Shown here in pieces: positions 1-64,000 of a stretch of DNA of 64,000 nucleotides (position 1 is the stretch's first letter; the number at the start of each line of letters is the position of its first letter). The notes beneath the pieces were generated by a model, which saw only the letters and a list, made by a program, of their open reading frames with translations, was not told the origin of the DNA and made no database searches. This DNA is from Candidatus Pyrohabitans jungbluthii. Lineage in GTDB: Archaea > Hydrothermarchaeota > Hydrothermarchaeia > Hydrothermarchaeales > BMS3B. The DNA lies in the NCBI GenBank assembly GCA_002010065.2, contig MTMD02000014.1, positions 127,167 to 191,166 on the forward strand. Direction: 5' to 3'. The translations under genes and the position numbers were made by a program.

Positions 1-325
1 GCTTGGCTAGGCCGCCGGCGATGTGCTCATCTGCGCTCTCCACCTCCTGCGCAAGGTATGCCCTAACTTTCTCCTCGTCCGCCGTAGCTATGTTTCGCGC
101 CGTCTGCTCAGTTATGCCGAGCTCTCTGGCAATCTCCGCATAGCTCTTCATCGCCTCATTTCTGAGCACCACCACGTATGCCGCCTCCGCCAGGGATGGA
201 AGCCAGGTGAGGTTGCGGTACTCCACCAGCTTCTTCAGCCCGCCAAGAAGGGAGATGCTCTCGGCAAACACCTGCTCTGCCATCGTATCAATGCTAGTAG
301 CTACGGGTTTTGAAATAACCTCCAT
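1..325 (-). CDS. HTH regulator paired with KaiC-like ATPase (partial)
   Basis: The 5' part of a gene that runs off the left edge; 108 codons are visible. The start is ATG at 325, preceded by a strong GGGAGGTGG ribosome site. Residues about 45-80 (LRNEAMKSYAEIARELGITE) read as a helix-turn-helix of the kind in COG1318-type archaeal regulators. That family is often encoded next to a KaiC-like ATPase, and here it lies 15 bp downstream of one, so the two are probably cotranscribed. The target is unknown. The family call rests on the HTH and the neighbour. Confidence 0.6.
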   Translation of the reverse strand, partial: MEVISKPVATSIDTMAEQVFAESISLLGGLKKLVEYRNLTWLPSLAEAAYVVVLRNEAMKSYAEIARELGITEQTARNIATADEEKVRAYLAQEVESADEHIAGGLAK

Positions 326-340
326 TTCCACCACCTCCCT

Positions 341-1183
341 TCACTTCTTTATGTACTCCTCAAGGGGAGCGATTATGTCTATGACCCCGAGGTCGGAGAT
401 ATCAAACACCCAGGTGCGAGAGTCATGCGGAGCCAGGCGGCATCCGTCTATGCGCAGTGTGCGCAGCACACTCCCAAGAGGCAAGTGGTAGAGCGAGACA
501 TCCCACCTGGTCTCTATTATCTTCTTATCCAGCACTATGGTGCCGTCGACGATGTGCGCCACAGCCAAGCCGCCGGCTGCCTCTGCGCTCTCGCTCGCCT
601 GCGCAGAGCGCTTCTGAGATACTAAAAGAGCGGTCTGGTGCCATTTTTTGAGGAAATTGAAAAACTGCCTTACAATCTGCCTTGCCGCGACCTCCTTGTG
701 CTCATATAAACCTGTGATGCTGTCTATAATTACGTTTGTAATCTTCTTTTCCTTAATTGCGTACGCCATGGTATCGAGCAGCGCCCTGGGGTTCTCCCTC
801 AGTTCCTCGTTATCCGAGGCGTCTATCACCACAATGTTCTTCTCCACTGTAGCGAAGTCAGCGCCCAGCGCCTCGCTCTTCTGCTTCAGCGCCGTGTATA
901 GAAAATTCGCTGGACTTTCCACTGTAACATAAAGCACCCTGTAGCCCGCGCTTGCTTGAGCTACTGCGAACTGCTCGGCTAGAATGCTCTTGCCGGTGTC
1001 GGGTATTCCGGTGATGTTCATCACCGCAAGGTATGGTATTCCCCCGAGAGGCTTGCGCTCATAGCCCTGCTCACCCTTCTCAATCTTGTAAAACAGCTCA
1101 TCCAGCTTTGTGCCAGTGGGTATGCCGAACAGCTTCGGCGCTTTACCCTCAAGCTCCGCCAAGGTATAGTACTCCCCCACCAT
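341..1183 (-). CDS. KaiC-like RecA-superfamily ATPase
   Basis: A 280-residue single-domain RecA/KaiC-type ATPase. Walker A is GIPDTGKS (59-66) and Walker B is NVIIDS (150-155), followed by a LLVSQKRSA strand that resembles the KaiC core. An N-terminal stretch of about 50 residues precedes the core. Archaeal proteins of this size are single-lobed relatives of KaiC and GvpD, usually of unknown signalling role. It precedes the HTH gene at 325 in the same direction, which suggests that an ATP-dependent switch works with that regulator. No membrane segment is seen. The ATPase fold is secure; the function is not. Confidence 0.8.
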   Translation of the reverse strand: MVGEYYTLAELEGKAPKLFGIPTGTKLDELFYKIEKGEQGYERKPLGGIPYLAVMNITGIPDTGKSILAEQFAVAQASAGYRVLYVTVESPANFLYTALKQKSEALGADFATVEKNIVVIDASDNEELRENPRALLDTMAYAIKEKKITNVIIDSITGLYEHKEVAARQIVRQFFNFLKKWHQTALLVSQKRSAQASESAEAAGGLAVAHIVDGTIVLDKKIIETRWDVSLYHLPLGSVLRTLRIDGCRLAPHDSRTWVFDISDLGVIDIIAPLEEYIKK

Positions 1184-1280
1184 ACATTATGATTAAAGTA
1201 ACCTAACGTGAAAAAATAATGGAATGGCTTATAGTATGCTAAGGCAAAAACTTTGCGCAATCAGCGCAAAAGGAAAATGC

Positions 1281-2483
1281 TCAGAAGGTGGTTAGCTCAC
1301 CCTTAATGAACATATCCGTAATTTTGGTTATATTTGCAAGATTTTCATCCACTATACCTGAGATGTCGCTCTCAATTGCGCTGAGGCTAACACCATCCTC
1401 GAGGATGAGCTGCACGCTTGCTGCCTTTGGCTGGTCTATGGGTTTGCCTATCTGCGAGAGGAGGCGCACATATACCTCCTTAACTCCTGAAACCTCGCGG
1501 GTAATCTGCTCCGCTATCCTGGGCGCGAGCAGGTTGTAGATTTTGCCTACGTGGTTTACAGGATTCTTGCCTGCCGCCGCCTCCATACTCATGTGGCGGT
1601 TAGGTGTAATTAGCCCGTTAACCCTGTTCCCCCTGCCCACGCTGCCGTCGTCACCCATCTCAGTGGAGGTGCCTGTTACAGTCAAGTAGACTGTCTTCCT
1701 CTCATAGTCATCGCCTGTGTTTAGGAAGACCTCCACCTCGCGCTCGGTTATCTTCGAGGCGAGCTTCTCTACCTCCTCCTTTATCTGCTGCACCACGCTT
1801 ATGTAGTGGTCTAGGTCGGGGACGTGCTTTGCCACCATAGCCATTGAAATCGTCAGAGCTATGCGGTCACCCTCGCGGAGACCCATCACCTTTATATCCT
1901 CCCCGCTCTCTGGGAACCTCTTCTTAAATTCATCGCTGTTCAGGTAGCGCTCTGTCTGGTAGCACAGCCTTTCAACGTCGCTGAGAGGTGCGAAGCCCAC
2001 ACCAAAAGAGGTGTCATTTGCAAGGGGCACCTGCTGAGAGCGCTTAAAAACATCCACCAGGTCTACGCTACCCTGACCAATGCGGGAATCTATAATAACG
2101 TCGCTTTCCACGTCGAGGTTTCTTACGGCGCCGGTAAGATACTCCTTAGCAGCCTTAATGGCGATTTTGTGTACAGGCACAACCTTCTCATCTACGATGG
2201 TGGTCGCTCTTCCCGAGAGCAGGATGTATATCGGCTTTATTACCTTTCCACCTCCGAACCTCACATCAGCCTGGCCGCCAACAAGCTCCACCTGGTCTGT
2301 GTTGTGGTGCATAACATAGCCAAACTCCTCGATATACTCCCTGCACAGTGCCCTGCTCACGGCGTCGGCGATGCCGTCGGCCAGGCTATCTGGATGACCT
2401 ATACCCTTCCTCTCCACAAGCTCAACCCGCTGCTCTTCCACGGGGGTGCGTACAACCTGCTCAACAAAGATATTCCGCGGCAT
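1281..2483 (-). CDS. mat: S-adenosylmethionine synthetase, archaeal type
   Basis: A 400-residue protein that aligns by eye along its length with archaeal methionine adenosyltransferase (COG1812), a family distinct from bacterial MetK. Visible family stretches are [20 protein letters not shown] near residue 25, [12 protein letters not shown] near 60, and [20 protein letters not shown] near 283. It makes S-adenosylmethionine from ATP and methionine in the cytoplasm. This methyl donor is needed by the cobalamin methyltransferases and radical SAM enzymes found elsewhere in the window. It is a stand-alone gene; an AGGAGGATTG ribosome site lies just upstream of the ATG. Confidence 0.95.
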
Positions 2484-2609
2484 AACAATCCTCCTTAAAA
2501 GGGATATCCCGGGTAGAATAAATATTTTACCAAGGGAAAAGGAATTGTGGTTGAGCGGGTTAGGTATTGATTTGGTTTTTATTTTGCCTTGTAATTGTAT
2601 GTGTACACA

Positions 2610-3542
2610 TCACTTCATCGAAAACCTGCGCTGCGGTTCAATTGTGAGCACAACCTTGCCATCTTTAAACACGCGCACTATGCCGCCGCTCTGGCTCACG
2701 GTGATGCCTATGCTCCGCGTTTTTGCTGTCGTCGCTGCCACTGCAGCGTGCCTCGAGCCTAAACCGCGGGGTATGTCAACGCTGCTGGTGTCAACGTTGA
2801 GGTAAACCCCAGCGGACTCTATAATCCCCTCGCTGCTTATAACAAACACCCCATCCAGCTGAGCAAGCTCCTTGATGGTCTCCTTTATCTCTGGGTTGAG
2901 CACTGAGCGCTCTCCCACGAGATGTCCTTCGAAGGGGTTGAGGATGAGCTGCCTTGAGTTTGCCAGTATCTTCTTCGAGTCGCCTATCAGGAAGGCGGTG
3001 CCTATCATCCTGCCCTCTCTTCCTTCTTTACCTATCTCAAGGGCGATGTTCAGCACCGCCTCAAACACCTCAGGCTTGACCTCTATGTCGCGGAGGAAGT
3101 GGTAAAGCGCCAAGTCGAGGGCTTCTGCTTTTACCTCGTAGTAGAAGATGGAGTTTGCCTCTGTGTTCAGCGTCGAACCCACTGCTACAACCACATCCTT
3201 ATCGTGGATAATTCCCTTCTCAATCCCGCGCACAATCGCATCTTCAATCATCTCCGCCACGGAGCTTTTCCTTGTCAGGAGCTTGAGCACGTGCACCTCA
3301 GGCAAGCTGCGCTTCACCTCCTTGTCCACAAATTCAACTTCAAGGGTGCTTTCCGTTGCTTCTTTAAGCATATTCTGAAACAGTTCCTCTGAGGCTGTGG
3401 CGAAGATTACTGGCAAGCGCAGCCTTGCCTTTTTAAACTCTTCAAAGCTGTCCCCAGTCTCAGTTACAACTACTATTGCAGAAGCTTCAAGCTTTTTGGC
3501 TATATCAATGGCGCTGTTGATAATTACCTCTACATGCTTCAT
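2610..3542 (-). CDS. dacZ: Diadenylate cyclase (DisA_N domain)
   Basis: A 310-residue protein with a C-terminal DisA_N/DAC domain. The two catalytic motifs are visible: LDGVF (229-233, the DGA-type motif) and GLGSRHAA (260-267, the RHR-type motif). The N-terminal 120 residues resemble a pyruvate-kinase C-terminal-like domain, the arrangement of archaeal DacZ. It should condense two ATP molecules into cyclic di-AMP, which in other archaea is linked to osmotic and potassium balance. It is soluble, with no membrane anchor. It lies 126 bp upstream of mat on the same strand, with no clear shared operon. The MscS channel near 54 kb could be a downstream osmotic partner, but that is only inference. 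Confidence 0.9.
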   Translation of the reverse strand: MKHVEVIINSAIDIAKKLEASAIVVVTETGDSFEEFKKARLRLPVIFATASEELFQNMLKEATESTLEVEFVDKEVKRSLPEVHVLKLLTRKSSVAEMIEDAIVRGIEKGIIHDKDVVVAVGSTLNTEANSIFYYEVKAEALDLALYHFLRDIEVKPEVFEAVLNIALEIGKEGREGRMIGTAFLIGDSKKILANSRQLILNPFEGHLVGERSVLNPEIKETIKELAQLDGVFVISSEGIIESAGVYLNVDTSSVDIPRGLGSRHAAVAATTAKTRSIGITVSQSGGIVRVFKDGKVVLTIEPQRRFSMK

Positions 3543-3575
3543 TAATTAAGAATTCCAGGCCGCACAATATAAAGC

Positions 3576-4544
3576 TTAGGTAAGCACCTCTCCCAGCTTC
3601 TCCGCAAGCAGAAGCACGTCGTCTCTGCTCATGCTGAGCACATCCAGCTTTTTAAGCTCAACGCAGAAACCATGCTCAAGAAAGCGGTCATAATTTGGAC
3701 AGGTGGTAATGAGGCTCTTTCCAAGGTCTGTTATTAATCCACAAGAGCGCGCTCTTCTGGCAACCTCCTTCGGCTCAGGGTGCAGCACGCCTACACATAC
3801 CCCTCGCCTCTCAGTGTGAACAACATTGGGTAGCCTAGCCTTGAGAAGTGAAGCAAACCCCGTCAATCGTTCTACTACGCTCGGAGCAATTTTGAGCTCT
3901 TCCACAAGCCCAGCGGCGAGAACACCGCTGAGGCGGCAAGCTTTAATTACCTTTGCCGCTCGCCTCAAAAACTCTTCATCGTTGGTTGAGATAAAACCGC
4001 CTGCGGTGAGATTGGCGATTTTCGGGTCTCCGGTGGAGCAGATAATTACATCGGCATTCTCGCCCTTCGCGAGTTTTTTATCCCCTATGGCTGAGGAGGC
4101 GTCCTCGATTAGGAGAACCCCATACTCCTGGCAAATCCGGTGAATCCCGCGCAAATTCTGCTCAGCGATGTAGCCAGCGAAGGAGGTTATAATTAGAGCC
4201 TCAGGCTTCTCGCGCTCAAGCGCCTCCTCAAGTACCTCAAGGCGAATCACCCCCAGCTCGGTTTCAACCTCGCACACCTCTTTACCCAGAAGCTGGGCAT
4301 ACGCCTTAAAGCCCCTCCATCCCCCCTGGTCGGGAAGCATCACTTTGTTTTCCACGGCGCTTAACGCAGCCAGCGCGGCGCAGCTTCCACTCGCCACCAG
4401 CTTGGCGAATTCGTGGCGGGTGAGCTTCGCTATAGCCTCACTTGCCTTCTCCACCATTTCGGCGCTAGATTCAACGTCCAGGGACATAGCCGCCTGGGAT
4501 ATCGCCAGCTTCGCCGCCTCGGAGGGCCTCCTGTGGGGAAACAT
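3576..4544 (-). CDS. PLP-dependent DegT/aspartate-aminotransferase-fold enzyme
   Basis: A 322-residue fold-type I PLP enzyme of the DegT/DnrJ/cysteine-desulfurase style. LLIEDASSAIG (144-154) gives the Asp that contacts the pyridine nitrogen (D148), and STGDPKIANLTAGG gives the probable Schiff-base Lys (K175). It is shorter than typical DegT proteins (about 370), and the substrate cannot be read. It is divergent from cbiH with a 51-bp shared promoter region, so co-regulation is possible. An archaeal family of unknown substrate is the safest description; an aminotransferase or a sulfur-transfer enzyme are both possible. Confidence 0.7.
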   Translation of the reverse strand: MFPHRRPSEAAKLAISQAAMSLDVESSAEMVEKASEAIAKLTRHEFAKLVASGSCAALAALSAVENKVMLPDQGGWRGFKAYAQLLGKEVCEVETELGVIRLEVLEEALEREKPEALIITSFAGYIAEQNLRGIHRICQEYGVLLIEDASSAIGDKKLAKGENADVIICSTGDPKIANLTAGGFISTNDEEFLRRAAKVIKACRLSGVLAAGLVEELKIAPSVVERLTGFASLLKARLPNVVHTERRGVCVGVLHPEPKEVARRARSCGLITDLGKSLITTCPNYDRFLEHGFCVELKKLDVLSMSRDDVLLLAEKLGEVLT

Positions 4545-4595
4545 AGCTAAGAGTCCACCGGAAAATATTAAAAACTTGTCTTTGAAGTTGGAGGT

Positions 4596-5348
4596 ATGTC
4601 GGGCAAGCTATACCTCGTGGGAATAGGACCTGGAAGCCTGGAGCATGCAACGCCTCGAGCGATTGAGGCAATTAAAGAGAGCGATGTAGTGGTCGGCTAC
4701 AAAAGCTACCTGAAGCTTGTGGAAGACCTGCTCTCGGGCAAAGAAGTGGTATCCTCGGGGATGCGCAAGGAGGTGGAGCGGGCTAAGCTGGGGGTGGAGC
4801 TTGCGCTTCAGGGGAAGAAGGTGGCAGTGGTGAGCAGCGGGGACCCTGGTGTTTATGCAATGGCAAGTGTTGTGCTGGAATACCTCGCCGAAAATTCAGC
4901 CAAGCTGGAGGTAGAGATCATCCCCGGCATAACTTCTGCCAATGCCTCCGCCGCGCTGCTGGGCTCGCCCCTGGGTAACGACTTCGCAGTAATAAGCCTC
5001 AGCGATCTCCTTGTGCCATGGGAGGAGATAGAGCGCCGCATTGAGTTAGCTGCTAAGGGCGACTTTGTTATTGTGCTGTACAATCCGAGAAGTTCCAGGA
5101 GAAACTGGCAGCTTGACAAGGCGAGAGAGATTGTGCTCAGGTATCGCGAGCCAGAAACGCCAGTTGGCATTGTAAAGAACGCCTACCGCGAGGGTTGCAC
5201 CGTCGAAGTTACCACCCTGGGTGAGATGGATACAGAGCAGGCGGACATGCTCACCACCGTCATAATAGGCAACTCCCAGAGCTTTGTTTACGATGGCAAA
5301 ATCATCACCCCCCGCGGGTATAAGAGGAAGTACTCTCTGAGGGGGTAG
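4596..5348 (+). CDS. cbiH: Cobalt-precorrin-3B C17-methyltransferase
   Basis: A 250-residue tetrapyrrole methyltransferase. It has the N-terminal GIGPGSLEHATPRA loop, SSGDPGVYAMA near residue 80, and the NPRSSRRNWQLDKA stretch typical of CbiH/CobJ. It uses SAM to methylate C17 and contract the corrin ring in anaerobic cobalamin synthesis. The start is the ATG after TTGGAGGT. It is followed after 1 bp by cbiJ, so it is the first gene of a probable operon reaching to about 10.0 kb. The remaining ring-building genes sit at 23-25 kb (cbiD, cbiE, cbiT) and 59.9 kb (cbiG). Confidence 0.95.
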   Translation: MSGKLYLVGIGPGSLEHATPRAIEAIKESDVVVGYKSYLKLVEDLLSGKEVVSSGMRKEVERAKLGVELALQGKKVAVVSSGDPGVYAMASVVLEYLAENSAKLEVEIIPGITSANASAALLGSPLGNDFAVISLSDLLVPWEEIERRIELAAKGDFVIVLYNPRSSRRNWQLDKAREIVLRYREPETPVGIVKNAYREGCTVEVTTLGEMDTEQADMLTTVIIGNSQSFVYDGKIITPRGYKRKYSLRG

Positions 5349-5349
5349 C

Positions 5350-6108
5350 ATGCTCTGGGTGCTCGCAGGGACAAGCGACGCAGGCGAAATCATCTCAAGG
5401 CTCTCTAAAGAGGGTTTTGAGGTTGTTGCCAGCGCTACCACGCAGTATGGAGCAGAGCTTGCGAAGCGTGCTGGTGCAGGCGAGGTTGTGGTTGGGCAGC
5501 TTAGCTTTGAGGAGATGCTACGCCTTATCAAAGACAGGCACATTCGCGTTGTTATCGATGCCACCCACCCCTTCGCCGCTGAGGCGAGCGAGAATGCGAT
5601 GAGGGCGGCAAAGGTTGCGGGAGTGGAATACATCAGGTACGAAAGGGAGAGGCTTAGCCTAGCCGGCGAGAACATACGCGAGGTTGAAAGCTTTGAGGAG
5701 GCTGCAAAAGCGGCGTCGGAGCTTGGTGGTGTTGTCTTCTATACCGCCGGGATAAAGAATCTCCCCACCTTCCTTAAGCACTGCACATCCCGTGTTGTTG
5801 TTAGGGCGCTTCCCTTCCCGGAGGTAATAGCTCGCATAATTGGGCTGGGGGTTAGCCCAGAGGATATAATCGCTATGCATCCCCGCTTTGACAAAGAGCT
5901 GAACAAGGCGCTGCTTAAAGCGTACAAAGCAGAGGTGCTGGTAACCAAGGAGAGCGGCAGGGAGGGGGGTGTAGTGGAAAAGTTAGCCGCAGCCCGCGAG
6001 GTAGGCATCCCCGCGATAGTTGTGCGCCGCCCAAGGTTAGCGTACCCGAAGGTGTGTGAGAGCGTGGAGGCGGTTGTGCAGGAGATTAAAAAACTATCTT
6101 TAACGTAG
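5350..6108 (+). CDS. cbiJ: Cobalt-precorrin-6A reductase
   Basis: A 252-residue protein with the CbiJ/CobK features: VLAGTSDAGEIISRLS at the N terminus (dinucleotide-binding start), IDATHPFAAEASENA near residue 75, and VTKESGREGGVVEKLAAARE near 200 (a conserved substrate-contact segment). It reduces cobalt-precorrin-6A with a nicotinamide cofactor. It starts 1 bp after the cbiH stop and is very probably translated from the same message. CbiT and CbiE, which act on the following steps, are encoded 17 kb away. Confidence 0.93.
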   Translation: MLWVLAGTSDAGEIISRLSKEGFEVVASATTQYGAELAKRAGAGEVVVGQLSFEEMLRLIKDRHIRVVIDATHPFAAEASENAMRAAKVAGVEYIRYERERLSLAGENIREVESFEEAAKAASELGGVVFYTAGIKNLPTFLKHCTSRVVVRALPFPEVIARIIGLGVSPEDIIAMHPRFDKELNKALLKAYKAEVLVTKESGREGGVVEKLAAAREVGIPAIVVRRPRLAYPKVCESVEAVVQEIKKLSLT

Positions 6109-6128
6109 TTATTCTTTAACCAGAGGGC

Positions 6129-7064
6129 ATGCGTTTCACTGCACTTGCGGTTCTGCTTCTCCTCCTCGGCGCCGCTCACGCTCAGAGCAGTGTGGTGTTT
6201 GAGAAGAGCTTGAGCAAGAGCGTCGTAGCTGTGGGAGAGCCTGTAACAGTGGTGCTCACTGTCAGCAACAACGGCAAGGAAGCCATAACCGACCTGAAGC
6301 TCAAAGATAGCGTTTCTCTGCCAGGATTCAGCTACAACTACCTTGAGTACCTCAGCTACCTCGCCCCAGGGGAAAAGCGCAGCTTCACCTATACCATAGT
6401 CCCCACTCAGGAGGGCAACTTCACCCTGCCGAGTGCTGAGCTTGAGTTCAGCGTGGGCGGGAAGAAGGTTACCCTTCGCTCAGATGAGGTTGAGCTCCAC
6501 GTTGTTGCGGTAGCGCCGCCACCAAGCGGGAGCACTCAAAACTTTACGGGAGATGTAGCCAATAAGAGCGCCGAGACCAGGCTTTACCCAGAGCCCAAGA
6601 AGGGGCTTACTGTGAAGCAGGCTCTGAAGTTCTCGCTTATAGGCTTTCTGGGTTTGCTCCCCTTTGCTTACCTCGCCTTTAAGCGCTTTGGAAAGCGCGG
6701 GAGGGAGATAGCCAAGATATACCAGGAGAAGAAGATAGAGGCTCCAAAGCGTGATGTTTTCAAAGAGGCGAAGGAGGTGTTCTACGGGGGAAAGAAAAAG
6801 GAAGCTTTCATTATGATCTCTGAGGAGCTAAAGCAGATTTTCAACCGCAGGTATTCCCCTGACAGGAAGCTCACCCTGCGCGAGTACCTGGCGCTCCTCG
6901 AGAAGGATGAGGTGGACGAAGAAGTTAAAAGCCTCGCCCGAGATACGGTTAAGCTTTGCGAACTTGTGGAGTTTGCCAACTATGAAGCCTCACCTGAGGA
7001 GTTCCACCTCGCGCTTAAGGGGCTGAGCAAGGTTAAAACCAAACTGGAGAAGGCGCAGAGATGA
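6129..7064 (+). CDS. BatD-like membrane protein with Ig-like ectodomain
   Basis: A 311-residue protein that I do not recognise by name. It has a signal peptide (1-18, ending AHA), an extracytoplasmic beta-rich DUF11/CARDB-like domain (20-127, with VSNNGKEAITDLKL), a proline/serine linker, one membrane helix (about 167-184), and a cytoplasmic helical tail (190-311). The tail resembles the DUF4129-like region seen in MoxR/DUF58/VWA operons. The topology matches BatD-type partners of MoxR ATPases. The matching MoxR, DUF58 and VWA genes are at 57.1-59.9 kb. It sits 20 bp after cbiJ and overlaps the next gene by 4 bp. Confidence 0.6.
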   Translation: MRFTALAVLLLLLGAAHAQSSVVFEKSLSKSVVAVGEPVTVVLTVSNNGKEAITDLKLKDSVSLPGFSYNYLEYLSYLAPGEKRSFTYTIVPTQEGNFTLPSAELEFSVGGKKVTLRSDEVELHVVAVAPPPSGSTQNFTGDVANKSAETRLYPEPKKGLTVKQALKFSLIGFLGLLPFAYLAFKRFGKRGREIAKIYQEKKIEAPKRDVFKEAKEVFYGGKKKEAFIMISEELKQIFNRRYSPDRKLTLREYLALLEKDEVDEEVKSLARDTVKLCELVEFANYEASPEEFHLALKGLSKVKTKLEKAQR

Positions 7065-8911
7065 AGGCTCCTTATCTTGGCAGGCTGCGCCTGCGCTGGT
7101 GCATGCAGTGCAACCTTCCTCTGCTCACTAAGAGATGCGCTATCTGCGGCGACCCTGGGGAGAGCGTGGCTATTACCCCTCCGGGAGATGTAAGACCAGC
7201 TTTTGCTCGCGATGTAGAGATTATAAACCGCGCCGCTGAGAAGCAGTTCGGTACTCGTTTGCTCTCTGAAGACAGCTTGGTGGTGCTTAACCGCGCCCCT
7301 GGCGAGGACGTGCTGGACGAGATAATTGCCGACGGAGCTGTGCTCGGAGCGCTGCGCTACGATTTTGAGAAAGGCTATGTGCTCATGCCTTCGCCTGCAG
7401 GAGCGCAGAGGCTGGTTAAGGGCGGGAAAGGCTACGTCGAGGTTGCCCCGGACGTGGAGCCTTTCCTGGCGAAAGGGGCGAGTGTTCTTTTGCCGGGAGT
7501 GGTGGACTTCGACCCGGAAATAAGGCGCGGAGACGAGGTTATTGTAACCTGCAGGGGCAGAGCCATAGCCGTGGGAAAGGCTAAGATGAACGCAGAAGAT
7601 GCGGCTTCGCGAACAAAGGGCATGTTCGTCAAGGTTCGCAGGTACAGCGGCGAGGCGAAAGATGAGCTTCCTGGCGGGAGAAGCTGGGACGACGCTGTAA
7701 GGGCAAACCAGCAGGTTATCGAGAGCTATGAACGCGAAGCGGTGAGGTTTATAAGGGAAATCGCGGAGAAAAGCCGCAAACCGGTAATAGTGGCCTTCAG
7801 CGGGGGTAAGGACAGCCTGGCAACGCTTCTCCTGGTGAAGAAAGCCCTGGGCGAGGCTACCGCTCTGGTTGTAGATACGGGTGTTGAGTTTCCTGAAACC
7901 ATTAGGTTTGCTGAGGAAGCTGCGAGAGCGATAGGTGCGGAGCTTCTCGTGGCGAGGGCTGGCGATAGATTCTGGAGGGGCGTTGAGTACTTTGGCTTTC
8001 CGGGCAGGGACTACAGGTGGTGCTGCAAGGTGGTGAAGCTTGGTCCCACAGCAAAGGTTATCAAGGAGCACTTCCCCCAGGGGTGCTTGGCTTTCATAGG
8101 TCAGCGCCGCTATGAGAGCGAGGCAAGAGCGGCCTCTCGAAGGGTGTGGCGCAACCCCTGGCTGAGAAGCCAGCTTGCAGCCTCGCCGATACAGGAGTGG
8201 ACAGCGCTGCACGTGTGGCTCTTCCTCCTCAAGGAGGGTGTTGCCTTTAATCCGCTCTACCAGGAGGGAAACTACCGCCTGGGATGCTGGCTCTGCCCTG
8301 GCTCTGAGATGGCGGAGATAGCCATGCTCAGGCAGAGCCACCCCGAGCTATGGGAGAAGCTCCGCGATTTGCTTGCAAAGCAGGGCTTCGGCGAGGCAGA
8401 GTTTTTGCATGGGCTGTGGCGGTGGCGGACTTTACCTAGGGGGCAGGAGCAGCTCGCAAGAAAAGCCGGGCTCAGGGTAAGAAGAAGGAGGGCGAGGTTT
8501 GTGTATACGCTTGAGAGAGGCGAGGAGCTTCTCGCTAGGACACGCTTCAGCGCAGCCTTTGAAGACATAGCCAGCTTTGCCAGGGCGCTGGGGATTAAAA
8601 CTGAGAGCAACGACTTTATAGAGGTAGAGGGGATAAGGTTCTATCGTGATGGTGTTGCTGTGGCTGTGGCAGGAGATAGAGCCACGCTGCAGGAGAAGGT
8701 AAGGAGGATGCAGGGCGTCATAGAGAGGGCAGAGCACTGCCTCGCTTGCGGTGTGTGCGTAGCCCAGTGTCGCTACAATGCGATTGAAATTAAGGAGAAG
8801 GCGAAGATAACTGAGCGCTGCTCTGCCTGCGGGGCATGCCACGAGAGATGCCCGCTTGTGAGGTACCTTGTAGCTAAGGCTGAGGTTGTGTTTGAGGATG
8901 CGCAGGATTGA
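7061..8911 (+). CDS. PP-loop PAPS-reductase-like protein fused to PUA and ferredoxin domains
   Basis: A 616-residue multidomain protein. A zinc ribbon has Cys 14, 17, 26 and 29. A PUA-like RNA-binding domain lies near 130-195 (GASVLLPGVVDFDP, RGRAIAVGKA). The PP-loop is SGGKDS (247-252), followed by a PAPS-reductase-type domain with YRWCCKVVK and GCWLCPGS. Two C-terminal 4Fe-4S motifs are present (CLACGVCVAQC and CSACGACHERC). This architecture is known in archaea (COG0175 members) but has no firm function. The PUA domain argues for an RNA substrate, such as tRNA thiolation, over sulfate assimilation. It overlaps its upstream neighbour by 4 bp. Confidence 0.85.
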   Translation: MKAPYLGRLRLRWCMQCNLPLLTKRCAICGDPGESVAITPPGDVRPAFARDVEIINRAAEKQFGTRLLSEDSLVVLNRAPGEDVLDEIIADGAVLGALRYDFEKGYVLMPSPAGAQRLVKGGKGYVEVAPDVEPFLAKGASVLLPGVVDFDPEIRRGDEVIVTCRGRAIAVGKAKMNAEDAASRTKGMFVKVRRYSGEAKDELPGGRSWDDAVRANQQVIESYEREAVRFIREIAEKSRKPVIVAFSGGKDSLATLLLVKKALGEATALVVDTGVEFPETIRFAEEAARAIGAELLVARAGDRFWRGVEYFGFPGRDYRWCCKVVKLGPTAKVIKEHFPQGCLAFIGQRRYESEARAASRRVWRNPWLRSQLAASPIQEWTALHVWLFLLKEGVAFNPLYQEGNYRLGCWLCPGSEMAEIAMLRQSHPELWEKLRDLLAKQGFGEAEFLHGLWRWRTLPRGQEQLARKAGLRVRRRRARFVYTLERGEELLARTRFSAAFEDIASFARALGIKTESNDFIEVEGIRFYRDGVAVAVAGDRATLQEKVRRMQGVIERAEHCLACGVCVAQCRYNAIEIKEKAKITERCSACGACHERCPLVRYLVAKAEVVFEDAQD

Positions 8912-9392
8912 AGTCTACCCCAGCGAGGGCAGCAACTCTCTCGAGAAGTGGTACAGGATAAAGAACCCTCTCCGCGTGGTATTCAACTTTATTGTAATAT
9001 ACACCTGCCGCTTTGTGCCTTCGCTGGCGCTTAAGCGCGTGCTTTTGAGGCTAACTGGAATGAAGGTGGGGAAGAATGTCTCCATTGGCCTGGGTGCGAT
9101 GTTCGACATATTTTTCCCTGAGCTCATTGAGATTGGGGACAACTCAATAATAGGCTATAATGCAACGTTGCTCGCGCATGAGTTTCTCGTCAATGAGTGG
9201 CGCAGGGGCAAGGTGAAGGTGGGAAAAAACGTTATGATCGGCGCCAACAGTTTAGTGCTGCCTGGCGTGGAGATTGGCGACGGCGCTACCGTGGCGGCGT
9301 GCTCCCTTGTTAATAGGGACATTCCCCCAGGCGCTTTTGTGGGAGGCGTGCCCGCGAGAGTGCTGAGAGGCGAGAGCGATGAAACGCTATGA
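8898..9392 (+). CDS. Left-handed beta-helix acyltransferase
   Basis: A 164-residue protein of the hexapeptide-repeat acyltransferase family. Repeats run from about residue 60 to 145 (IGDNSIIGYNATL, VGKNVMIGANSLVLPGVEIG, IPPGAFVGGVPARV). The terminal GGVPARV motif is typical of serine, maltose or sugar O-acetyltransferases. The N terminus holds a hydrophobic stretch (FNFIVIYTCRFVPSLAL) that may contact the membrane. I chose the ATG at 8898 over the TTG at 8886 because it lies beside the upstream stop. The acceptor is unknown; a lipid or surface sugar is plausible. Confidence 0.8.
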   Translation: MRRIEVYPSEGSNSLEKWYRIKNPLRVVFNFIVIYTCRFVPSLALKRVLLRLTGMKVGKNVSIGLGAMFDIFFPELIEIGDNSIIGYNATLLAHEFLVNEWRRGKVKVGKNVMIGANSLVLPGVEIGDGATVAACSLVNRDIPPGAFVGGVPARVLRGESDETL

Positions 9393-10008
9393 TGCGCTTG
9401 TGCTCGCGGTTGCAGTAATCAACATTGCAGGCACAGCCTTTGGCTTTTACTACTACCGCAATATGTTCGCGCTTTTTCCTGCGAAGCTCTGGATTTTTAT
9501 ACCAGATTCGCCCCTCGCCACGCTCTTCTTCGCTTTCTCCCTCTTCCTCATCTACCTTAAAAAGCGCGTCGACGCATTCTACCTCGTGGCGATGGCGCAG
9601 AGCATGAAGTATGGCTTCTGGACAATGTTTGTCATTCTCTACTTCAGCGACTACTTCCTCGCCCCCTACCATCGATACTACTATTACCTCATGTTTGTGC
9701 TGCACTTTGGGATGCTGATTCAGCCGGCGCTTATACTGCATAAGGTCAGAATCACCAGGCGGGAGCTCGCTATAGCCACCGCGTGGCTGGCGCTCAACGA
9801 CTATTTCGACTACCTTCGCAACACCAATCCGCTGGTTATCTATGCCTTTCCTGCAAACAAGCTGGTGCTAACAGGTGTGGTCACCTTCCTCGCCGGTATG
9901 GCGATTCTGGCTGTGCTCTATATTCTGGCGCGGAGGAAGGAGGTGTTCGCTTCCTTCTGGGCGAGGATTGAGGGTGGGGGCTGCAGCCCCTCTTCATTTA
10001 TGCGGTAG
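9379..10008 (+). CDS. DUF1405 integral membrane protein
   Basis: A 209-residue polytopic membrane protein matching the DUF1405 (COG4347) family known in Bacillus and archaea. About six hydrophobic segments are visible, with conserved aromatic stretches such as FGFYYYRN and the ALNDYFDYL segment near residue 137. No function is established for the family. It overlaps the acyltransferase gene by 14 bp, and its 3' end overlaps the convergent FTR1 gene by 11 bp. It is the last gene of the cbiH operon. Confidence 0.75.
   Translation: MKRYDALVLAVAVINIAGTAFGFYYYRNMFALFPAKLWIFIPDSPLATLFFAFSLFLIYLKKRVDAFYLVAMAQSMKYGFWTMFVILYFSDYFLAPYHRYYYYLMFVLHFGMLIQPALILHKVRITRRELAIATAWLALNDYFDYLRNTNPLVIYAFPANKLVLTGVVTFLAGMAILAVLYILARRKEVFASFWARIEGGGCSPSSFMR
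9977..9990. repeat. 14-bp perfect GC palindrome at convergent gene ends
   Basis: GGGGCTGCAGCCCC is exactly self-complementary and lies in the last codons of the DUF1405 gene, just before the convergent end of the FTR1 gene. With no loop it is a weak RNA hairpin but could help separate the two transcripts. Confidence 0.4.
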
Positions 10009-10849
10009 TCGTCTTCCTAGGCTCTGCTCTGGAATCCCCGGAATAAGCCAGGTAGATTGCCGGCAGCGCTACCGCAAGGTAGGCGAGGTGCACTATTACG
10101 CGGAGCCACTCGGCTTTGACGGTGTACCCGAAGAGCACCGCAAGCACGCTCCCCACCAAGCCCTTGTGGTGAAGCAGCGAGCCCTTCTCTATGCCTAGGT
10201 CGTAGGCGGGCTCACCCAGCCAGCCGAGCTCAATACCCTCTTCTTCAGCATACTCAATGAGCTCGTGCACCCCATAGCCAGCGAGCCCGCCTGCAATGAG
10301 TATCAGCATGATGCTGGAGTAGTAGAAGAACCTCTTTATGGGGAAGCTCATTCCAAGAGAGAAAATTCCATAGGCTAGGAGAAGGGCAACCGCAGTGCCA
10401 ACTATGGCTCCTATACCAGTGCCTGTGAAATCTCTGGCTGCGAAGGGCGTTAAGAAGAGCACCGTCTCAATGACCTCCCGTACCACGAATATAAAGGAAG
10501 CAAGAGCAACTGCGAGATGGCTCCTGCTGGATGCCACCTTTTTCTCTACCTCTCTCTTAATCTCCCTGCCCTTGGTTGCCATCCAGTATACCATGTAGGT
10601 TAGAACAGCCACAGCAGTGAGGGAGGCTATGCCCTCAAAGAGCTCCTTCTTGCCCTCACCGAGACCGCCGTAAATGAGGGCAACCGCAAGAGCTATGGCT
10701 GCGCCTGCCAATAGCGCTCCCACAGCGCCATACACAGCACTCTTTACGTACTCCTCTCTTCCGGTTCTCTTGAGGTACATAACGAGTATCATAACCAGCA
10801 GCAGTGCCTCAAAAGCTTCCCTGAAGGTTATTACAAACTGTCCCAGCAT
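9998..10849 (-). CDS. FTR1-family iron permease
   Basis: A 283-residue polytopic protein of the FTR1/EfeU family (COG0672). The two signature Arg-Glu motifs are present in diverged form: REAFE (10-14) and REVIE (124-128), each in a hydrophobic helix. These glutamates form the ferric iron path in the family. About seven membrane helices are visible. No EfeO or EfeB partner is adjacent. It is downstream of a DUF2325 gene and a DtxR-family regulator on the same strand, and operators lie between its TATA-like element and its start. Iron-repressed expression is therefore likely. Confidence 0.9.
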   Translation of the reverse strand: MLGQFVITFREAFEALLLVMILVMYLKRTGREEYVKSAVYGAVGALLAGAAIALAVALIYGGLGEGKKELFEGIASLTAVAVLTYMVYWMATKGREIKREVEKKVASSRSHLAVALASFIFVVREVIETVLFLTPFAARDFTGTGIGAIVGTAVALLLAYGIFSLGMSFPIKRFFYYSSIMLILIAGGLAGYGVHELIEYAEEEGIELGWLGEPAYDLGIEKGSLLHHKGLVGSVLAVLFGYTVKAEWLRVIVHLAYLAVALPAIYLAYSGDSRAEPRKTTTA

Positions 10850-10864
10850 TTTCCATCACCTCAA

Positions 10865-10906
10865 TTAGGCATACCTAATTTTAGGTTTATATGTAGGTTT
10901 CCCTAA
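10865..10906 (-). promoter_or_regulatory. FTR1 promoter with DtxR-type operators
   Basis: TTAGGCATACCTAA at 10865-10878 has perfect 5-bp arms; GTAGGTTTCCCTAA at 10893-10906 has one arm mismatch; and a lone TTAGG occurs at 10881. A TATA-like element (CATATAAA on the minus strand, near 10886-10893) lies between them, so bound regulator would cover both the TATA flank and the start of transcription. The same arms recur upstream of the dtxR-like gene. Confidence 0.7.
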
Positions 10907-10911
10907 TTCTG

Positions 10912-11292
10912 TTAGGTTTTCTGATTTTTTCCGCTCTCCTTCAGAATCGTGTACCCATAGGTTTCGCAGCGATACCTATCACCGCATCCCCTGCATTTTT
11001 CCATAGAAGGCTCTTTCTCCAGCCCAGCCAGGCACCTTCTCAGTGAAGATAGGCTGTGTCTGTGGATTCTGACTATCGGTATTCCCATGTCATCTGCTAT
11101 CTCCGTAGCCTTCTTAGCCATATTCGTGGAAACCATGCTGGTAAGCACCAGTATCAGATCGGCATTCTTGAGCTTATATTCCAGGTTTCCCCTCCATCTG
11201 CTAAAAATTTCCACGTCTATGCCAGATTCTGCAAATATCTCCCTGTAATGCTCTTTCATCCTCTGCATACCACCAATAAGAACTGCTTTCAT
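10912..11292 (-). CDS. DUF2325 protein
   Basis: A 126-residue protein of the DUF2325 type. It begins KAVLIGGMQRMKEHYREIF, has a Rossmann-like alternation of strands and helices, and ends in a Cys-rich segment (CRGCGDRYRCETY). I chose the ATG at 11292 (GGTGATTGT upstream) over a start at 11343. Members often sit beside metal uptake or stress genes and have no proven function. Here it lies between the DtxR-like regulator and FTR1, so a role in iron handling is suggested by context. The four Cys residues could bind metal. Confidence 0.7.
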   Translation of the reverse strand: MKAVLIGGMQRMKEHYREIFAESGIDVEIFSRWRGNLEYKLKNADLILVLTSMVSTNMAKKATEIADDMGIPIVRIHRHSLSSLRRCLAGLEKEPSMEKCRGCGDRYRCETYGYTILKESGKNQKT

Positions 11293-11349
11293 ACAATCAC
11301 CATGTAATATTTTATTTTTTAGGTTAATAAATATATTTTCCAAAAATAA

Positions 11350-11721
11350 TTAGGTTCTGACTTTTCTAACAAAATTTTTTATACATTCGAGGGTTTCTAT
11401 GCTTATGATGTGTTCTATTCGGTGGGCATCCTTTCTTGCAACTTCGGGCGGGACCTCCATTATCTCTAGGAGCTTCACTATCGCTTCGTGTCTGTCTTTG
11501 ATATTCCTGGCTATTTTCTCCCCCTCCTCGGTTAAAGATATATAGGCACGCTTTTCGTAAATCAACAGTCCCATTTTGCTCAGCTTGTGCACCATCTCCG
11601 TAACTGATGGTGGTTTCACATTTAGGGCGAGTGCTATATCTTTTATCCTGACATAACCTTTATCTCTTTTTATCTCATAAATAATCCTCAGATAATCCTC
11701 TGCCCTTCTGCTGAGCCTCAT
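11350..11721 (-). CDS. DtxR/MntR-family metalloregulator
   Basis: A 123-residue iron-dependent repressor-type protein. An N-terminal winged helix (LSRRAEDYLRIIYEIKRDKG, then VKPPSVTEMVHKLSKMGLL) is followed by the dimerisation/metal domain (GEKIARNIKDRHEAIVKLLE, AHRIEHIIS). It lacks the SH3-like third domain, as in MntR and many archaeal members. The ATG at 11721 is preferred over a GTG two codons earlier. It lies downstream of three perfect operator palindromes, which implies autoregulation, and heads the DUF2325-FTR1 cluster. Fe(II) is the likelier effector given FTR1; Mn(II) is not excluded. Confidence 0.9.
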   Translation of the reverse strand: MRLSRRAEDYLRIIYEIKRDKGYVRIKDIALALNVKPPSVTEMVHKLSKMGLLIYEKRAYISLTEEGEKIARNIKDRHEAIVKLLEIMEVPPEVARKDAHRIEHIISIETLECIKNFVRKVRT

Positions 11722-11733
11722 GCACACACCAAT

Positions 11734-11782
11734 TTAGGTTAACCTAATTAGGAATTCCTAAATTAGGAATTCCTAAATTAGG
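11734..11782. promoter_or_regulatory. Triple DtxR-type operator array
   Basis: Three perfect 14-bp palindromes lie nearly end to end: TTAGGTTAACCTAA (11734-11747), TTAGGAATTCCTAA (11748-11761) and TTAGGAATTCCTAA (11763-11776). A further TTAGG half-site is at 11778. The array sits between the divergent dtxR-like gene and the radical SAM gene, beside an AT-rich TATA-like stretch at 11785-11796. It may control both directions. Confidence 0.8.
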
Positions 11783-11846
11783 TGTTTAAATATTTTTGCC
11801 TAAATTCTTCCCCAAATTTTATAACCCAAGCTGGGCAGGAATACTC

Positions 11847-14021
11847 ATGGGTAAAAGGATTGCCTTTTTCATGGACTATGATAAGTACGGTCGCGAAGAG
11901 GCGCCGGCGATACTCCAGTTCATTCAGACGCTGCGCAATTATGGTCACGACGTTGATTTCATGACCTCTGAGAGGGAGCTTCTGGAGAGGCTTCCTCAGG
12001 GTTATGACGTGGTGGCACTCTCTGCATTCAGCAGCTTGGAGTTGAGAGACATACTTAAAACGGCGATAAGGGTTAAGCAGGCGGATTCTCGCGTGGTTAA
12101 CGTACTCGGCGGGCACGGCGTTGTTGAGAACGCTTCAAAGCTAATCCTCGCCACGGGCATAGATGCAGTTGTGGAAGGCGAGGCAGAGAACACCTTTCCT
12201 TTGATGCTTAAGCACCTGGAGAAAGCTAAGCAGAGTATGAGCTTACCTCCGCGTCATGCCTCCTTATCCCTGCGTGCGGAAAAGCTTGCCTACCTAGATG
12301 AAGAGGCGGTTGAGCTTCTCAGAAAAAACGAGTTCAGGAGCCCTGTTACTGAGGAGAAGGCAGAAGAGATTCTTGGTGAGCATTTTACGAGGAGGATAAA
12401 CTACCGCGGGAAGGAGCTTGAGATAGAGGTTCCCATCACAGGGGTTTATGTAAAAACCCGTGAGGGCAAGGTGTTCTACTCGGGCTCAGCCCACGATGAG
12501 GAGGTCATAGATAGAGCGTACAGAAGGAACGAGGAGCGTCTCGGCAATGCTATATCCAAGCGTGAGTTTTCTCGTTTCATCCACGCCCACCCCACAAGGC
12601 AGGAGCTGGAGGAGAACTTCACAGGCTACCCCTGGGATATCGTCGAAGCGAAAGGGTGGCGTGCCTTAAGCCTGTACCTGCAGCGGGGGTGCAACTGGGG
12701 CAGGTGCGAGTACTGCAGCATAACCACGCCAGCGGGGCGAAGCATAAGCGTGGAGAAAGTGGTGGCGCTTCTCAAAGAAGCAACGGAGCATGGCATAGCT
12801 CAGGTAACCTTTGACGACGACCAGTTTGTGCAGAATGAGCGCTGGGTGGCTGAGCTGTGCAGGGGTATTCTGAGGGAGGAGCTCAACCGCAAGCTTAGGT
12901 TCGGGGCAATGCTGCGCGTCGACGCCGTGAGAGACCTCTCCCTGCTCAGGCTGATGAAGCAAGCTGGCTTTGCAAAGGTTCAGGTAGGTTTGGAGAGCCT
13001 TGTGCCGGAGAAGATTGCGTACTTCAGAAAAACCCTGCCCGGGAGGGAGGAGGAGTACATCCAGAAAGCCTTCGCTTTAATCAATGCATGCATGCGTGCT
13101 GGTTTAGATGTTGGAATCTTTGTGATAACCACAAGACCCAAGCAGAGAGAAGCCCTGGAGGAGGTGGCACGCGAAATTGAAGCCCTGCTCCAGCTTCTTC
13201 TCTCGCTCTACCGCACGCATCGCAGACTCCCCACAATAAGCTTCAACGACATGCTCATGGCATATCCTGGAGCGCCGCTGCTGAGGAAGGAGAAGTATAA
13301 GCGCATGCTTGTTCCAGTGGCGATCGCAAACGGCGAGCTTCTGACGCTGGAGGTGCCCTACATTTTCGAGCTAAAGAGCATGCAGCTTGCAAATTACCTG
13401 GCTATTCTAAGGGAGATGGCAAAGCGTAGAGGTATGCCCCCGGAGCAGTTAAACGAAACCCTGGAGCATTTTGAGGACCTCATCGCTGCGCTAAAGGTGG
13501 CGGCGGAGCACTTGGGAAGCGAGGTCTCAGCCTGCCTCGAATACCTCTCAGGCTTAAGTGAAGGCGAAAGGAGGGAGCTGGCACAGCTTTTGAATCTGGA
13601 TTCGCCCAACCTTGAAAAAGCCTTGCTCAGCGGTGCTGTGTCAATAGCCGAGCTAAAGCGCGCGGTTGAGCGCACAGGCGAGGAAAATCTCAGCATACTG
13701 TGCGAACGCCTCCCGACCAAGCTAAAAGAGGCAAGCACGAAGCTTGAGGAAAGGTGCAGGGAAATGGAGCACCTTCTCTATGCTCTGGAGAGTGAGGTTT
13801 ACATGATTGTGAAGACCCACCTCAGCAGGGTTAGAGCAGAGCTTCGCAGCCTTGAGCAGAGAGGCGAGGCATTTCATGAAAGTGTGCACAGAATAAGAGA
13901 GGAATCTCAGGAGCTTCTCAACAAATACTACCCCTACTACCTTGCAAGAACCTCGCTTCAGAACCTGCTTGCGTGGCTTGAGGAGTACGAGAGGGTTACC
14001 CCTCCCTCTCAGAGGGGTTGA
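11847..14021 (+). CDS. B12-binding-type radical SAM protein
   Basis: A 724-residue protein. The N-terminal 150 residues form a Rossmann-like segment similar to cobalamin-binding domains of COG1032 proteins (VNVLGGHGVVENASKLILATGIDAVVEGEAE, split here only for reference by its GGHG and EGEAE parts). The iron-sulfur motif is RGCNWGRCEYCS, with Cys 282, 287 and 290, a CX4CX2C spacing. A barrel follows (TFDDDQF, VQVGLES), then a long helical C terminus of about 250 residues that is unusual for the family. The ATG at 11847 is preferred. The dtxR-side operator array lies upstream, so iron control is possible. The substrate is unknown. Confidence 0.8.
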   Translation: MGKRIAFFMDYDKYGREEAPAILQFIQTLRNYGHDVDFMTSERELLERLPQGYDVVALSAFSSLELRDILKTAIRVKQADSRVVNVLGGHGVVENASKLILATGIDAVVEGEAENTFPLMLKHLEKAKQSMSLPPRHASLSLRAEKLAYLDEEAVELLRKNEFRSPVTEEKAEEILGEHFTRRINYRGKELEIEVPITGVYVKTREGKVFYSGSAHDEEVIDRAYRRNEERLGNAISKREFSRFIHAHPTRQELEENFTGYPWDIVEAKGWRALSLYLQRGCNWGRCEYCSITTPAGRSISVEKVVALLKEATEHGIAQVTFDDDQFVQNERWVAELCRGILREELNRKLRFGAMLRVDAVRDLSLLRLMKQAGFAKVQVGLESLVPEKIAYFRKTLPGREEEYIQKAFALINACMRAGLDVGIFVITTRPKQREALEEVAREIEALLQLLLSLYRTHRRLPTISFNDMLMAYPGAPLLRKEKYKRMLVPVAIANGELLTLEVPYIFELKSMQLANYLAILREMAKRRGMPPEQLNETLEHFEDLIAALKVAAEHLGSEVSACLEYLSGLSEGERRELAQLLNLDSPNLEKALLSGAVSIAELKRAVERTGEENLSILCERLPTKLKEASTKLEERCREMEHLLYALESEVYMIVKTHLSRVRAELRSLEQRGEAFHESVHRIREESQELLNKYYPYYLARTSLQNLLAWLEEYERVTPPSQRG

Positions 14022-14565
14022 GTTCATGAATTCCCATCTTCTCTAACTCGCGCTTTATCAGCTCCACGGGAATGCTGCCCACGAAGCGCAGCCTGCCGTT
14101 TATTGTCACCATGGTTGTGGGGCCACTCTTCTCCAGTTGTTCTTTCACCTCGGGGTACTTCTCAACGTCGTCGCTCATTATGTCAACCCAGCTAACCTTA
14201 ATCCTGCCCTTGCCGTACTTCTTGTCCATGAAGTTCTGAAGCACCTCCGCGTCCAAATCTATGCTCTCTGGCAGGTCGCACAGCCCGTCTTCTTCGCAGT
14301 TGTAGGGTATTAGAGTGCCGAAGATGATAATCTCAGCCTGCGTAGCCTGCTCTTCCTCTTCCAGCTCTCCCGCAAAGGCTTTGCGGTAGTCTATCTTCCA
14401 TACCCCTTGCTCCCTCGCCTCAAAAGTGGGGCAGCTTCTCTCCTTCCACTTGTGTATTACCCACTTCTGGTTGAACTCATCAAACTCAGCGCCGAAGCAG
14501 GGTCTCCTCGTATGAATGCAAAGCTCCTCTTGCTCAGGGTCGTGATACTTGCACTCTCCAAGCAT
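13996..14565 (-). CDS. Thioredoxin-fold-like hypothetical protein
   Basis: A 189-residue protein without a clear name. The N-terminal 65 residues are Cys-rich (CKYHDPEQEELC, RRPC, SCPTFEAREQGVWK). The C-terminal half reads as a thioredoxin-like fold: a strand (AEIIIFGTLIPYNC), then a helix, then SWVDIMSDD and a TTMVTINGRLRFVG segment where thioredoxins have cis-Pro. The usual CXXC is absent; Cys residues near 104 and 110 could form a disulfide. It overlaps the convergent radical SAM gene by 26 bp. A CACGAGGAGAT ribosome site precedes the ATG. Confidence 0.6.
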   Translation of the reverse strand: MLGECKYHDPEQEELCIHTRRPCFGAEFDEFNQKWVIHKWKERSCPTFEAREQGVWKIDYRKAFAGELEEEEQATQAEIIIFGTLIPYNCEEDGLCDLPESIDLDAEVLQNFMDKKYGKGRIKVSWVDIMSDDVEKYPEVKEQLEKSGPTTMVTINGRLRFVGSIPVELIKRELEKMGIHELNPSEREG

Positions 14566-14749
14566 AACAATCTCCTCGTGTCTGCGAACAGGTTAACGAT
14601 TTTATCCAAATTGGTAGTGGTGGTGTGTGCATGGGCGCAGCAGCGCTATCTCGGAGGTATATACTCTATATAGCTTATTTACATTATTTGGAAAAAACAT
14701 AAATATCTCTCCCATGAGTTAATAGTAACCCACAGAGGCGAGGCAATAC

Positions 14750-15166
14750 ATGCGTATTCTCGTAGCAATCGATGGTTCCCGAGATTCGCGAAAGGCTCTG
14801 CGTTTTGCTTTGAAGCTCGCGAAGGATAGTGGTTACTCTATCTCCCTACTTCACGTTGTGCCAAAGCTTCCAACCACGAAGGAAGAAGTAATACGCCTGA
14901 TAAAGGAGGAGATAGGCTCCCCCGAGGAGGCTGGCAAGCGATACCTTGAGGAGGCAAAGAAAATCGCAGAAGAGGAAGGTGTGCAAGTGCAGGAGGTTAT
15001 TCTAAAAGAGGGCAATCCTGTGGAGGAGATTCTTAAGGCAGAGAAGGGCTATGATTTAGTGGTGGTTGGTTCTCGGGGTATGGGCAGGGTGGACAGACTT
15101 CTCCTGGGCAGTGTTTCCTCCAAGCTGGTGGTTGCCTCTTCAAAGCCGGTGCTGGTGGTGAGGTAG
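14750..15166 (+). CDS. Universal stress protein (UspA family)
   Basis: A 138-residue single UspA domain. It begins MRILVAIDGSRDSRKALRFA and ends with the ATP-binding type motif VVVGSRGMGRVDRLLLGSVS followed by KLVVASSKPVLVVR. It is expected to bind ATP and act as a soluble dimer. It is 2 bp upstream of a small membrane protein gene and then a PiT phosphate transporter, so it may regulate or sense that transporter. A TATA-like ACATAAATA element is about 50 bp upstream. Confidence 0.93.
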   Translation: MRILVAIDGSRDSRKALRFALKLAKDSGYSISLLHVVPKLPTTKEEVIRLIKEEIGSPEEAGKRYLEEAKKIAEEEGVQVQEVILKEGNPVEEILKAEKGYDLVVVGSRGMGRVDRLLLGSVSSKLVVASSKPVLVVR

Positions 15167-15168
15167 GC

Positions 15169-15357
15169 ATGGGCGTAACCGCTAACCCTGTGACGATAAC
15201 TTGGGTTGTTGGCATTGGTTTAGCGGCGCTTATTGCAAGTGCTCTCTTGCTGAACGAGCGCACCCGTGAGTGGAGTGATAACAAAATCTTCTTCACATCC
15301 ATGATAACGAGCCTATCTCTTGTACTGCTGTTTCTAAAACTCACAGGGAGGATTTAG
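15169..15357 (+). CDS. Small two-helix membrane protein of the phosphate operon
   Basis: A 62-residue protein with two hydrophobic helices (about 8-28 and 42-58) joined by a charged loop (NERTREWSDNK). I do not recognise a family. It starts 2 bp after the UspA stop and ends 3 bp before the PiT start, so it is clearly part of the operon. It could be a small accessory subunit of the transporter. Confidence in it being a real gene is high because of tight packing and codon use; the function is unknown. Confidence 0.75.
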   Translation: MGVTANPVTITWVVGIGLAALIASALLLNERTREWSDNKIFFTSMITSLSLVLLFLKLTGRI

Positions 15358-15360
15358 AGC

Positions 15361-16395
15361 TTGGACGTAATACTAACACCCTTCCTCATTGCAGCCCTGC
15401 TTGCCGGGCTTTACATGGCCTGGAACATAGGAGCGAACGATGTCGCCAACGCTATGGGCACCAGTGTTGGCTCTCGCGCAATAACCTACAGGCAGGCGAT
15501 ACTCATTGCCGCGATCTTTGAGTTCGGTGGCGCCGTGGTTTTCGGGAAGCATGTCACGGAGACGATACGCAAGGGCATTGTCGACCCGAAGTACTTCACC
15601 TCACCGGAGGTGCTTGCGTTTGGAGCCTTCGCAGCTCTTGTCGCTGCCGGGATATGGCTCACCATCGCAACATGGGCGAGGCTTCCTGTCTCTACGACGC
15701 ACAGCATCGTCGGAGCCATGGCGGGTTTTGGCATCGCGGCCCAGGGTTTAGGCGTGGTGAACTGGGGCAAGATGAGCAAAATCGTTGCAAGCTGGATCGT
15801 ATCGCCGATTGTAGGTGCCCTTGTGGCCTTCATTCTCTTCACAGGCATGCGCCACTTCCTGCTTAAGAAGGTGGACGACAGGCAGCGGGTGGAGAGGATT
15901 TTCGGGAAGTTTCAGATAATGACTGCTTGCTTTGTGGCATTCGCCCATGGAAGCAACGACGTCGCCAATGCCGTAGGCCCCCTTGCAGCAGCGCTCACCT
16001 TCTCTCAGGGAACAGCCGTAGAGGTGGCTGCAAAGCTTCCTGTACCCAAGTGGCTTCTCGCTTTTGGTGGCTTTGGTATAGTTCTGGGTCTTGCAACCTG
16101 GGGGTATCGCGTAATGGGTACAATAGGCGAGAGGGTTACGCAGATTACGCCAACCCGCGGCTTTACCGCAGAATTCAGCGCCGCAAGCGTTGTGCTGGCG
16201 AATTCGCAGATAGGCATGCCCATATCTACGACACATACGCTTGTGGGCTGCGTTATAGGCGTAGGTTTAGCTCGTGGAATAAAGGCATTAAATTTAAAAA
16301 TAATCAGGGATATAATTTTATCCTGGTTAGCAACAGTACCTTTCGCTGCCCTTGTGGCGGCGATTACATTTAAGGTGTTGATGTACCTGAGGTGA
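15361..16395 (+). CDS. pit: PiT-family inorganic phosphate transporter
   Basis: A 344-residue inorganic phosphate (or sulfate) permease of the PiT family. The inverted repeat signature is seen twice: NIGANDVANAMGTSVGSRA near residue 25 and HGSNDVANAVGPLAAA near 200. STTHSIVGAMAGFG and STTHTLVGCVIGVG form the second pair. About ten helices are present, and the protein probably couples uptake to a cation gradient. The start is TTG at 15361. The stop overlaps the GTG start of the DUF47 gene by 4 bp. UspA and DUF47 partners suggest regulated phosphate transport. Confidence 0.95.
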   Translation: MDVILTPFLIAALLAGLYMAWNIGANDVANAMGTSVGSRAITYRQAILIAAIFEFGGAVVFGKHVTETIRKGIVDPKYFTSPEVLAFGAFAALVAAGIWLTIATWARLPVSTTHSIVGAMAGFGIAAQGLGVVNWGKMSKIVASWIVSPIVGALVAFILFTGMRHFLLKKVDDRQRVERIFGKFQIMTACFVAFAHGSNDVANAVGPLAAALTFSQGTAVEVAAKLPVPKWLLAFGGFGIVLGLATWGYRVMGTIGERVTQITPTRGFTAEFSAASVVLANSQIGMPISTTHTLVGCVIGVGLARGIKALNLKIIRDIILSWLATVPFAALVAAITFKVLMYLR

Positions 16396-17072
16396 CCCAG
16401 TTGAGGAGTGTTCTTGGAATGTTTGCACCGTCGCCCTTTGAACCCCTGGAGGAGCATGTGAAGATAGTCAGACAGTGTTCTGACCTGTTTCGCGAGATGG
16501 TGGTTGCCTACCTTGACAAGGATTTCGAGAGGTCTGACAAGATAGCACTTCGTATATCTGAGCTGGAGCATGAGGCTGACAAGATAAAGAACCACATTCG
16601 GGAGCACCTCCCTAGGAGCATATTTATGCCTGTTGACAGGGGGGACTTTCTCAATTACTTGCGGGAGCAGGACCAGGTCGCTGACCGCCTTGAGGAGGTA
16701 GCGCTAACAATGAGCCTGCGCAGGACAGAGATTCCGGAAGAGCTCCGCGATGATTTTTTGGACATGGCGAAGAAGGTGTGCGACGTCGTTGATCTCGTAC
16801 CTTTAGCGGTTAGAAGCATGATTGAACTTCTTGAGTCGACGTTCCGGAAGAAGGACAGCAAGGTAAACCTGTACATTAGCCTGCTCAATGAAAAAGAGCA
16901 GCTCACTGACGACTTGGATTTGAAGATAAGGAAGCGCATCTTCGACATTGAGGACAAGCTAACCCATGGCGAACTATTCCACCTGATGCGCGTGGTCAAG
17001 CTCTTGGCTCGTGTCGCTGACCATGCTGAGAACTGCGGCGACCGCATGCGCGTGATGGTGGCCAGACTGTAG
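16392..17072 (+). CDS. DUF47 PhoU-like PiT accessory protein
   Basis: A 226-residue all-helical DUF47 (PhoU-related) protein, with ISELEHEADKIKNHIREHLP near residue 55, DRGDFLNYLREQDQVADRLEE near 85, and a C-terminal VKLLARVADHAENCGDRM motif. Members bind metal clusters and accompany PiT permeases, where they are thought to modulate transport. The GTG start overlaps the pit stop. It is soluble and presumably docks on the cytoplasmic face of the permease. Confidence 0.92.
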   Translation: MTQLRSVLGMFAPSPFEPLEEHVKIVRQCSDLFREMVVAYLDKDFERSDKIALRISELEHEADKIKNHIREHLPRSIFMPVDRGDFLNYLREQDQVADRLEEVALTMSLRRTEIPEELRDDFLDMAKKVCDVVDLVPLAVRSMIELLESTFRKKDSKVNLYISLLNEKEQLTDDLDLKIRKRIFDIEDKLTHGELFHLMRVVKLLARVADHAENCGDRMRVMVARL

Positions 17073-17081
17073 GTGATGGAA

Positions 17082-17375
17082 ATGATGGAGCCAAAAACCG
17101 AGATAATAATGGTGGGACACATTCTGGAGAAGAACATAATCTTCGAGGTATACGAGAGGATAAAGGATTTTGGTGTGGACGTGAAGCACTGCGAAATCTC
17201 ATTCACTACCCTTAAGGAGGGCATAGAGCAGCGCAAACCCTCGACGATGCGGTGCTACCTCGTTGGTCCAAAGGAGGAGCGGGAAAAGGCGATTGAAGAG
17301 ATTAAGAAGATAGCAGAGAAGTACGACTGTGGCATAGAGACCATAGATTATGAGGAGATGTGGAGGAGGCGATAG
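17082..17375 (+). CDS. Conserved hypothetical protein of the phosphate operon
   Basis: A protein of about 97 residues with an alternating strand-helix pattern (TEIIMVGHILEKNIIFEVYE, then RCYLVGPKEEREKAIEEIKK), suggesting a ferredoxin-like or ACT/NIL-type small domain. I do not recognise the family. The AGGTGAT at 17071-17077 fits a start at ATG 17082 or 17085; GTG 17073 is also in frame. It follows DUF47 within 10 bp and ends right beside the convergent AMMECR1 gene. A ligand-binding regulatory role is only a guess. Confidence 0.65.
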   Translation: MMEPKTEIIMVGHILEKNIIFEVYERIKDFGVDVKHCEISFTTLKEGIEQRKPSTMRCYLVGPKEEREKAIEEIKKIAEKYDCGIETIDYEEMWRRR

Positions 17376-17987
17376 CTAACACCGCTTAAGGGCACGCTCC
17401 ACCACATCGCCGCGAGGCGAAGTCTCGGCAAATACTATCCCCTCGAAGGTGTAGATTTTTGTTTCTTCATCAAGCCAGCAGTCGGGCATAAGCCCGGCTT
17501 TCATGCAGGTGTGGCTGAGGAACTCTTCGCTTGTCCAGCCCTCGTCTACGGGTACCTGGGGCAGGAGTAAACCACGGGCTAAGCCTTTCTCTACAATCAA
17601 CCCATGCTTTCCTACCTTTACCTTTTCCGGGTATTCTCTGGGCGAGCTAACTTTCAGCAGTTTGGGTTTGGTAAGCACGCTCACCTCTATGGTGCAGTGC
17701 TCAAGCTCCCTGAGGCTAACGGGATAGAACCTCGGGTCCTGCGTCGCCGCCGCTATCGCCGCCTTTATTGTCGCCTCCACAAGGGGGTAGATTGGCTCAG
17801 GGTAGCCTATGCATCCGCGCAACTCGTGCGTGGGGTAGGTCTCCAGGGTGACGAAGACGCCCGCCTTTTCTTTCAATTTTTCGGGCGCATCTTCTGGTGG
17901 CGAAAGCTCTCGTTTCTCCCGCAGGTAGACCTCAATGGTACGCCTCGCAAGCCTTACAAGGTACTTCCCCTCTTCCAGTGTGTACAT
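17376..17987 (-). CDS. AMMECR1-domain protein
   Basis: A 203-residue AMMECR1 family protein with the invariant LRGCIGY motif near residue 64 and the expected context (AAIAAATQDPRFYPVSLREL, TIEVSVLTKP, VGKHGLIVEKGLARGLLLPQ). The family is found in all domains and its reaction is unproven; some members occur with radical SAM or MEMO-type genes. I prefer ATG 17987 to a TTG ten codons upstream. The C terminus abuts the previous gene with no gap. Confidence 0.9.
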   Translation of the reverse strand: MYTLEEGKYLVRLARRTIEVYLREKRELSPPEDAPEKLKEKAGVFVTLETYPTHELRGCIGYPEPIYPLVEATIKAAIAAATQDPRFYPVSLRELEHCTIEVSVLTKPKLLKVSSPREYPEKVKVGKHGLIVEKGLARGLLLPQVPVDEGWTSEEFLSHTCMKAGLMPDCWLDEETKIYTFEGIVFAETSPRGDVVERALKRC

Positions 17988-18025
17988 GCTTATTAATTCT
18001 TCTCCGGAGTTTATCAATTTAGTGT

Positions 18026-18346
18026 TCAGAAGGTGAGCAGCTTGTCACTCCACTTCACTATATCGTACAAATCCTTCATCGTTGAAATCGGACACAGCTC
18101 GCTTTCCTCACTGCCCCTGAGCTTCAAGCATGTGCCGCACGCAAATATCTCTCCACCATTTTCCAGAAAGCTGCGCATCTGCTCCGTAACCTTGAACTTC
18201 TCTGTGTCGAAGGACTCACACTCTACGCCCTTGCCGAGGAGAAACACCTTAACCTCGTCTCCCGCATTAAGCGCAAAGTTTCCAAAGCGGAAGGCATTCC
18301 ACACAGTCTCAGAGTCGTTGGAGTATATCACAATGCCAACCTTCAT
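18026..18346 (-). CDS. DsrE/DsrF-like protein
   Basis: A 106-residue protein of the DsrE-like fold: MKVGIVIYSNDSETVWNAFR at the N terminus, GDEVKVFLLGKGVEC in the middle, and FACGTCLKLRG near residue 72. The two Cys in CGTC may carry persulfide, as in sulfur-relay DsrE and YchN proteins. It could serve sulfur trafficking, possibly with the PP-loop/ferredoxin protein at 7-8.9 kb, though no direct link is seen. An AT-rich TATA-like stretch is just upstream (18365-18395). Confidence 0.85.
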   Translation of the reverse strand: MKVGIVIYSNDSETVWNAFRFGNFALNAGDEVKVFLLGKGVECESFDTEKFKVTEQMRSFLENGGEIFACGTCLKLRGSEESELCPISTMKDLYDIVKWSDKLLTF

Positions 18347-18436
18347 CTTCCTACCTCCTGAGAATTTTATTATATCATGATATATTAATATTTTTCGTTT
18401 ACTTCGGGTAAATTATGCGACCCTTCTCAAAACTCG

Positions 18437-18898
18437 CTACCACAGCATGTACTTCTTGAGTAGCATCGCATCCTCACCGTCACTGTAGTATCCCTTGAGG
18501 ATGCCCTTCTCCACGTAGCCAAGCCTCTTGTAGAATTTCACCGCTCTGGTGTTGGATACGCGCACCTCTAACCAGAGTTCCACCACTCCCTTCTTTCTGA
18601 GTTCCTCCTCCACCGCCAGCATCAAAGCCTTGCCAATGCCTCTGCACCTGTGCCTTGGGTCAACGGCTATAGCTATGATGTGTCCCTTTGCGTCCACCTT
18701 TCTGGCAATAACATAGCCAACAACTTGGCTGTCCTCCTCAGCCACCAGGAAGGTGTCGCCATAAAGCTCGTACAGGTTGATTAGGAAGATGGGGTGGTAC
18801 GGGTCTTTAAAGCTCTGAGCCTCGATTTCATACACTTTCTGCAAGTCGCTGGGCCGAAACTTTCTGATTAGCAGCATATCAAAAGCACCCGCACTCAT
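18437..18898 (-). CDS. rimI: GNAT acetyltransferase, RimI type
   Basis: A 153-residue GNAT protein. It has the acetyl-CoA motif RCRGIGKALM near residue 83 and the RimI-like tail VRVSNTRAVKFYKRLGYVEKG. Archaeal RimI/Ard1 homologues acetylate protein N termini. Start choice is uncertain: ATG 18898, or ATG 18877 seven codons in, which is where family alignments usually begin (MLLIRKF). It is a single gene divergent from the UPF0146 gene. Confidence 0.88.
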   Translation of the reverse strand: MSAGAFDMLLIRKFRPSDLQKVYEIEAQSFKDPYHPIFLINLYELYGDTFLVAEEDSQVVGYVIARKVDAKGHIIAIAVDPRHRCRGIGKALMLAVEEELRKKGVVELWLEVRVSNTRAVKFYKRLGYVEKGILKGYYSDGEDAMLLKKYMLW

Positions 18899-18987
18899 TG
18901 AAAAGCAACCCCGTTAATATTATCTGAGAGTTACATATTATCTTTTCCCAGAGGAGCACAGCAGAATGTCTAATCAGGGATGATTGA

Positions 18988-19389
18988 ATGACACAGAGAT
19001 TTGAAATCCTGGCAGAATTTTTAAAGAAGAATTATGGAAATGCTGCCAAGATTGTAGAAGTGGGTGTGGGTAGCGAGAGGCATGTGCTGAATGAGCTGAA
19101 GGCGAGTATAAAGGGCGAGGTTGTGGGCGTGGACATCAAAGGAGGGGAAGGCGTGGTAAAAGATGATGTGCTTTCACCCAATCTGGAGATATATCAGGGC
19201 GCTGATCTGATTTACGCCATTCGCCCGCCTCCCGAGCTTTACCCCACGTTAATATCGCTGGCGGCAAAGGTAAACGCCGACCTAATAATCCGCCCCCTGA
19301 GCACAGACCCTCCGCCTCAGGGTATGAAGCTGGTGAACTATCGCGGAGAATTTTTCTACGTTACCCAGAAGCGAAAGCTTCTGTTGTGA
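18988..19389 (+). CDS. UPF0146 family protein
   Basis: A 133-residue protein of UPF0146, an archaeal family with a methyltransferase-like Rossmann start (AKIVEVGVGSERHVLNEL), an acidic strand end (VVGVDIKGGEGVVKDDV) and the characteristic YAIRPPPELYPTL. It is shorter than true SAM methyltransferases and no activity is known. Its TGA stop lies inside the short repeat at 19387. Confidence 0.8.
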   Translation: MTQRFEILAEFLKKNYGNAAKIVEVGVGSERHVLNELKASIKGEVVGVDIKGGEGVVKDDVLSPNLEIYQGADLIYAIRPPPELYPTLISLAAKVNADLIIRPLSTDPPPQGMKLVNYRGEFFYVTQKRKLLL

Positions 19390-19436
19390 CGAAGTTATCC
19401 GTTTCGTGCTAAGCACGATAGGGTGACGAAGTTACC
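19387..19436. repeat. Repeat and palindrome between convergent genes
   Basis: TGACGAAGTTATCC (19387-19400) and TGACGAAGTTACC (19424-19436) are direct repeats flanking a perfect palindrome, TCGTGCT-A-AGCACGA (19404-19418). The left copy supplies the stop of the plus gene and the right copy supplies the stop of the minus gene. Related sequence occurs at 61736-61793. Confidence 0.6.
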
Positions 19437-19671
19437 TTAGCTTCGCTCCACACTCGCTGCAGAATTTGAAGAATGGCTCATTTTTGGCACCGCACCTTCT
19501 GCAGGTTATCGGGCGAACAAGCTCAAAGGCGTCGCACTCTCGAGCACGCATATCCCGTGACAGGGCGCAGAACATGCTCAGCTCTGCACCATTGAAGTTC
19601 CACTTTACTATTAAATTGGAGCAGAAGATGCACTTGCTTGTGACCTGGGCTATGTCGCGGAGGTTTGTCAT
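19432..19671 (-). CDS. Small double zinc-ribbon protein
   Basis: A 79-residue protein with a first Cys set (CIFCSNLIVKWNF, then C-x-R-ARECD) and a C-terminal zinc ribbon, CRRCGAKNEPFFKFCSECG. It overlaps the radical SAM gene stop by 1 bp and is probably cotranscribed with it. It may be a metal-binding partner or a small nucleic-acid-binding protein; no further call is justified. Confidence 0.7.
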   Translation of the reverse strand: MTNLRDIAQVTSKCIFCSNLIVKWNFNGAELSMFCALSRDMRARECDAFELVRPITCRRCGAKNEPFFKFCSECGAKLR

Positions 19672-20786
19672 TACTTCTCCTTCTTCTGGAGATTTTTAAG
19701 TACTTTTTCCACATACTCTGCAACCGCCTCTTCTACGCGTGGCTTAAAGTACTCCAGCCTCTCCTTCGCTTCTTTGGATATCTCTGGCGCGCTGTGTGTG
19801 AACACCACGCGGGGGTCACGCTCTGGCTCAAGCGCTTTGCTACCTTGGAGCACATCAACGTCGCTGAAGGTTCCCAGAAGCTCTCTCCCCGCGTGCCTCA
19901 CCTCTTCCTCCACTTTTCTGCCGTGGCGGGTGCCGAACATGGAGAAGAGGGGGAACTTTGTTATCCCGTTCGCACCCGCGAGGAGCGCAACGCCTATGTT
20001 GGGGAGCTGGTCCACCCAGGTGCCTGAGATTATCTTCACCTCAGGGAAGCTTATTCTCACCGCTGCTATCACCCCTGCCTGGTACAGCGAGGCTGGCGGG
20101 GGAGAGTTTTCATAGCGCGTGCCCCTGTGGGGGTTGAGGGAGTAGATGGTAACCCTGTCCAACTTCAGCTCCTGAATTAGCTCAAGAAGCGTGTAGGTGT
20201 CGGCTACGCTCTCCCCCAGACCCAGGATTATCGTAATCCCTGTTGCATAGCCCATCTCCTTCGCTGTAATAAGCATGCGCTTTATTGGAGCTAGAGGTTT
20301 GCCAGGCACAATCTCGCTGCGAAGCTTCTTGCTCACGCATTCCACGCTTCCAGTTACACCTTCCACCGCTCTGCCGAGCTGCTCAAGCTCTTCGCCGCTG
20401 AGCACACCCACATTGAGCCACACCTTAGACTGCGCTGCATAGGCTACCATCTCCGCAAGAAGGCGCAACTCTTCTAATGTATAAGCGCCGTACCCTCCTG
20501 AGAGGAACTCCACCTCCCAGCCGAGCCTGCGCATAAGCTCCGCCTCAGCGAGGATTCGCCAGGGTGCGCGCTTCGCCTTTTCAGCCTCCCTCAGCCTTTC
20601 TTTCTGCTTCGCCATGTAGCAGAAGGCACAGCTTGCGACGGAGCACCACCAGGAGAGGAAGATTGCCCTCTCCAGGGTGACGTAGCTGCCGTGGTGTTTT
20701 AGCGTTAGCGCATTCGCCTCTGCCAGCGCCTCGAGTAAGTGCTCAGAATCGCTGAAAAGCTGGGAGACCTCTTTCGGGGTGAGCAT
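19671..20786 (-). CDS. Biotin-synthase-like radical SAM protein
   Basis: A 371-residue radical SAM enzyme. The cluster motif is CSVASCAFCYMA near residue 48, with CX4CX2C spacing. A BioB-like barrel follows (VEFLSGGYGAYTLEEL, VWLNVGVLS, GITIILGLGES) and then a C-terminal helical part. It resembles biotin-synthase-related and methylornithine-synthase-like archaeal proteins, but I cannot name the substrate. The zinc-ribbon gene follows directly. It is the last native gene before the AT-rich inserted module. Confidence 0.8.
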   Translation of the reverse strand: MLTPKEVSQLFSDSEHLLEALAEANALTLKHHGSYVTLERAIFLSWWCSVASCAFCYMAKQKERLREAEKAKRAPWRILAEAELMRRLGWEVEFLSGGYGAYTLEELRLLAEMVAYAAQSKVWLNVGVLSGEELEQLGRAVEGVTGSVECVSKKLRSEIVPGKPLAPIKRMLITAKEMGYATGITIILGLGESVADTYTLLELIQELKLDRVTIYSLNPHRGTRYENSPPPASLYQAGVIAAVRISFPEVKIISGTWVDQLPNIGVALLAGANGITKFPLFSMFGTRHGRKVEEEVRHAGRELLGTFSDVDVLQGSKALEPERDPRVVFTHSAPEISKEAKERLEYFKPRVEEAVAEYVEKVLKNLQKKEK

Positions 20787-20825
20787 ACATAAGCAGGTGA
20801 GGCTATCCAGTAAAAAGCTGTTTGT

Positions 20826-20849
20826 TCATCTCCAGCCATCCAGTCATAA
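20826..20849. repeat. Left boundary of inserted module
   Basis: The 12-bp TCATCTCCAGCC (20826-20837) is followed after 1 bp by the inverted-repeat arm TCCAGTCATAA (20839-20849). Composition turns AT-rich immediately to the right. Confidence 0.6.
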
Positions 20850-20912
20850 AGATATAAATATCCAAAAATATTATAAAAGTGTCTACACCGTAATATTCAT
20901 AAGGCGATAAAA

Positions 20913-22292
20913 ATGAAAGTAATTGAAAATCTTGAAGTAAGAAATTATAGAGGTATTAAAAATATTTCCTTCAAATCAAATTCTGTAAATATATTGGTTG
21001 GAAGAAATAACACAGGAAAATCGGCATTATTAGAATCAATAGCATTTATATTGTCATTTAACAAAAAATTTAAGGATTCAATAGGAAATGACCTATTGGA
21101 TTATATAACCGAAAAATATGAGGAATCGTATTTGGTGAATATAAATGGCAAAACTGCAGAAATTAAAGCAGAGATTAAAGATAAAGAGTACACTATTTCC
21201 ATTGAATATTATTCTGATGGTCTGCCACAGGATGAAAGACTGAATTATATAATAGAGTATTTTGAAAATTTAATAAATAGGTGGTATCGCAATTACATTG
21301 AAAAGGAGGAAAGATATACTGAGAATATCACCAATGACGTAATTAATACTTTTTTTAATGAACTAAAAAATATAAATTTAAAATTAAAACAATCAGATCT
21401 AAAAATTTTGGAAAACAATATCAAGAATAGATTATTAAGAAAAAAAATTTTTAGAACTATGGATAGATATATAGAATCTGAAATACAAACTGAGTTAGAT
21501 AAAGTTAAATCGCAAACGCAAAAAGATATCTACAATTTGCCAAAATTGATTATCACTGCTTATGAAAATTCACAAATAGTAGGATTGTATATACTTTTTG
21601 CAGAATCATTAGATTTAATAGAAAAATTTGAAAATATTAGGTCAAAAAAAGTAATTACGCTATTTTCATTCCTATCCAAATATAAATATTTTGAAATAGA
21701 TGATGAATATGAAATAATTCCATTTAAAGGTGATTTAAAGCATATTCCTCTACTTTTTGATTTTGAAAGGGTTACATATGATATAGAAGATTTACATGAT
21801 TCTGTGGTAGAAACAGGAAAAATTAGGCGTGCAGTAGATTTACTCAAAGAGAGAGATATTATTGATGATATTAGAAAAACTGAGAGAGGTCTTATGGTAT
21901 TTCCGAAACAATATGATGAGCCATTGCCTCTATCTTCAATGGGTGATGGTTTCTTAGCGTTGCTTAAAATCATATTTTTAATTGCTATAGCTGAGAGAGG
22001 AGTAATTTTAATAGAAGAACCAGAAGTGTCTCTTCACCCGGGATATTTAGATATAATTGCTGAAGAAATTGTATTAAATTCTGATAAAGTACAATTTTTT
22101 ATATCTACCCACAGCTTTGATTTAATTCAGGCTATTTTAGAAAAGGCTGAAAAATATAAAAAGCTGGATGAAATAAATATAGTAAGACTCCATTATAGAG
22201 AAGCTGCAAATCAGATTTATCCTGAAGTCTTGGATGGGGAGATGGCTAAGGAAGAAATTGATGAGATAGGAACAGATCTGAGGCAAACATAA
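20913..22292 (+). CDS. OLD-like AAA/ABC-type ATPase of a putative defence pair
   Basis: A 459-residue ATPase of the OLD/AAA_15/AAA_21 type without a fused nuclease. Walker A is GRNNTGKS (30-37), the signature-like LSSMGDGF lies near 347, Walker B is ILIEEPEVSLHPG near 368, and the switch histidine is in FFISTHSFD near 402. About 250 mostly helical, Lys/Asn/Ile-rich residues lie between the halves. It is followed 22 bp later by a TOPRIM gene. An ATPase-plus-separate-TOPRIM pair recalls PARIS (AriA/AriB) and OLD systems in design, but family membership is unproven. A TATA-like stretch lies at 20855-20875. Confidence 0.8.
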   Translation: MKVIENLEVRNYRGIKNISFKSNSVNILVGRNNTGKSALLESIAFILSFNKKFKDSIGNDLLDYITEKYEESYLVNINGKTAEIKAEIKDKEYTISIEYYSDGLPQDERLNYIIEYFENLINRWYRNYIEKEERYTENITNDVINTFFNELKNINLKLKQSDLKILENNIKNRLLRKKIFRTMDRYIESEIQTELDKVKSQTQKDIYNLPKLIITAYENSQIVGLYILFAESLDLIEKFENIRSKKVITLFSFLSKYKYFEIDDEYEIIPFKGDLKHIPLLFDFERVTYDIEDLHDSVVETGKIRRAVDLLKERDIIDDIRKTERGLMVFPKQYDEPLPLSSMGDGFLALLKIIFLIAIAERGVILIEEPEVSLHPGYLDIIAEEIVLNSDKVQFFISTHSFDLIQAILEKAEKYKKLDEINIVRLHYREAANQIYPEVLDGEMAKEEIDEIGTDLRQT

Positions 22293-22314
22293 TATTTAAG
22301 AGGGGGAAATATTA

Positions 22315-23022
22315 ATGAAGATATTCGTATTAGAGGGTCCTAATGACGTAGTTTTTATAGAATCGATTTTAAATCATCACTTTAAAAAAACAAATATACC
22401 AAAAGCCTCTAATAATAAAATAAATTTACGAAAAAGTATAAAAACGCTGATGAGTAAACTTAGAGACTCTAAAGAGTATAATTATCTTAAAAACGAATTT
22501 GGAATAATTATTTACGGTGACAACGGTAAGGATAACGTAATCTCAAAAGTTATACCCAGATTATGTTATGATTTAATAGGAAAAAATCCTCCAAAACAAA
22601 TTGAATTTCTTGTAGTCTTAGATGAGGATGGCGAACCACTTAGTAATATAATGGTCAGAATTAAAGAGGAGATTATTAATAGGAATATGCCAGATTCGGA
22701 AGTATTAGATATAAATAGTAGTAACATCAAAGTTCAATTCAATTCTGATGACAGTTATTGGATTTATATTCGAGTGTGTTTAATTCCTCATAGTTTGGAA
22801 TATCAGATTATACATAAAGCAATTGAAACAAAAATATCATTAAGCAAAAGACAACAAAGAAAACTACTAAACAGCAAAGAAGATGAGGCATTAAGAGAAA
22901 TTGCAAATTTACTGGATGTTTCAAAGGAAGAATTGTTCCGACTTAGTGTTTTTGATGGTTGGTTTCTTGGTAGCGAATGGTACGACGGGATAATTCAGAA
23001 AATCGGAAATTTTATTAGTTAA
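22315..23022 (+). CDS. Stand-alone TOPRIM nuclease-like protein
   Basis: A 235-residue protein with TOPRIM hallmarks: FVLEGPNDVVF gives the catalytic Glu (E7) and D11, and FLVVLDEDGEP gives the DxD pair (D103, D105). IIIYGDNGKDN lies between. It resembles archaeal DUF3226- or DUF4435-like TOPRIM proteins that accompany OLD-like ATPases. It is preceded by a good AGAGGGGGAAA ribosome site and shares the AT-rich codon use of the ATPase. The likely role is a metal-dependent nuclease effector controlled by the ATPase; this is inferred from architecture. Confidence 0.7.
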   Translation: MKIFVLEGPNDVVFIESILNHHFKKTNIPKASNNKINLRKSIKTLMSKLRDSKEYNYLKNEFGIIIYGDNGKDNVISKVIPRLCYDLIGKNPPKQIEFLVVLDEDGEPLSNIMVRIKEEIINRNMPDSEVLDINSSNIKVQFNSDDSYWIYIRVCLIPHSLEYQIIHKAIETKISLSKRQQRKLLNSKEDEALREIANLLDVSKEELFRLSVFDGWFLGSEWYDGIIQKIGNFIS

Positions 23023-23063
23023 CTTACGATTATTTCTTTTTTTATGTTGTTTTAAGCTAATTA

Positions 23064-23089
23064 TTATGACTGGAAGATCATCTCCAGCC
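23064..23089. repeat. Right boundary of inserted module
   Basis: The inverted-repeat arm TTATGACTGGA (23064-23074) is followed after 3 bp by the second copy of TCATCTCCAGCC (23078-23089), which encodes the last residues and stop of cbiT on the minus strand. Confidence 0.6.
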
Positions 23090-23683
23090 GGTGATAATAA
23101 AAACAGGATTCATTGCCTTCATCATTGTAACGCCCTCGCGCACCTTCTCGGCTCTTGCAAAGCTGGCAAGCACCACCTCCTGCTCAAAGTTCGCTGCCTC
23201 GAGGGCAGCGCACGCTTTATGGAGCGTCTCCAGGGTTATCGCAGTTATCACCACTCGGCCCCCAGGATGCAGCTTTTTTGCTATTGCTTCGATTATCTCC
23301 TCCATCCTGCCCCCGCTTCCGCCTATAAACACCCTGTGTGGCGCCTCGAGGTTGCGCAGTGCCTCGGGAGCCTCGCCCTCAACTACGCGCGCCTCCCCGT
23401 CACCAGGCACCGCATTGCTGGCAACCACGCCGAACTTCGCCAGGTTTCGCCTCAGAAGCTCCAACGCTTCCCCACGCTTCTCCACAGCGTAAACCCTCGC
23501 CCCGAGCAGAGCCGCCTCAACGGTAACGCTACCCGTGCCCGCGCCTATGTCGTAGAGCACGTCACCGCGACAAAGCCTGAGCTTCGCCAAAGCTAAGCTG
23601 CGCACCTCCTCCTTGGTCATGGGCACATTGCCGCGCTCGAATGCTTCGTCGGGTATTCCCGGCACTGTACGCTTCATTCCCAC
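23078..23683 (-). CDS. cbiT: Cobalt-precorrin-6B/7 C15-methyltransferase (decarboxylating)
   Basis: A 201-residue Rossmann methyltransferase. It begins with the family-typical GIPDEAFERGNVPMTKEEVR, then the SAM motif DIGAGTGSVTVEAA near residue 45 and VFIGGSGGRMEEI near 119. It methylates C15 and decarboxylates the C12 side chain in anaerobic corrin synthesis. It overlaps cbiE by 10 bp. Its very end carries the 12-bp repeat shared with the other side of the AT-rich module, yet the gene itself appears intact. Confidence 0.95.
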   Translation of the reverse strand: MGMKRTVPGIPDEAFERGNVPMTKEEVRSLALAKLRLCRGDVLYDIGAGTGSVTVEAALLGARVYAVEKRGEALELLRRNLAKFGVVASNAVPGDGEARVVEGEAPEALRNLEAPHRVFIGGSGGRMEEIIEAIAKKLHPGGRVVITAITLETLHKACAALEAANFEQEVVLASFARAEKVREGVTMMKAMNPVFIITGWR

Positions 23684-24279
23684 ACCACCATTATGCTGTT
23701 CCCGCCAAAGCTTTCCTTTGAGACCTCCTCAAGCGTCGCCACGACGACACGTTCCTCTGGTAAGCTCAAGCTTTCGCACACGGCGCAGCGACGGTTTCCC
23801 CAGCGGGCGAGTAGCGCTTTCGCAACCTCTTGGGGCAGGTTTTTTGCATCGCACAATATAACAATCTTCTCCTCTTTGCGAAGCTCCTTCAAGGCATCGT
23901 CGCGCCCATGTAAGCTTATAACCCTCGCCCCGTTCCACGGCTCCTTAATCTTGGCAAAGCAGAGCTGCACTGAGCTTATCCCTGGGATCACCTCAAGCAT
24001 ATCCTCGGGGAACCTCTTCTTGAGAAACCGGAGGATGCTGAACAGTGTGGCGTCGCCAGAGGTAAGTACCGCGACGTCTTTGCGAGAATGCTTCTCAATA
24101 AACTCCACCACCTCTTCCAGGTTGCGGCTTATCACCATTCTTGGCTTTCCGCGGGGCGCAAACCTCAGCGCAGTCTCGCCGCCTGCAAAGGCAGATGCAC
24201 GAGCGATGGCGCGCCTTGCCGCCGGGGTTAGGTACTCCTCACTTCCAGGGCCAACGCCTACAACAAGTATCTTCCCCAC
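23674..24279 (-). CDS. cbiE: Cobalt-precorrin-7 C5-methyltransferase
   Basis: A 201-residue tetrapyrrole methyltransferase. VVGVGPGSEEYLTPAARRAI is at the N terminus, VLTSGDATLFSILRFL lies near 90, and VIPGISSVQLCFAKI lies near 117. It pairs functionally with CbiT; in many genomes the two are fused as CobL. It overlaps cbiT by 10 bp and cbiD by 22 bp, so the three genes form one tightly coupled transcript. Confidence 0.94.
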   Translation of the reverse strand: MGKILVVGVGPGSEEYLTPAARRAIARASAFAGGETALRFAPRGKPRMVISRNLEEVVEFIEKHSRKDVAVLTSGDATLFSILRFLKKRFPEDMLEVIPGISSVQLCFAKIKEPWNGARVISLHGRDDALKELRKEEKIVILCDAKNLPQEVAKALLARWGNRRCAVCESLSLPEERVVVATLEEVSKESFGGNSIMVVWE

Positions 24280-25343
24280 CTTATCTGCCTCGCTTTTTCG
24301 TCGCTACCTATTACCTCTCCTTTCAGGTTAATTAGCGCCGTGCCTATGTTAACTTTTCCTCCCACGCGCTCCTCAGCGCGCTGTGAAGCTCTCTCTGCGA
24401 TGCGGTTAAGCACCTCAGCAAAGCCTTCGCTGAAAAGCAGAGCTACCGCCTCTTCTGCTGTAGTTGAGTTAAGCACCTGCTTTATCAGTTCTCGGGAGGC
24501 GCCCGCCTCAGCGGCGTATGCAGCGATGGTTTCGAGGCGGGCATCTGCAACCTTGCTGTGGGTGTGAAAGATGCCAGCGGCGACCTTAACGAGCTTGCCC
24601 ACATGCCCATAGAGCAGCACCCCTTTAATCCCTCTCTCAGCGCATTCGTCGAGCATATAACCAACGTAGTTGCCGCACTGCACAATTGCATCCTCTGGTA
24701 CGCCCCTCTTGAGAGCATTCCTCTCGCCTATTCTCCCTGGAGTGAGCACAACCTCTGCGAAGCCATTAGCAAGGGCAACATCGATCTGAGGCACCAGGGA
24801 GCGCTTGAATGCGTCCTCACTCCAGGGTTCTACTATACCACTCGTACCCAGGATTGAAATACCTCCCACTATGCCAAGCTTTGGATTCATTGTCTTCTGG
24901 GCAAGCTCTCTACCTTTAGGCACAGAGACCACAACCTCCACCCCACCCTCTGGCAGAGCTTCCCTCACCGCACTGCGTATCATCTCTCTGGGCACGGGGT
25001 TAATTGCAGCCTCGCCCACGGGTATCGCTAGTCCAGGCTTAGTCACCACGCCTACGCCCTCACCGCCCCTTATCCTGACATCTTCGCCTTCGCATTTCCT
25101 CACCTCTGCGCATATCAGCGCGCCGTTGGTCACGTCGGGATCGTCGCCGGCGTCCTTAACCACGCAGGCTCTGGCTTTATCTCCGTATCCTTCCAGCAGC
25201 GCGATGCTGAGGCTCACCCTCTTGCCAGAGGGCAGGGCAACGCTTACCCTTTCCCTTCTGTCTCCGGTCAGGAGCAGCGCCGCTGCCTTCGCGGCTGCGG
25301 CTGCGCAGGTGCCAGTGGTAAAACCTTTTCTGAGCTTCTTCAT
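24258..25343 (-). CDS. cbiD: Cobalt-precorrin-5B C1-methyltransferase
   Basis: A 361-residue CbiD. It opens with LRKGFTTGTCAAAAAKAAAL and continues with VKDAGDDPDVTNGALICAEV and PVGEAAINPVPREMI, then GTSGIVEPWSEDAF and LYGHVGKLVKVAAGIFHTHS. All are strong family stretches. It methylates C1 of cobalt-precorrin-5B. It is the first gene of the cbiD-cbiE-cbiT cluster. It diverges from the acylphosphatase gene with only 41 bp between the starts. Confidence 0.96.
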   Translation of the reverse strand: MKKLRKGFTTGTCAAAAAKAAALLLTGDRRERVSVALPSGKRVSLSIALLEGYGDKARACVVKDAGDDPDVTNGALICAEVRKCEGEDVRIRGGEGVGVVTKPGLAIPVGEAAINPVPREMIRSAVREALPEGGVEVVVSVPKGRELAQKTMNPKLGIVGGISILGTSGIVEPWSEDAFKRSLVPQIDVALANGFAEVVLTPGRIGERNALKRGVPEDAIVQCGNYVGYMLDECAERGIKGVLLYGHVGKLVKVAAGIFHTHSKVADARLETIAAYAAEAGASRELIKQVLNSTTAEEAVALLFSEGFAEVLNRIAERASQRAEERVGGKVNIGTALINLKGEVIGSDEKARQIRWGRYLL

Positions 25344-25384
25344 AATGAAAAAGGTAATATCCTTGGGAAGATATAGTTTTATCT

Positions 25385-36024: not shown

Positions 36025-36971
36025 AGCCTGTCTATCTCCATCAACCTTATCTGCTCTCTCAGCTTCTCGTTCTGGGTCTTTAGCTCCTCAACCTCTTCGC
36101 GCAGAGATTTTATAAGCTCCTCCTTGTCCTCTATCACCTTCTGCACTGTTTCCTTGGTCTTCTCCTTAAGTTCCTTTATCCTCCGCTCGTACCTCTCTAT
36201 CTCAGCCTTCATCTCAGCCCTGAGCTTGCTAACCTCAGCTTCCTTCTCCCTCTCAGCCTCCTTCCTGAGAACCTCGATTTCCTCCTCATGCTTCTTCTCC
36301 ATCGCCTTCATCTTGTCTTCCAGTGACTTAATTTTGAGCTCATACTCGTGCCGCAGGGTCTCAATCGCCTTCTGGTGTTCCAGTGCCTGGTCGTCGATGC
36401 TCTTTTCCAGCTCCAGAATCTTCTGCTCATACTCCTTTCTGAGGGCATTTTTGTCCTTCTCAGCTCTGAGCAGCGCCTCCTGCACTTCCTTGTCCTTTTC
36501 CTTCAGCTTAACCTCAAACTCCACCTTCTGCGCCTGCATCTCCTCTATGTACTTCTCCTCAAGCTCCTTTCGCTCCTGCTCCAGTTCGCCTATCCTCCGC
36601 CTAAGAAGCTCTATCTCATCCTTCAGGGCATTAACCTTGAGAAGCTCCTTCTCGCTCGACTTGAGCTTCTCCTTCACCTCCGCCTCTCTGGCAGCGCGCT
36701 CCTTTTTCTCCATCTCCAGCGCTTCTCTGACTTTGGCAAGCTCCGCCTCCAGAGCGCGCTTCTCCTCTTCCAGGGCTTCAACCTGCTTTAAGAGCTTCAC
36801 CTTCTCGGCTTCAGACTTTTCAAGGGCTTCAATCTTCTCCTCCTTCTTAGAACCACCGCGACGTTTGTACAGAATGGCTAAAGTAAAAACAGCAACCGCA
36901 GAGGCGGCGAGGTATGTAGCGTTGGGGAGAATCACATCTTCCAAAGCGAAGCTCAGGTCGGTGAAATCCAT
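36021..36971 (-). CDS. Membrane-anchored coiled-coil protein A
   Basis: A 316-residue protein. A short N-terminal segment is followed by one membrane helix (about 18-36, ATYLAASAVAVFTLAIL), a basic stop-transfer (YKRRGGSKK), and then almost 270 residues of unbroken coiled coil rich in Lys and Glu. It is the first gene of the operon. Such anchors are seen in scaffold, chromosome-segregation or filament roles, but low-complexity coils give no reliable homology. Its start is 43 bp from the end of a small membrane-protein gene. Confidence 0.75.
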   Translation of the reverse strand: MDFTDLSFALEDVILPNATYLAASAVAVFTLAILYKRRGGSKKEEKIEALEKSEAEKVKLLKQVEALEEEKRALEAELAKVREALEMEKKERAAREAEVKEKLKSSEKELLKVNALKDEIELLRRRIGELEQERKELEEKYIEEMQAQKVEFEVKLKEKDKEVQEALLRAEKDKNALRKEYEQKILELEKSIDDQALEHQKAIETLRHEYELKIKSLEDKMKAMEKKHEEEIEVLRKEAEREKEAEVSKLRAEMKAEIERYERRIKELKEKTKETVQKVIEDKEELIKSLREEVEELKTQNEKLREQIRLMEIDRL

Positions 36972-37013
36972 GAGTTATGAATAAAGGGTATGCATAAATA
37001 AACCTTTCCGAAG

Positions 37014-37169
37014 TCACTTATCGAGTATTGACTTTCTTGTGTGTCTCCTTCTGGCGACGCTTTTCATGGACCTCTTCCTTTTAATAATAAAAAGAGCCAA
37101 AAAGAAAGCAGATATATCGAGAATAAGCAGTCCCAGAGCAAATCTGATAGGGATGTCAGCGATGTTCAT
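37014..37169 (-). CDS. Small single-span membrane protein
   Basis: A 51-residue protein: a hydrophobic span (about 8-27, RFALGLLILDISAFFLALFI), then a very basic tail (KRKRSMKSVARRRHTRKS). The ATG comes 1 bp after the stop of the HTH-CBS gene (TAACATG) with GAGGGG before it, which indicates translational coupling. It lies upstream of the coiled-coil operon on the same strand. No family is recognised; its tail suits nucleic-acid or acidic-protein binding at the membrane. Confidence 0.6.
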   Translation of the reverse strand: MNIADIPIRFALGLLILDISAFFLALFIIKRKRSMKSVARRRHTRKSILDK

Positions 37170-37170
37170 G

Positions 37171-37737
37171 TTACCCCTCCATAAGCCTAAGAAGGTCTGC
37201 CTTGGTCACTATCCCTTTAACCCTGCCCTTTTCCACAACAAGCACAGCACGGTTGCTCTCTATGAGCTTTGATACCACCTTTACGTCTGTATCCTTGCTT
37301 ACCGTGGGAAATCCTTCGCCCATCACCTCGGCAACACGCTTCACCCTTATTTTGGAGGGGTCATCAAAATCCAGAGCTTTAAGCACTTGGTCCTCGGTGA
37401 TGCTGCCCACTTGCACGTCTTTCTCAAGCACCGGAAGCTGGGAGATGCCGTGCCTCTCCATTAAACGCGATGCCTCGCCGAGAGTATCGGCAGGCGACAC
37501 GTGGATAACGGGGGATTTCATTATCTTCTCTACAGGAACCTTCACCTTTACGTCCTTCTCATTAAGGGCGTTAACTATCTTCTTCAACGTTGAGAGCCTG
37601 GGGTCTATGTCACCGGCCTCTATCCTCGCGATGAGCGATTGACTTACCCCCGCCTTCTCTGCAAGCTGCGTCTGTGTTAGCCCTAAGCGTTTACGGCACC
37701 TTTTTAAATCCTCGGGCGTTGGCAGGTCGAACATCAA
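37171..37737 (-). CDS. XRE-family HTH regulator with two CBS domains
   Basis: A 188-residue protein. The Cro/XRE helix-turn-helix (KRLGLTQTQLAEKAGVSQSL, then IARIEAGDIDPRLSTLKKIV) covers residues 15-62. Two CBS domains follow (about 70-125 and 135-188; DTLGEASRLMERHGISQLPV and VKVVSKLIESNRAVLVVEKG). It probably couples adenylate or SAM status to transcription, as in related archaeal proteins. Its start is ambiguous between adjacent Met codons 1 and 2. The small membrane gene follows immediately. Confidence 0.9.
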   Translation of the reverse strand: MMFDLPTPEDLKRCRKRLGLTQTQLAEKAGVSQSLIARIEAGDIDPRLSTLKKIVNALNEKDVKVKVPVEKIMKSPVIHVSPADTLGEASRLMERHGISQLPVLEKDVQVGSITEDQVLKALDFDDPSKIRVKRVAEVMGEGFPTVSKDTDVKVVSKLIESNRAVLVVEKGRVKGIVTKADLLRLMEG

Positions 37738-37772
37738 AGAAGTCTTTATTACTTTTGTTAATAAACTTTATG

Positions 37773-38255
37773 TTACTCCGCAGCGATGAGGGCTATCCTT
37801 TCTTTAATAAGCTCCTTGAGCACATGCACGCGGCTCTCAAAGCTCGCCCCCGCTAAGGTTTGAATCTCTGCCTCGGTGATGCCGTAGATTTCCTTAAGGC
37901 GCTTATATTTCTCCTCTGTTACTTCGAGAACCTCCTCGCAGACGCGGCAGGAGTATCGCTCTAGGAAATCCTTAGGCACCTCCTCAGCTATGGCAATCAC
38001 CTCCCGCGAATCTCCGATTCCAAGCCTCTCGAGGGCAACCTTTATCTGCCTAGTTGCGGAGGCGCGCACCAGTACCTCTATCAGAAAATCGCTGGAGATG
38101 TTTTCCCTCCTCTCGAATGCCTTCTTTGCCTGCTCCACCGCAAATTCAAGATGTTCTCTGCCGGCGAGGCAGCGCGCATCAAGCAGCTGTATTTTATACC
38201 TCTTAAGAGCCTCCACGTCAGGGGCTTTGTCGCACAGCAGAGGGAGTATCTCCAT
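37773..38255 (-). CDS. cgi121: KEOPS complex subunit Cgi121
   Basis: A 160-residue protein resembling archaeal Cgi121: YKIQLLDARCLAGREHLEFA, then FLIEVLVRASATRQIKVALE (residues near 60-80), and ALERLGIGDSREVIAIAEE. Cgi121 binds Bud32 and the tRNA CCA end in the KEOPS complex that makes t6A37 in tRNA. No other KEOPS gene is adjacent. It sits 35 bp downstream of the AAA ATPase gene on the same strand. Confidence 0.8.
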   Translation of the reverse strand: MEILPLLCDKAPDVEALKRYKIQLLDARCLAGREHLEFAVEQAKKAFERRENISSDFLIEVLVRASATRQIKVALERLGIGDSREVIAIAEEVPKDFLERYSCRVCEEVLEVTEEKYKRLKEIYGITEAEIQTLAGASFESRVHVLKELIKERIALIAAE

Positions 38256-38290
38256 GAGGAGGAGATTGGGAAGATAGGATAAAAAGGTTG

Positions 38291-39310
38291 CTACACGTAC
38301 AACTCCTTAGGCTCTGGTATCGCGGGTATGCGCTTCAGCGCGTACTCAAGGTGCTCCCTCTTAATCATTGGCGAGTCTTCCAGAATAGCGCGGTGGAGCG
38401 CAACCTTCAGAAGCTTGTCCTTGATATCTCGCCCCGAGAAGTTGTGGGTGCGCTTCGCATATTCCCTGAGGTCAACCTCCACTGGTAGCGGGAGCTTAGC
38501 TGCGTAGTGTTTGAGTATCTCGTACCTCTCCTTCTCTGTGGGAAGCTGGAAGGCTATTTCTTCCTCGAAGCGGCTTCGCAGCGCGCGGTCGAGGAGCGCG
38601 GGGTTGTTGGTCGCCGCTATCGTCACGACGCCTAGGTTCTCGTGGATGCCCTCAAGCTCGGTGAGCAGCGCATTTACCACCTCGCTCACATCACCGCGAA
38701 TGCTCTGGTAGCTCCTGTCTAAACCTATGGCGTCAAGCTCGTCGATGAAGATCACGCTCGGGGCGCTCTCCTTGGCTGCAAGGTAAAGCTCGTGGATGCG
38801 CTTGCTCCCGTCGCCCACGTACTCGCCTATCAAATCTGTGGCGCGTATCAGGAAGAGCCTTGCAGAGGTTTCATTTGCCAGAGCCTTGGCGGTCATGGTC
38901 TTGCCTGTACCTGGTGGACCATAGAAGAGCACATTCTTCGGAGCCCACTCACCAAAACGCTTGGGCTCGCGGAGGTACTTCATTATAATCCTGCACTTCC
39001 GCTTTACATCTTCGTGACCAATTATGTCGCTGAAGGTAACCTTTGCCACAGGCTTCTTTTCTGGCTCCGGCTTCTCAACGTAGATTCGAGTATCCTCGGT
39101 TATTGTGACCTCTCCGCGGGGCAGAACTTTCACTACTTCGAATGCGAAGTCTGGTATTAAACGCTGGTCGAAGAGTATGTCGCCCTTCGCCACCGTCGCG
39201 CCCAACCACTGCTCCTTTGCGTAAATCTCAAAAAGCTTCTCATCGGCTATGCTCAGCGGCGATGTGCGAGAGACGTCGCGCAGGGGGTAGCCCCGCGGCT
39301 TTAGGCGCAC
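38291..39310 (-). CDS. Cdc48/proteasome-type AAA ATPase (5' end frameshifted)
   Basis: A 339-residue open frame with a complete AAA module: GHEDVKRKCRIIMKYLREPK, Walker A GPPGTGKT, Walker B VIFIDELDAIG, and the second region of homology with arginine fingers (ATNNPALLDRALRSRFEEEI). The frame is only open from a GTG at 39310, with no ribosome site, but the same frame codes credibly further upstream (QTFLDEWIAVKVREKEKRE, to about 39405). A second frame from TTG 39459 gives IDINLGSEDVKLSEAEIY before a stop at 39388. A -1 shift would join them. The substrate is unknown. Confidence 0.8.
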   Translation of the reverse strand: MRLKPRGYPLRDVSRTSPLSIADEKLFEIYAKEQWLGATVAKGDILFDQRLIPDFAFEVVKVLPRGEVTITEDTRIYVEKPEPEKKPVAKVTFSDIIGHEDVKRKCRIIMKYLREPKRFGEWAPKNVLFYGPPGTGKTMTAKALANETSARLFLIRATDLIGEYVGDGSKRIHELYLAAKESAPSVIFIDELDAIGLDRSYQSIRGDVSEVVNALLTELEGIHENLGVVTIAATNNPALLDRALRSRFEEEIAFQLPTEKERYEILKHYAAKLPLPVEVDLREYAKRTHNFSGRDIKDKLLKVALHRAILEDSPMIKREHLEYALKRIPAIPEPKELYV

Positions 39311-39387
39311 GTAACGTGCAGGTCTTGCCTCTTGAGGTTCCCTCTCCCTCTTTTCCTTCTCTCGTACCTTGACCGCAATCCACTCAT

Positions 39388-39459
39388 CTAGGAAGGTCTG
39401 TATATCTCTGCCTCCGATAGCTTTACATCCTCGCTGCCAAGATTAATGTCTATAATCAA
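39388..39459 (-). pseudogene. Displaced 5' exon-like fragment of the AAA ATPase
   Basis: The reading frame TTG ATT ATA GAC ... TAG gives 23 residues (I-D-I-N-L-G-S-E-D-V-K-L-S-E-A-E-I-Y and four more), which fits as the missing N terminus of the AAA ATPase. It ends at 39388, while the ATPase frame overlaps it one base out of phase. The cause may be a sequencing deletion, a real mutation, or recoding. Confidence 0.45.
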
Positions 39460-39477
39460 ATTTGATATGGTGGTAGT

Positions 39478-39990
39478 TTGGGAGTACCCTCTCCAGCAAA
39501 GCTGTTCGTGGCTGCGATGTTCAGAGAAGAGAGAGCTCTCGAGAGAGCGATTGGAGAGCTGGAGGCCGCCTTTGGCACAATTGATTTAAAAAGCGAGACC
39601 TTCGAGTTCAACTTCACCCGCTACTACGAGGCGGAGTTTGGAAGCCACCTCAAAAAGCTCTTTCTCGGCTTTGAGGAGCTTGTGGAGAGGGATAAGCTCG
39701 TTGAGATGAAGCTTAAATGCCTTGAGATTGAGAGGGCGCTTTCAGTGGAGCAAAAGAGAAGGGTGAACTTGGACCCGGGCTACGTTACGCTGGGCAGCGT
39801 TGTGCTCTCCACCACAAAGGAGCGCGCTCACAGGATCTACCTTGGGAGCGGTGTTTTTGCCGAGATTACGCTGATATACGTAAAGGGGAGGTACCAGCCT
39901 CTGCCCTGGAGCTATGCCGACTACTGCACCGAAATTGCACAGAAATTCTTCCTGGCAGCGAGGGATAAGCTCAGAGGAATTTCTCCCTAA
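39478..39990 (+). CDS. DUF4416 protein
   Basis: A 170-residue protein of DUF4416 type: PSPAKLFVAAMFREERALER at the N terminus, FEFNFTRYYEAEFGSHLKKL in the middle, and NLDPGYVTLGSVVLSTTKER plus HRIYLGSGVFAEITLIYVKG near the end. The family occurs in thermophilic bacteria and archaea and lacks an assigned function. The start is TTG at 39478. It diverges from the AAA ATPase with about 18 bp between the possible starts. The 270 bp that follow (39991-40261) hold only AT-rich DNA with no convincing gene. Confidence 0.8.
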   Translation: MGVPSPAKLFVAAMFREERALERAIGELEAAFGTIDLKSETFEFNFTRYYEAEFGSHLKKLFLGFEELVERDKLVEMKLKCLEIERALSVEQKRRVNLDPGYVTLGSVVLSTTKERAHRIYLGSGVFAEITLIYVKGRYQPLPWSYADYCTEIAQKFFLAARDKLRGISP

Positions 39991-40261
39991 ATTTATAATT
40001 TATTTTTCGATTAAAGTTTTAGACTATACAAAATAATGTTTATTTGCCTGCACAGTTTTAGGTGAAATTTAAAAAAGCCAATTTGGTGTATTCATTTTGG
40101 CGATTGATGCATCCAGTGAGGATTAAATGGAGAGAAGAACAGGGACAGAGCTTGCTTCTCAGGCAGGATTCGGTAATTTTTTATTGTGTTAGGAGATATT
40201 ATTTGAAATAAATTTCAATAGCCCTGGAGATTATTGAAGCCCCCTTCAAGAAGATGGTACC

Positions 40262-40978
40262 ATGGGTCCAAGAAGTTTTGTATTTAACGCTGTGATTCTG
40301 CTTCTTCTTATGGGGTTAGCTGTCCATGTCATCCATCTCGAGAAAAAGCTTGAGGAGAGAGAAAAACTGCTTGAAGCTGAGAAAGACGCTTTAATGAAGT
40401 ACAAGCGCGATGTAGAGAAGCTAAAATTCCAGAAAACCCAACTTCTCAATGAAATACGCTTTGTTGACTATACAATAAACTCTGTGAATTTGATGGAAAT
40501 TCCCTCGCATCTCAAGCCAGAGGCGGCGAAGGTAAGGGCAATTGCGGTGCAGCTGCGTTCGCCAGAGGCTGCCTACTACTTCGTAAGGGACGAGATAGCC
40601 TATGACCCCTTCACAAATTCATCAAAAAATGCGGAGGAGGTCTTGGAGGCGAGGGTGGGTAACTGCATAGAGAAGGCAAGCCTTCTTGCTTCCATATTGA
40701 GGGCGCAGGGTATACCTAAGGAGCATGTGTATGTCGCTTTGGGAACGGTGTATGAAGATGGATACCACCCAGACATTCCACCGGAGAACCACGCCTGGGT
40801 GGAGCTTTACTACAACGGCGAATGGTATGTTCTCGACGCTACTCCCTATCTGGGTAACTTCTCCCCATGGCAGTGGAGGCGGGAGGACTACTACAGGCAG
40901 CACAGGGCTGAGAGCTATTTTATCTATAATGACCGCTATACAAAGCTTCTAGTTAAGGTTGATCCTGACAATCCCTGA
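40262..40978 (+). CDS. Membrane-anchored transglutaminase-like protein
   Basis: A 238-residue protein with an N-terminal membrane helix (about 6-25), a coiled-coil stretch (27-65) and a transglutaminase-like cysteine-protease-fold domain. The triad is visible: Cys in RVGNCIEKASLLASIL, His in ENHAWVELYY and Asp in YVLDATPYLG. The catalytic domain lies probably outside the cell. It precedes a histidine kinase gene by about 55 bp. Such domains can be proteases or peptide hydrolases; the substrate is unknown. Confidence 0.85.
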   Translation: MGPRSFVFNAVILLLLMGLAVHVIHLEKKLEEREKLLEAEKDALMKYKRDVEKLKFQKTQLLNEIRFVDYTINSVNLMEIPSHLKPEAAKVRAIAVQLRSPEAAYYFVRDEIAYDPFTNSSKNAEEVLEARVGNCIEKASLLASILRAQGIPKEHVYVALGTVYEDGYHPDIPPENHAWVELYYNGEWYVLDATPYLGNFSPWQWRREDYYRQHRAESYFIYNDRYTKLLVKVDPDNP

Positions 40979-41033
40979 AAATTTAAAAATCTTTTAGTAA
41001 TTTTTGGAGAGGGCTGGATTTCGTGAGTATACG

Positions 41034-42341
41034 ATGGGTGTTGTGGAGACGCTTAGAAAATACATTCTCGGAATAACAATCTCTCTATTTGGAATAACCG
41101 TCTCCGCTGGCTACTATGGTTACGAGTATCTTATATATGGGCAAGAAGAATTTTACTTCCACCTTGTTGAAGACCTCTACGAGCATGTTGCAATAACAGT
41201 CCTCTCCCTGCTGTTCCCCTTTGTGGGTTTCATAGTTGAGCGCTCTATAGAGGAGCGGCGGCGCTTCGAGGCCGCGCTGAGGGAGCAGAGCGAGTTTGTT
41301 TCCAGCATTCTCAACACTGTAGACCTTGCCATAAGCACTTCAACCACCGAGGGGTACATCCTCTCATGCAACCGGAGTGCTGAGCAGATGTTTGGCTACA
41401 CTGAGGCAGAGCTAATTGGAAGTCACATTAAGACCCTTTTTGAGGACATCTCAGAGGCGGAGAGGATATTAAATAGAGTGGTGAAAGAGGGAAGGTTTGA
41501 CGGGGAAGCCACGCTTAAGCGTAGCAACGGGGAAACTTTCCCTGCATACCTGAGCATGAGGCAGATTTTGGACGCCAGAGGCGAAGCTAGAGCGCTCATA
41601 GGTGTTGCGAGAGACATAACCTCCGAAAAGGAGAAGGAGAGGCTTGAGAAGCAGATTTTTGAGGCTGAGAAGCTCGCATCTATAGGTCAGCTTGCCGCAG
41701 GCGTTGCGCATGAGATTAACAACCCGCTTACAAGTGTGAGCTTAATTACAGAGCAGCTTCTGCGTGAGGTCGAGGATGAGAAGGTGCTGAGGAAGCTAAG
41801 GATTATAGAGAGACAGGTGGAGGGGGCAGCGAAGATTGCCAGAAGCCTTCTGAACTTTGCGAGGCAGATAACGCCTGAGATAGGGGATGTTGATATTAAC
41901 AACCTTCTTACACGAGTGCTTGAAGAGCTTAGCTTCCACATGGGGAACATCACCCTCAAAAAGGACTTTGGAGAACTGCCCCTGATTAAGGGTGATGAGC
42001 TTCAGCTTAAGCAGGCTTTTGCAAATGTTATACTCAACGCCATCCAGGCGATAGACGATGAAGGGGAAATAGCAGTTAGCACGAGGGCGAAGGATGGTGC
42101 AGTTGAGATAAAAATCAGCGACACGGGTAGGGGGATTCCAAAGGAGCACCTCTCTAGGATATTTGAGCCATTCTTCACCACAAAGGAGCTGGGCAAGGGC
42201 ACGGGCCTGGGTTTAGCTATAGTTCATGGGGTTATTGAGAGGCATGGCGGTAAGATAGAGGTGGAAAGTGAACTCGGCAAGGGTACGAGCTTCACAATAA
42301 CACTTCCTGTGGCGCCTGATTTTGGGCTGGATAGAAAATAA
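41034..42341 (+). CDS. PAS sensor histidine kinase
   Basis: A 435-residue kinase. Two N-terminal membrane helices (about 10-30 and 55-75), a PAS domain (about 95-200; [37 protein letters not shown]), HisKA with the phospho-acceptor His 226 ([14 protein letters not shown]), and an HATPase domain ([45 protein letters not shown]). It is NtrB-like. ATG 41034 is chosen over a TTG at 41004. The following response regulator is its likely partner. Confidence 0.92.
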
Positions 42342-42379
42342 AATATATAAAGAAGCCCCATAGTTTAAAAGGGAAGGTT

Positions 42380-43042
42380 ATGGTGAGAATACTTATCGTG
42401 GACGATGACTCACAGATATGCGAAACCCTGGCGGAGATTCTCGCAGACGAGGGTTTTGAAGTGGAATACGTCCTTTCCGGTGAGAAGGCTCTTCAGAAGA
42501 TTGACAGCGAGCAATACGATGTGGTTATAACCGACCTGCTCATGCCGAAGGCTGATGGGATGGAGATTTTAACCCATGTTAAGCGCGTTAAGCCAAAGAC
42601 GCAGGTTATCATGATTACAGCCTTCGCTACAATAGAGAACGCGGTTGAGGCTATGAAGCGCGGTGCAAGCGACTATATAGCTAAGCCCTTTAAGATAAAC
42701 GAGATACAGTCTTCAATAAAGCGCGTGCTCGAGGAGGCGAAGTTCAAGGAGGAGTTCCTCTCAGCGCCACGGGATGTTGAGGAGGAGCTTGAGATCACGC
42801 TTAAGGTGCTGGCAAATCCCATAAGGAGAAATGCGCTGAAGATAATCGAAGCTGAGGGGAAAGCGTCCTTTAGCAGGATACTTGGCAAGATTAACTTAGA
42901 CGACCCCACGAAGCTAAGCTTTCATCTGCGCCAGCTCAGGGAAGCAGGTCTTGTTGACCAGAATATAAACAAGGAGTACTACATTACCGGTAAAGGGGAG
43001 AGGGCACTGAATATTCTGAGGGAGCTTATGACAGCTCTCTGA
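42380..43042 (+). CDS. Response regulator with winged-helix output
   Basis: A 220-residue protein. An N-terminal receiver (acidic D8-D10, phospho-acceptor D52 in VVITDLLMPKADG, and the AKPF Lys near 101) is joined to an ArsR-like winged helix (about 138-220; ANPIRRNALKIIEAEGKASF, KLSFHLRQLREAGLV). Bacterial receivers usually carry other output types, so this archaeal-style HTH fusion may be an adaptation to the archaeal promoter. It lies 38 bp after the kinase gene. Confidence 0.92.
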   Translation: MVRILIVDDDSQICETLAEILADEGFEVEYVLSGEKALQKIDSEQYDVVITDLLMPKADGMEILTHVKRVKPKTQVIMITAFATIENAVEAMKRGASDYIAKPFKINEIQSSIKRVLEEAKFKEEFLSAPRDVEEELEITLKVLANPIRRNALKIIEAEGKASFSRILGKINLDDPTKLSFHLRQLREAGLVDQNINKEYYITGKGERALNILRELMTAL

Positions 43043-43156
43043 TTTCTGAAAAGGATTTATAAATCTCTTGAGTTATATAAAAAAATTTCAAATAAAATAT
43101 TTATACATGTTAATTAATTAAAATTATATTGAATAAAGAGGGGCTTTTGGAGAGTG

Positions 43157-43309
43157 GTGGCATTGCCTCTTGAGGAAGAGATTCTCAAGCAACTTGCAAG
43201 CAATGATGTCAGGGACATAGAAGAACTGGCTATTAAACTTAAAGTTGAAGAGGAAATTGTGAGGGAAACCCTCAACAGGCTTAAGTCTGCTGGTCTACTG
43301 TTAATATGA
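43157..43309 (+). CDS. Small winged-helix-like protein
   Basis: A 50-residue protein: LEEEILKQLASNDVRDIEEL followed by a second helix pair, KLKVEEEIVRETLNRLKSAG, and the wing start LLLI. This is the minimal winged-helix pattern. It begins at GTG 43157 (or GTG 43154), with TTGGAG just upstream, and ends 12 bp before the next gene. It lies between the two-component system and the spermidine-synthase-like genes, so it may regulate either. Confidence 0.55.
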   Translation: MALPLEEEILKQLASNDVRDIEELAIKLKVEEEIVRETLNRLKSAGLLLI

Positions 43310-43321
43310 GAGGAGAGATTG

Positions 43322-43954
43322 ATGCGGTTTGCATGGGCCATCCTCTTAGGTTTTGCTATATCTAATTTTGCCTCTCTAATTTACGAGGTTGCGTGGAGCA
43401 GGGAACTTACCTACATTTTTGGCACTTCGGTTTATGCGGTGAGTACCATTCTCACATCCTTCATGGCGGGGCTAGCCCTGGGGAGTTACATCTTCGGGAA
43501 ACTTGCTGACCGCTACGAAAATCCGGTAAAGCTCTTTGCCCTGCTCGAGATTGGAATCGGTACCTACGGCGTTGGCACACTGGCGATATTCCCTTTTCTT
43601 CGCTATCCCTTCTTTTTCTTCCACGACCTCTTCGAGGGAACCTTCTTATTTTCTTTATCCAAGTTTTTGCTCTGCTTTTTTGTGCTTCTTCCTCCAACTG
43701 CGCTGATAGGTGGAACCTTTCCCCTAGTAGGAAAAATTTACGCCAGTGGCATTGCCACTCTCGGCAAACGCGTGGGCGTTGTTTATACCGCCGATACCCT
43801 GGGTGCTGCCATGGGCTCATTTCTCACCGGATTTATTTTTCTTCCATATCTCGGGCTTAAGAATACCATATTTGCCGCTGCTGCCATAAACCTGCTCCTG
43901 GGCATAGCGATTTACAACTTTTCATCGCCGAGGGGGGGTGAGGCCGCTGAATAA
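43322..43954 (+). CDS. Membrane half of spermidine-synthase-like protein
   Basis: A 210-residue protein of about six membrane helices with the N-terminal signature of transmembrane spermidine-synthase-like proteins (IYEVAWSRELTYIFGTSVYA, then SFMAGLALGSYIFGKLADR). It lacks the SAM-binding domain. It is clearly related to the first 200 residues of the next gene product (compare GLALGSYLISRVVDR). It overlaps that gene by 17 bp. The pair may form a complex equivalent to the 10-12-helix fused proteins of bacteria. Confidence 0.75.
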   Translation: MRFAWAILLGFAISNFASLIYEVAWSRELTYIFGTSVYAVSTILTSFMAGLALGSYIFGKLADRYENPVKLFALLEIGIGTYGVGTLAIFPFLRYPFFFFHDLFEGTFLFSLSKFLLCFFVLLPPTALIGGTFPLVGKIYASGIATLGKRVGVVYTADTLGAAMGSFLTGFIFLPYLGLKNTIFAAAAINLLLGIAIYNFSSPRGGEAAE

Positions 43955-46208
43955 AACACACCCTGTGCTGGACAAGCTCATTCTCTTTGGATTTTTCCTT
44001 TCAGGATTCGCTGCACTTAGTTATGAGCAGATATGGACGCAGTTGCTTATGCTTGTCTACGGTGCATCAACCTACGCCTTTTCGGTTATGCTTACGTGTT
44101 TCTTCATCGGTCTTGCCCTTGGAAGCTACCTCATAAGCAGGGTGGTTGACCGTCTGAGAATGCCAATAATAACCTTCTCTTTTGTTGAACTCGCAATAGG
44201 CCTTTTTGGGCTTTTGCTGCTTCCAGTTTTCACAAAGCTTGACGAGCCCTATCTGCGCTTCTACCTGACAGCGCCTTCCTACCACTACTTCCTGCTCTCA
44301 TGGTTCATAATACCCTTCTTTCTTCTCTTTCCCACAACACTAATGGGTGCAACGCTACCTCTTGTAAGCAGAATTTTCGCTGCCGACGAGGCGAGAATAG
44401 GCACCGCCATAGGGGAAGTTTTCTCAGCCAATACATTTGGAAGCATAGCAGGAGCATTCCTAACTGGATTTGTGCTCATCCCAAGCTTGGGTGTTGAAAA
44501 GGCGACGCTCATTGCAGCTCTCGCCAACATCTCCGTAGCTCTCCTTCTCTTCCTCTACTCTGATAGGCTGCTGGCGATGCAGGGTATATATTCACTGCCT
44601 CTTGGCAGGTACTTCAGGAAGCGGAAAAGGCAGTTCTACTCCCTTCTTTTTGTTTCTCTCCTTCTTTCTCTCTTTATCGCCAGCTACAGGATAGACCCCA
44701 CTTTTGCCGGGGTTTACTACGCTGGCAAGAGGTTTTCGAGCTTGGAAGAGTGGAAGGAGGCAAAGGAGAGCTTTGAAATAATCTACAGCAGGTTTGGTCT
44801 CTATGGTCTGGTGATGGTTGGCAGGGACAGCGAGGGCCTTTATCTTGCAGTTAACGGCAAGACCGAAGCAAGTACAACTCGCGAAGACATGGAGACGCAA
44901 TACTTGATAGCCTACCTACCTTTAATGATCCATGGCAATGCCAAGGATGTGCTTAACATTGGCTTGGGCGGAGGCTTCACCCTTGCCGCTATTGCGACGA
45001 TGCCGGTGGAAAAAATAGACAACATCGAGATAAACCCCCTCGTTGCTGAAGTCGCAGAAAAGTACTTCTCTCAGTACAATAACCACGTGCTTAGAGATCC
45101 GAGGGTAAAGCTAATCTTCGCCGACGGCAGAAATCACCTGTGGCACTCCTCGGATAAATATGATGTGATAATCTCAGAGCCCTCAAATCCGTGGATCTCG
45201 GGCGAGGGACATCTATTTACTAAGGAGTTCTTTGAAATAGTGCGCCAGCATTTAAAAGAAGACGGCATATTCTGCCAGTGGGCACCCATGTATGAGCACG
45301 ACAGCGAGGATATAAAAATAATGCTTCGAACGATTAGCAGCGTCTTTCCCTACGTTCAGGTTTACAACTCGGGCGCAGATATGATTATTCTCGCATCGCA
45401 GCAGGAGATAAACCCCGACTTCTCAAAAATTCTCAGCTATCTTTCACGAGAGGAGGTTCGAAGGAGCCTCGCTACCATATACGGGGAAGACAGACCTCTA
45501 CAGCTAGCGGACGAGCTTTTCAAAACCTTTCTTCTCGACTCCGAGGAAGTAAAAGAATATGTGAGAGGAGAGCAGACTTTGAATACCGATGACCACACCG
45601 TGCTTGAATTCAGAAGTGCTCTCAATACCATAAAGAAAAAGTATCATGACCCTAGGCATGTGATTGAACCTTTAAATGATATAATTGCCTTTAAGAAATC
45701 CTACACAGGCAGTCCGGTTTTCACACCCCCACTCTCTGGTTTGGTAGCCTCGTCCGAGGATAGGGATACCCTCCTCTTCCTTGGACTTGAGGTTAGCACT
45801 GGGAATAACTGGAGCCTCAGCGATTTAAATTATGGGCACATGCTGGCGATTTCCAAGGAGGGGACGGTAATGTATTCACTGGGCAAAAGTGCTGTTTACA
45901 GCTTGCCCAACCAAGGTAAGCTCGCTGTAGTCGGCCTGGACATGAGCGCTCCACCTCCTGAGGAAGTATTGGGAGGTATAGTAAGGGAGGTGTTCGGCCT
46001 CGATGAAGTTAGGGTAGTGGGAAGCTATAGAGGTGAGGAACACATCTTCCACACCTTTGAAGTCAGTGCTGCGAGAGGCCGCCTACTGGGTATGTCTAAG
46101 GCCTGGTATTGTGAGCATAACGGAATTCTCTACATAGCAATCGCAGCTTTCCCTGCTGGAGAGGGTGACGCAGGAAAGGCTCTGGAAGCGCTTCGCTGCC
46201 TACATTAG
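43938..46208 (+). CDS. Transmembrane spermidine-synthase-like protein
   Basis: A 756-residue protein. Six helices (about 10-210), a seventh near 235-252, then a spermine/spermidine-synthase fold (about 320-530; LNIGLGGGFTLAAIATMPVE, DNIEINPLVAEVAEKYF, IISEPSNPWISGEGHLFTKE). A C-terminal domain of about 200 residues of unknown type follows. Membrane members are thought to transfer aminopropyl groups or act otherwise on unknown substrates. The start is GTG 43938. It converges with the TGT-like gene by 4 bp. Confidence 0.8.
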   Translation: MRPLNKTHPVLDKLILFGFFLSGFAALSYEQIWTQLLMLVYGASTYAFSVMLTCFFIGLALGSYLISRVVDRLRMPIITFSFVELAIGLFGLLLLPVFTKLDEPYLRFYLTAPSYHYFLLSWFIIPFFLLFPTTLMGATLPLVSRIFAADEARIGTAIGEVFSANTFGSIAGAFLTGFVLIPSLGVEKATLIAALANISVALLLFLYSDRLLAMQGIYSLPLGRYFRKRKRQFYSLLFVSLLLSLFIASYRIDPTFAGVYYAGKRFSSLEEWKEAKESFEIIYSRFGLYGLVMVGRDSEGLYLAVNGKTEASTTREDMETQYLIAYLPLMIHGNAKDVLNIGLGGGFTLAAIATMPVEKIDNIEINPLVAEVAEKYFSQYNNHVLRDPRVKLIFADGRNHLWHSSDKYDVIISEPSNPWISGEGHLFTKEFFEIVRQHLKEDGIFCQWAPMYEHDSEDIKIMLRTISSVFPYVQVYNSGADMIILASQQEINPDFSKILSYLSREEVRRSLATIYGEDRPLQLADELFKTFLLDSEEVKEYVRGEQTLNTDDHTVLEFRSALNTIKKKYHDPRHVIEPLNDIIAFKKSYTGSPVFTPPLSGLVASSEDRDTLLFLGLEVSTGNNWSLSDLNYGHMLAISKEGTVMYSLGKSAVYSLPNQGKLAVVGLDMSAPPPEEVLGGIVREVFGLDEVRVVGSYRGEEHIFHTFEVSAARGRLLGMSKAWYCEHNGILYIAIAAFPAGEGDAGKALEALRCLH

Positions 46209-47101
46209 GGTGCCATTGGGGTATACTTCTCCAGAAATTCGTACTTCTCTCTGTAGAGAATGCGCAGCGCCGCTTTTGCCTGCGTCGACGCGTTTGCGCT
46301 CATCTCCACCAGCTTTATGAATTTCCCGGTGCGCATGCTCTCCCTTATATCTGCCATAACCCCGCGAAGCATGGCGATGTTATGCTTCACCAGCAGTGGG
46401 AGGCTATTTTGCAGCCTTTCCTTATCATTTGCAATGCACACCTCGCAGGTGCACGGAAGCTCCTTCATTCTATCGAGGGGGTAGCTTTCATAAGGGGTCA
46501 GGTAGAAGCCGCGCAGTGCCGAGCTTATCGCATAGCTTGCGTCCAGTAAATCCACGCCCATGTATGCGAGCACAGGAAAGAGCGCAAGGGGAGCGCCCGG
46601 CAAGTAAAGCACAGTGTTTGGGCTTACCGCCTCTCTTACGCGCGTAACAACCTCCACCAGTAACCTGGGGCGCTGGCAGAGTTTGGCACCGTTGGCTATG
46701 CAGAGCAACCTTCGCGACGCGAGTTTACGGGCTGCACGCTCTCTTAGCTCGGGATACTTACCCCCTTCGATTATAGCACCATGTTCAGGGAACTGCTCCG
46801 CAAGAGCGAGGGTTTTCTCCACCCCAAGCTCAGCCAGCTCTCTGTGGATGTCGAGCCCAAAGCCAGCGCTGGGCAGGATTCCAAAGCGTCTTATTTTCGC
46901 TCCTACGCCGAGAGTTCCGTAGTGGACCACCACCGGCGCCTTTGAGGTGCGCATCCAGTAGGGGGTGATGTAAACTTCATGCTTTAGGCGGGAGGTGGAA
47001 GAGGTTATGTTAAGGAGAAAGTTGGGAGTGGGAATCTTTTTATCTTCGAGATGCCATACTCCCAGGCGAGCAGGACCAGAGTGGGCAAGTATTTCCAGCA
47101 T
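46205..47101 (-). CDS. Archaeosine-type tRNA-ribosyltransferase domain protein
   Basis: A 298-residue protein similar to the N-terminal transglycosylase domain of archaeosine synthase/TgtA2. Visible features are the archaeal-TGT-like opening (GPARLGVWHLEDKKIPTPNF), PSAGFGLDIHRELAELGVEK, VLAYMGVDLLDASYAI and a Cys-rich segment (LPCTCEVCIAN) at the usual zinc position. It lacks the C-terminal PUA and DUF5591 parts of a full ArcS, so the rest may be encoded elsewhere. It likely contributes to G+ formation at tRNA position 15. Confidence 0.75.
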   Translation of the reverse strand: MLEILAHSGPARLGVWHLEDKKIPTPNFLLNITSSTSRLKHEVYITPYWMRTSKAPVVVHYGTLGVGAKIRRFGILPSAGFGLDIHRELAELGVEKTLALAEQFPEHGAIIEGGKYPELRERAARKLASRRLLCIANGAKLCQRPRLLVEVVTRVREAVSPNTVLYLPGAPLALFPVLAYMGVDLLDASYAISSALRGFYLTPYESYPLDRMKELPCTCEVCIANDKERLQNSLPLLVKHNIAMLRGVMADIRESMRTGKFIKLVEMSANASTQAKAALRILYREKYEFLEKYTPMAP

Positions 47102-47148
47102 GGGCTAAGCTTGCATTTCCTGCTATAATAAGCTTTGGAGGCTGAGCG

Positions 47149-47724
47149 ATGGAGAGGAAGATTGTGTATTTTGACTCCCCCGGCAAGAGGAACACCGACG
47201 AGGTTATCCGCATTGCAAGGGAGCGCGTGAAGGAGGGCGGCATCGAGAAGGTGGTCGTTGCCAGCGCCTCAGGGGCTACGGCGGTTAAGGTTCTGGAGGC
47301 TTTCTCAGGGCTACGCGTCAAGATAATTGCCGTAACCTACCATGCGGGCTTCTCCTCGCCAGGAAGCGTTGATTTAGAGGAAGAGAACCGCCGTGCCCTG
47401 GAGGCGGCGGGAGTACCCATAGTAATGGCTACGCATGCGCTCAGTGGCGTTGAGCGTTCCTTTTCGCGGAGATTCGGCGGCATCTCTACGGTTGAAGTTG
47501 TGGCAGAGACTTTACGAGCCCTCTTCGGGCAGGGGCTCAAGACATGCGTTGAGGTGGCGATAATGGCATGCGACGCTGGCAGGGTTTCACCGCACGAAGA
47601 CGTTATAGCTCTGGGTGGCACAGGCGGAGTAGGCGTGGACACTGCGTGCGTAATTCGCCCCGCGAACATGAACCGCTTCTTCGATATGCGGGTGAGGGAG
47701 GTACTCTGCATGCCGAGGAAGTGA
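47149..47724 (+). CDS. Pyruvate-kinase C-terminal-like domain protein
   Basis: A 191-residue protein with the pyruvate-kinase C-domain-like (PK_C) fold and no catalytic barrel: NTDEVIRIARERVKEGGIEK, VVVASASGATAVKVLEAFSG, VKIIAVTYHAGF, and a C-terminal EDVIALGGTGGVGVDTACVI. Stand-alone forms are common in archaea with unknown role; ligand sensing is plausible. The N-terminal part of DacZ in this window looks related. It diverges from the TGT-like gene with about 47 bp between starts. Confidence 0.75.
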   Translation: MERKIVYFDSPGKRNTDEVIRIARERVKEGGIEKVVVASASGATAVKVLEAFSGLRVKIIAVTYHAGFSSPGSVDLEEENRRALEAAGVPIVMATHALSGVERSFSRRFGGISTVEVVAETLRALFGQGLKTCVEVAIMACDAGRVSPHEDVIALGGTGGVGVDTACVIRPANMNRFFDMRVREVLCMPRK

Positions 47725-47770
47725 GTGCTACAACAACCCTTGCACTCGTGACTCGCTACTCTATGGAACA

Positions 47771-47806
47771 CGCCGTGGAAAGCTTACAACATTGCTTTCA
47801 CACGGC
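47771..47806. other. Hairpin after PK_C-like gene
   Basis: CGCCGTGGAAAGC (47771-47783) and GCTTTCACACGGC (47794-47806) can pair with one bulge around a 10-base loop. It may end the upstream transcript, or insulate the rRNA promoter that follows. No T-run follows. Confidence 0.4.
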
Positions 47807-47854
47807 ATGTGCACAATAAGATACACACCGAGTAACCTCTCAGAAACTCAAAAT

Positions 47855-47866
47855 TGGTTATAAGAG
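47855..47866 (+). promoter_or_regulatory. Putative rRNA operon TATA element
   Basis: GGTTATAAG (about 47856-47864) is the best TATA/BRE-like match before the rRNA operon. With usual archaeal spacing, transcription would start near 47885-47890, just ahead of the folded leader. Confidence 0.5.
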
Positions 47867-47883
47867 GTTAACATCCCATTAGT

Positions 47884-48134
47884 AATAGGGCGCAGCCTTC
47901 GGCGAAATGCCCGGAGGTGGCGAGGAGCCTGAGATGAAGGGCATCAAAATCCTGGCTGCGCTATAGCTCGCGCATGGGCGCGAGGATCTCTTTTGAAACC
48001 CTCGACAAGAGGGTTGATGACAGCAATGAGGGCTCAAGCTCATCGCTTGGGTCTGATGTAGGCTCGGCAGTGGTGAAACCCGGTTAGTGGTGCTTGTAAA
48101 AAACCTTTTGAGCAGGGAAACCCCGCCAATCCTA
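47884..48134 (+). ncRNA. Structured 5' leader of the rRNA transcript
   Basis: About 250 nt before 16S rRNA with several clear hairpins. Domain I pairs GCGCAGCC (47890-47897) with GGCTGCGC (47954-47961), encloses two 9-nt internal-loop strands, and then pairs ATGCCC (47907-47912) with GGGCAT (47939-47944) under a GA-rich apex; this recalls an H/ACA guide RNA. CTCGCGC/GCGCGAG (from about 47967) and AACCCTC/GAGGGTT (from 47997) form two further hairpins. The 3' end provides the left strand of the 16S processing stem (48079-48093), matching 49631-49645. Confidence 0.5.
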
Positions 48135-49623
<1,489 letters not shown>

Positions 49624-49736
49624 GAGCACGGCACCGCTAACCGGGCACCAAATCTGCCGAGCCTGTTCCAGAAAGTTTAACACGTTAGGGCTCGGGTAAT
49701 GAGGTGGGCGCACACATAGTGTGCGTCTGTTAATCC

Positions 49737-49809
49737 GGGCCCGTAGCTCAGTTGGAAGAGCATCCGGTTTGCAGCCGGAAGGCCACGGGTTCAAATCCCG
49801 TCGGGTCCA
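49737..49809 (+). tRNA. tRNA-Ala (UGC)
   Basis: A 73-nt tRNA in the 16S-23S spacer. The acceptor stem GGGCCCG pairs with CGGGTCC, including the G3-U70 wobble that identifies tRNA-Ala. The anticodon TGC is at 49770-49772, the T arm has GGTTCAAATCC, and the discriminator base is A. CCA is not encoded, except for a chance following C. No intron is seen. Spacer tRNA-Ala is standard in euryarchaea. Confidence 0.97.
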
Positions 49810-49907
49810 CTTCACCCTTTCATCATCATGGTCATCTAGTGACTGAGGCCCGCAATCTCGCGGTTGCGGGTCAATAGGCCGAGAGCGATTATGATAATCG
49901 CTCGCTG

Positions 49908-49950
49908 AGGCCCCGCATAGGTCTGGCTGAGTGCAATCTGACTCTGTGCC
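49908..49950 (+). other. Left strand of 23S processing stem (BHB)
   Basis: Positions 49908-49930 pair perfectly over 23 bp with 53035-53057. Next comes a canonical bulge-helix-bulge: GTGC (49931-49934) pairs with GCAC (53028-53031), and the two 3-nt bulges are AAT (49935-49937) and TGA (53032-53034). The inner helix TGACTCTGTGCC (49939-49950) pairs with 53015-53026. It is the splicing-endonuclease site for pre-23S. Confidence 0.9.
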
Positions 49951-49956
49951 CCAGTA

Positions 49957-53009
<3,053 letters not shown>

Positions 53010-53014
53010 GAAAA

Positions 53015-53057
53015 GGCGCAGAGTCAGGCACTGATCAGCCAGACCTATGCGGGGCCT
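53015..53057 (+). other. Right strand of 23S processing stem (BHB)
   Basis: Partner of 49908-49950, holding the second 3-nt bulge (TGA, 53032-53034). It gives a complete hBHBh' structure for endonuclease cutting on the 3' side of 23S rRNA. Confidence 0.9.
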
Positions 53058-53070
53058 TTTATTCTTATTC
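53054..53070 (+). terminator. T-rich end of rRNA operon
   Basis: GCCTTTTATTCTTATTC follows the processing stem. Archaeal polymerase stops at such T-rich stretches, and no further rRNA or tRNA follows, so this is a likely end of the transcript. Confidence 0.5.
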
Positions 53071-53277
53071 GCTTGTTCTGAGATGTGTTGAGTTTTGTTG
53101 AAAAAGAAGGATGACTGCCCTTACTCTTCTATATCTGAAGCAAAATAGCATAGAAGAGCCCCCTATTAGGACATATTTCAATATCACCCATATGAATTCC
53201 TCAACAAATTCTTTTCTTTCGTCGATTATATTTTGCATCCAGATATTTGAAGATTTGATTCGTATTAATTACATACT

Positions 53278-54060
53278 TTGAATATAACTTTTTCTTTCAA
53301 GCACGGCGAAAGAATCATAAACAAGTTCTTAGAATTTAATATATTAGAGGTTTTCTATGTGTTCGGTATCTACGATATCCCCTTAAGGATGGAGAGGGAG
53401 TTCACCCTTTCGGTTGAGGAGAGGGGCGAAAACTTTGTTTACCGCAGGGAGAGCGGTGACGAGATAGTTGAGAAGATGCTCCTCGCGGGAGATGGGAAAC
53501 TCCTTGTTAACCCTGTGGAGCCTCTAAACAAGCCCAAGGAGATAACCCCTCTTCTTTTAATAGAGTTCCAGAAGCCTGTGGTTATTGAGCCAGGGGCAAA
53601 GAGGAAAATCTTCCTGAAGTTCCCCATTGAAATAGGGGTGTTCATCTCTGGGGGCAAAAAACTTGAGGTGATGGACATCTTTACCATTGCCAGGCAGAAG
53701 TATACCCTGTATGGCGATGTGAGCACAGGTAAGATCTGCAGGTACTGGAAAAGTGATGTTTACCCTTCCATACCTGAGGCTGACCCCGTGAGGGAGGGGA
53801 TTCTGGAGCTCAGGTTTGAGAATTTGTCAAGGGGCTGGGTGGAAGTGACAAGGGCGGTGTTCAACGCCTACGGCATGAAAATCTACTACAGCGATTCTAT
53901 GGTGAGTATGCGTGGAAACATGCGAATACTCGGCGAAGGCACGGCGGAGACGTACTTCTCCAACTCGCCCCTTGAAAAGGGTATGAAGAAGGCTGTAGAG
54001 CTTTACACTGCCAGAAGACTTGCAATTTCAACAAAATTTCTGATGGAGGCGGGACTGTGA
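53278..54060 (+). CDS. DUF432 protein
   Basis: A 260-residue protein of the DUF432 family, which in archaea is regularly encoded next to MscS channels. It has a beta-rich centre (LLLIEFQKPVVIEPGAKRKI, FLKFPIEIGVFISGGKK, KYTLYGDVSTGKICRYWKSD) and no membrane helix. The start is TTG 53278, with an alternative ATG in the first 40 codons. It overlaps the MscS gene by 4 bp, so it is probably a channel partner or regulator. Function is not established. Confidence 0.8.
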   Translation: MNITFSFKHGERIINKFLEFNILEVFYVFGIYDIPLRMEREFTLSVEERGENFVYRRESGDEIVEKMLLAGDGKLLVNPVEPLNKPKEITPLLLIEFQKPVVIEPGAKRKIFLKFPIEIGVFISGGKKLEVMDIFTIARQKYTLYGDVSTGKICRYWKSDVYPSIPEADPVREGILELRFENLSRGWVEVTRAVFNAYGMKIYYSDSMVSMRGNMRILGEGTAETYFSNSPLEKGMKKAVELYTARRLAISTKFLMEAGL

Positions 54061-54860
54061 TTTTGGATACCGTGATTTACGGGGAAATAACCCTCTTCAA
54101 TCTCCTTCAGGTTCTGTTTATCCTTATCATTGCAGCGATTTTGGCAAAGGTTGTGGTTTTAAACATCAGGAGGTCTCTCAAGGATAAGCTGAGGAAGGAC
54201 CATCTGGAAATCCTTGTCAAGGCTGTTTACTACACCATCATCGGCGTTGCGGTGATTTCAGTCCTCCCCATCCTGGGTGTAAATCCTTCAGGCTTTCTTG
54301 TGGCGGGGGGGATAGCGGGGCTTGTTATAGGCTTTGCCAGCCAGAAGATAGTTGCCAACCTGATCTCAGGGGTTTTTCTTGTTGTGGAGAGACCTGTGAA
54401 GATAGGGGACCAGATAAACATAGGCGACGTCTCGGGCATTGTGGTTGACATACACATCATCTCAACCATAATAAGAACCTTCGACGGGCTCTACGTGCGG
54501 GTGCCAAACGAGAAGGTGTTCACATCCAGCATAACCAACTTCGTTGGAAACGTGGCGAGGAGGTTTGAGTACGAGGTGGGGATAAGCTATAGCGACGACG
54601 TTGATAAAGCCAGTGAGGTAATTATAAAAGTCATTGAAGAGCACCCCTTTGCCCTTAAAAACCCCGCACCCCAGGTTTTTGTGGACAGGCTTGGAGAGAG
54701 CGCGGTTGTGCTGAGGGTGAGGATATGGGCACCCTCCACAGAGTGGTTTGGTGTGAGAATGGAGCTTCTGTGGAAAATTAAGAAGGCTCTTGAGGAGGAG
54801 GGCATAAAGGTACCCTTCCCGCAGCGCGTGGTGTGGCTTAGGGATGAGCCCTCCCGATAA
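54057..54860 (+). CDS. mscS: Small-conductance mechanosensitive channel (MscS)
   Basis: A 267-residue MscS-family channel with three membrane helices. The pore helix region reads GFLVAGGIAGLVIGFASQKI (about 80-99), followed by VANLISGVFLVVERPVKIGD. The C-terminal beta and alpha/beta domains follow (VRVPNEKVFTSSITNF, PQVFVDRLGESAVVLRVRIW). It opens under membrane tension to release osmolytes. The GTG start overlaps DUF432. Confidence 0.93.
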   Translation: MILDTVIYGEITLFNLLQVLFILIIAAILAKVVVLNIRRSLKDKLRKDHLEILVKAVYYTIIGVAVISVLPILGVNPSGFLVAGGIAGLVIGFASQKIVANLISGVFLVVERPVKIGDQINIGDVSGIVVDIHIISTIIRTFDGLYVRVPNEKVFTSSITNFVGNVARRFEYEVGISYSDDVDKASEVIIKVIEEHPFALKNPAPQVFVDRLGESAVVLRVRIWAPSTEWFGVRMELLWKIKKALEEEGIKVPFPQRVVWLRDEPSR

Positions 54861-54935
54861 CGCAAAGTCTACTTTATGCAATGGCAGGTGTTTTTATATT
54901 CTTTAAAATCCATGTATTAACAGGGAGGTGGATAA

Positions 54936-55409
54936 ATGGTGGTTCAGATGAAAGTTAAAGGGGGAATTGTGCCGGGGGAGACAGCTTTAAAGTACGTGCA
55001 GAATCTGATTGATCCTACCAGGCAGGTAAGAAGCGGGTGGATTGAACTCACCCTTAAGGATGTATATATCCTCGAGGGATCGGGGAGTGTGGATTTTAGC
55101 GGCAAGGAGTCAAGCGCGGGTAAGCTCAAAAAACACCCTAAGCTGAAGAGAGAGGGCGATGCTTACGGCTGGTGGGCATTGGGGGGCGGAAGCTATGTCA
55201 TAGAGTTCAATGAAAAGATTTCCCTGCCCGAAAACTCCTACGCCCTGCTTTCTCCCAGACCACACCTGGTAATCAATGAGGCATTTCACCCCACTATGGT
55301 ATTGCATCCAGGTGAAAATCTCTGTCACGTTACTCTTTCAGTGGGCTCGCCCGGAATTAACCTCAAGGAAAATGCCAGGATTTCCAGGCTTTCAATCTTT
55401 GAATTTTGA
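54936..55409 (+). CDS. dCTP deaminase/dUTPase-superfamily protein
   Basis: A 157-residue protein of the trimeric dUTPase/dCTP-deaminase fold: GWIELTLKDVYILEG near 34, a strand pattern leading to KISLPENSYALLSPRPHLVI, and a C-terminal HPGENLCHVTLSVGSPGINL. The strict catalytic motifs of Dcd or Dut are not obvious, so it may be a diverged archaeal homologue. A TATA-like TTTTTATATTCTTTAAAA lies upstream (about 54890-54907), and the ribosome site is AGGGAGGTG. Confidence 0.7.
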   Translation: MVVQMKVKGGIVPGETALKYVQNLIDPTRQVRSGWIELTLKDVYILEGSGSVDFSGKESSAGKLKKHPKLKREGDAYGWWALGGGSYVIEFNEKISLPENSYALLSPRPHLVINEAFHPTMVLHPGENLCHVTLSVGSPGINLKENARISRLSIFEF

Positions 55410-55476
55410 CTTTTCCTCCCCAATTTTATTTTTATATAAACATGGCTGCCATCGCCAGCCGTCCTTAAAAGCCACC

Positions 55477-55893
55477 CTAACCAGTAATCCTGCGCCTGTA
55501 CTCCCTGAATATGTCAGTACTCCCTATTACCCCCACAACCCTGCCATCCTTCTTCACCGGCAGGTTGCAAATCTGGTTCTCGCCCATTAGCCTGGCTGCC
55601 TCTCTCACAGTGTCGTCGGCATCTATGAAAATCACAGGCTTCTCCATGATGTCGCCCACTCTGACCTTGAGCGGGTCCAAGCCCTTGCCTATCACCTTCT
55701 CCATTATGTCAAATCGCGTCACCAGCCCGAGCTCCTTGTAGGGGTTCATCCTCGCTACGATAATGCAACGGAAATTGTGCTCAAGCATGCGGCTCATCGC
55801 GTCTATGACTCGCAATTCGGGCTCCACCATGAGCACATACTTTGTCATCAGCTCAGAAACCCGCATGTCCGGAATAGCCTTGTAGTCTGCCAT
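55477..55893 (-). CDS. Two-CBS-domain protein
   Basis: A 138-residue pair of CBS domains: SELMTKYVLMVEPELRVIDA, then LEHNFRCIIVARMNPYKELG for the first, and DIMEKPVIFIDADDTVREAA with NQICNLPVKKDGRVVGVIGS for the second. It should bind an adenine nucleotide and act as a regulator. It stands alone and converges with the dUTPase-like gene. Confidence 0.9.
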   Translation of the reverse strand: MADYKAIPDMRVSELMTKYVLMVEPELRVIDAMSRMLEHNFRCIIVARMNPYKELGLVTRFDIMEKVIGKGLDPLKVRVGDIMEKPVIFIDADDTVREAARLMGENQICNLPVKKDGRVVGVIGSTDIFREYRRRITG

Positions 55894-56052
55894 GCGCCTC
55901 CCTTCTGTTGCTTTATTATTTATATCTGCGCGTGGTAGAAAAAGTTTTCTTTTTGGATGCCTGTAAAAACCATTTAAAGGTGCCGACGTTACGCTTTGGC
56001 ATGCCTTAAACCATTTATATTAGTAATGTTGATTTAGAGCAAGGTGGTTGTC

Positions 56053-57102
56053 ATGGACAAGTACAGCGTCGCAGTATTGGGAGCCACTGGAATGGTGGGG
56101 CAGCGCTTCATTCAGCTTTTAGCTGAGCACCCCTACTTTGAACTCACCAGCGTTGCAGCCTCTGAGCGGAGCGCAGGTAAGCGCTACGCCGAAGCAGCGA
56201 AGTGGTACCTCGAGGGCGATATTCCAGAGGCTGTGAGAGACCTCACTGTAGTGCCGGTATCTCCTGAGAAGGTAAAGGCTGACATAGTTTTCTCTGCCCT
56301 GCCCAGTGGCGTCGCAAAGGAGGTGGAGCCCGAGTTTGCCAAGGCTGGATTTATAGTGGCGAGCAACGCCTCAGCCTACCGCATGGCTGAGGATGTGCCT
56401 CTGCTTATCCCTGAGGTCAACCCGGAGCATCTCGACATGATAGAGGTGCAGCAGGAGCGCAGAGGCTGGGACGGGGCGATAATCACCAACCCCAACTGCT
56501 CCACGATAATGGCAACCCTTACTTTCAAGCCCATCTACGACGCCTTTGGCATTGAAGAGGTCGTCGTAACCACGATGCAGGCTCTCTCCGGCGCTGGCTA
56601 TAACGGTGTGCCAAGCATGGCGATAGTTGACAACCTCATCCCCTACATAGCAAAAGAGGAGGAGAAGGTGGAGACCGAGGCGCTCAAGATTCTGGGCAAC
56701 TTCAACGGCGCGGAGATAGAGCAGGCGGATTTCAAAATTTCTGCCTCCTGCAACCGCGTGGCTGTGCTCGACGGCCACACTGAGTCGATTTTCCTGCGCA
56801 CGTCCAAAGAGGCAACCCCTGAGGAGATTAAGCAGGCGATGCGAAACTTCAGGGGTAAGCCTCAGGAGCTTGGCCTACCCACTGCACCACCCGAGCCTCT
56901 GATTGTGCGGGAGGAGCAGGACCGCCCGCAGCCCCGCTTAGACAGAAATGCTGGCAATGGCATGGCAGTAACCGTGGGCAGGGTTAGAGAGGACAAGATT
57001 CTCGGTGTGAAGTACATGGCTATGGGGCACAATACAATACGCGGCGCCGCGGGAGCGAGTGTGCTCAACGCCGAGCTTCTTGTAAAGACAAGGAAGCTGT
57101 GA
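56053..57102 (+). CDS. asd: Aspartate-semialdehyde dehydrogenase
   Basis: A 349-residue archaeal/fungal-type Asd. The NADP loop is [16 protein letters not shown], the catalytic Cys lies in [14 protein letters not shown], and the catalytic His is in [13 protein letters not shown]. It reduces aspartyl phosphate to the semialdehyde for Lys, Met, Thr synthesis. ATG 56053 ([10 protein letters not shown]) is preferred over the GTG at 56044. No other amino-acid gene is next to it; the MoxR gene begins 6 bp later on the same strand. Confidence 0.95.
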
Positions 57103-57108
57103 AGGGAG

Positions 57109-58092
57109 ATGACAACAGCTGAACTCAATGAGGAGGCAAAGGCGAAGGCAAAGCTTCTTGGCTATGTGCTCAGAGAGGTGCACAAAGTAATCGTTGGGCA
57201 GGAGCGCGTGCTCAGGCGCCTCCTGCTGAGCCTTCTCAGCGATGGCCATGTGCTGCTCGAAGGTCTACCCGGCCTGGCCAAGACGCTTATGATTCGCACC
57301 CTGGCGAAGACGCTGCGCTGCGACTTCGCACGCGTGCAGTTCACCCCAGACCTGCTGCCGGCTGATTTAATAGGCACAAAGATATACAACCAGGCGACGG
57401 CGGAGTTTGAAACAAAGCTTGGCCCTATTTTCACAAACATCCTGCTCGCTGACGAGATAAACCGCGCGCCTCCCAAGGTGCAGAGCGCTTTGCTTGAGGC
57501 GATGCAGGAGAGGAGTGTGACAATAGGTGGGGAAAGCTACTCGCTGCCTAAACCTTTCCTTGTGCTAGCCACGCAGAATCCAATAGAGCAGGAGGGAACC
57601 TACCCCCTGCCGGAAGCGCAGGTGGACCGCTTCATGTTCAAGGTGCACGTGGGCTACCCCAGCGAGGAGGAGGAGCTGGAGATAATTGACAGGCACACCT
57701 CTGGTGGGGATATAGAGGTGGAGGCCATACTCTCGCCTGAGGATATACTCCAGCTTCAGAGCTATGTTCGCAAAGTCTACATCGCCGAGGAGATAAAGGA
57801 GTACATAGTGAGGATAGCCTTCGCCACGCGCAACCCCTCGCGTTTTGGCTTAGATGAGCTATCGCCGTACATCCAGTACGGTGCATCTCCCCGGGCTTCG
57901 ATATTCCTCGCCCTGGCAGCGAAAGCCAATGCTCTGCTCGAAGGCAGGAGCTACGTCATACCCGACGACATCAAAGCAATCGCGGAGGACGTGCTGAACC
58001 ATAGACTTATCCTTACCTATGAGGCTGAAGCGGAAGAGGTTTCGCCGGGTGAGATTATAGAAAAAATCCTGAGCGCCGTAGAGGTACCCTGA
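57109..58092 (+). CDS. MoxR-family AAA+ ATPase
   Basis: A 327-residue MoxR ATPase. Walker A is GLPGLAKT near 54, Walker B is [20 protein letters not shown] near 117, and the sensor stretch is [20 protein letters not shown] near 152. It is expected to be a chaperone-like motor that works with VWA-domain proteins. It forms a tight operon with DUF58, VWA and cbiG genes, with gaps of 1-6 bp. A BatD-like partner is at 6.1 kb. Confidence 0.94.
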
Positions 58093-58093
58093 A

Positions 58094-58981
58094 GTGGAGC
58101 CGCGGGAAATTCTGAGAAGGGTAAGGGAGATAGAAATTAAGACGCGCAGGATAGTGGACACCTTCTTGGCGAGCAGGTATCGCAGCACCTTTCGCGGGCG
58201 AGGCATAGAATTCGCGGAGGTGAGAGAGTACCAGTACGGCGACGACGTGCGCTACATCGACTGGCGGGTCACAGCGAGGTTCGGGAAGCCGTACGTCAAG
58301 CAGTTCGTTGAGGAGCGCGATCTGCTTGTGGTGGTTGTCTTCGACGTCTCGGCCTCCTGCGAGTTTGGCACCAGCGCTGCTACTATGCGCGAGCGAGGCA
58401 TTGAGGTGGCAGCGACGCTTGCATACTCCGCATTCAAGCACGGCGATAGATTTGCGCTTCTGCTCGTCTCCGACAGGGTGGAGAGCTACCTGCCGCCGCG
58501 AAAGGGGAGAGGGCAGGTGTACCGCGTCGTGAGGGAGCTTATCTATGCTAATCCTCGCAGTCGAGCTACGAGGATTAGCGCTGGCTTGGAGTTCCTGCAC
58601 CGTGTGCTGAAGGAGCGCGCCATAATCTTTGTAATTTCGGACTTTTTCGACCCCTCGCTTGAAGAAGCCGCTAAGCATATGCGCCGCCTCTCTGCGAAGG
58701 GCTGTGACGTGGTTGCAGTTAAGCTTAGCGACGAGCGCAACTACATCCTGCCTGACGTTGGCCTGGTGGAGGTGCTCGACCCCGAGAGCGGCGAGCGCCT
58801 GGTGGTCAACACCTCTCGCAAAGAGATTCGGAAAGCGTACTTCCGTGAAGCTCTTGATGAGAGGCTCCGCCTGGAGGAGATGCTTCACAGCGCCGGGGTG
58901 GAGCTCGTTGAGATAGACTCTTCGCAGGATGTGCTAAAGCCCCTGCTCCGCTTCTTTGTGAAGCGCATAAGGAGGCGCTAG
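58094..58981 (+). CDS. DUF58 protein
   Basis: A 295-residue DUF58 protein (VWA-like fold) with the family core FRGRGIEFAEVREYQYGDDV and DIDW-type YIDWRVTARFGKPYVKQFVE. VVVFDVSASCEFG near 82 occupies the MIDAS position with a DxSxS-like motif. It is soluble with no evident membrane helix, unlike bacterial members with N-terminal spans. The start is GTG, 1 bp after the moxR stop. It is a typical partner of MoxR. Confidence 0.92.
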   Translation: MEPREILRRVREIEIKTRRIVDTFLASRYRSTFRGRGIEFAEVREYQYGDDVRYIDWRVTARFGKPYVKQFVEERDLLVVVVFDVSASCEFGTSAATMRERGIEVAATLAYSAFKHGDRFALLLVSDRVESYLPPRKGRGQVYRVVRELIYANPRSRATRISAGLEFLHRVLKERAIIFVISDFFDPSLEEAAKHMRRLSAKGCDVVAVKLSDERNYILPDVGLVEVLDPESGERLVVNTSRKEIRKAYFREALDERLRLEEMLHSAGVELVEIDSSQDVLKPLLRFFVKRIRRR

Positions 58982-58982
58982 A

Positions 58983-59915
58983 ATGGAGTTCGCAGCTCAG
59001 GAGAGGCTTTTTCTGCTCGTGCTCATCCCCGCGTATGCTGCCTTTTACTACTTCTCGCTTAAGCGCAGGCGCAGGGTGGCGCTAAAATTTGCGAACTTTG
59101 AAACGCTGCGCAGGATAACCGCGCATGGCAAGCCAGTGTACGAGAACTACATACCTTTTGCCCTTCGACTTATTGCGCTTACGCTTTTAATCTTGGCGCT
59201 GGCAAAGCCTCAGAGTGTTATAAAGGTGGAGACCACCAGCAGCGATATTGTGCTTGCGATAGATGTCTCCGGGAGCATGAAGGCAACCGACTTCTCGCCT
59301 AATCGTCTCGAGGCTGCGAAGAGCGCTGCTCTTGTGTTTGCGTCTGAGCTGAAGAAAGGCGACCGCCTGGGCGTTGTGACTTTCTCGGGGGTTAGCTATG
59401 TCGTCGCGCCGCTGAGCGATGACCTTGGTGAGGTAAAGCAGCGCATTGCCAGTATAACCTTCGGGCGCGAAGACGGCACCGCTATTGGCGACGGGCTGAT
59501 CGCCGCGGCGAGTATGCTCGCGGGCAGCGAGGGCAGGAAGCGCGTTGTGGTGCTGCTCAGCGACGGCGAAAACAACCGCGGGGTTGCGCCTCGAGATGCC
59601 GCTATTTATGCCCAGCGCATGGGAATTAAGGTTTATACCGTGGGTATAGGTTCACCTGCTGGAGTTATACCAGGCACTCTCCAGCCTGTCGGTCTTGACG
59701 AGGAAACCCTAAAAGGAATAGCCCAGCTCACCGGCGGAGAGTACCATTTCGCCTCAAGCAGCGAGGCACTCCGCGACGTTTACCGCGAGATCGCTAGGAG
59801 CATAACCTTCGAGGAGCGTCGCAGCGACATCTCGGGCTATTTCCTGGCAGCGGCGCTTTTACTCTTCATTATTGAGTTTGGTTTAGCGGCGACGAAGTAT
59901 CGAACTTTGCCGTAG
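58983..59915 (+). CDS. BatA-like VWA-domain membrane protein
   Basis: A 310-residue protein with the BatA layout: an N-terminal membrane helix (about 8-26), a second helix (about 57-75), a VWA domain with the metal site DVSGS (about 94-98), Thr/Ser elements and SDGENN near 190, and a C-terminal membrane helix (about 285-303). It is 1 bp after DUF58 and 2 bp before cbiG. It probably forms a membrane scaffold with MoxR. Confidence 0.93.
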   Translation: MEFAAQERLFLLVLIPAYAAFYYFSLKRRRRVALKFANFETLRRITAHGKPVYENYIPFALRLIALTLLILALAKPQSVIKVETTSSDIVLAIDVSGSMKATDFSPNRLEAAKSAALVFASELKKGDRLGVVTFSGVSYVVAPLSDDLGEVKQRIASITFGREDGTAIGDGLIAAASMLAGSEGRKRVVVLLSDGENNRGVAPRDAAIYAQRMGIKVYTVGIGSPAGVIPGTLQPVGLDEETLKGIAQLTGGEYHFASSSEALRDVYREIARSITFEERRSDISGYFLAAALLLFIIEFGLAATKYRTLP

Positions 59916-59917
59916 GT

Positions 59918-60958
59918 GTGCCCATGAGGATCGCTGTGGTCTATCTCACAAAGAATGGAGCAAGGCTTGCGGAGCGCCTCGTAAAAGCACTGCCGGAGCA
60001 CGAAGTCGAAGCCTTCGGGAAGAACGCCAGTTTTGGTACAGAGCTTTCCAAGCCGCTTTCACAGTTCTTCGCCGAAGCTTTGCGCAGCTTCGATGCAATT
60101 GTTTGTATAATGGCTCTGGGGATAGTGGTGCGCACCTTAGCAAAGCATCTCACCCACAAGCGCACAGACCCGGCGATAGTTTGCATCGACGAGCTTGGCA
60201 GGCACGTGATTAGTGTTGCCTCGGGGCACAGGGGCGCGAACAGCTTAGCCAAGCTCATCGCCTCCCGTATAGGAGCCACGCCTGTGATAACCACCTCCAC
60301 CGACGTTCAGGGCTTAGCGAGCGTTGAGGAGATAGCGGAGCGGTTTAATCTTGCGATAGACGAAGGCGACCTGAAGGCGGTTAACGCGGCGATAGCCAAT
60401 CATCGTCGCGTCGCTATTTTCACCGACCTGGCGATAGAGGTAGAGCCGTTTGAGAGTCATCCCATTGTGGAGCTTTCTCGCGAAGAATGCGACGCGTGCG
60501 TGGTTATTACCAATAAGCTCGTTCAGCTCCCGGCTAAGCCTTGTGTGCTTCTAAGACCAAAGAATATCATCCTGGGCATAGGGGCAAGGAAGGGCATTAA
60601 AAAGGAGAAGGTGCTCTCTGCAATATCTCGTGCCCTGCGCGAGGCTGAGCTGAGCATGGCCAGCATTAAGGCTCTTGCGACGATACCCCAGAAGGCAGAG
60701 GAGCCGGGAATAGCTCGCGCCGCAGCCTCGCTGGGCTTGCCCATTGTCTCTGTGCCCATTGATGAAGTTAAGCGGGTGGAGGAGCGCTTTCAGGGCAGTG
60801 AGTTTGTTAGGCGCAGCGTAGGCATAGCTGCTGTGGCAGAGCCCTGCGCCTACATAGCCTCGGGGAAGGGGAAGCTGCTCCTGAGCAAAAGAGCCTACGG
60901 CGGTGTTACAATCGCAATAGCGGAGGAGACGAGAGATGCTGAGCACAGGCATAGCTAA
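59918..60958 (+). CDS. cbiG: Cobalt-precorrin-5A hydrolase
   Basis: A 346-residue CbiG. The N-terminal and central parts are IVCIMALGIVVRTLAKHLTH near 60 and ISVASGHRGANSLAKLIASR near 98, and the C-terminal CobE-like domain is ILGIGARKGIKKEKVLSAIS followed by SIKALATIPQKAEEPGIARA. It opens the lactone of cobalt-precorrin-5A and releases acetaldehyde. GTG 59918 and ATG 59924 are both possible starts. It is encoded in the MoxR-DUF58-VWA operon, away from other cbi genes. Confidence 0.94.
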   Translation: MPMRIAVVYLTKNGARLAERLVKALPEHEVEAFGKNASFGTELSKPLSQFFAEALRSFDAIVCIMALGIVVRTLAKHLTHKRTDPAIVCIDELGRHVISVASGHRGANSLAKLIASRIGATPVITTSTDVQGLASVEEIAERFNLAIDEGDLKAVNAAIANHRRVAIFTDLAIEVEPFESHPIVELSREECDACVVITNKLVQLPAKPCVLLRPKNIILGIGARKGIKKEKVLSAISRALREAELSMASIKALATIPQKAEEPGIARAAASLGLPIVSVPIDEVKRVEERFQGSEFVRRSVGIAAVAEPCAYIASGKGKLLLSKRAYGGVTIAIAEETRDAEHRHS

Positions 60959-61730
60959 ACTCGACCGCATGCTGGGCGGAGGCTTTATCCCGGGCACAAG
61001 CGTGGTGGTGCTTGGAGCCACAGGTATAGGAAAGACCCACCTGGGCTTAGCCTTCGCCAACGCTGGCTTAAAGCAAGAAGGGAAAAGGGGCGCCATTTTG
61101 GATTTAACTCTACGCGGGGACTCGCAGCGCCACCGCGAGTATGCTCAGCGCCTTTTTAACTGGGAGCTGGAAACGCCAGCTGAGCTCGAATCCTTCACCT
61201 TGGGCGACGGACGACTGCTGAGGCTGCTCGCCAGCGAAGAAGCGCTGCCAGAGGGTGCGCTGAACCGGAGCCTTCCCAGGTTACTCCGCTTCCTGTATGG
61301 CAGCTTCGCTTCCGGGGTTAAGCGTCTGGTTGTGGACGGGATTGAGCCTCTGGGCACAGCGCCCCTGCAGGAGGAGGTGCTCGCCTACCTGCAGCGGATG
61401 GTGCGCAAGAGCTACGACTGGCTCGCCAGGGAGGCGCTGAGAGAGCGCTTCTTTGCAAGTCGCGAGCTAGTGGCTGAGCGAAGCTACGACGCCAGCGAGA
61501 TAACCATAGTGTATTTAGTAACCACGCAGGAGAGCCTTCTCAGCGAGTTGATGAAGCGGGGGCTGAGCAGCTCAGGCATGGAGGCGAACGCCACCACGGT
61601 GATCCTCATGGGGAGGGTTATGGATAGTAAAAGCGTCAGGCGCGCTCTCTACGTGGCAAAGCACCGTGGCGCTGAGTGCAGCGATGAGATAGCTGAGTTC
61701 AGGATCACAGACCGTGGGATAGAGATGTAG
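60936..61730 (+). CDS. KaiC/GvpD-like RecA-superfamily ATPase
   Basis: A 264-residue ATPase. It begins LSTGIAKLDRMLGGGFIPGT, has Walker A GATGIGKTHLGLAFA (about 28-42), and Walker B VKRLVVDGIEPLG near 130. An archaeal KaiC-like/GvpD-like signalling role is likely. It overlaps cbiG by 23 bp, so it is in the same transcript. A conserved helical insert occurs near 145-180. The partner is unknown. Confidence 0.85.
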   Translation: MLSTGIAKLDRMLGGGFIPGTSVVVLGATGIGKTHLGLAFANAGLKQEGKRGAILDLTLRGDSQRHREYAQRLFNWELETPAELESFTLGDGRLLRLLASEEALPEGALNRSLPRLLRFLYGSFASGVKRLVVDGIEPLGTAPLQEEVLAYLQRMVRKSYDWLAREALRERFFASRELVAERSYDASEITIVYLVTTQESLLSELMKRGLSSSGMEANATTVILMGRVMDSKSVRRALYVAKHRGAECSDEIAEFRITDRGIEM

Positions 61731-61735
61731 CTGAA

Positions 61736-61793
61736 GTCACCCTCACTTCGTTCGGGTAACTCCGTCACACCACAACTTCGTTGCGGGTAACCC
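61736..61793. repeat. Imperfect tandem repeat
   Basis: Two units of about 28-30 bp: GTCACCCTCACTTCGTTCGG GTAACTCC (61736-61763) and a related unit at 61764-61793 sharing GTCAC, CTTCGTT and CGGGTAAC. The reverse complement resembles the repeat at 19387-19436. It directly follows the stop of the KaiC-like gene. Confidence 0.5.
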
Positions 61794-61818
61794 TGCTCAG
61801 AGTCTGGCTTTTCGTCAT

Positions 61819-61899
61819 ATAGGGGCGCCTTTTCCCCGTAGAATACCCACTATCCGGTGAGGATGGGGTGATAGGGGCGGGTGCGGCGCCCCTATATCA
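61819..61899. repeat. 13-bp perfect inverted repeat, possible structured RNA
   Basis: ATATAGGGGCGCC (61819-61831) and GGCGCCCCTATAT (61887-61899) are exact inverse complements around 55 bp that also hold partly complementary ACCCACTATC and GATAGGGGCGGGT. It may be a long hairpin RNA, a terminator, or a miniature element. No gene is seen in the 418 bp from 61731 to 62148 that contains it; the rest of that gap is AT-rich promoter-like DNA. Confidence 0.6.
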
Positions 61900-62094
61900 G
61901 CTGGCTCTTAAGCTCATCATCGCAGGTAATATTAATGGGAAGGTTAACGAATTCGGGATTTACCTAACATAGCATATAGAGGAATCTCACAGGGTTATTG
62001 TACTTGAAATTAAATGCATTTTAATTAAAAAACATTCGAATAATTTCAATATTTTTTAATTGATTTCAAAAACCTCTAAAAATGTGAAATTATT

Positions 62095-62142
62095 TAAGAA
62101 TATATAAAAATTCGTGAAATTAAAACATGCAAAATGTAGGAG
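62095..62142 (+). promoter_or_regulatory. Promoter and ribosome site of PAS/GAF gene
   Basis: TTTAAGAATATATAAAAA (about 62093-62110) is a TATA-like element, and GTAGGAG (62136-62142) is a ribosome site 6 nt before ATG 62149. AT content rises sharply over 61980-62140. Confidence 0.5.
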
Positions 62143-62144
62143 TT

Positions 62145-62170
62145 ATATATGACTGAGCGTAGTCATATAT
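62145..62170. promoter_or_regulatory. Perfect palindrome spanning a start codon
   Basis: ATATATGACT (62145-62154) and AGTCATATAT (62161-62170) are perfect inverse complements with a 6-nt spacer. The first arm contains the ATG of the sensor gene. It can be a repressor operator, or an mRNA hairpin that hides the start codon. Confidence 0.55.
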
Positions 62171-64000
62171 GGAAAGAATTGAAACAGGGTAATGAGATTT
62201 ACCGAGTTTTTGAGGAGATTTTAGATACTCTTCCATTCTATGTCATGCTTATTGATGAGGACCATCACATCTTATTAGCCAACAAAGTGGTTAAACAGGA
62301 GCTGAATGTGAATCCGGAGCAGATCATAGGCGGATATTGCCCAAAGGTGATTCATGGAATGGATGAGCCATATCCTGACTGTCCGCTGGAAGATGCCAGA
62401 AAGATAGGTTGTGCCGTGGAAAGGGAGTTATTCATATCTGAATACGGGAAGTGGTTGAAATTAGCGGTTTATCCCACCCGATATCGAACTCAAGATGGTA
62501 AAACAATCTTCATCCACTTTGCCCATGATATAACAGAGCGCAAGAAAGCGGAGGAAGCGTTGATTGAGAGTGAGACTCGCTTCCGAACGATGGCTGAGGG
62601 TTCATTAACTGGGGTGTACATCGTCCAAGATGGCAAATTTCGGTATGTCAACCCTGCGCTGGCACAAATTTTCGGATATAAACGCGATGAACTTATAGAT
62701 AAACTGGGGCCCATAGACTTAACCCATCCCGATGACCGCGCTTTTGTTGCAGAGAATATTCGACGGCGCATTGATGGTGAGGTAGAGTCGGCGCACTACA
62801 CCTTCCGTGGACTGCGCAGAGATGGCAAAACCATTTACTGTGAGGTCCTTGGTAGGCGTATCGAATACCAAGGGCGCCCTGCAGTTATTGGTACCTTGAT
62901 AGACATTACAGAACGCAAGCGTACTGAGCAGGAGCTTCAGCGGAACTACGATATTCAGACAGTGATAAACGCGCTATTGCACCTTTCATTAGAGGAATTA
63001 CCTCTCGAAGAGCTCTTAAGACGAGCAATTGACATTATTCTCTCAGTTCCCTGGCTTGCGTTTGAATCAAAGGGTGCCATATTCCTTGTTGAAGATGAGG
63101 CCAATGTTTTGGTGATGAAAGCCCAAAAGGGACTTTCAGAACCGCTAAAAGAGGGATGTGGTCGGGTTCCATTTGGCAAATGCCTTTGTGGGCGCGCAGC
63201 ATTGATGAAGGAGATACAGTTTGCAGATTGTCTCGACGATCGTCATGAAGTCAGATATGAAGGGATTACTCCCCACGGGCATTACTGCGTCCCCATCCTA
63301 TTCGGTGGCAGGGTACTTGGAGTTATAAATATCTATATAAGGGAAGGCCACCGTCGGGATCAATTAGAGGAAGAGTTTTTAACTGCAATTGCCAATACGC
63401 TGGCAGGGGTTATACAGCGCAAGAAAGCTGAAGAGAAGTTGAAGAGTTCGATTGAAGAACTCAGGGTGGTTCTTGAGATAGACAGGAACATAATTAAGAA
63501 GCATGAACTATCGTCCTTACTCAAGTTCATACTGAACAAGGCGAAGGAGCTTACCGCTGCGGATGTGGCTTTCTATGGTTTTGTAGAAGGCGATGTAATT
63601 CGTCACCATACATTTTTGGGCATACGCACCAACGCGATCAAAAACTTAGAGCTGAAGAAGGGCACAGGTCTTGGCTGGCTTGTGCTCAACGAGGGGAAAC
63701 CAGTTGTCGTGGAAGATTTCTTCGCTGACAAGCGCCTCATAGACGCGCCTTATGAGGCTGTGAAGAAAGAAGGTTTGATTTCCTTCTTAGCGGTCCCATT
63801 CATGTCTGGTAAGGGCGAACCACTGGGCGTGTTGTATGTGGCGAACCGCAGAAGGACAAAATTCACAGAGGAGCAGATAAGGGCGTTGCGCACCCTCGCT
63901 TCACAGACTTCCGTTGCCGTTGAGCATGCTAGGTTATTTGAGGAGCTTAAAAATGCACACGAAAAACTTCAGCGGGCGTATGAGGAGCTACAGGAAGCGT
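62149..64000 (+). CDS. PAS/GAF multidomain sensor protein (partial)
   Basis: The first 617 residues of a gene that runs off the right edge. Order: PAS 1 (about 20-140, ending AHDITERKKAEEAL), PAS 2 (about 145-260, VNPALAQIFGYKRDELID, ending LIDITERKRTEQELQ), GAF 1 (about 285-425, with VPFGKCLCGRAALMKEIQFA), a coil, then GAF 2 (about 450-595, GTGLGWLVLNEGKPVVVEDF), and the start of a coiled coil. The output, probably a histidine kinase or a regulatory domain, is not visible. It has no membrane helix, so it is a cytoplasmic sensor. Confidence 0.88.
   Translation, partial: MTERSHIWKELKQGNEIYRVFEEILDTLPFYVMLIDEDHHILLANKVVKQELNVNPEQIIGGYCPKVIHGMDEPYPDCPLEDARKIGCAVERELFISEYGKWLKLAVYPTRYRTQDGKTIFIHFAHDITERKKAEEALIESETRFRTMAEGSLTGVYIVQDGKFRYVNPALAQIFGYKRDELIDKLGPIDLTHPDDRAFVAENIRRRIDGEVESAHYTFRGLRRDGKTIYCEVLGRRIEYQGRPAVIGTLIDITERKRTEQELQRNYDIQTVINALLHLSLEELPLEELLRRAIDIILSVPWLAFESKGAIFLVEDEANVLVMKAQKGLSEPLKEGCGRVPFGKCLCGRAALMKEIQFADCLDDRHEVRYEGITPHGHYCVPILFGGRVLGVINIYIREGHRRDQLEEEFLTAIANTLAGVIQRKKAEEKLKSSIEELRVVLEIDRNIIKKHELSSLLKFILNKAKELTAADVAFYGFVEGDVIRHHTFLGIRTNAIKNLELKKGTGLGWLVLNEGKPVVVEDFFADKRLIDAPYEAVKKEGLISFLAVPFMSGKGEPLGVLYVANRRRTKFTEEQIRALRTLASQTSVAVEHARLFEELKNAHEKLQRAYEELQEA

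Follow-up and report, generated by a model that had tools for sequence, protein, structure and literature searches.

A probable two-gene ATPase-TOPRIM immune module on a recently inserted cassette in an archaeal chromosome

In Candidatus Pyrohabitans jungbluthii, two adjacent AT-rich genes are predicted to encode an ATPase and a nuclease-like TOPRIM protein. Do these genes form a defence system, to which kind does it belong, and how did it enter the chromosome? The earlier note on this DNA described them as a split pair and a probable defence system, PARIS-like or a new archaeal branch, that had arrived recently. In the window, i.e. the whole 64-kb stretch of DNA that was analysed, positions 20913-23022 hold two intact open reading frames on the plus strand, exactly where that note had placed them. 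The low GC is clear: the ATPase and TOPRIM genes have a GC of 0.28 and 0.29 and a GC3 of 0.20 and 0.23, while the medians of the window are 0.53 and 0.63, and their GC is the lowest among its 45 large ORFs. The TOPRIM gene starts 22 nt 3' of the ATPase gene and is preceded by a ribosome-binding-like site, GAGGGGG. The genes flanking the cassette that carries the pair (Table 1) belong to cobalamin synthesis and the radical SAM group, and no defence gene adjoins it in its neighbourhood in the window. Archaeal 16S rRNA, tRNA and 23S rRNA genes lie in series at 48135-53008 and account for the high GC of that part of the window. That the host is an archaeon, as had been proposed, follows from the archaeal 16S and 23S rRNA genes that share the window with the pair.

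The clearest evidence on the arrival of the pair comes from a genome of the same genus. G006 aligns as contiguous DNA to positions 19671-20837 and 23078-24279 of the window with 93-94% identity, and the two pieces of the alignment overlap by exactly 12 bp. In this empty site, which reads CTGTTTGT-TCATCTCCAGCC-GGTGATAATAAAA, the flanking genes are joined. The cassette is also missing from G007, G008 and G009 of the same genus. Its 11-bp terminal inverted repeats are perfect, and the 11-mer TCCAGTCATAA occurs just twice in the 64 kb; among about 192,000 random end pairs taken from the cassette, none reached 11 bp at the position of the inverted repeats. Elsewhere in the genome the 11-mer occurs twice more; these copies were considered as ends of other elements and rejected as chance matches, both lying within unrelated coding genes, and no second element bearing the cassette ends was found in the host genome. 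The arrival is proven: the pair, the only genes on a small stretch of foreign DNA, sits in a clean, recent insertion between 12-bp direct repeats, with inverted-repeat ends. Recent arrival, earlier argued from base composition, is no longer a composition argument alone, because the empty site is present in the same genus.

Table 1. Coordinates of the cassette, its ends and its two genes in the window.
Feature	Position	Strand	Basis or remark
Left 12-bp direct repeat TCATCTCCAGCC, target duplication or attachment core	20826..20837		Repeat search; single copy in the G006 empty site
Inserted cassette, 2,240 bp	20838..23077		Missing from four same-genus genomes
Left terminal inverted repeat TCCAGTCATAA, 11 bp, 1 nt inside the direct repeat	20839..20849	+	Repeat search
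ABC/OLD-type ATPase, 459 aa	20913..22292	+	ORF, Pfam/PADLOC matches, motifs, model
TOPRIM nuclease-like protein, 235 aa, divergent DUF3226 relative	22315..23022	+	ORF, profile, model
Right terminal inverted repeat TCCAGTCATAA, 11 bp, 3 nt inside the direct repeat	23064..23074	-	Repeat search
Right 12-bp direct repeat	23078..23089		Last 12 nt, with stop codon, of a minus-strand cbiT-like methyltransferase gene

How the cassette moved is a separate question. Terminal inverted repeats, a target duplication and a known empty site are all features of a transposon, and the cassette encodes no recombinase gene. Mobile insertion cassettes (MICs, e.g. MIC231) carry passenger genes between insertion-sequence-like ends and have no transposase. 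The cassette of the window shares all of this with them, and its 12-bp repeat falls within the 10-13 bp reported for target duplications of IS4/IS231-type transposases (PMC2266710). However, its ends match no known element, a match to the 5'-CAT ends is not seen on both sides, and no IS4-type transposase (PF01609) was found in the host genome. Instead of transposing, a small circle may have been integrated site-specifically by a recombinase supplied in trans, a possibility that we put forward tentatively. Each inverted repeat is set off from its direct repeat, by 1 nt on the left and 3 nt on the right; such an offset is unusual in transposons and would suit a recombinase site. Joining of the cassette ends would place the 12-bp core in a 16-bp centre flanked by two 11-bp inverted arms, and this core coincides with the end of the cbiT-like gene. 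A Thermoplasmata relative (L033:1465-3959), in which a pair lies between 138-nt direct repeats that are 93% alike and resemble the 3' end of a PhoU-like gene, also counts for integration; among the other pairs examined it is the only one with a long flanking repeat. Against integration stand the empty site in G006, which has no inverted arms around the core, and the length of the duplication, which would fit an IS4/IS231-type transposase. None of the other pairs searched shares the ends of the cassette, several short chance matches having been discarded, and no tRNA was found as insertion site at the loci tested. The weight given to integration answers the question of mobility and cannot be added to that of the alternative functions discussed below.

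Next, we turn to the proteins. The ATPase carries the ABC/OLD-type motifs that had been read from its sequence: Walker A (GRNNTGKS) at residues 30-37 and, at 365-371 where a Walker B near 368 had been noted, Walker B with the catalytic Glu (ILIEEPE). There is also an MGDG signature at 343-346, an H-loop (STHS) at 398-401, a long helical insertion at 108-208 and a conserved DLR at the C-terminal. In Pfam it matches AAA_15 (9.7e-27, 95 bits) and AAA_21 (1.5e-20, 74.9 bits), and the domain search found no nuclease domain in it, in agreement with the earlier description. Its top PADLOC match is PDC-M38A (PDLC04608; 1.5e-29, residues 126-457). Its PADLOC matches to AriA are unspecific, because those models are nearly equal to Pfam AAA_15/AAA_21 in length and match coordinates. 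An AlphaFold2 model (pLDDT 76) has an SMC/Rad50-type ABC head and the long helical insertion, the latter partly at low confidence; GajA, PtuA and retron ATPases are among its structural matches. When a profile of the ATPase with nine relatives is compared with the PDB, OLD is best (1.2e-13), and PtuA, AriA and GajA are also found.

Searches with the single sequence gave no near relative in viral contigs, phages, plasmids or genome contigs, and the ATPase alignment gave none in viral contigs; the relatives came from a phylum search with the ATPase and from alignment-based searches. In the ATPase tree the protein of the window pairs, with good support, with that of a Thermoplasmata survey genome (L144, 43% identity). 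The clade around the two is diverse, mostly archaeal and mixes phyla.

The second protein has a complete TOPRIM catalytic signature. To the E7 and D103-E-D105 recognised earlier can be added D11, G71-K72 and E162, which most of about 50 relatives retain. Across 52 aligned relatives the acidic residues are strongly conserved (E7 in 46/47, D103 in 44/44, D105 in 39/44, E162 in 29/31, and D or E at position 11 in 48/48); D105 is replaced by Asn in some relatives, which would mean a weaker two-metal site in those. The predicted model (pLDDT 85, pTM 0.84) has a TOPRIM-type fold in which the motifs hold; their failure in such a model had been named beforehand as a sign against the defence reading. 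A search of it with Foldseek alone found nothing significant. With VIA-align the best match is PH0156 of Pyrococcus horikoshii (2p62; Z 12.9, 194 residues, 3.8 A), which a profile search identifies as a DUF3226-type protein. OLD nuclease TOPRIMs come next (Z 9.4-9.6, 163-171 residues), before unrelated folds. AriB of PARIS gives Z 6.4 and retron Eco2 about 6, and a structural Z under 8 is by itself not decisive.

The relation to DUF3226 is distant in sequence. TOPRIM profiles match PH0156 at 7e-4 and 4e-4, and five of ten relatives match DUF3226 at E up to 0.1. The protein of the window itself reaches only E 0.0079 and 16.4 bits against the Pfam model (PF11536), under its gathering score of 27. 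Between the close TOPRIM group and the canonical DUF3226 group, a profile-profile comparison aligned just 23 columns, at the EGxxD motif (74.6%); the case for a link is therefore made by fold and neighbourhood, not by full-length sequence. What is shared with PH0156 and with the pair of M. jannaschii is the TOPRIM fold and, in the latter, the gene order after the ATPase.

Can the pair be placed in a known system? PARIS is defined by an ATPase that scores at least 32 bits for AAA_15 or 27 bits for AAA_21, plus a DUF4435 partner (PMC9122126). The ATPase is well above both scores. The TOPRIM protein, however, gives no Pfam match to DUF4435 (PF14491) up to E 1 and no PADLOC match to AriB, and membership in PARIS was rejected on the DUF4435 part of this rule. 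The PARIS-like reading of the earlier note is thus not borne out, the fold being less like AriB than like DUF3226 and OLD. What the pair has in common with PARIS is a separate ABC ATPase and TOPRIM effector, the existence of fusions and, probably, a logic of sensor plus effector.

PDC-M38, a PADLOC candidate consisting of an ATPase (A) and a TOPRIM/DUF3226 protein (B) that also occurs on the extrachromosomal element of M. jannaschii and on the small enterobacterial plasmids described below, is closer. The ATPase matches it best and, of nine close TOPRIMs, six give PDC-M38B (PDLC04620) and three give RT-Toprim models of retron I-C, at best 8e-7; the protein P0003 also gives PDC-M38B, at 1.7e-5. 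The TOPRIM of the window, in contrast, matches no PADLOC model significantly, PDC-M38B included. The literature search found no paper naming DUF3226 or PDC-M38 and no published test of the PDC-M38 candidate. We class the pair as a divergent archaeal member of a catalogued kind, with PDC-M38 nearest. Of the proposed new archaeal branch, the diverse and mostly archaeal clade stands, but the kind is already catalogued and bacteria have it as well. What is chiefly new is the minimal mobile cassette and the empty site that can be seen for it; the class of system is not new.

OLD nucleases of classes 1-3 and GajA also combine an OLD-type ATPase with an OLD-type TOPRIM site; the acidic signature of the latter (E, DxD and an additional acidic residue, within a TOPRIM fold) is present in the protein of the window. 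They differ in being one chain, whereas the window has two chains, and the cassette has no UvrD-like helicase or retron partner. This likeness gives the main rival explanation, a split OLD enzyme: one ATP-gated machine of two proteins that would nick or cut invading DNA directly instead of killing the cell through RNA. It draws on OLD being the best PDB profile match of the ATPase family, on the higher Z of the OLD C-terminal nuclease (about 9.5) than of AriB against the TOPRIM model, and on the fused version described below. On the other hand, the best structural match is PH0156, a stand-alone DUF3226 protein, some close TOPRIMs match the retron I-C models and the Eco2 TOPRIM is an RNase (PMC12405507), and the substrate is not readable from the fold. 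We regard a split OLD enzyme as rather unlikely.

Further evidence comes from the distribution of the two genes. The survey used the TOPRIM profile alone against 1,179 archaeal genomes in three groups, namely the phyla of the three hosts of relatives; these genome searches are samples, with E-values per genome. Matches occur in 39 of the 1,179 genomes, a sporadic distribution. Without the loci from which the profile had been made, there are 36 TOPRIM loci, and as one of them (L137) lies at a contig end, 35 can be assessed. The ATPase is directly upstream on the same strand in 32 of these, the frames mostly overlapping or abutting; the profile was built on TOPRIMs found beside ATPases, and unpaired DUF3226 proteins may exist beyond it. 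The remaining three are a decayed pair (L114), a broken TOPRIM without ATPase (L146) and a marginal match (L149). Pairing across archaea is near-obligate, and homologues that never co-occur, the other finding that had been named as fatal to the proposal, were not what we saw.

Among the 32 paired loci, one archaeal genome has the ATPase and TOPRIM fused in a single frame of 624 aa (L141:115-1986). Other loci show the pair in varied states and places. In Archaeoglobus sp. (L036:3992-4711) an ATPase remnant of 239 aa has kept Walker A, the part with Walker B is deleted in frame and there is no TOPRIM; it lies between genes resembling two phenylalanyl-tRNA synthetase subunits. In G020, a relative at the level of class, a pair (L031:4001-5769) lies inside a 2-oxoacid:ferredoxin oxidoreductase-like operon and its last codons overlap the next gene; the flanking subunit genes were identified by eye from the sequence. 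Different, HEC-01-like (PADLOC) ATPase-TOPRIM pairs are found at L006:92-1846 in G003 of the same family and at L009:3-1346 in G020.

The sporadic distribution also bears on a cellular role in DNA or chromosome upkeep. Cran1 of Saccharolobus islandicus, an essential ATPase-nickase of the OLD family, acts in the cell cycle rather than in defence (PMC12796447), and the pair could in principle do something similar. Genes of the Cran1 type are vertically inherited, the opposite of what is seen for the pair in the window: it is AT-rich and newly inserted, is missing from all four same-genus genomes and is present in few of the archaeal genomes surveyed. This role was already disfavoured and we consider it very improbable.

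Two-gene versions are found beyond these archaeal chromosomes. An extrachromosomal element of M. jannaschii carries an ATPase followed by DUF3226; there (L060:4001-5733) the annotation splits the ATPase, which may be broken, into two frames, and the DUF3226 gene downstream of them is intact. Others are present in planctomycetes, and about 140 mostly 4.2-kb enterobacterial plasmids, mainly of Klebsiella (L061, L062, L150), bear an ATPase and DUF3226 pair. On plasmids of about 4.2 kb it makes up most of the cargo not needed for replication, and in the window the pair is the sole cargo of its cassette, as would be expected of an addiction or toxin-antitoxin module with the TOPRIM as toxin and the ATPase as restraint, whose main effect would be to retain its own cassette or plasmid. 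This is improbable in our judgement: the effector gene comes after the ATPase, decayed copies exist (L036, L146, L114), and in PARIS deletion of either gene is non-toxic and a toxin-antitoxin function is excluded (PMC9122126).

With moderate confidence we favour reading the pair as an immune module of two genes, ABC-ATPase and TOPRIM, an archaeal relative of PDC-M38 on a 2.24-kb mobile cassette, in which a nuclease would be restrained by the ATPase and released on infection. For it we count the motifs and folds, the constrained catalytic residues, the pairing, the sporadic spread, the phylum-mixing clade, the plasmid siblings and the matches to RT-Toprim and PDC-M38B. Against it are the failure of the TOPRIM of the window to match PADLOC models, the lack of defence genes next to the cassette, the Asn at D105 in some relatives and the precedent of Cran1. 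The probable defence system of the earlier note is thereby supported as probable.

The roles of sensor or restraint and of effector are inferred from precedents, namely retron Eco2 (PMC12405507) and PARIS, where a hexamer of the ATPase AriA holds the TOPRIM tRNase AriB until a phage protein binds (PMC12409363). By analogy, the ATPase may dimerise or oligomerise through its long helical insertion, bind the TOPRIM protein and keep it inactive. A viral trigger, or a state of the viral DNA, would alter the ATPase in its role as sensor, and the TOPRIM, probably a two-metal nuclease, would be released or activated. It would then cut RNA (tRNA or bulk) or nick DNA, and the infected cell or the virus would be stopped. 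RNA is our first guess for the substrate, because the TOPRIM effectors of comparable systems, AriB (PMC12409363) and that of Eco2, are RNases.

At this locus the entry of a probable two-gene immune module into a chromosome can be placed to the exact base, by comparison with a relative, 94% identical, that has the empty site. Possibly, a minimal passenger cassette of 2.2 kb, with only inverted-repeat ends and without a recombinase, is enough to carry a complete immune system when moved in trans, and such stand-alone cassettes may have brought this divergent, mostly archaeal branch from one phylum to another; we offer this as a tentative generalisation. The ATPase and TOPRIM pair is only half recognised by the standard defence and domain libraries. 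It is closely paired and sporadic over several archaeal phyla, and therefore merits testing as a system. The bacterial relatives on plasmids provide a tractable model, and the movement of small defence pairs becomes directly testable in archaea.
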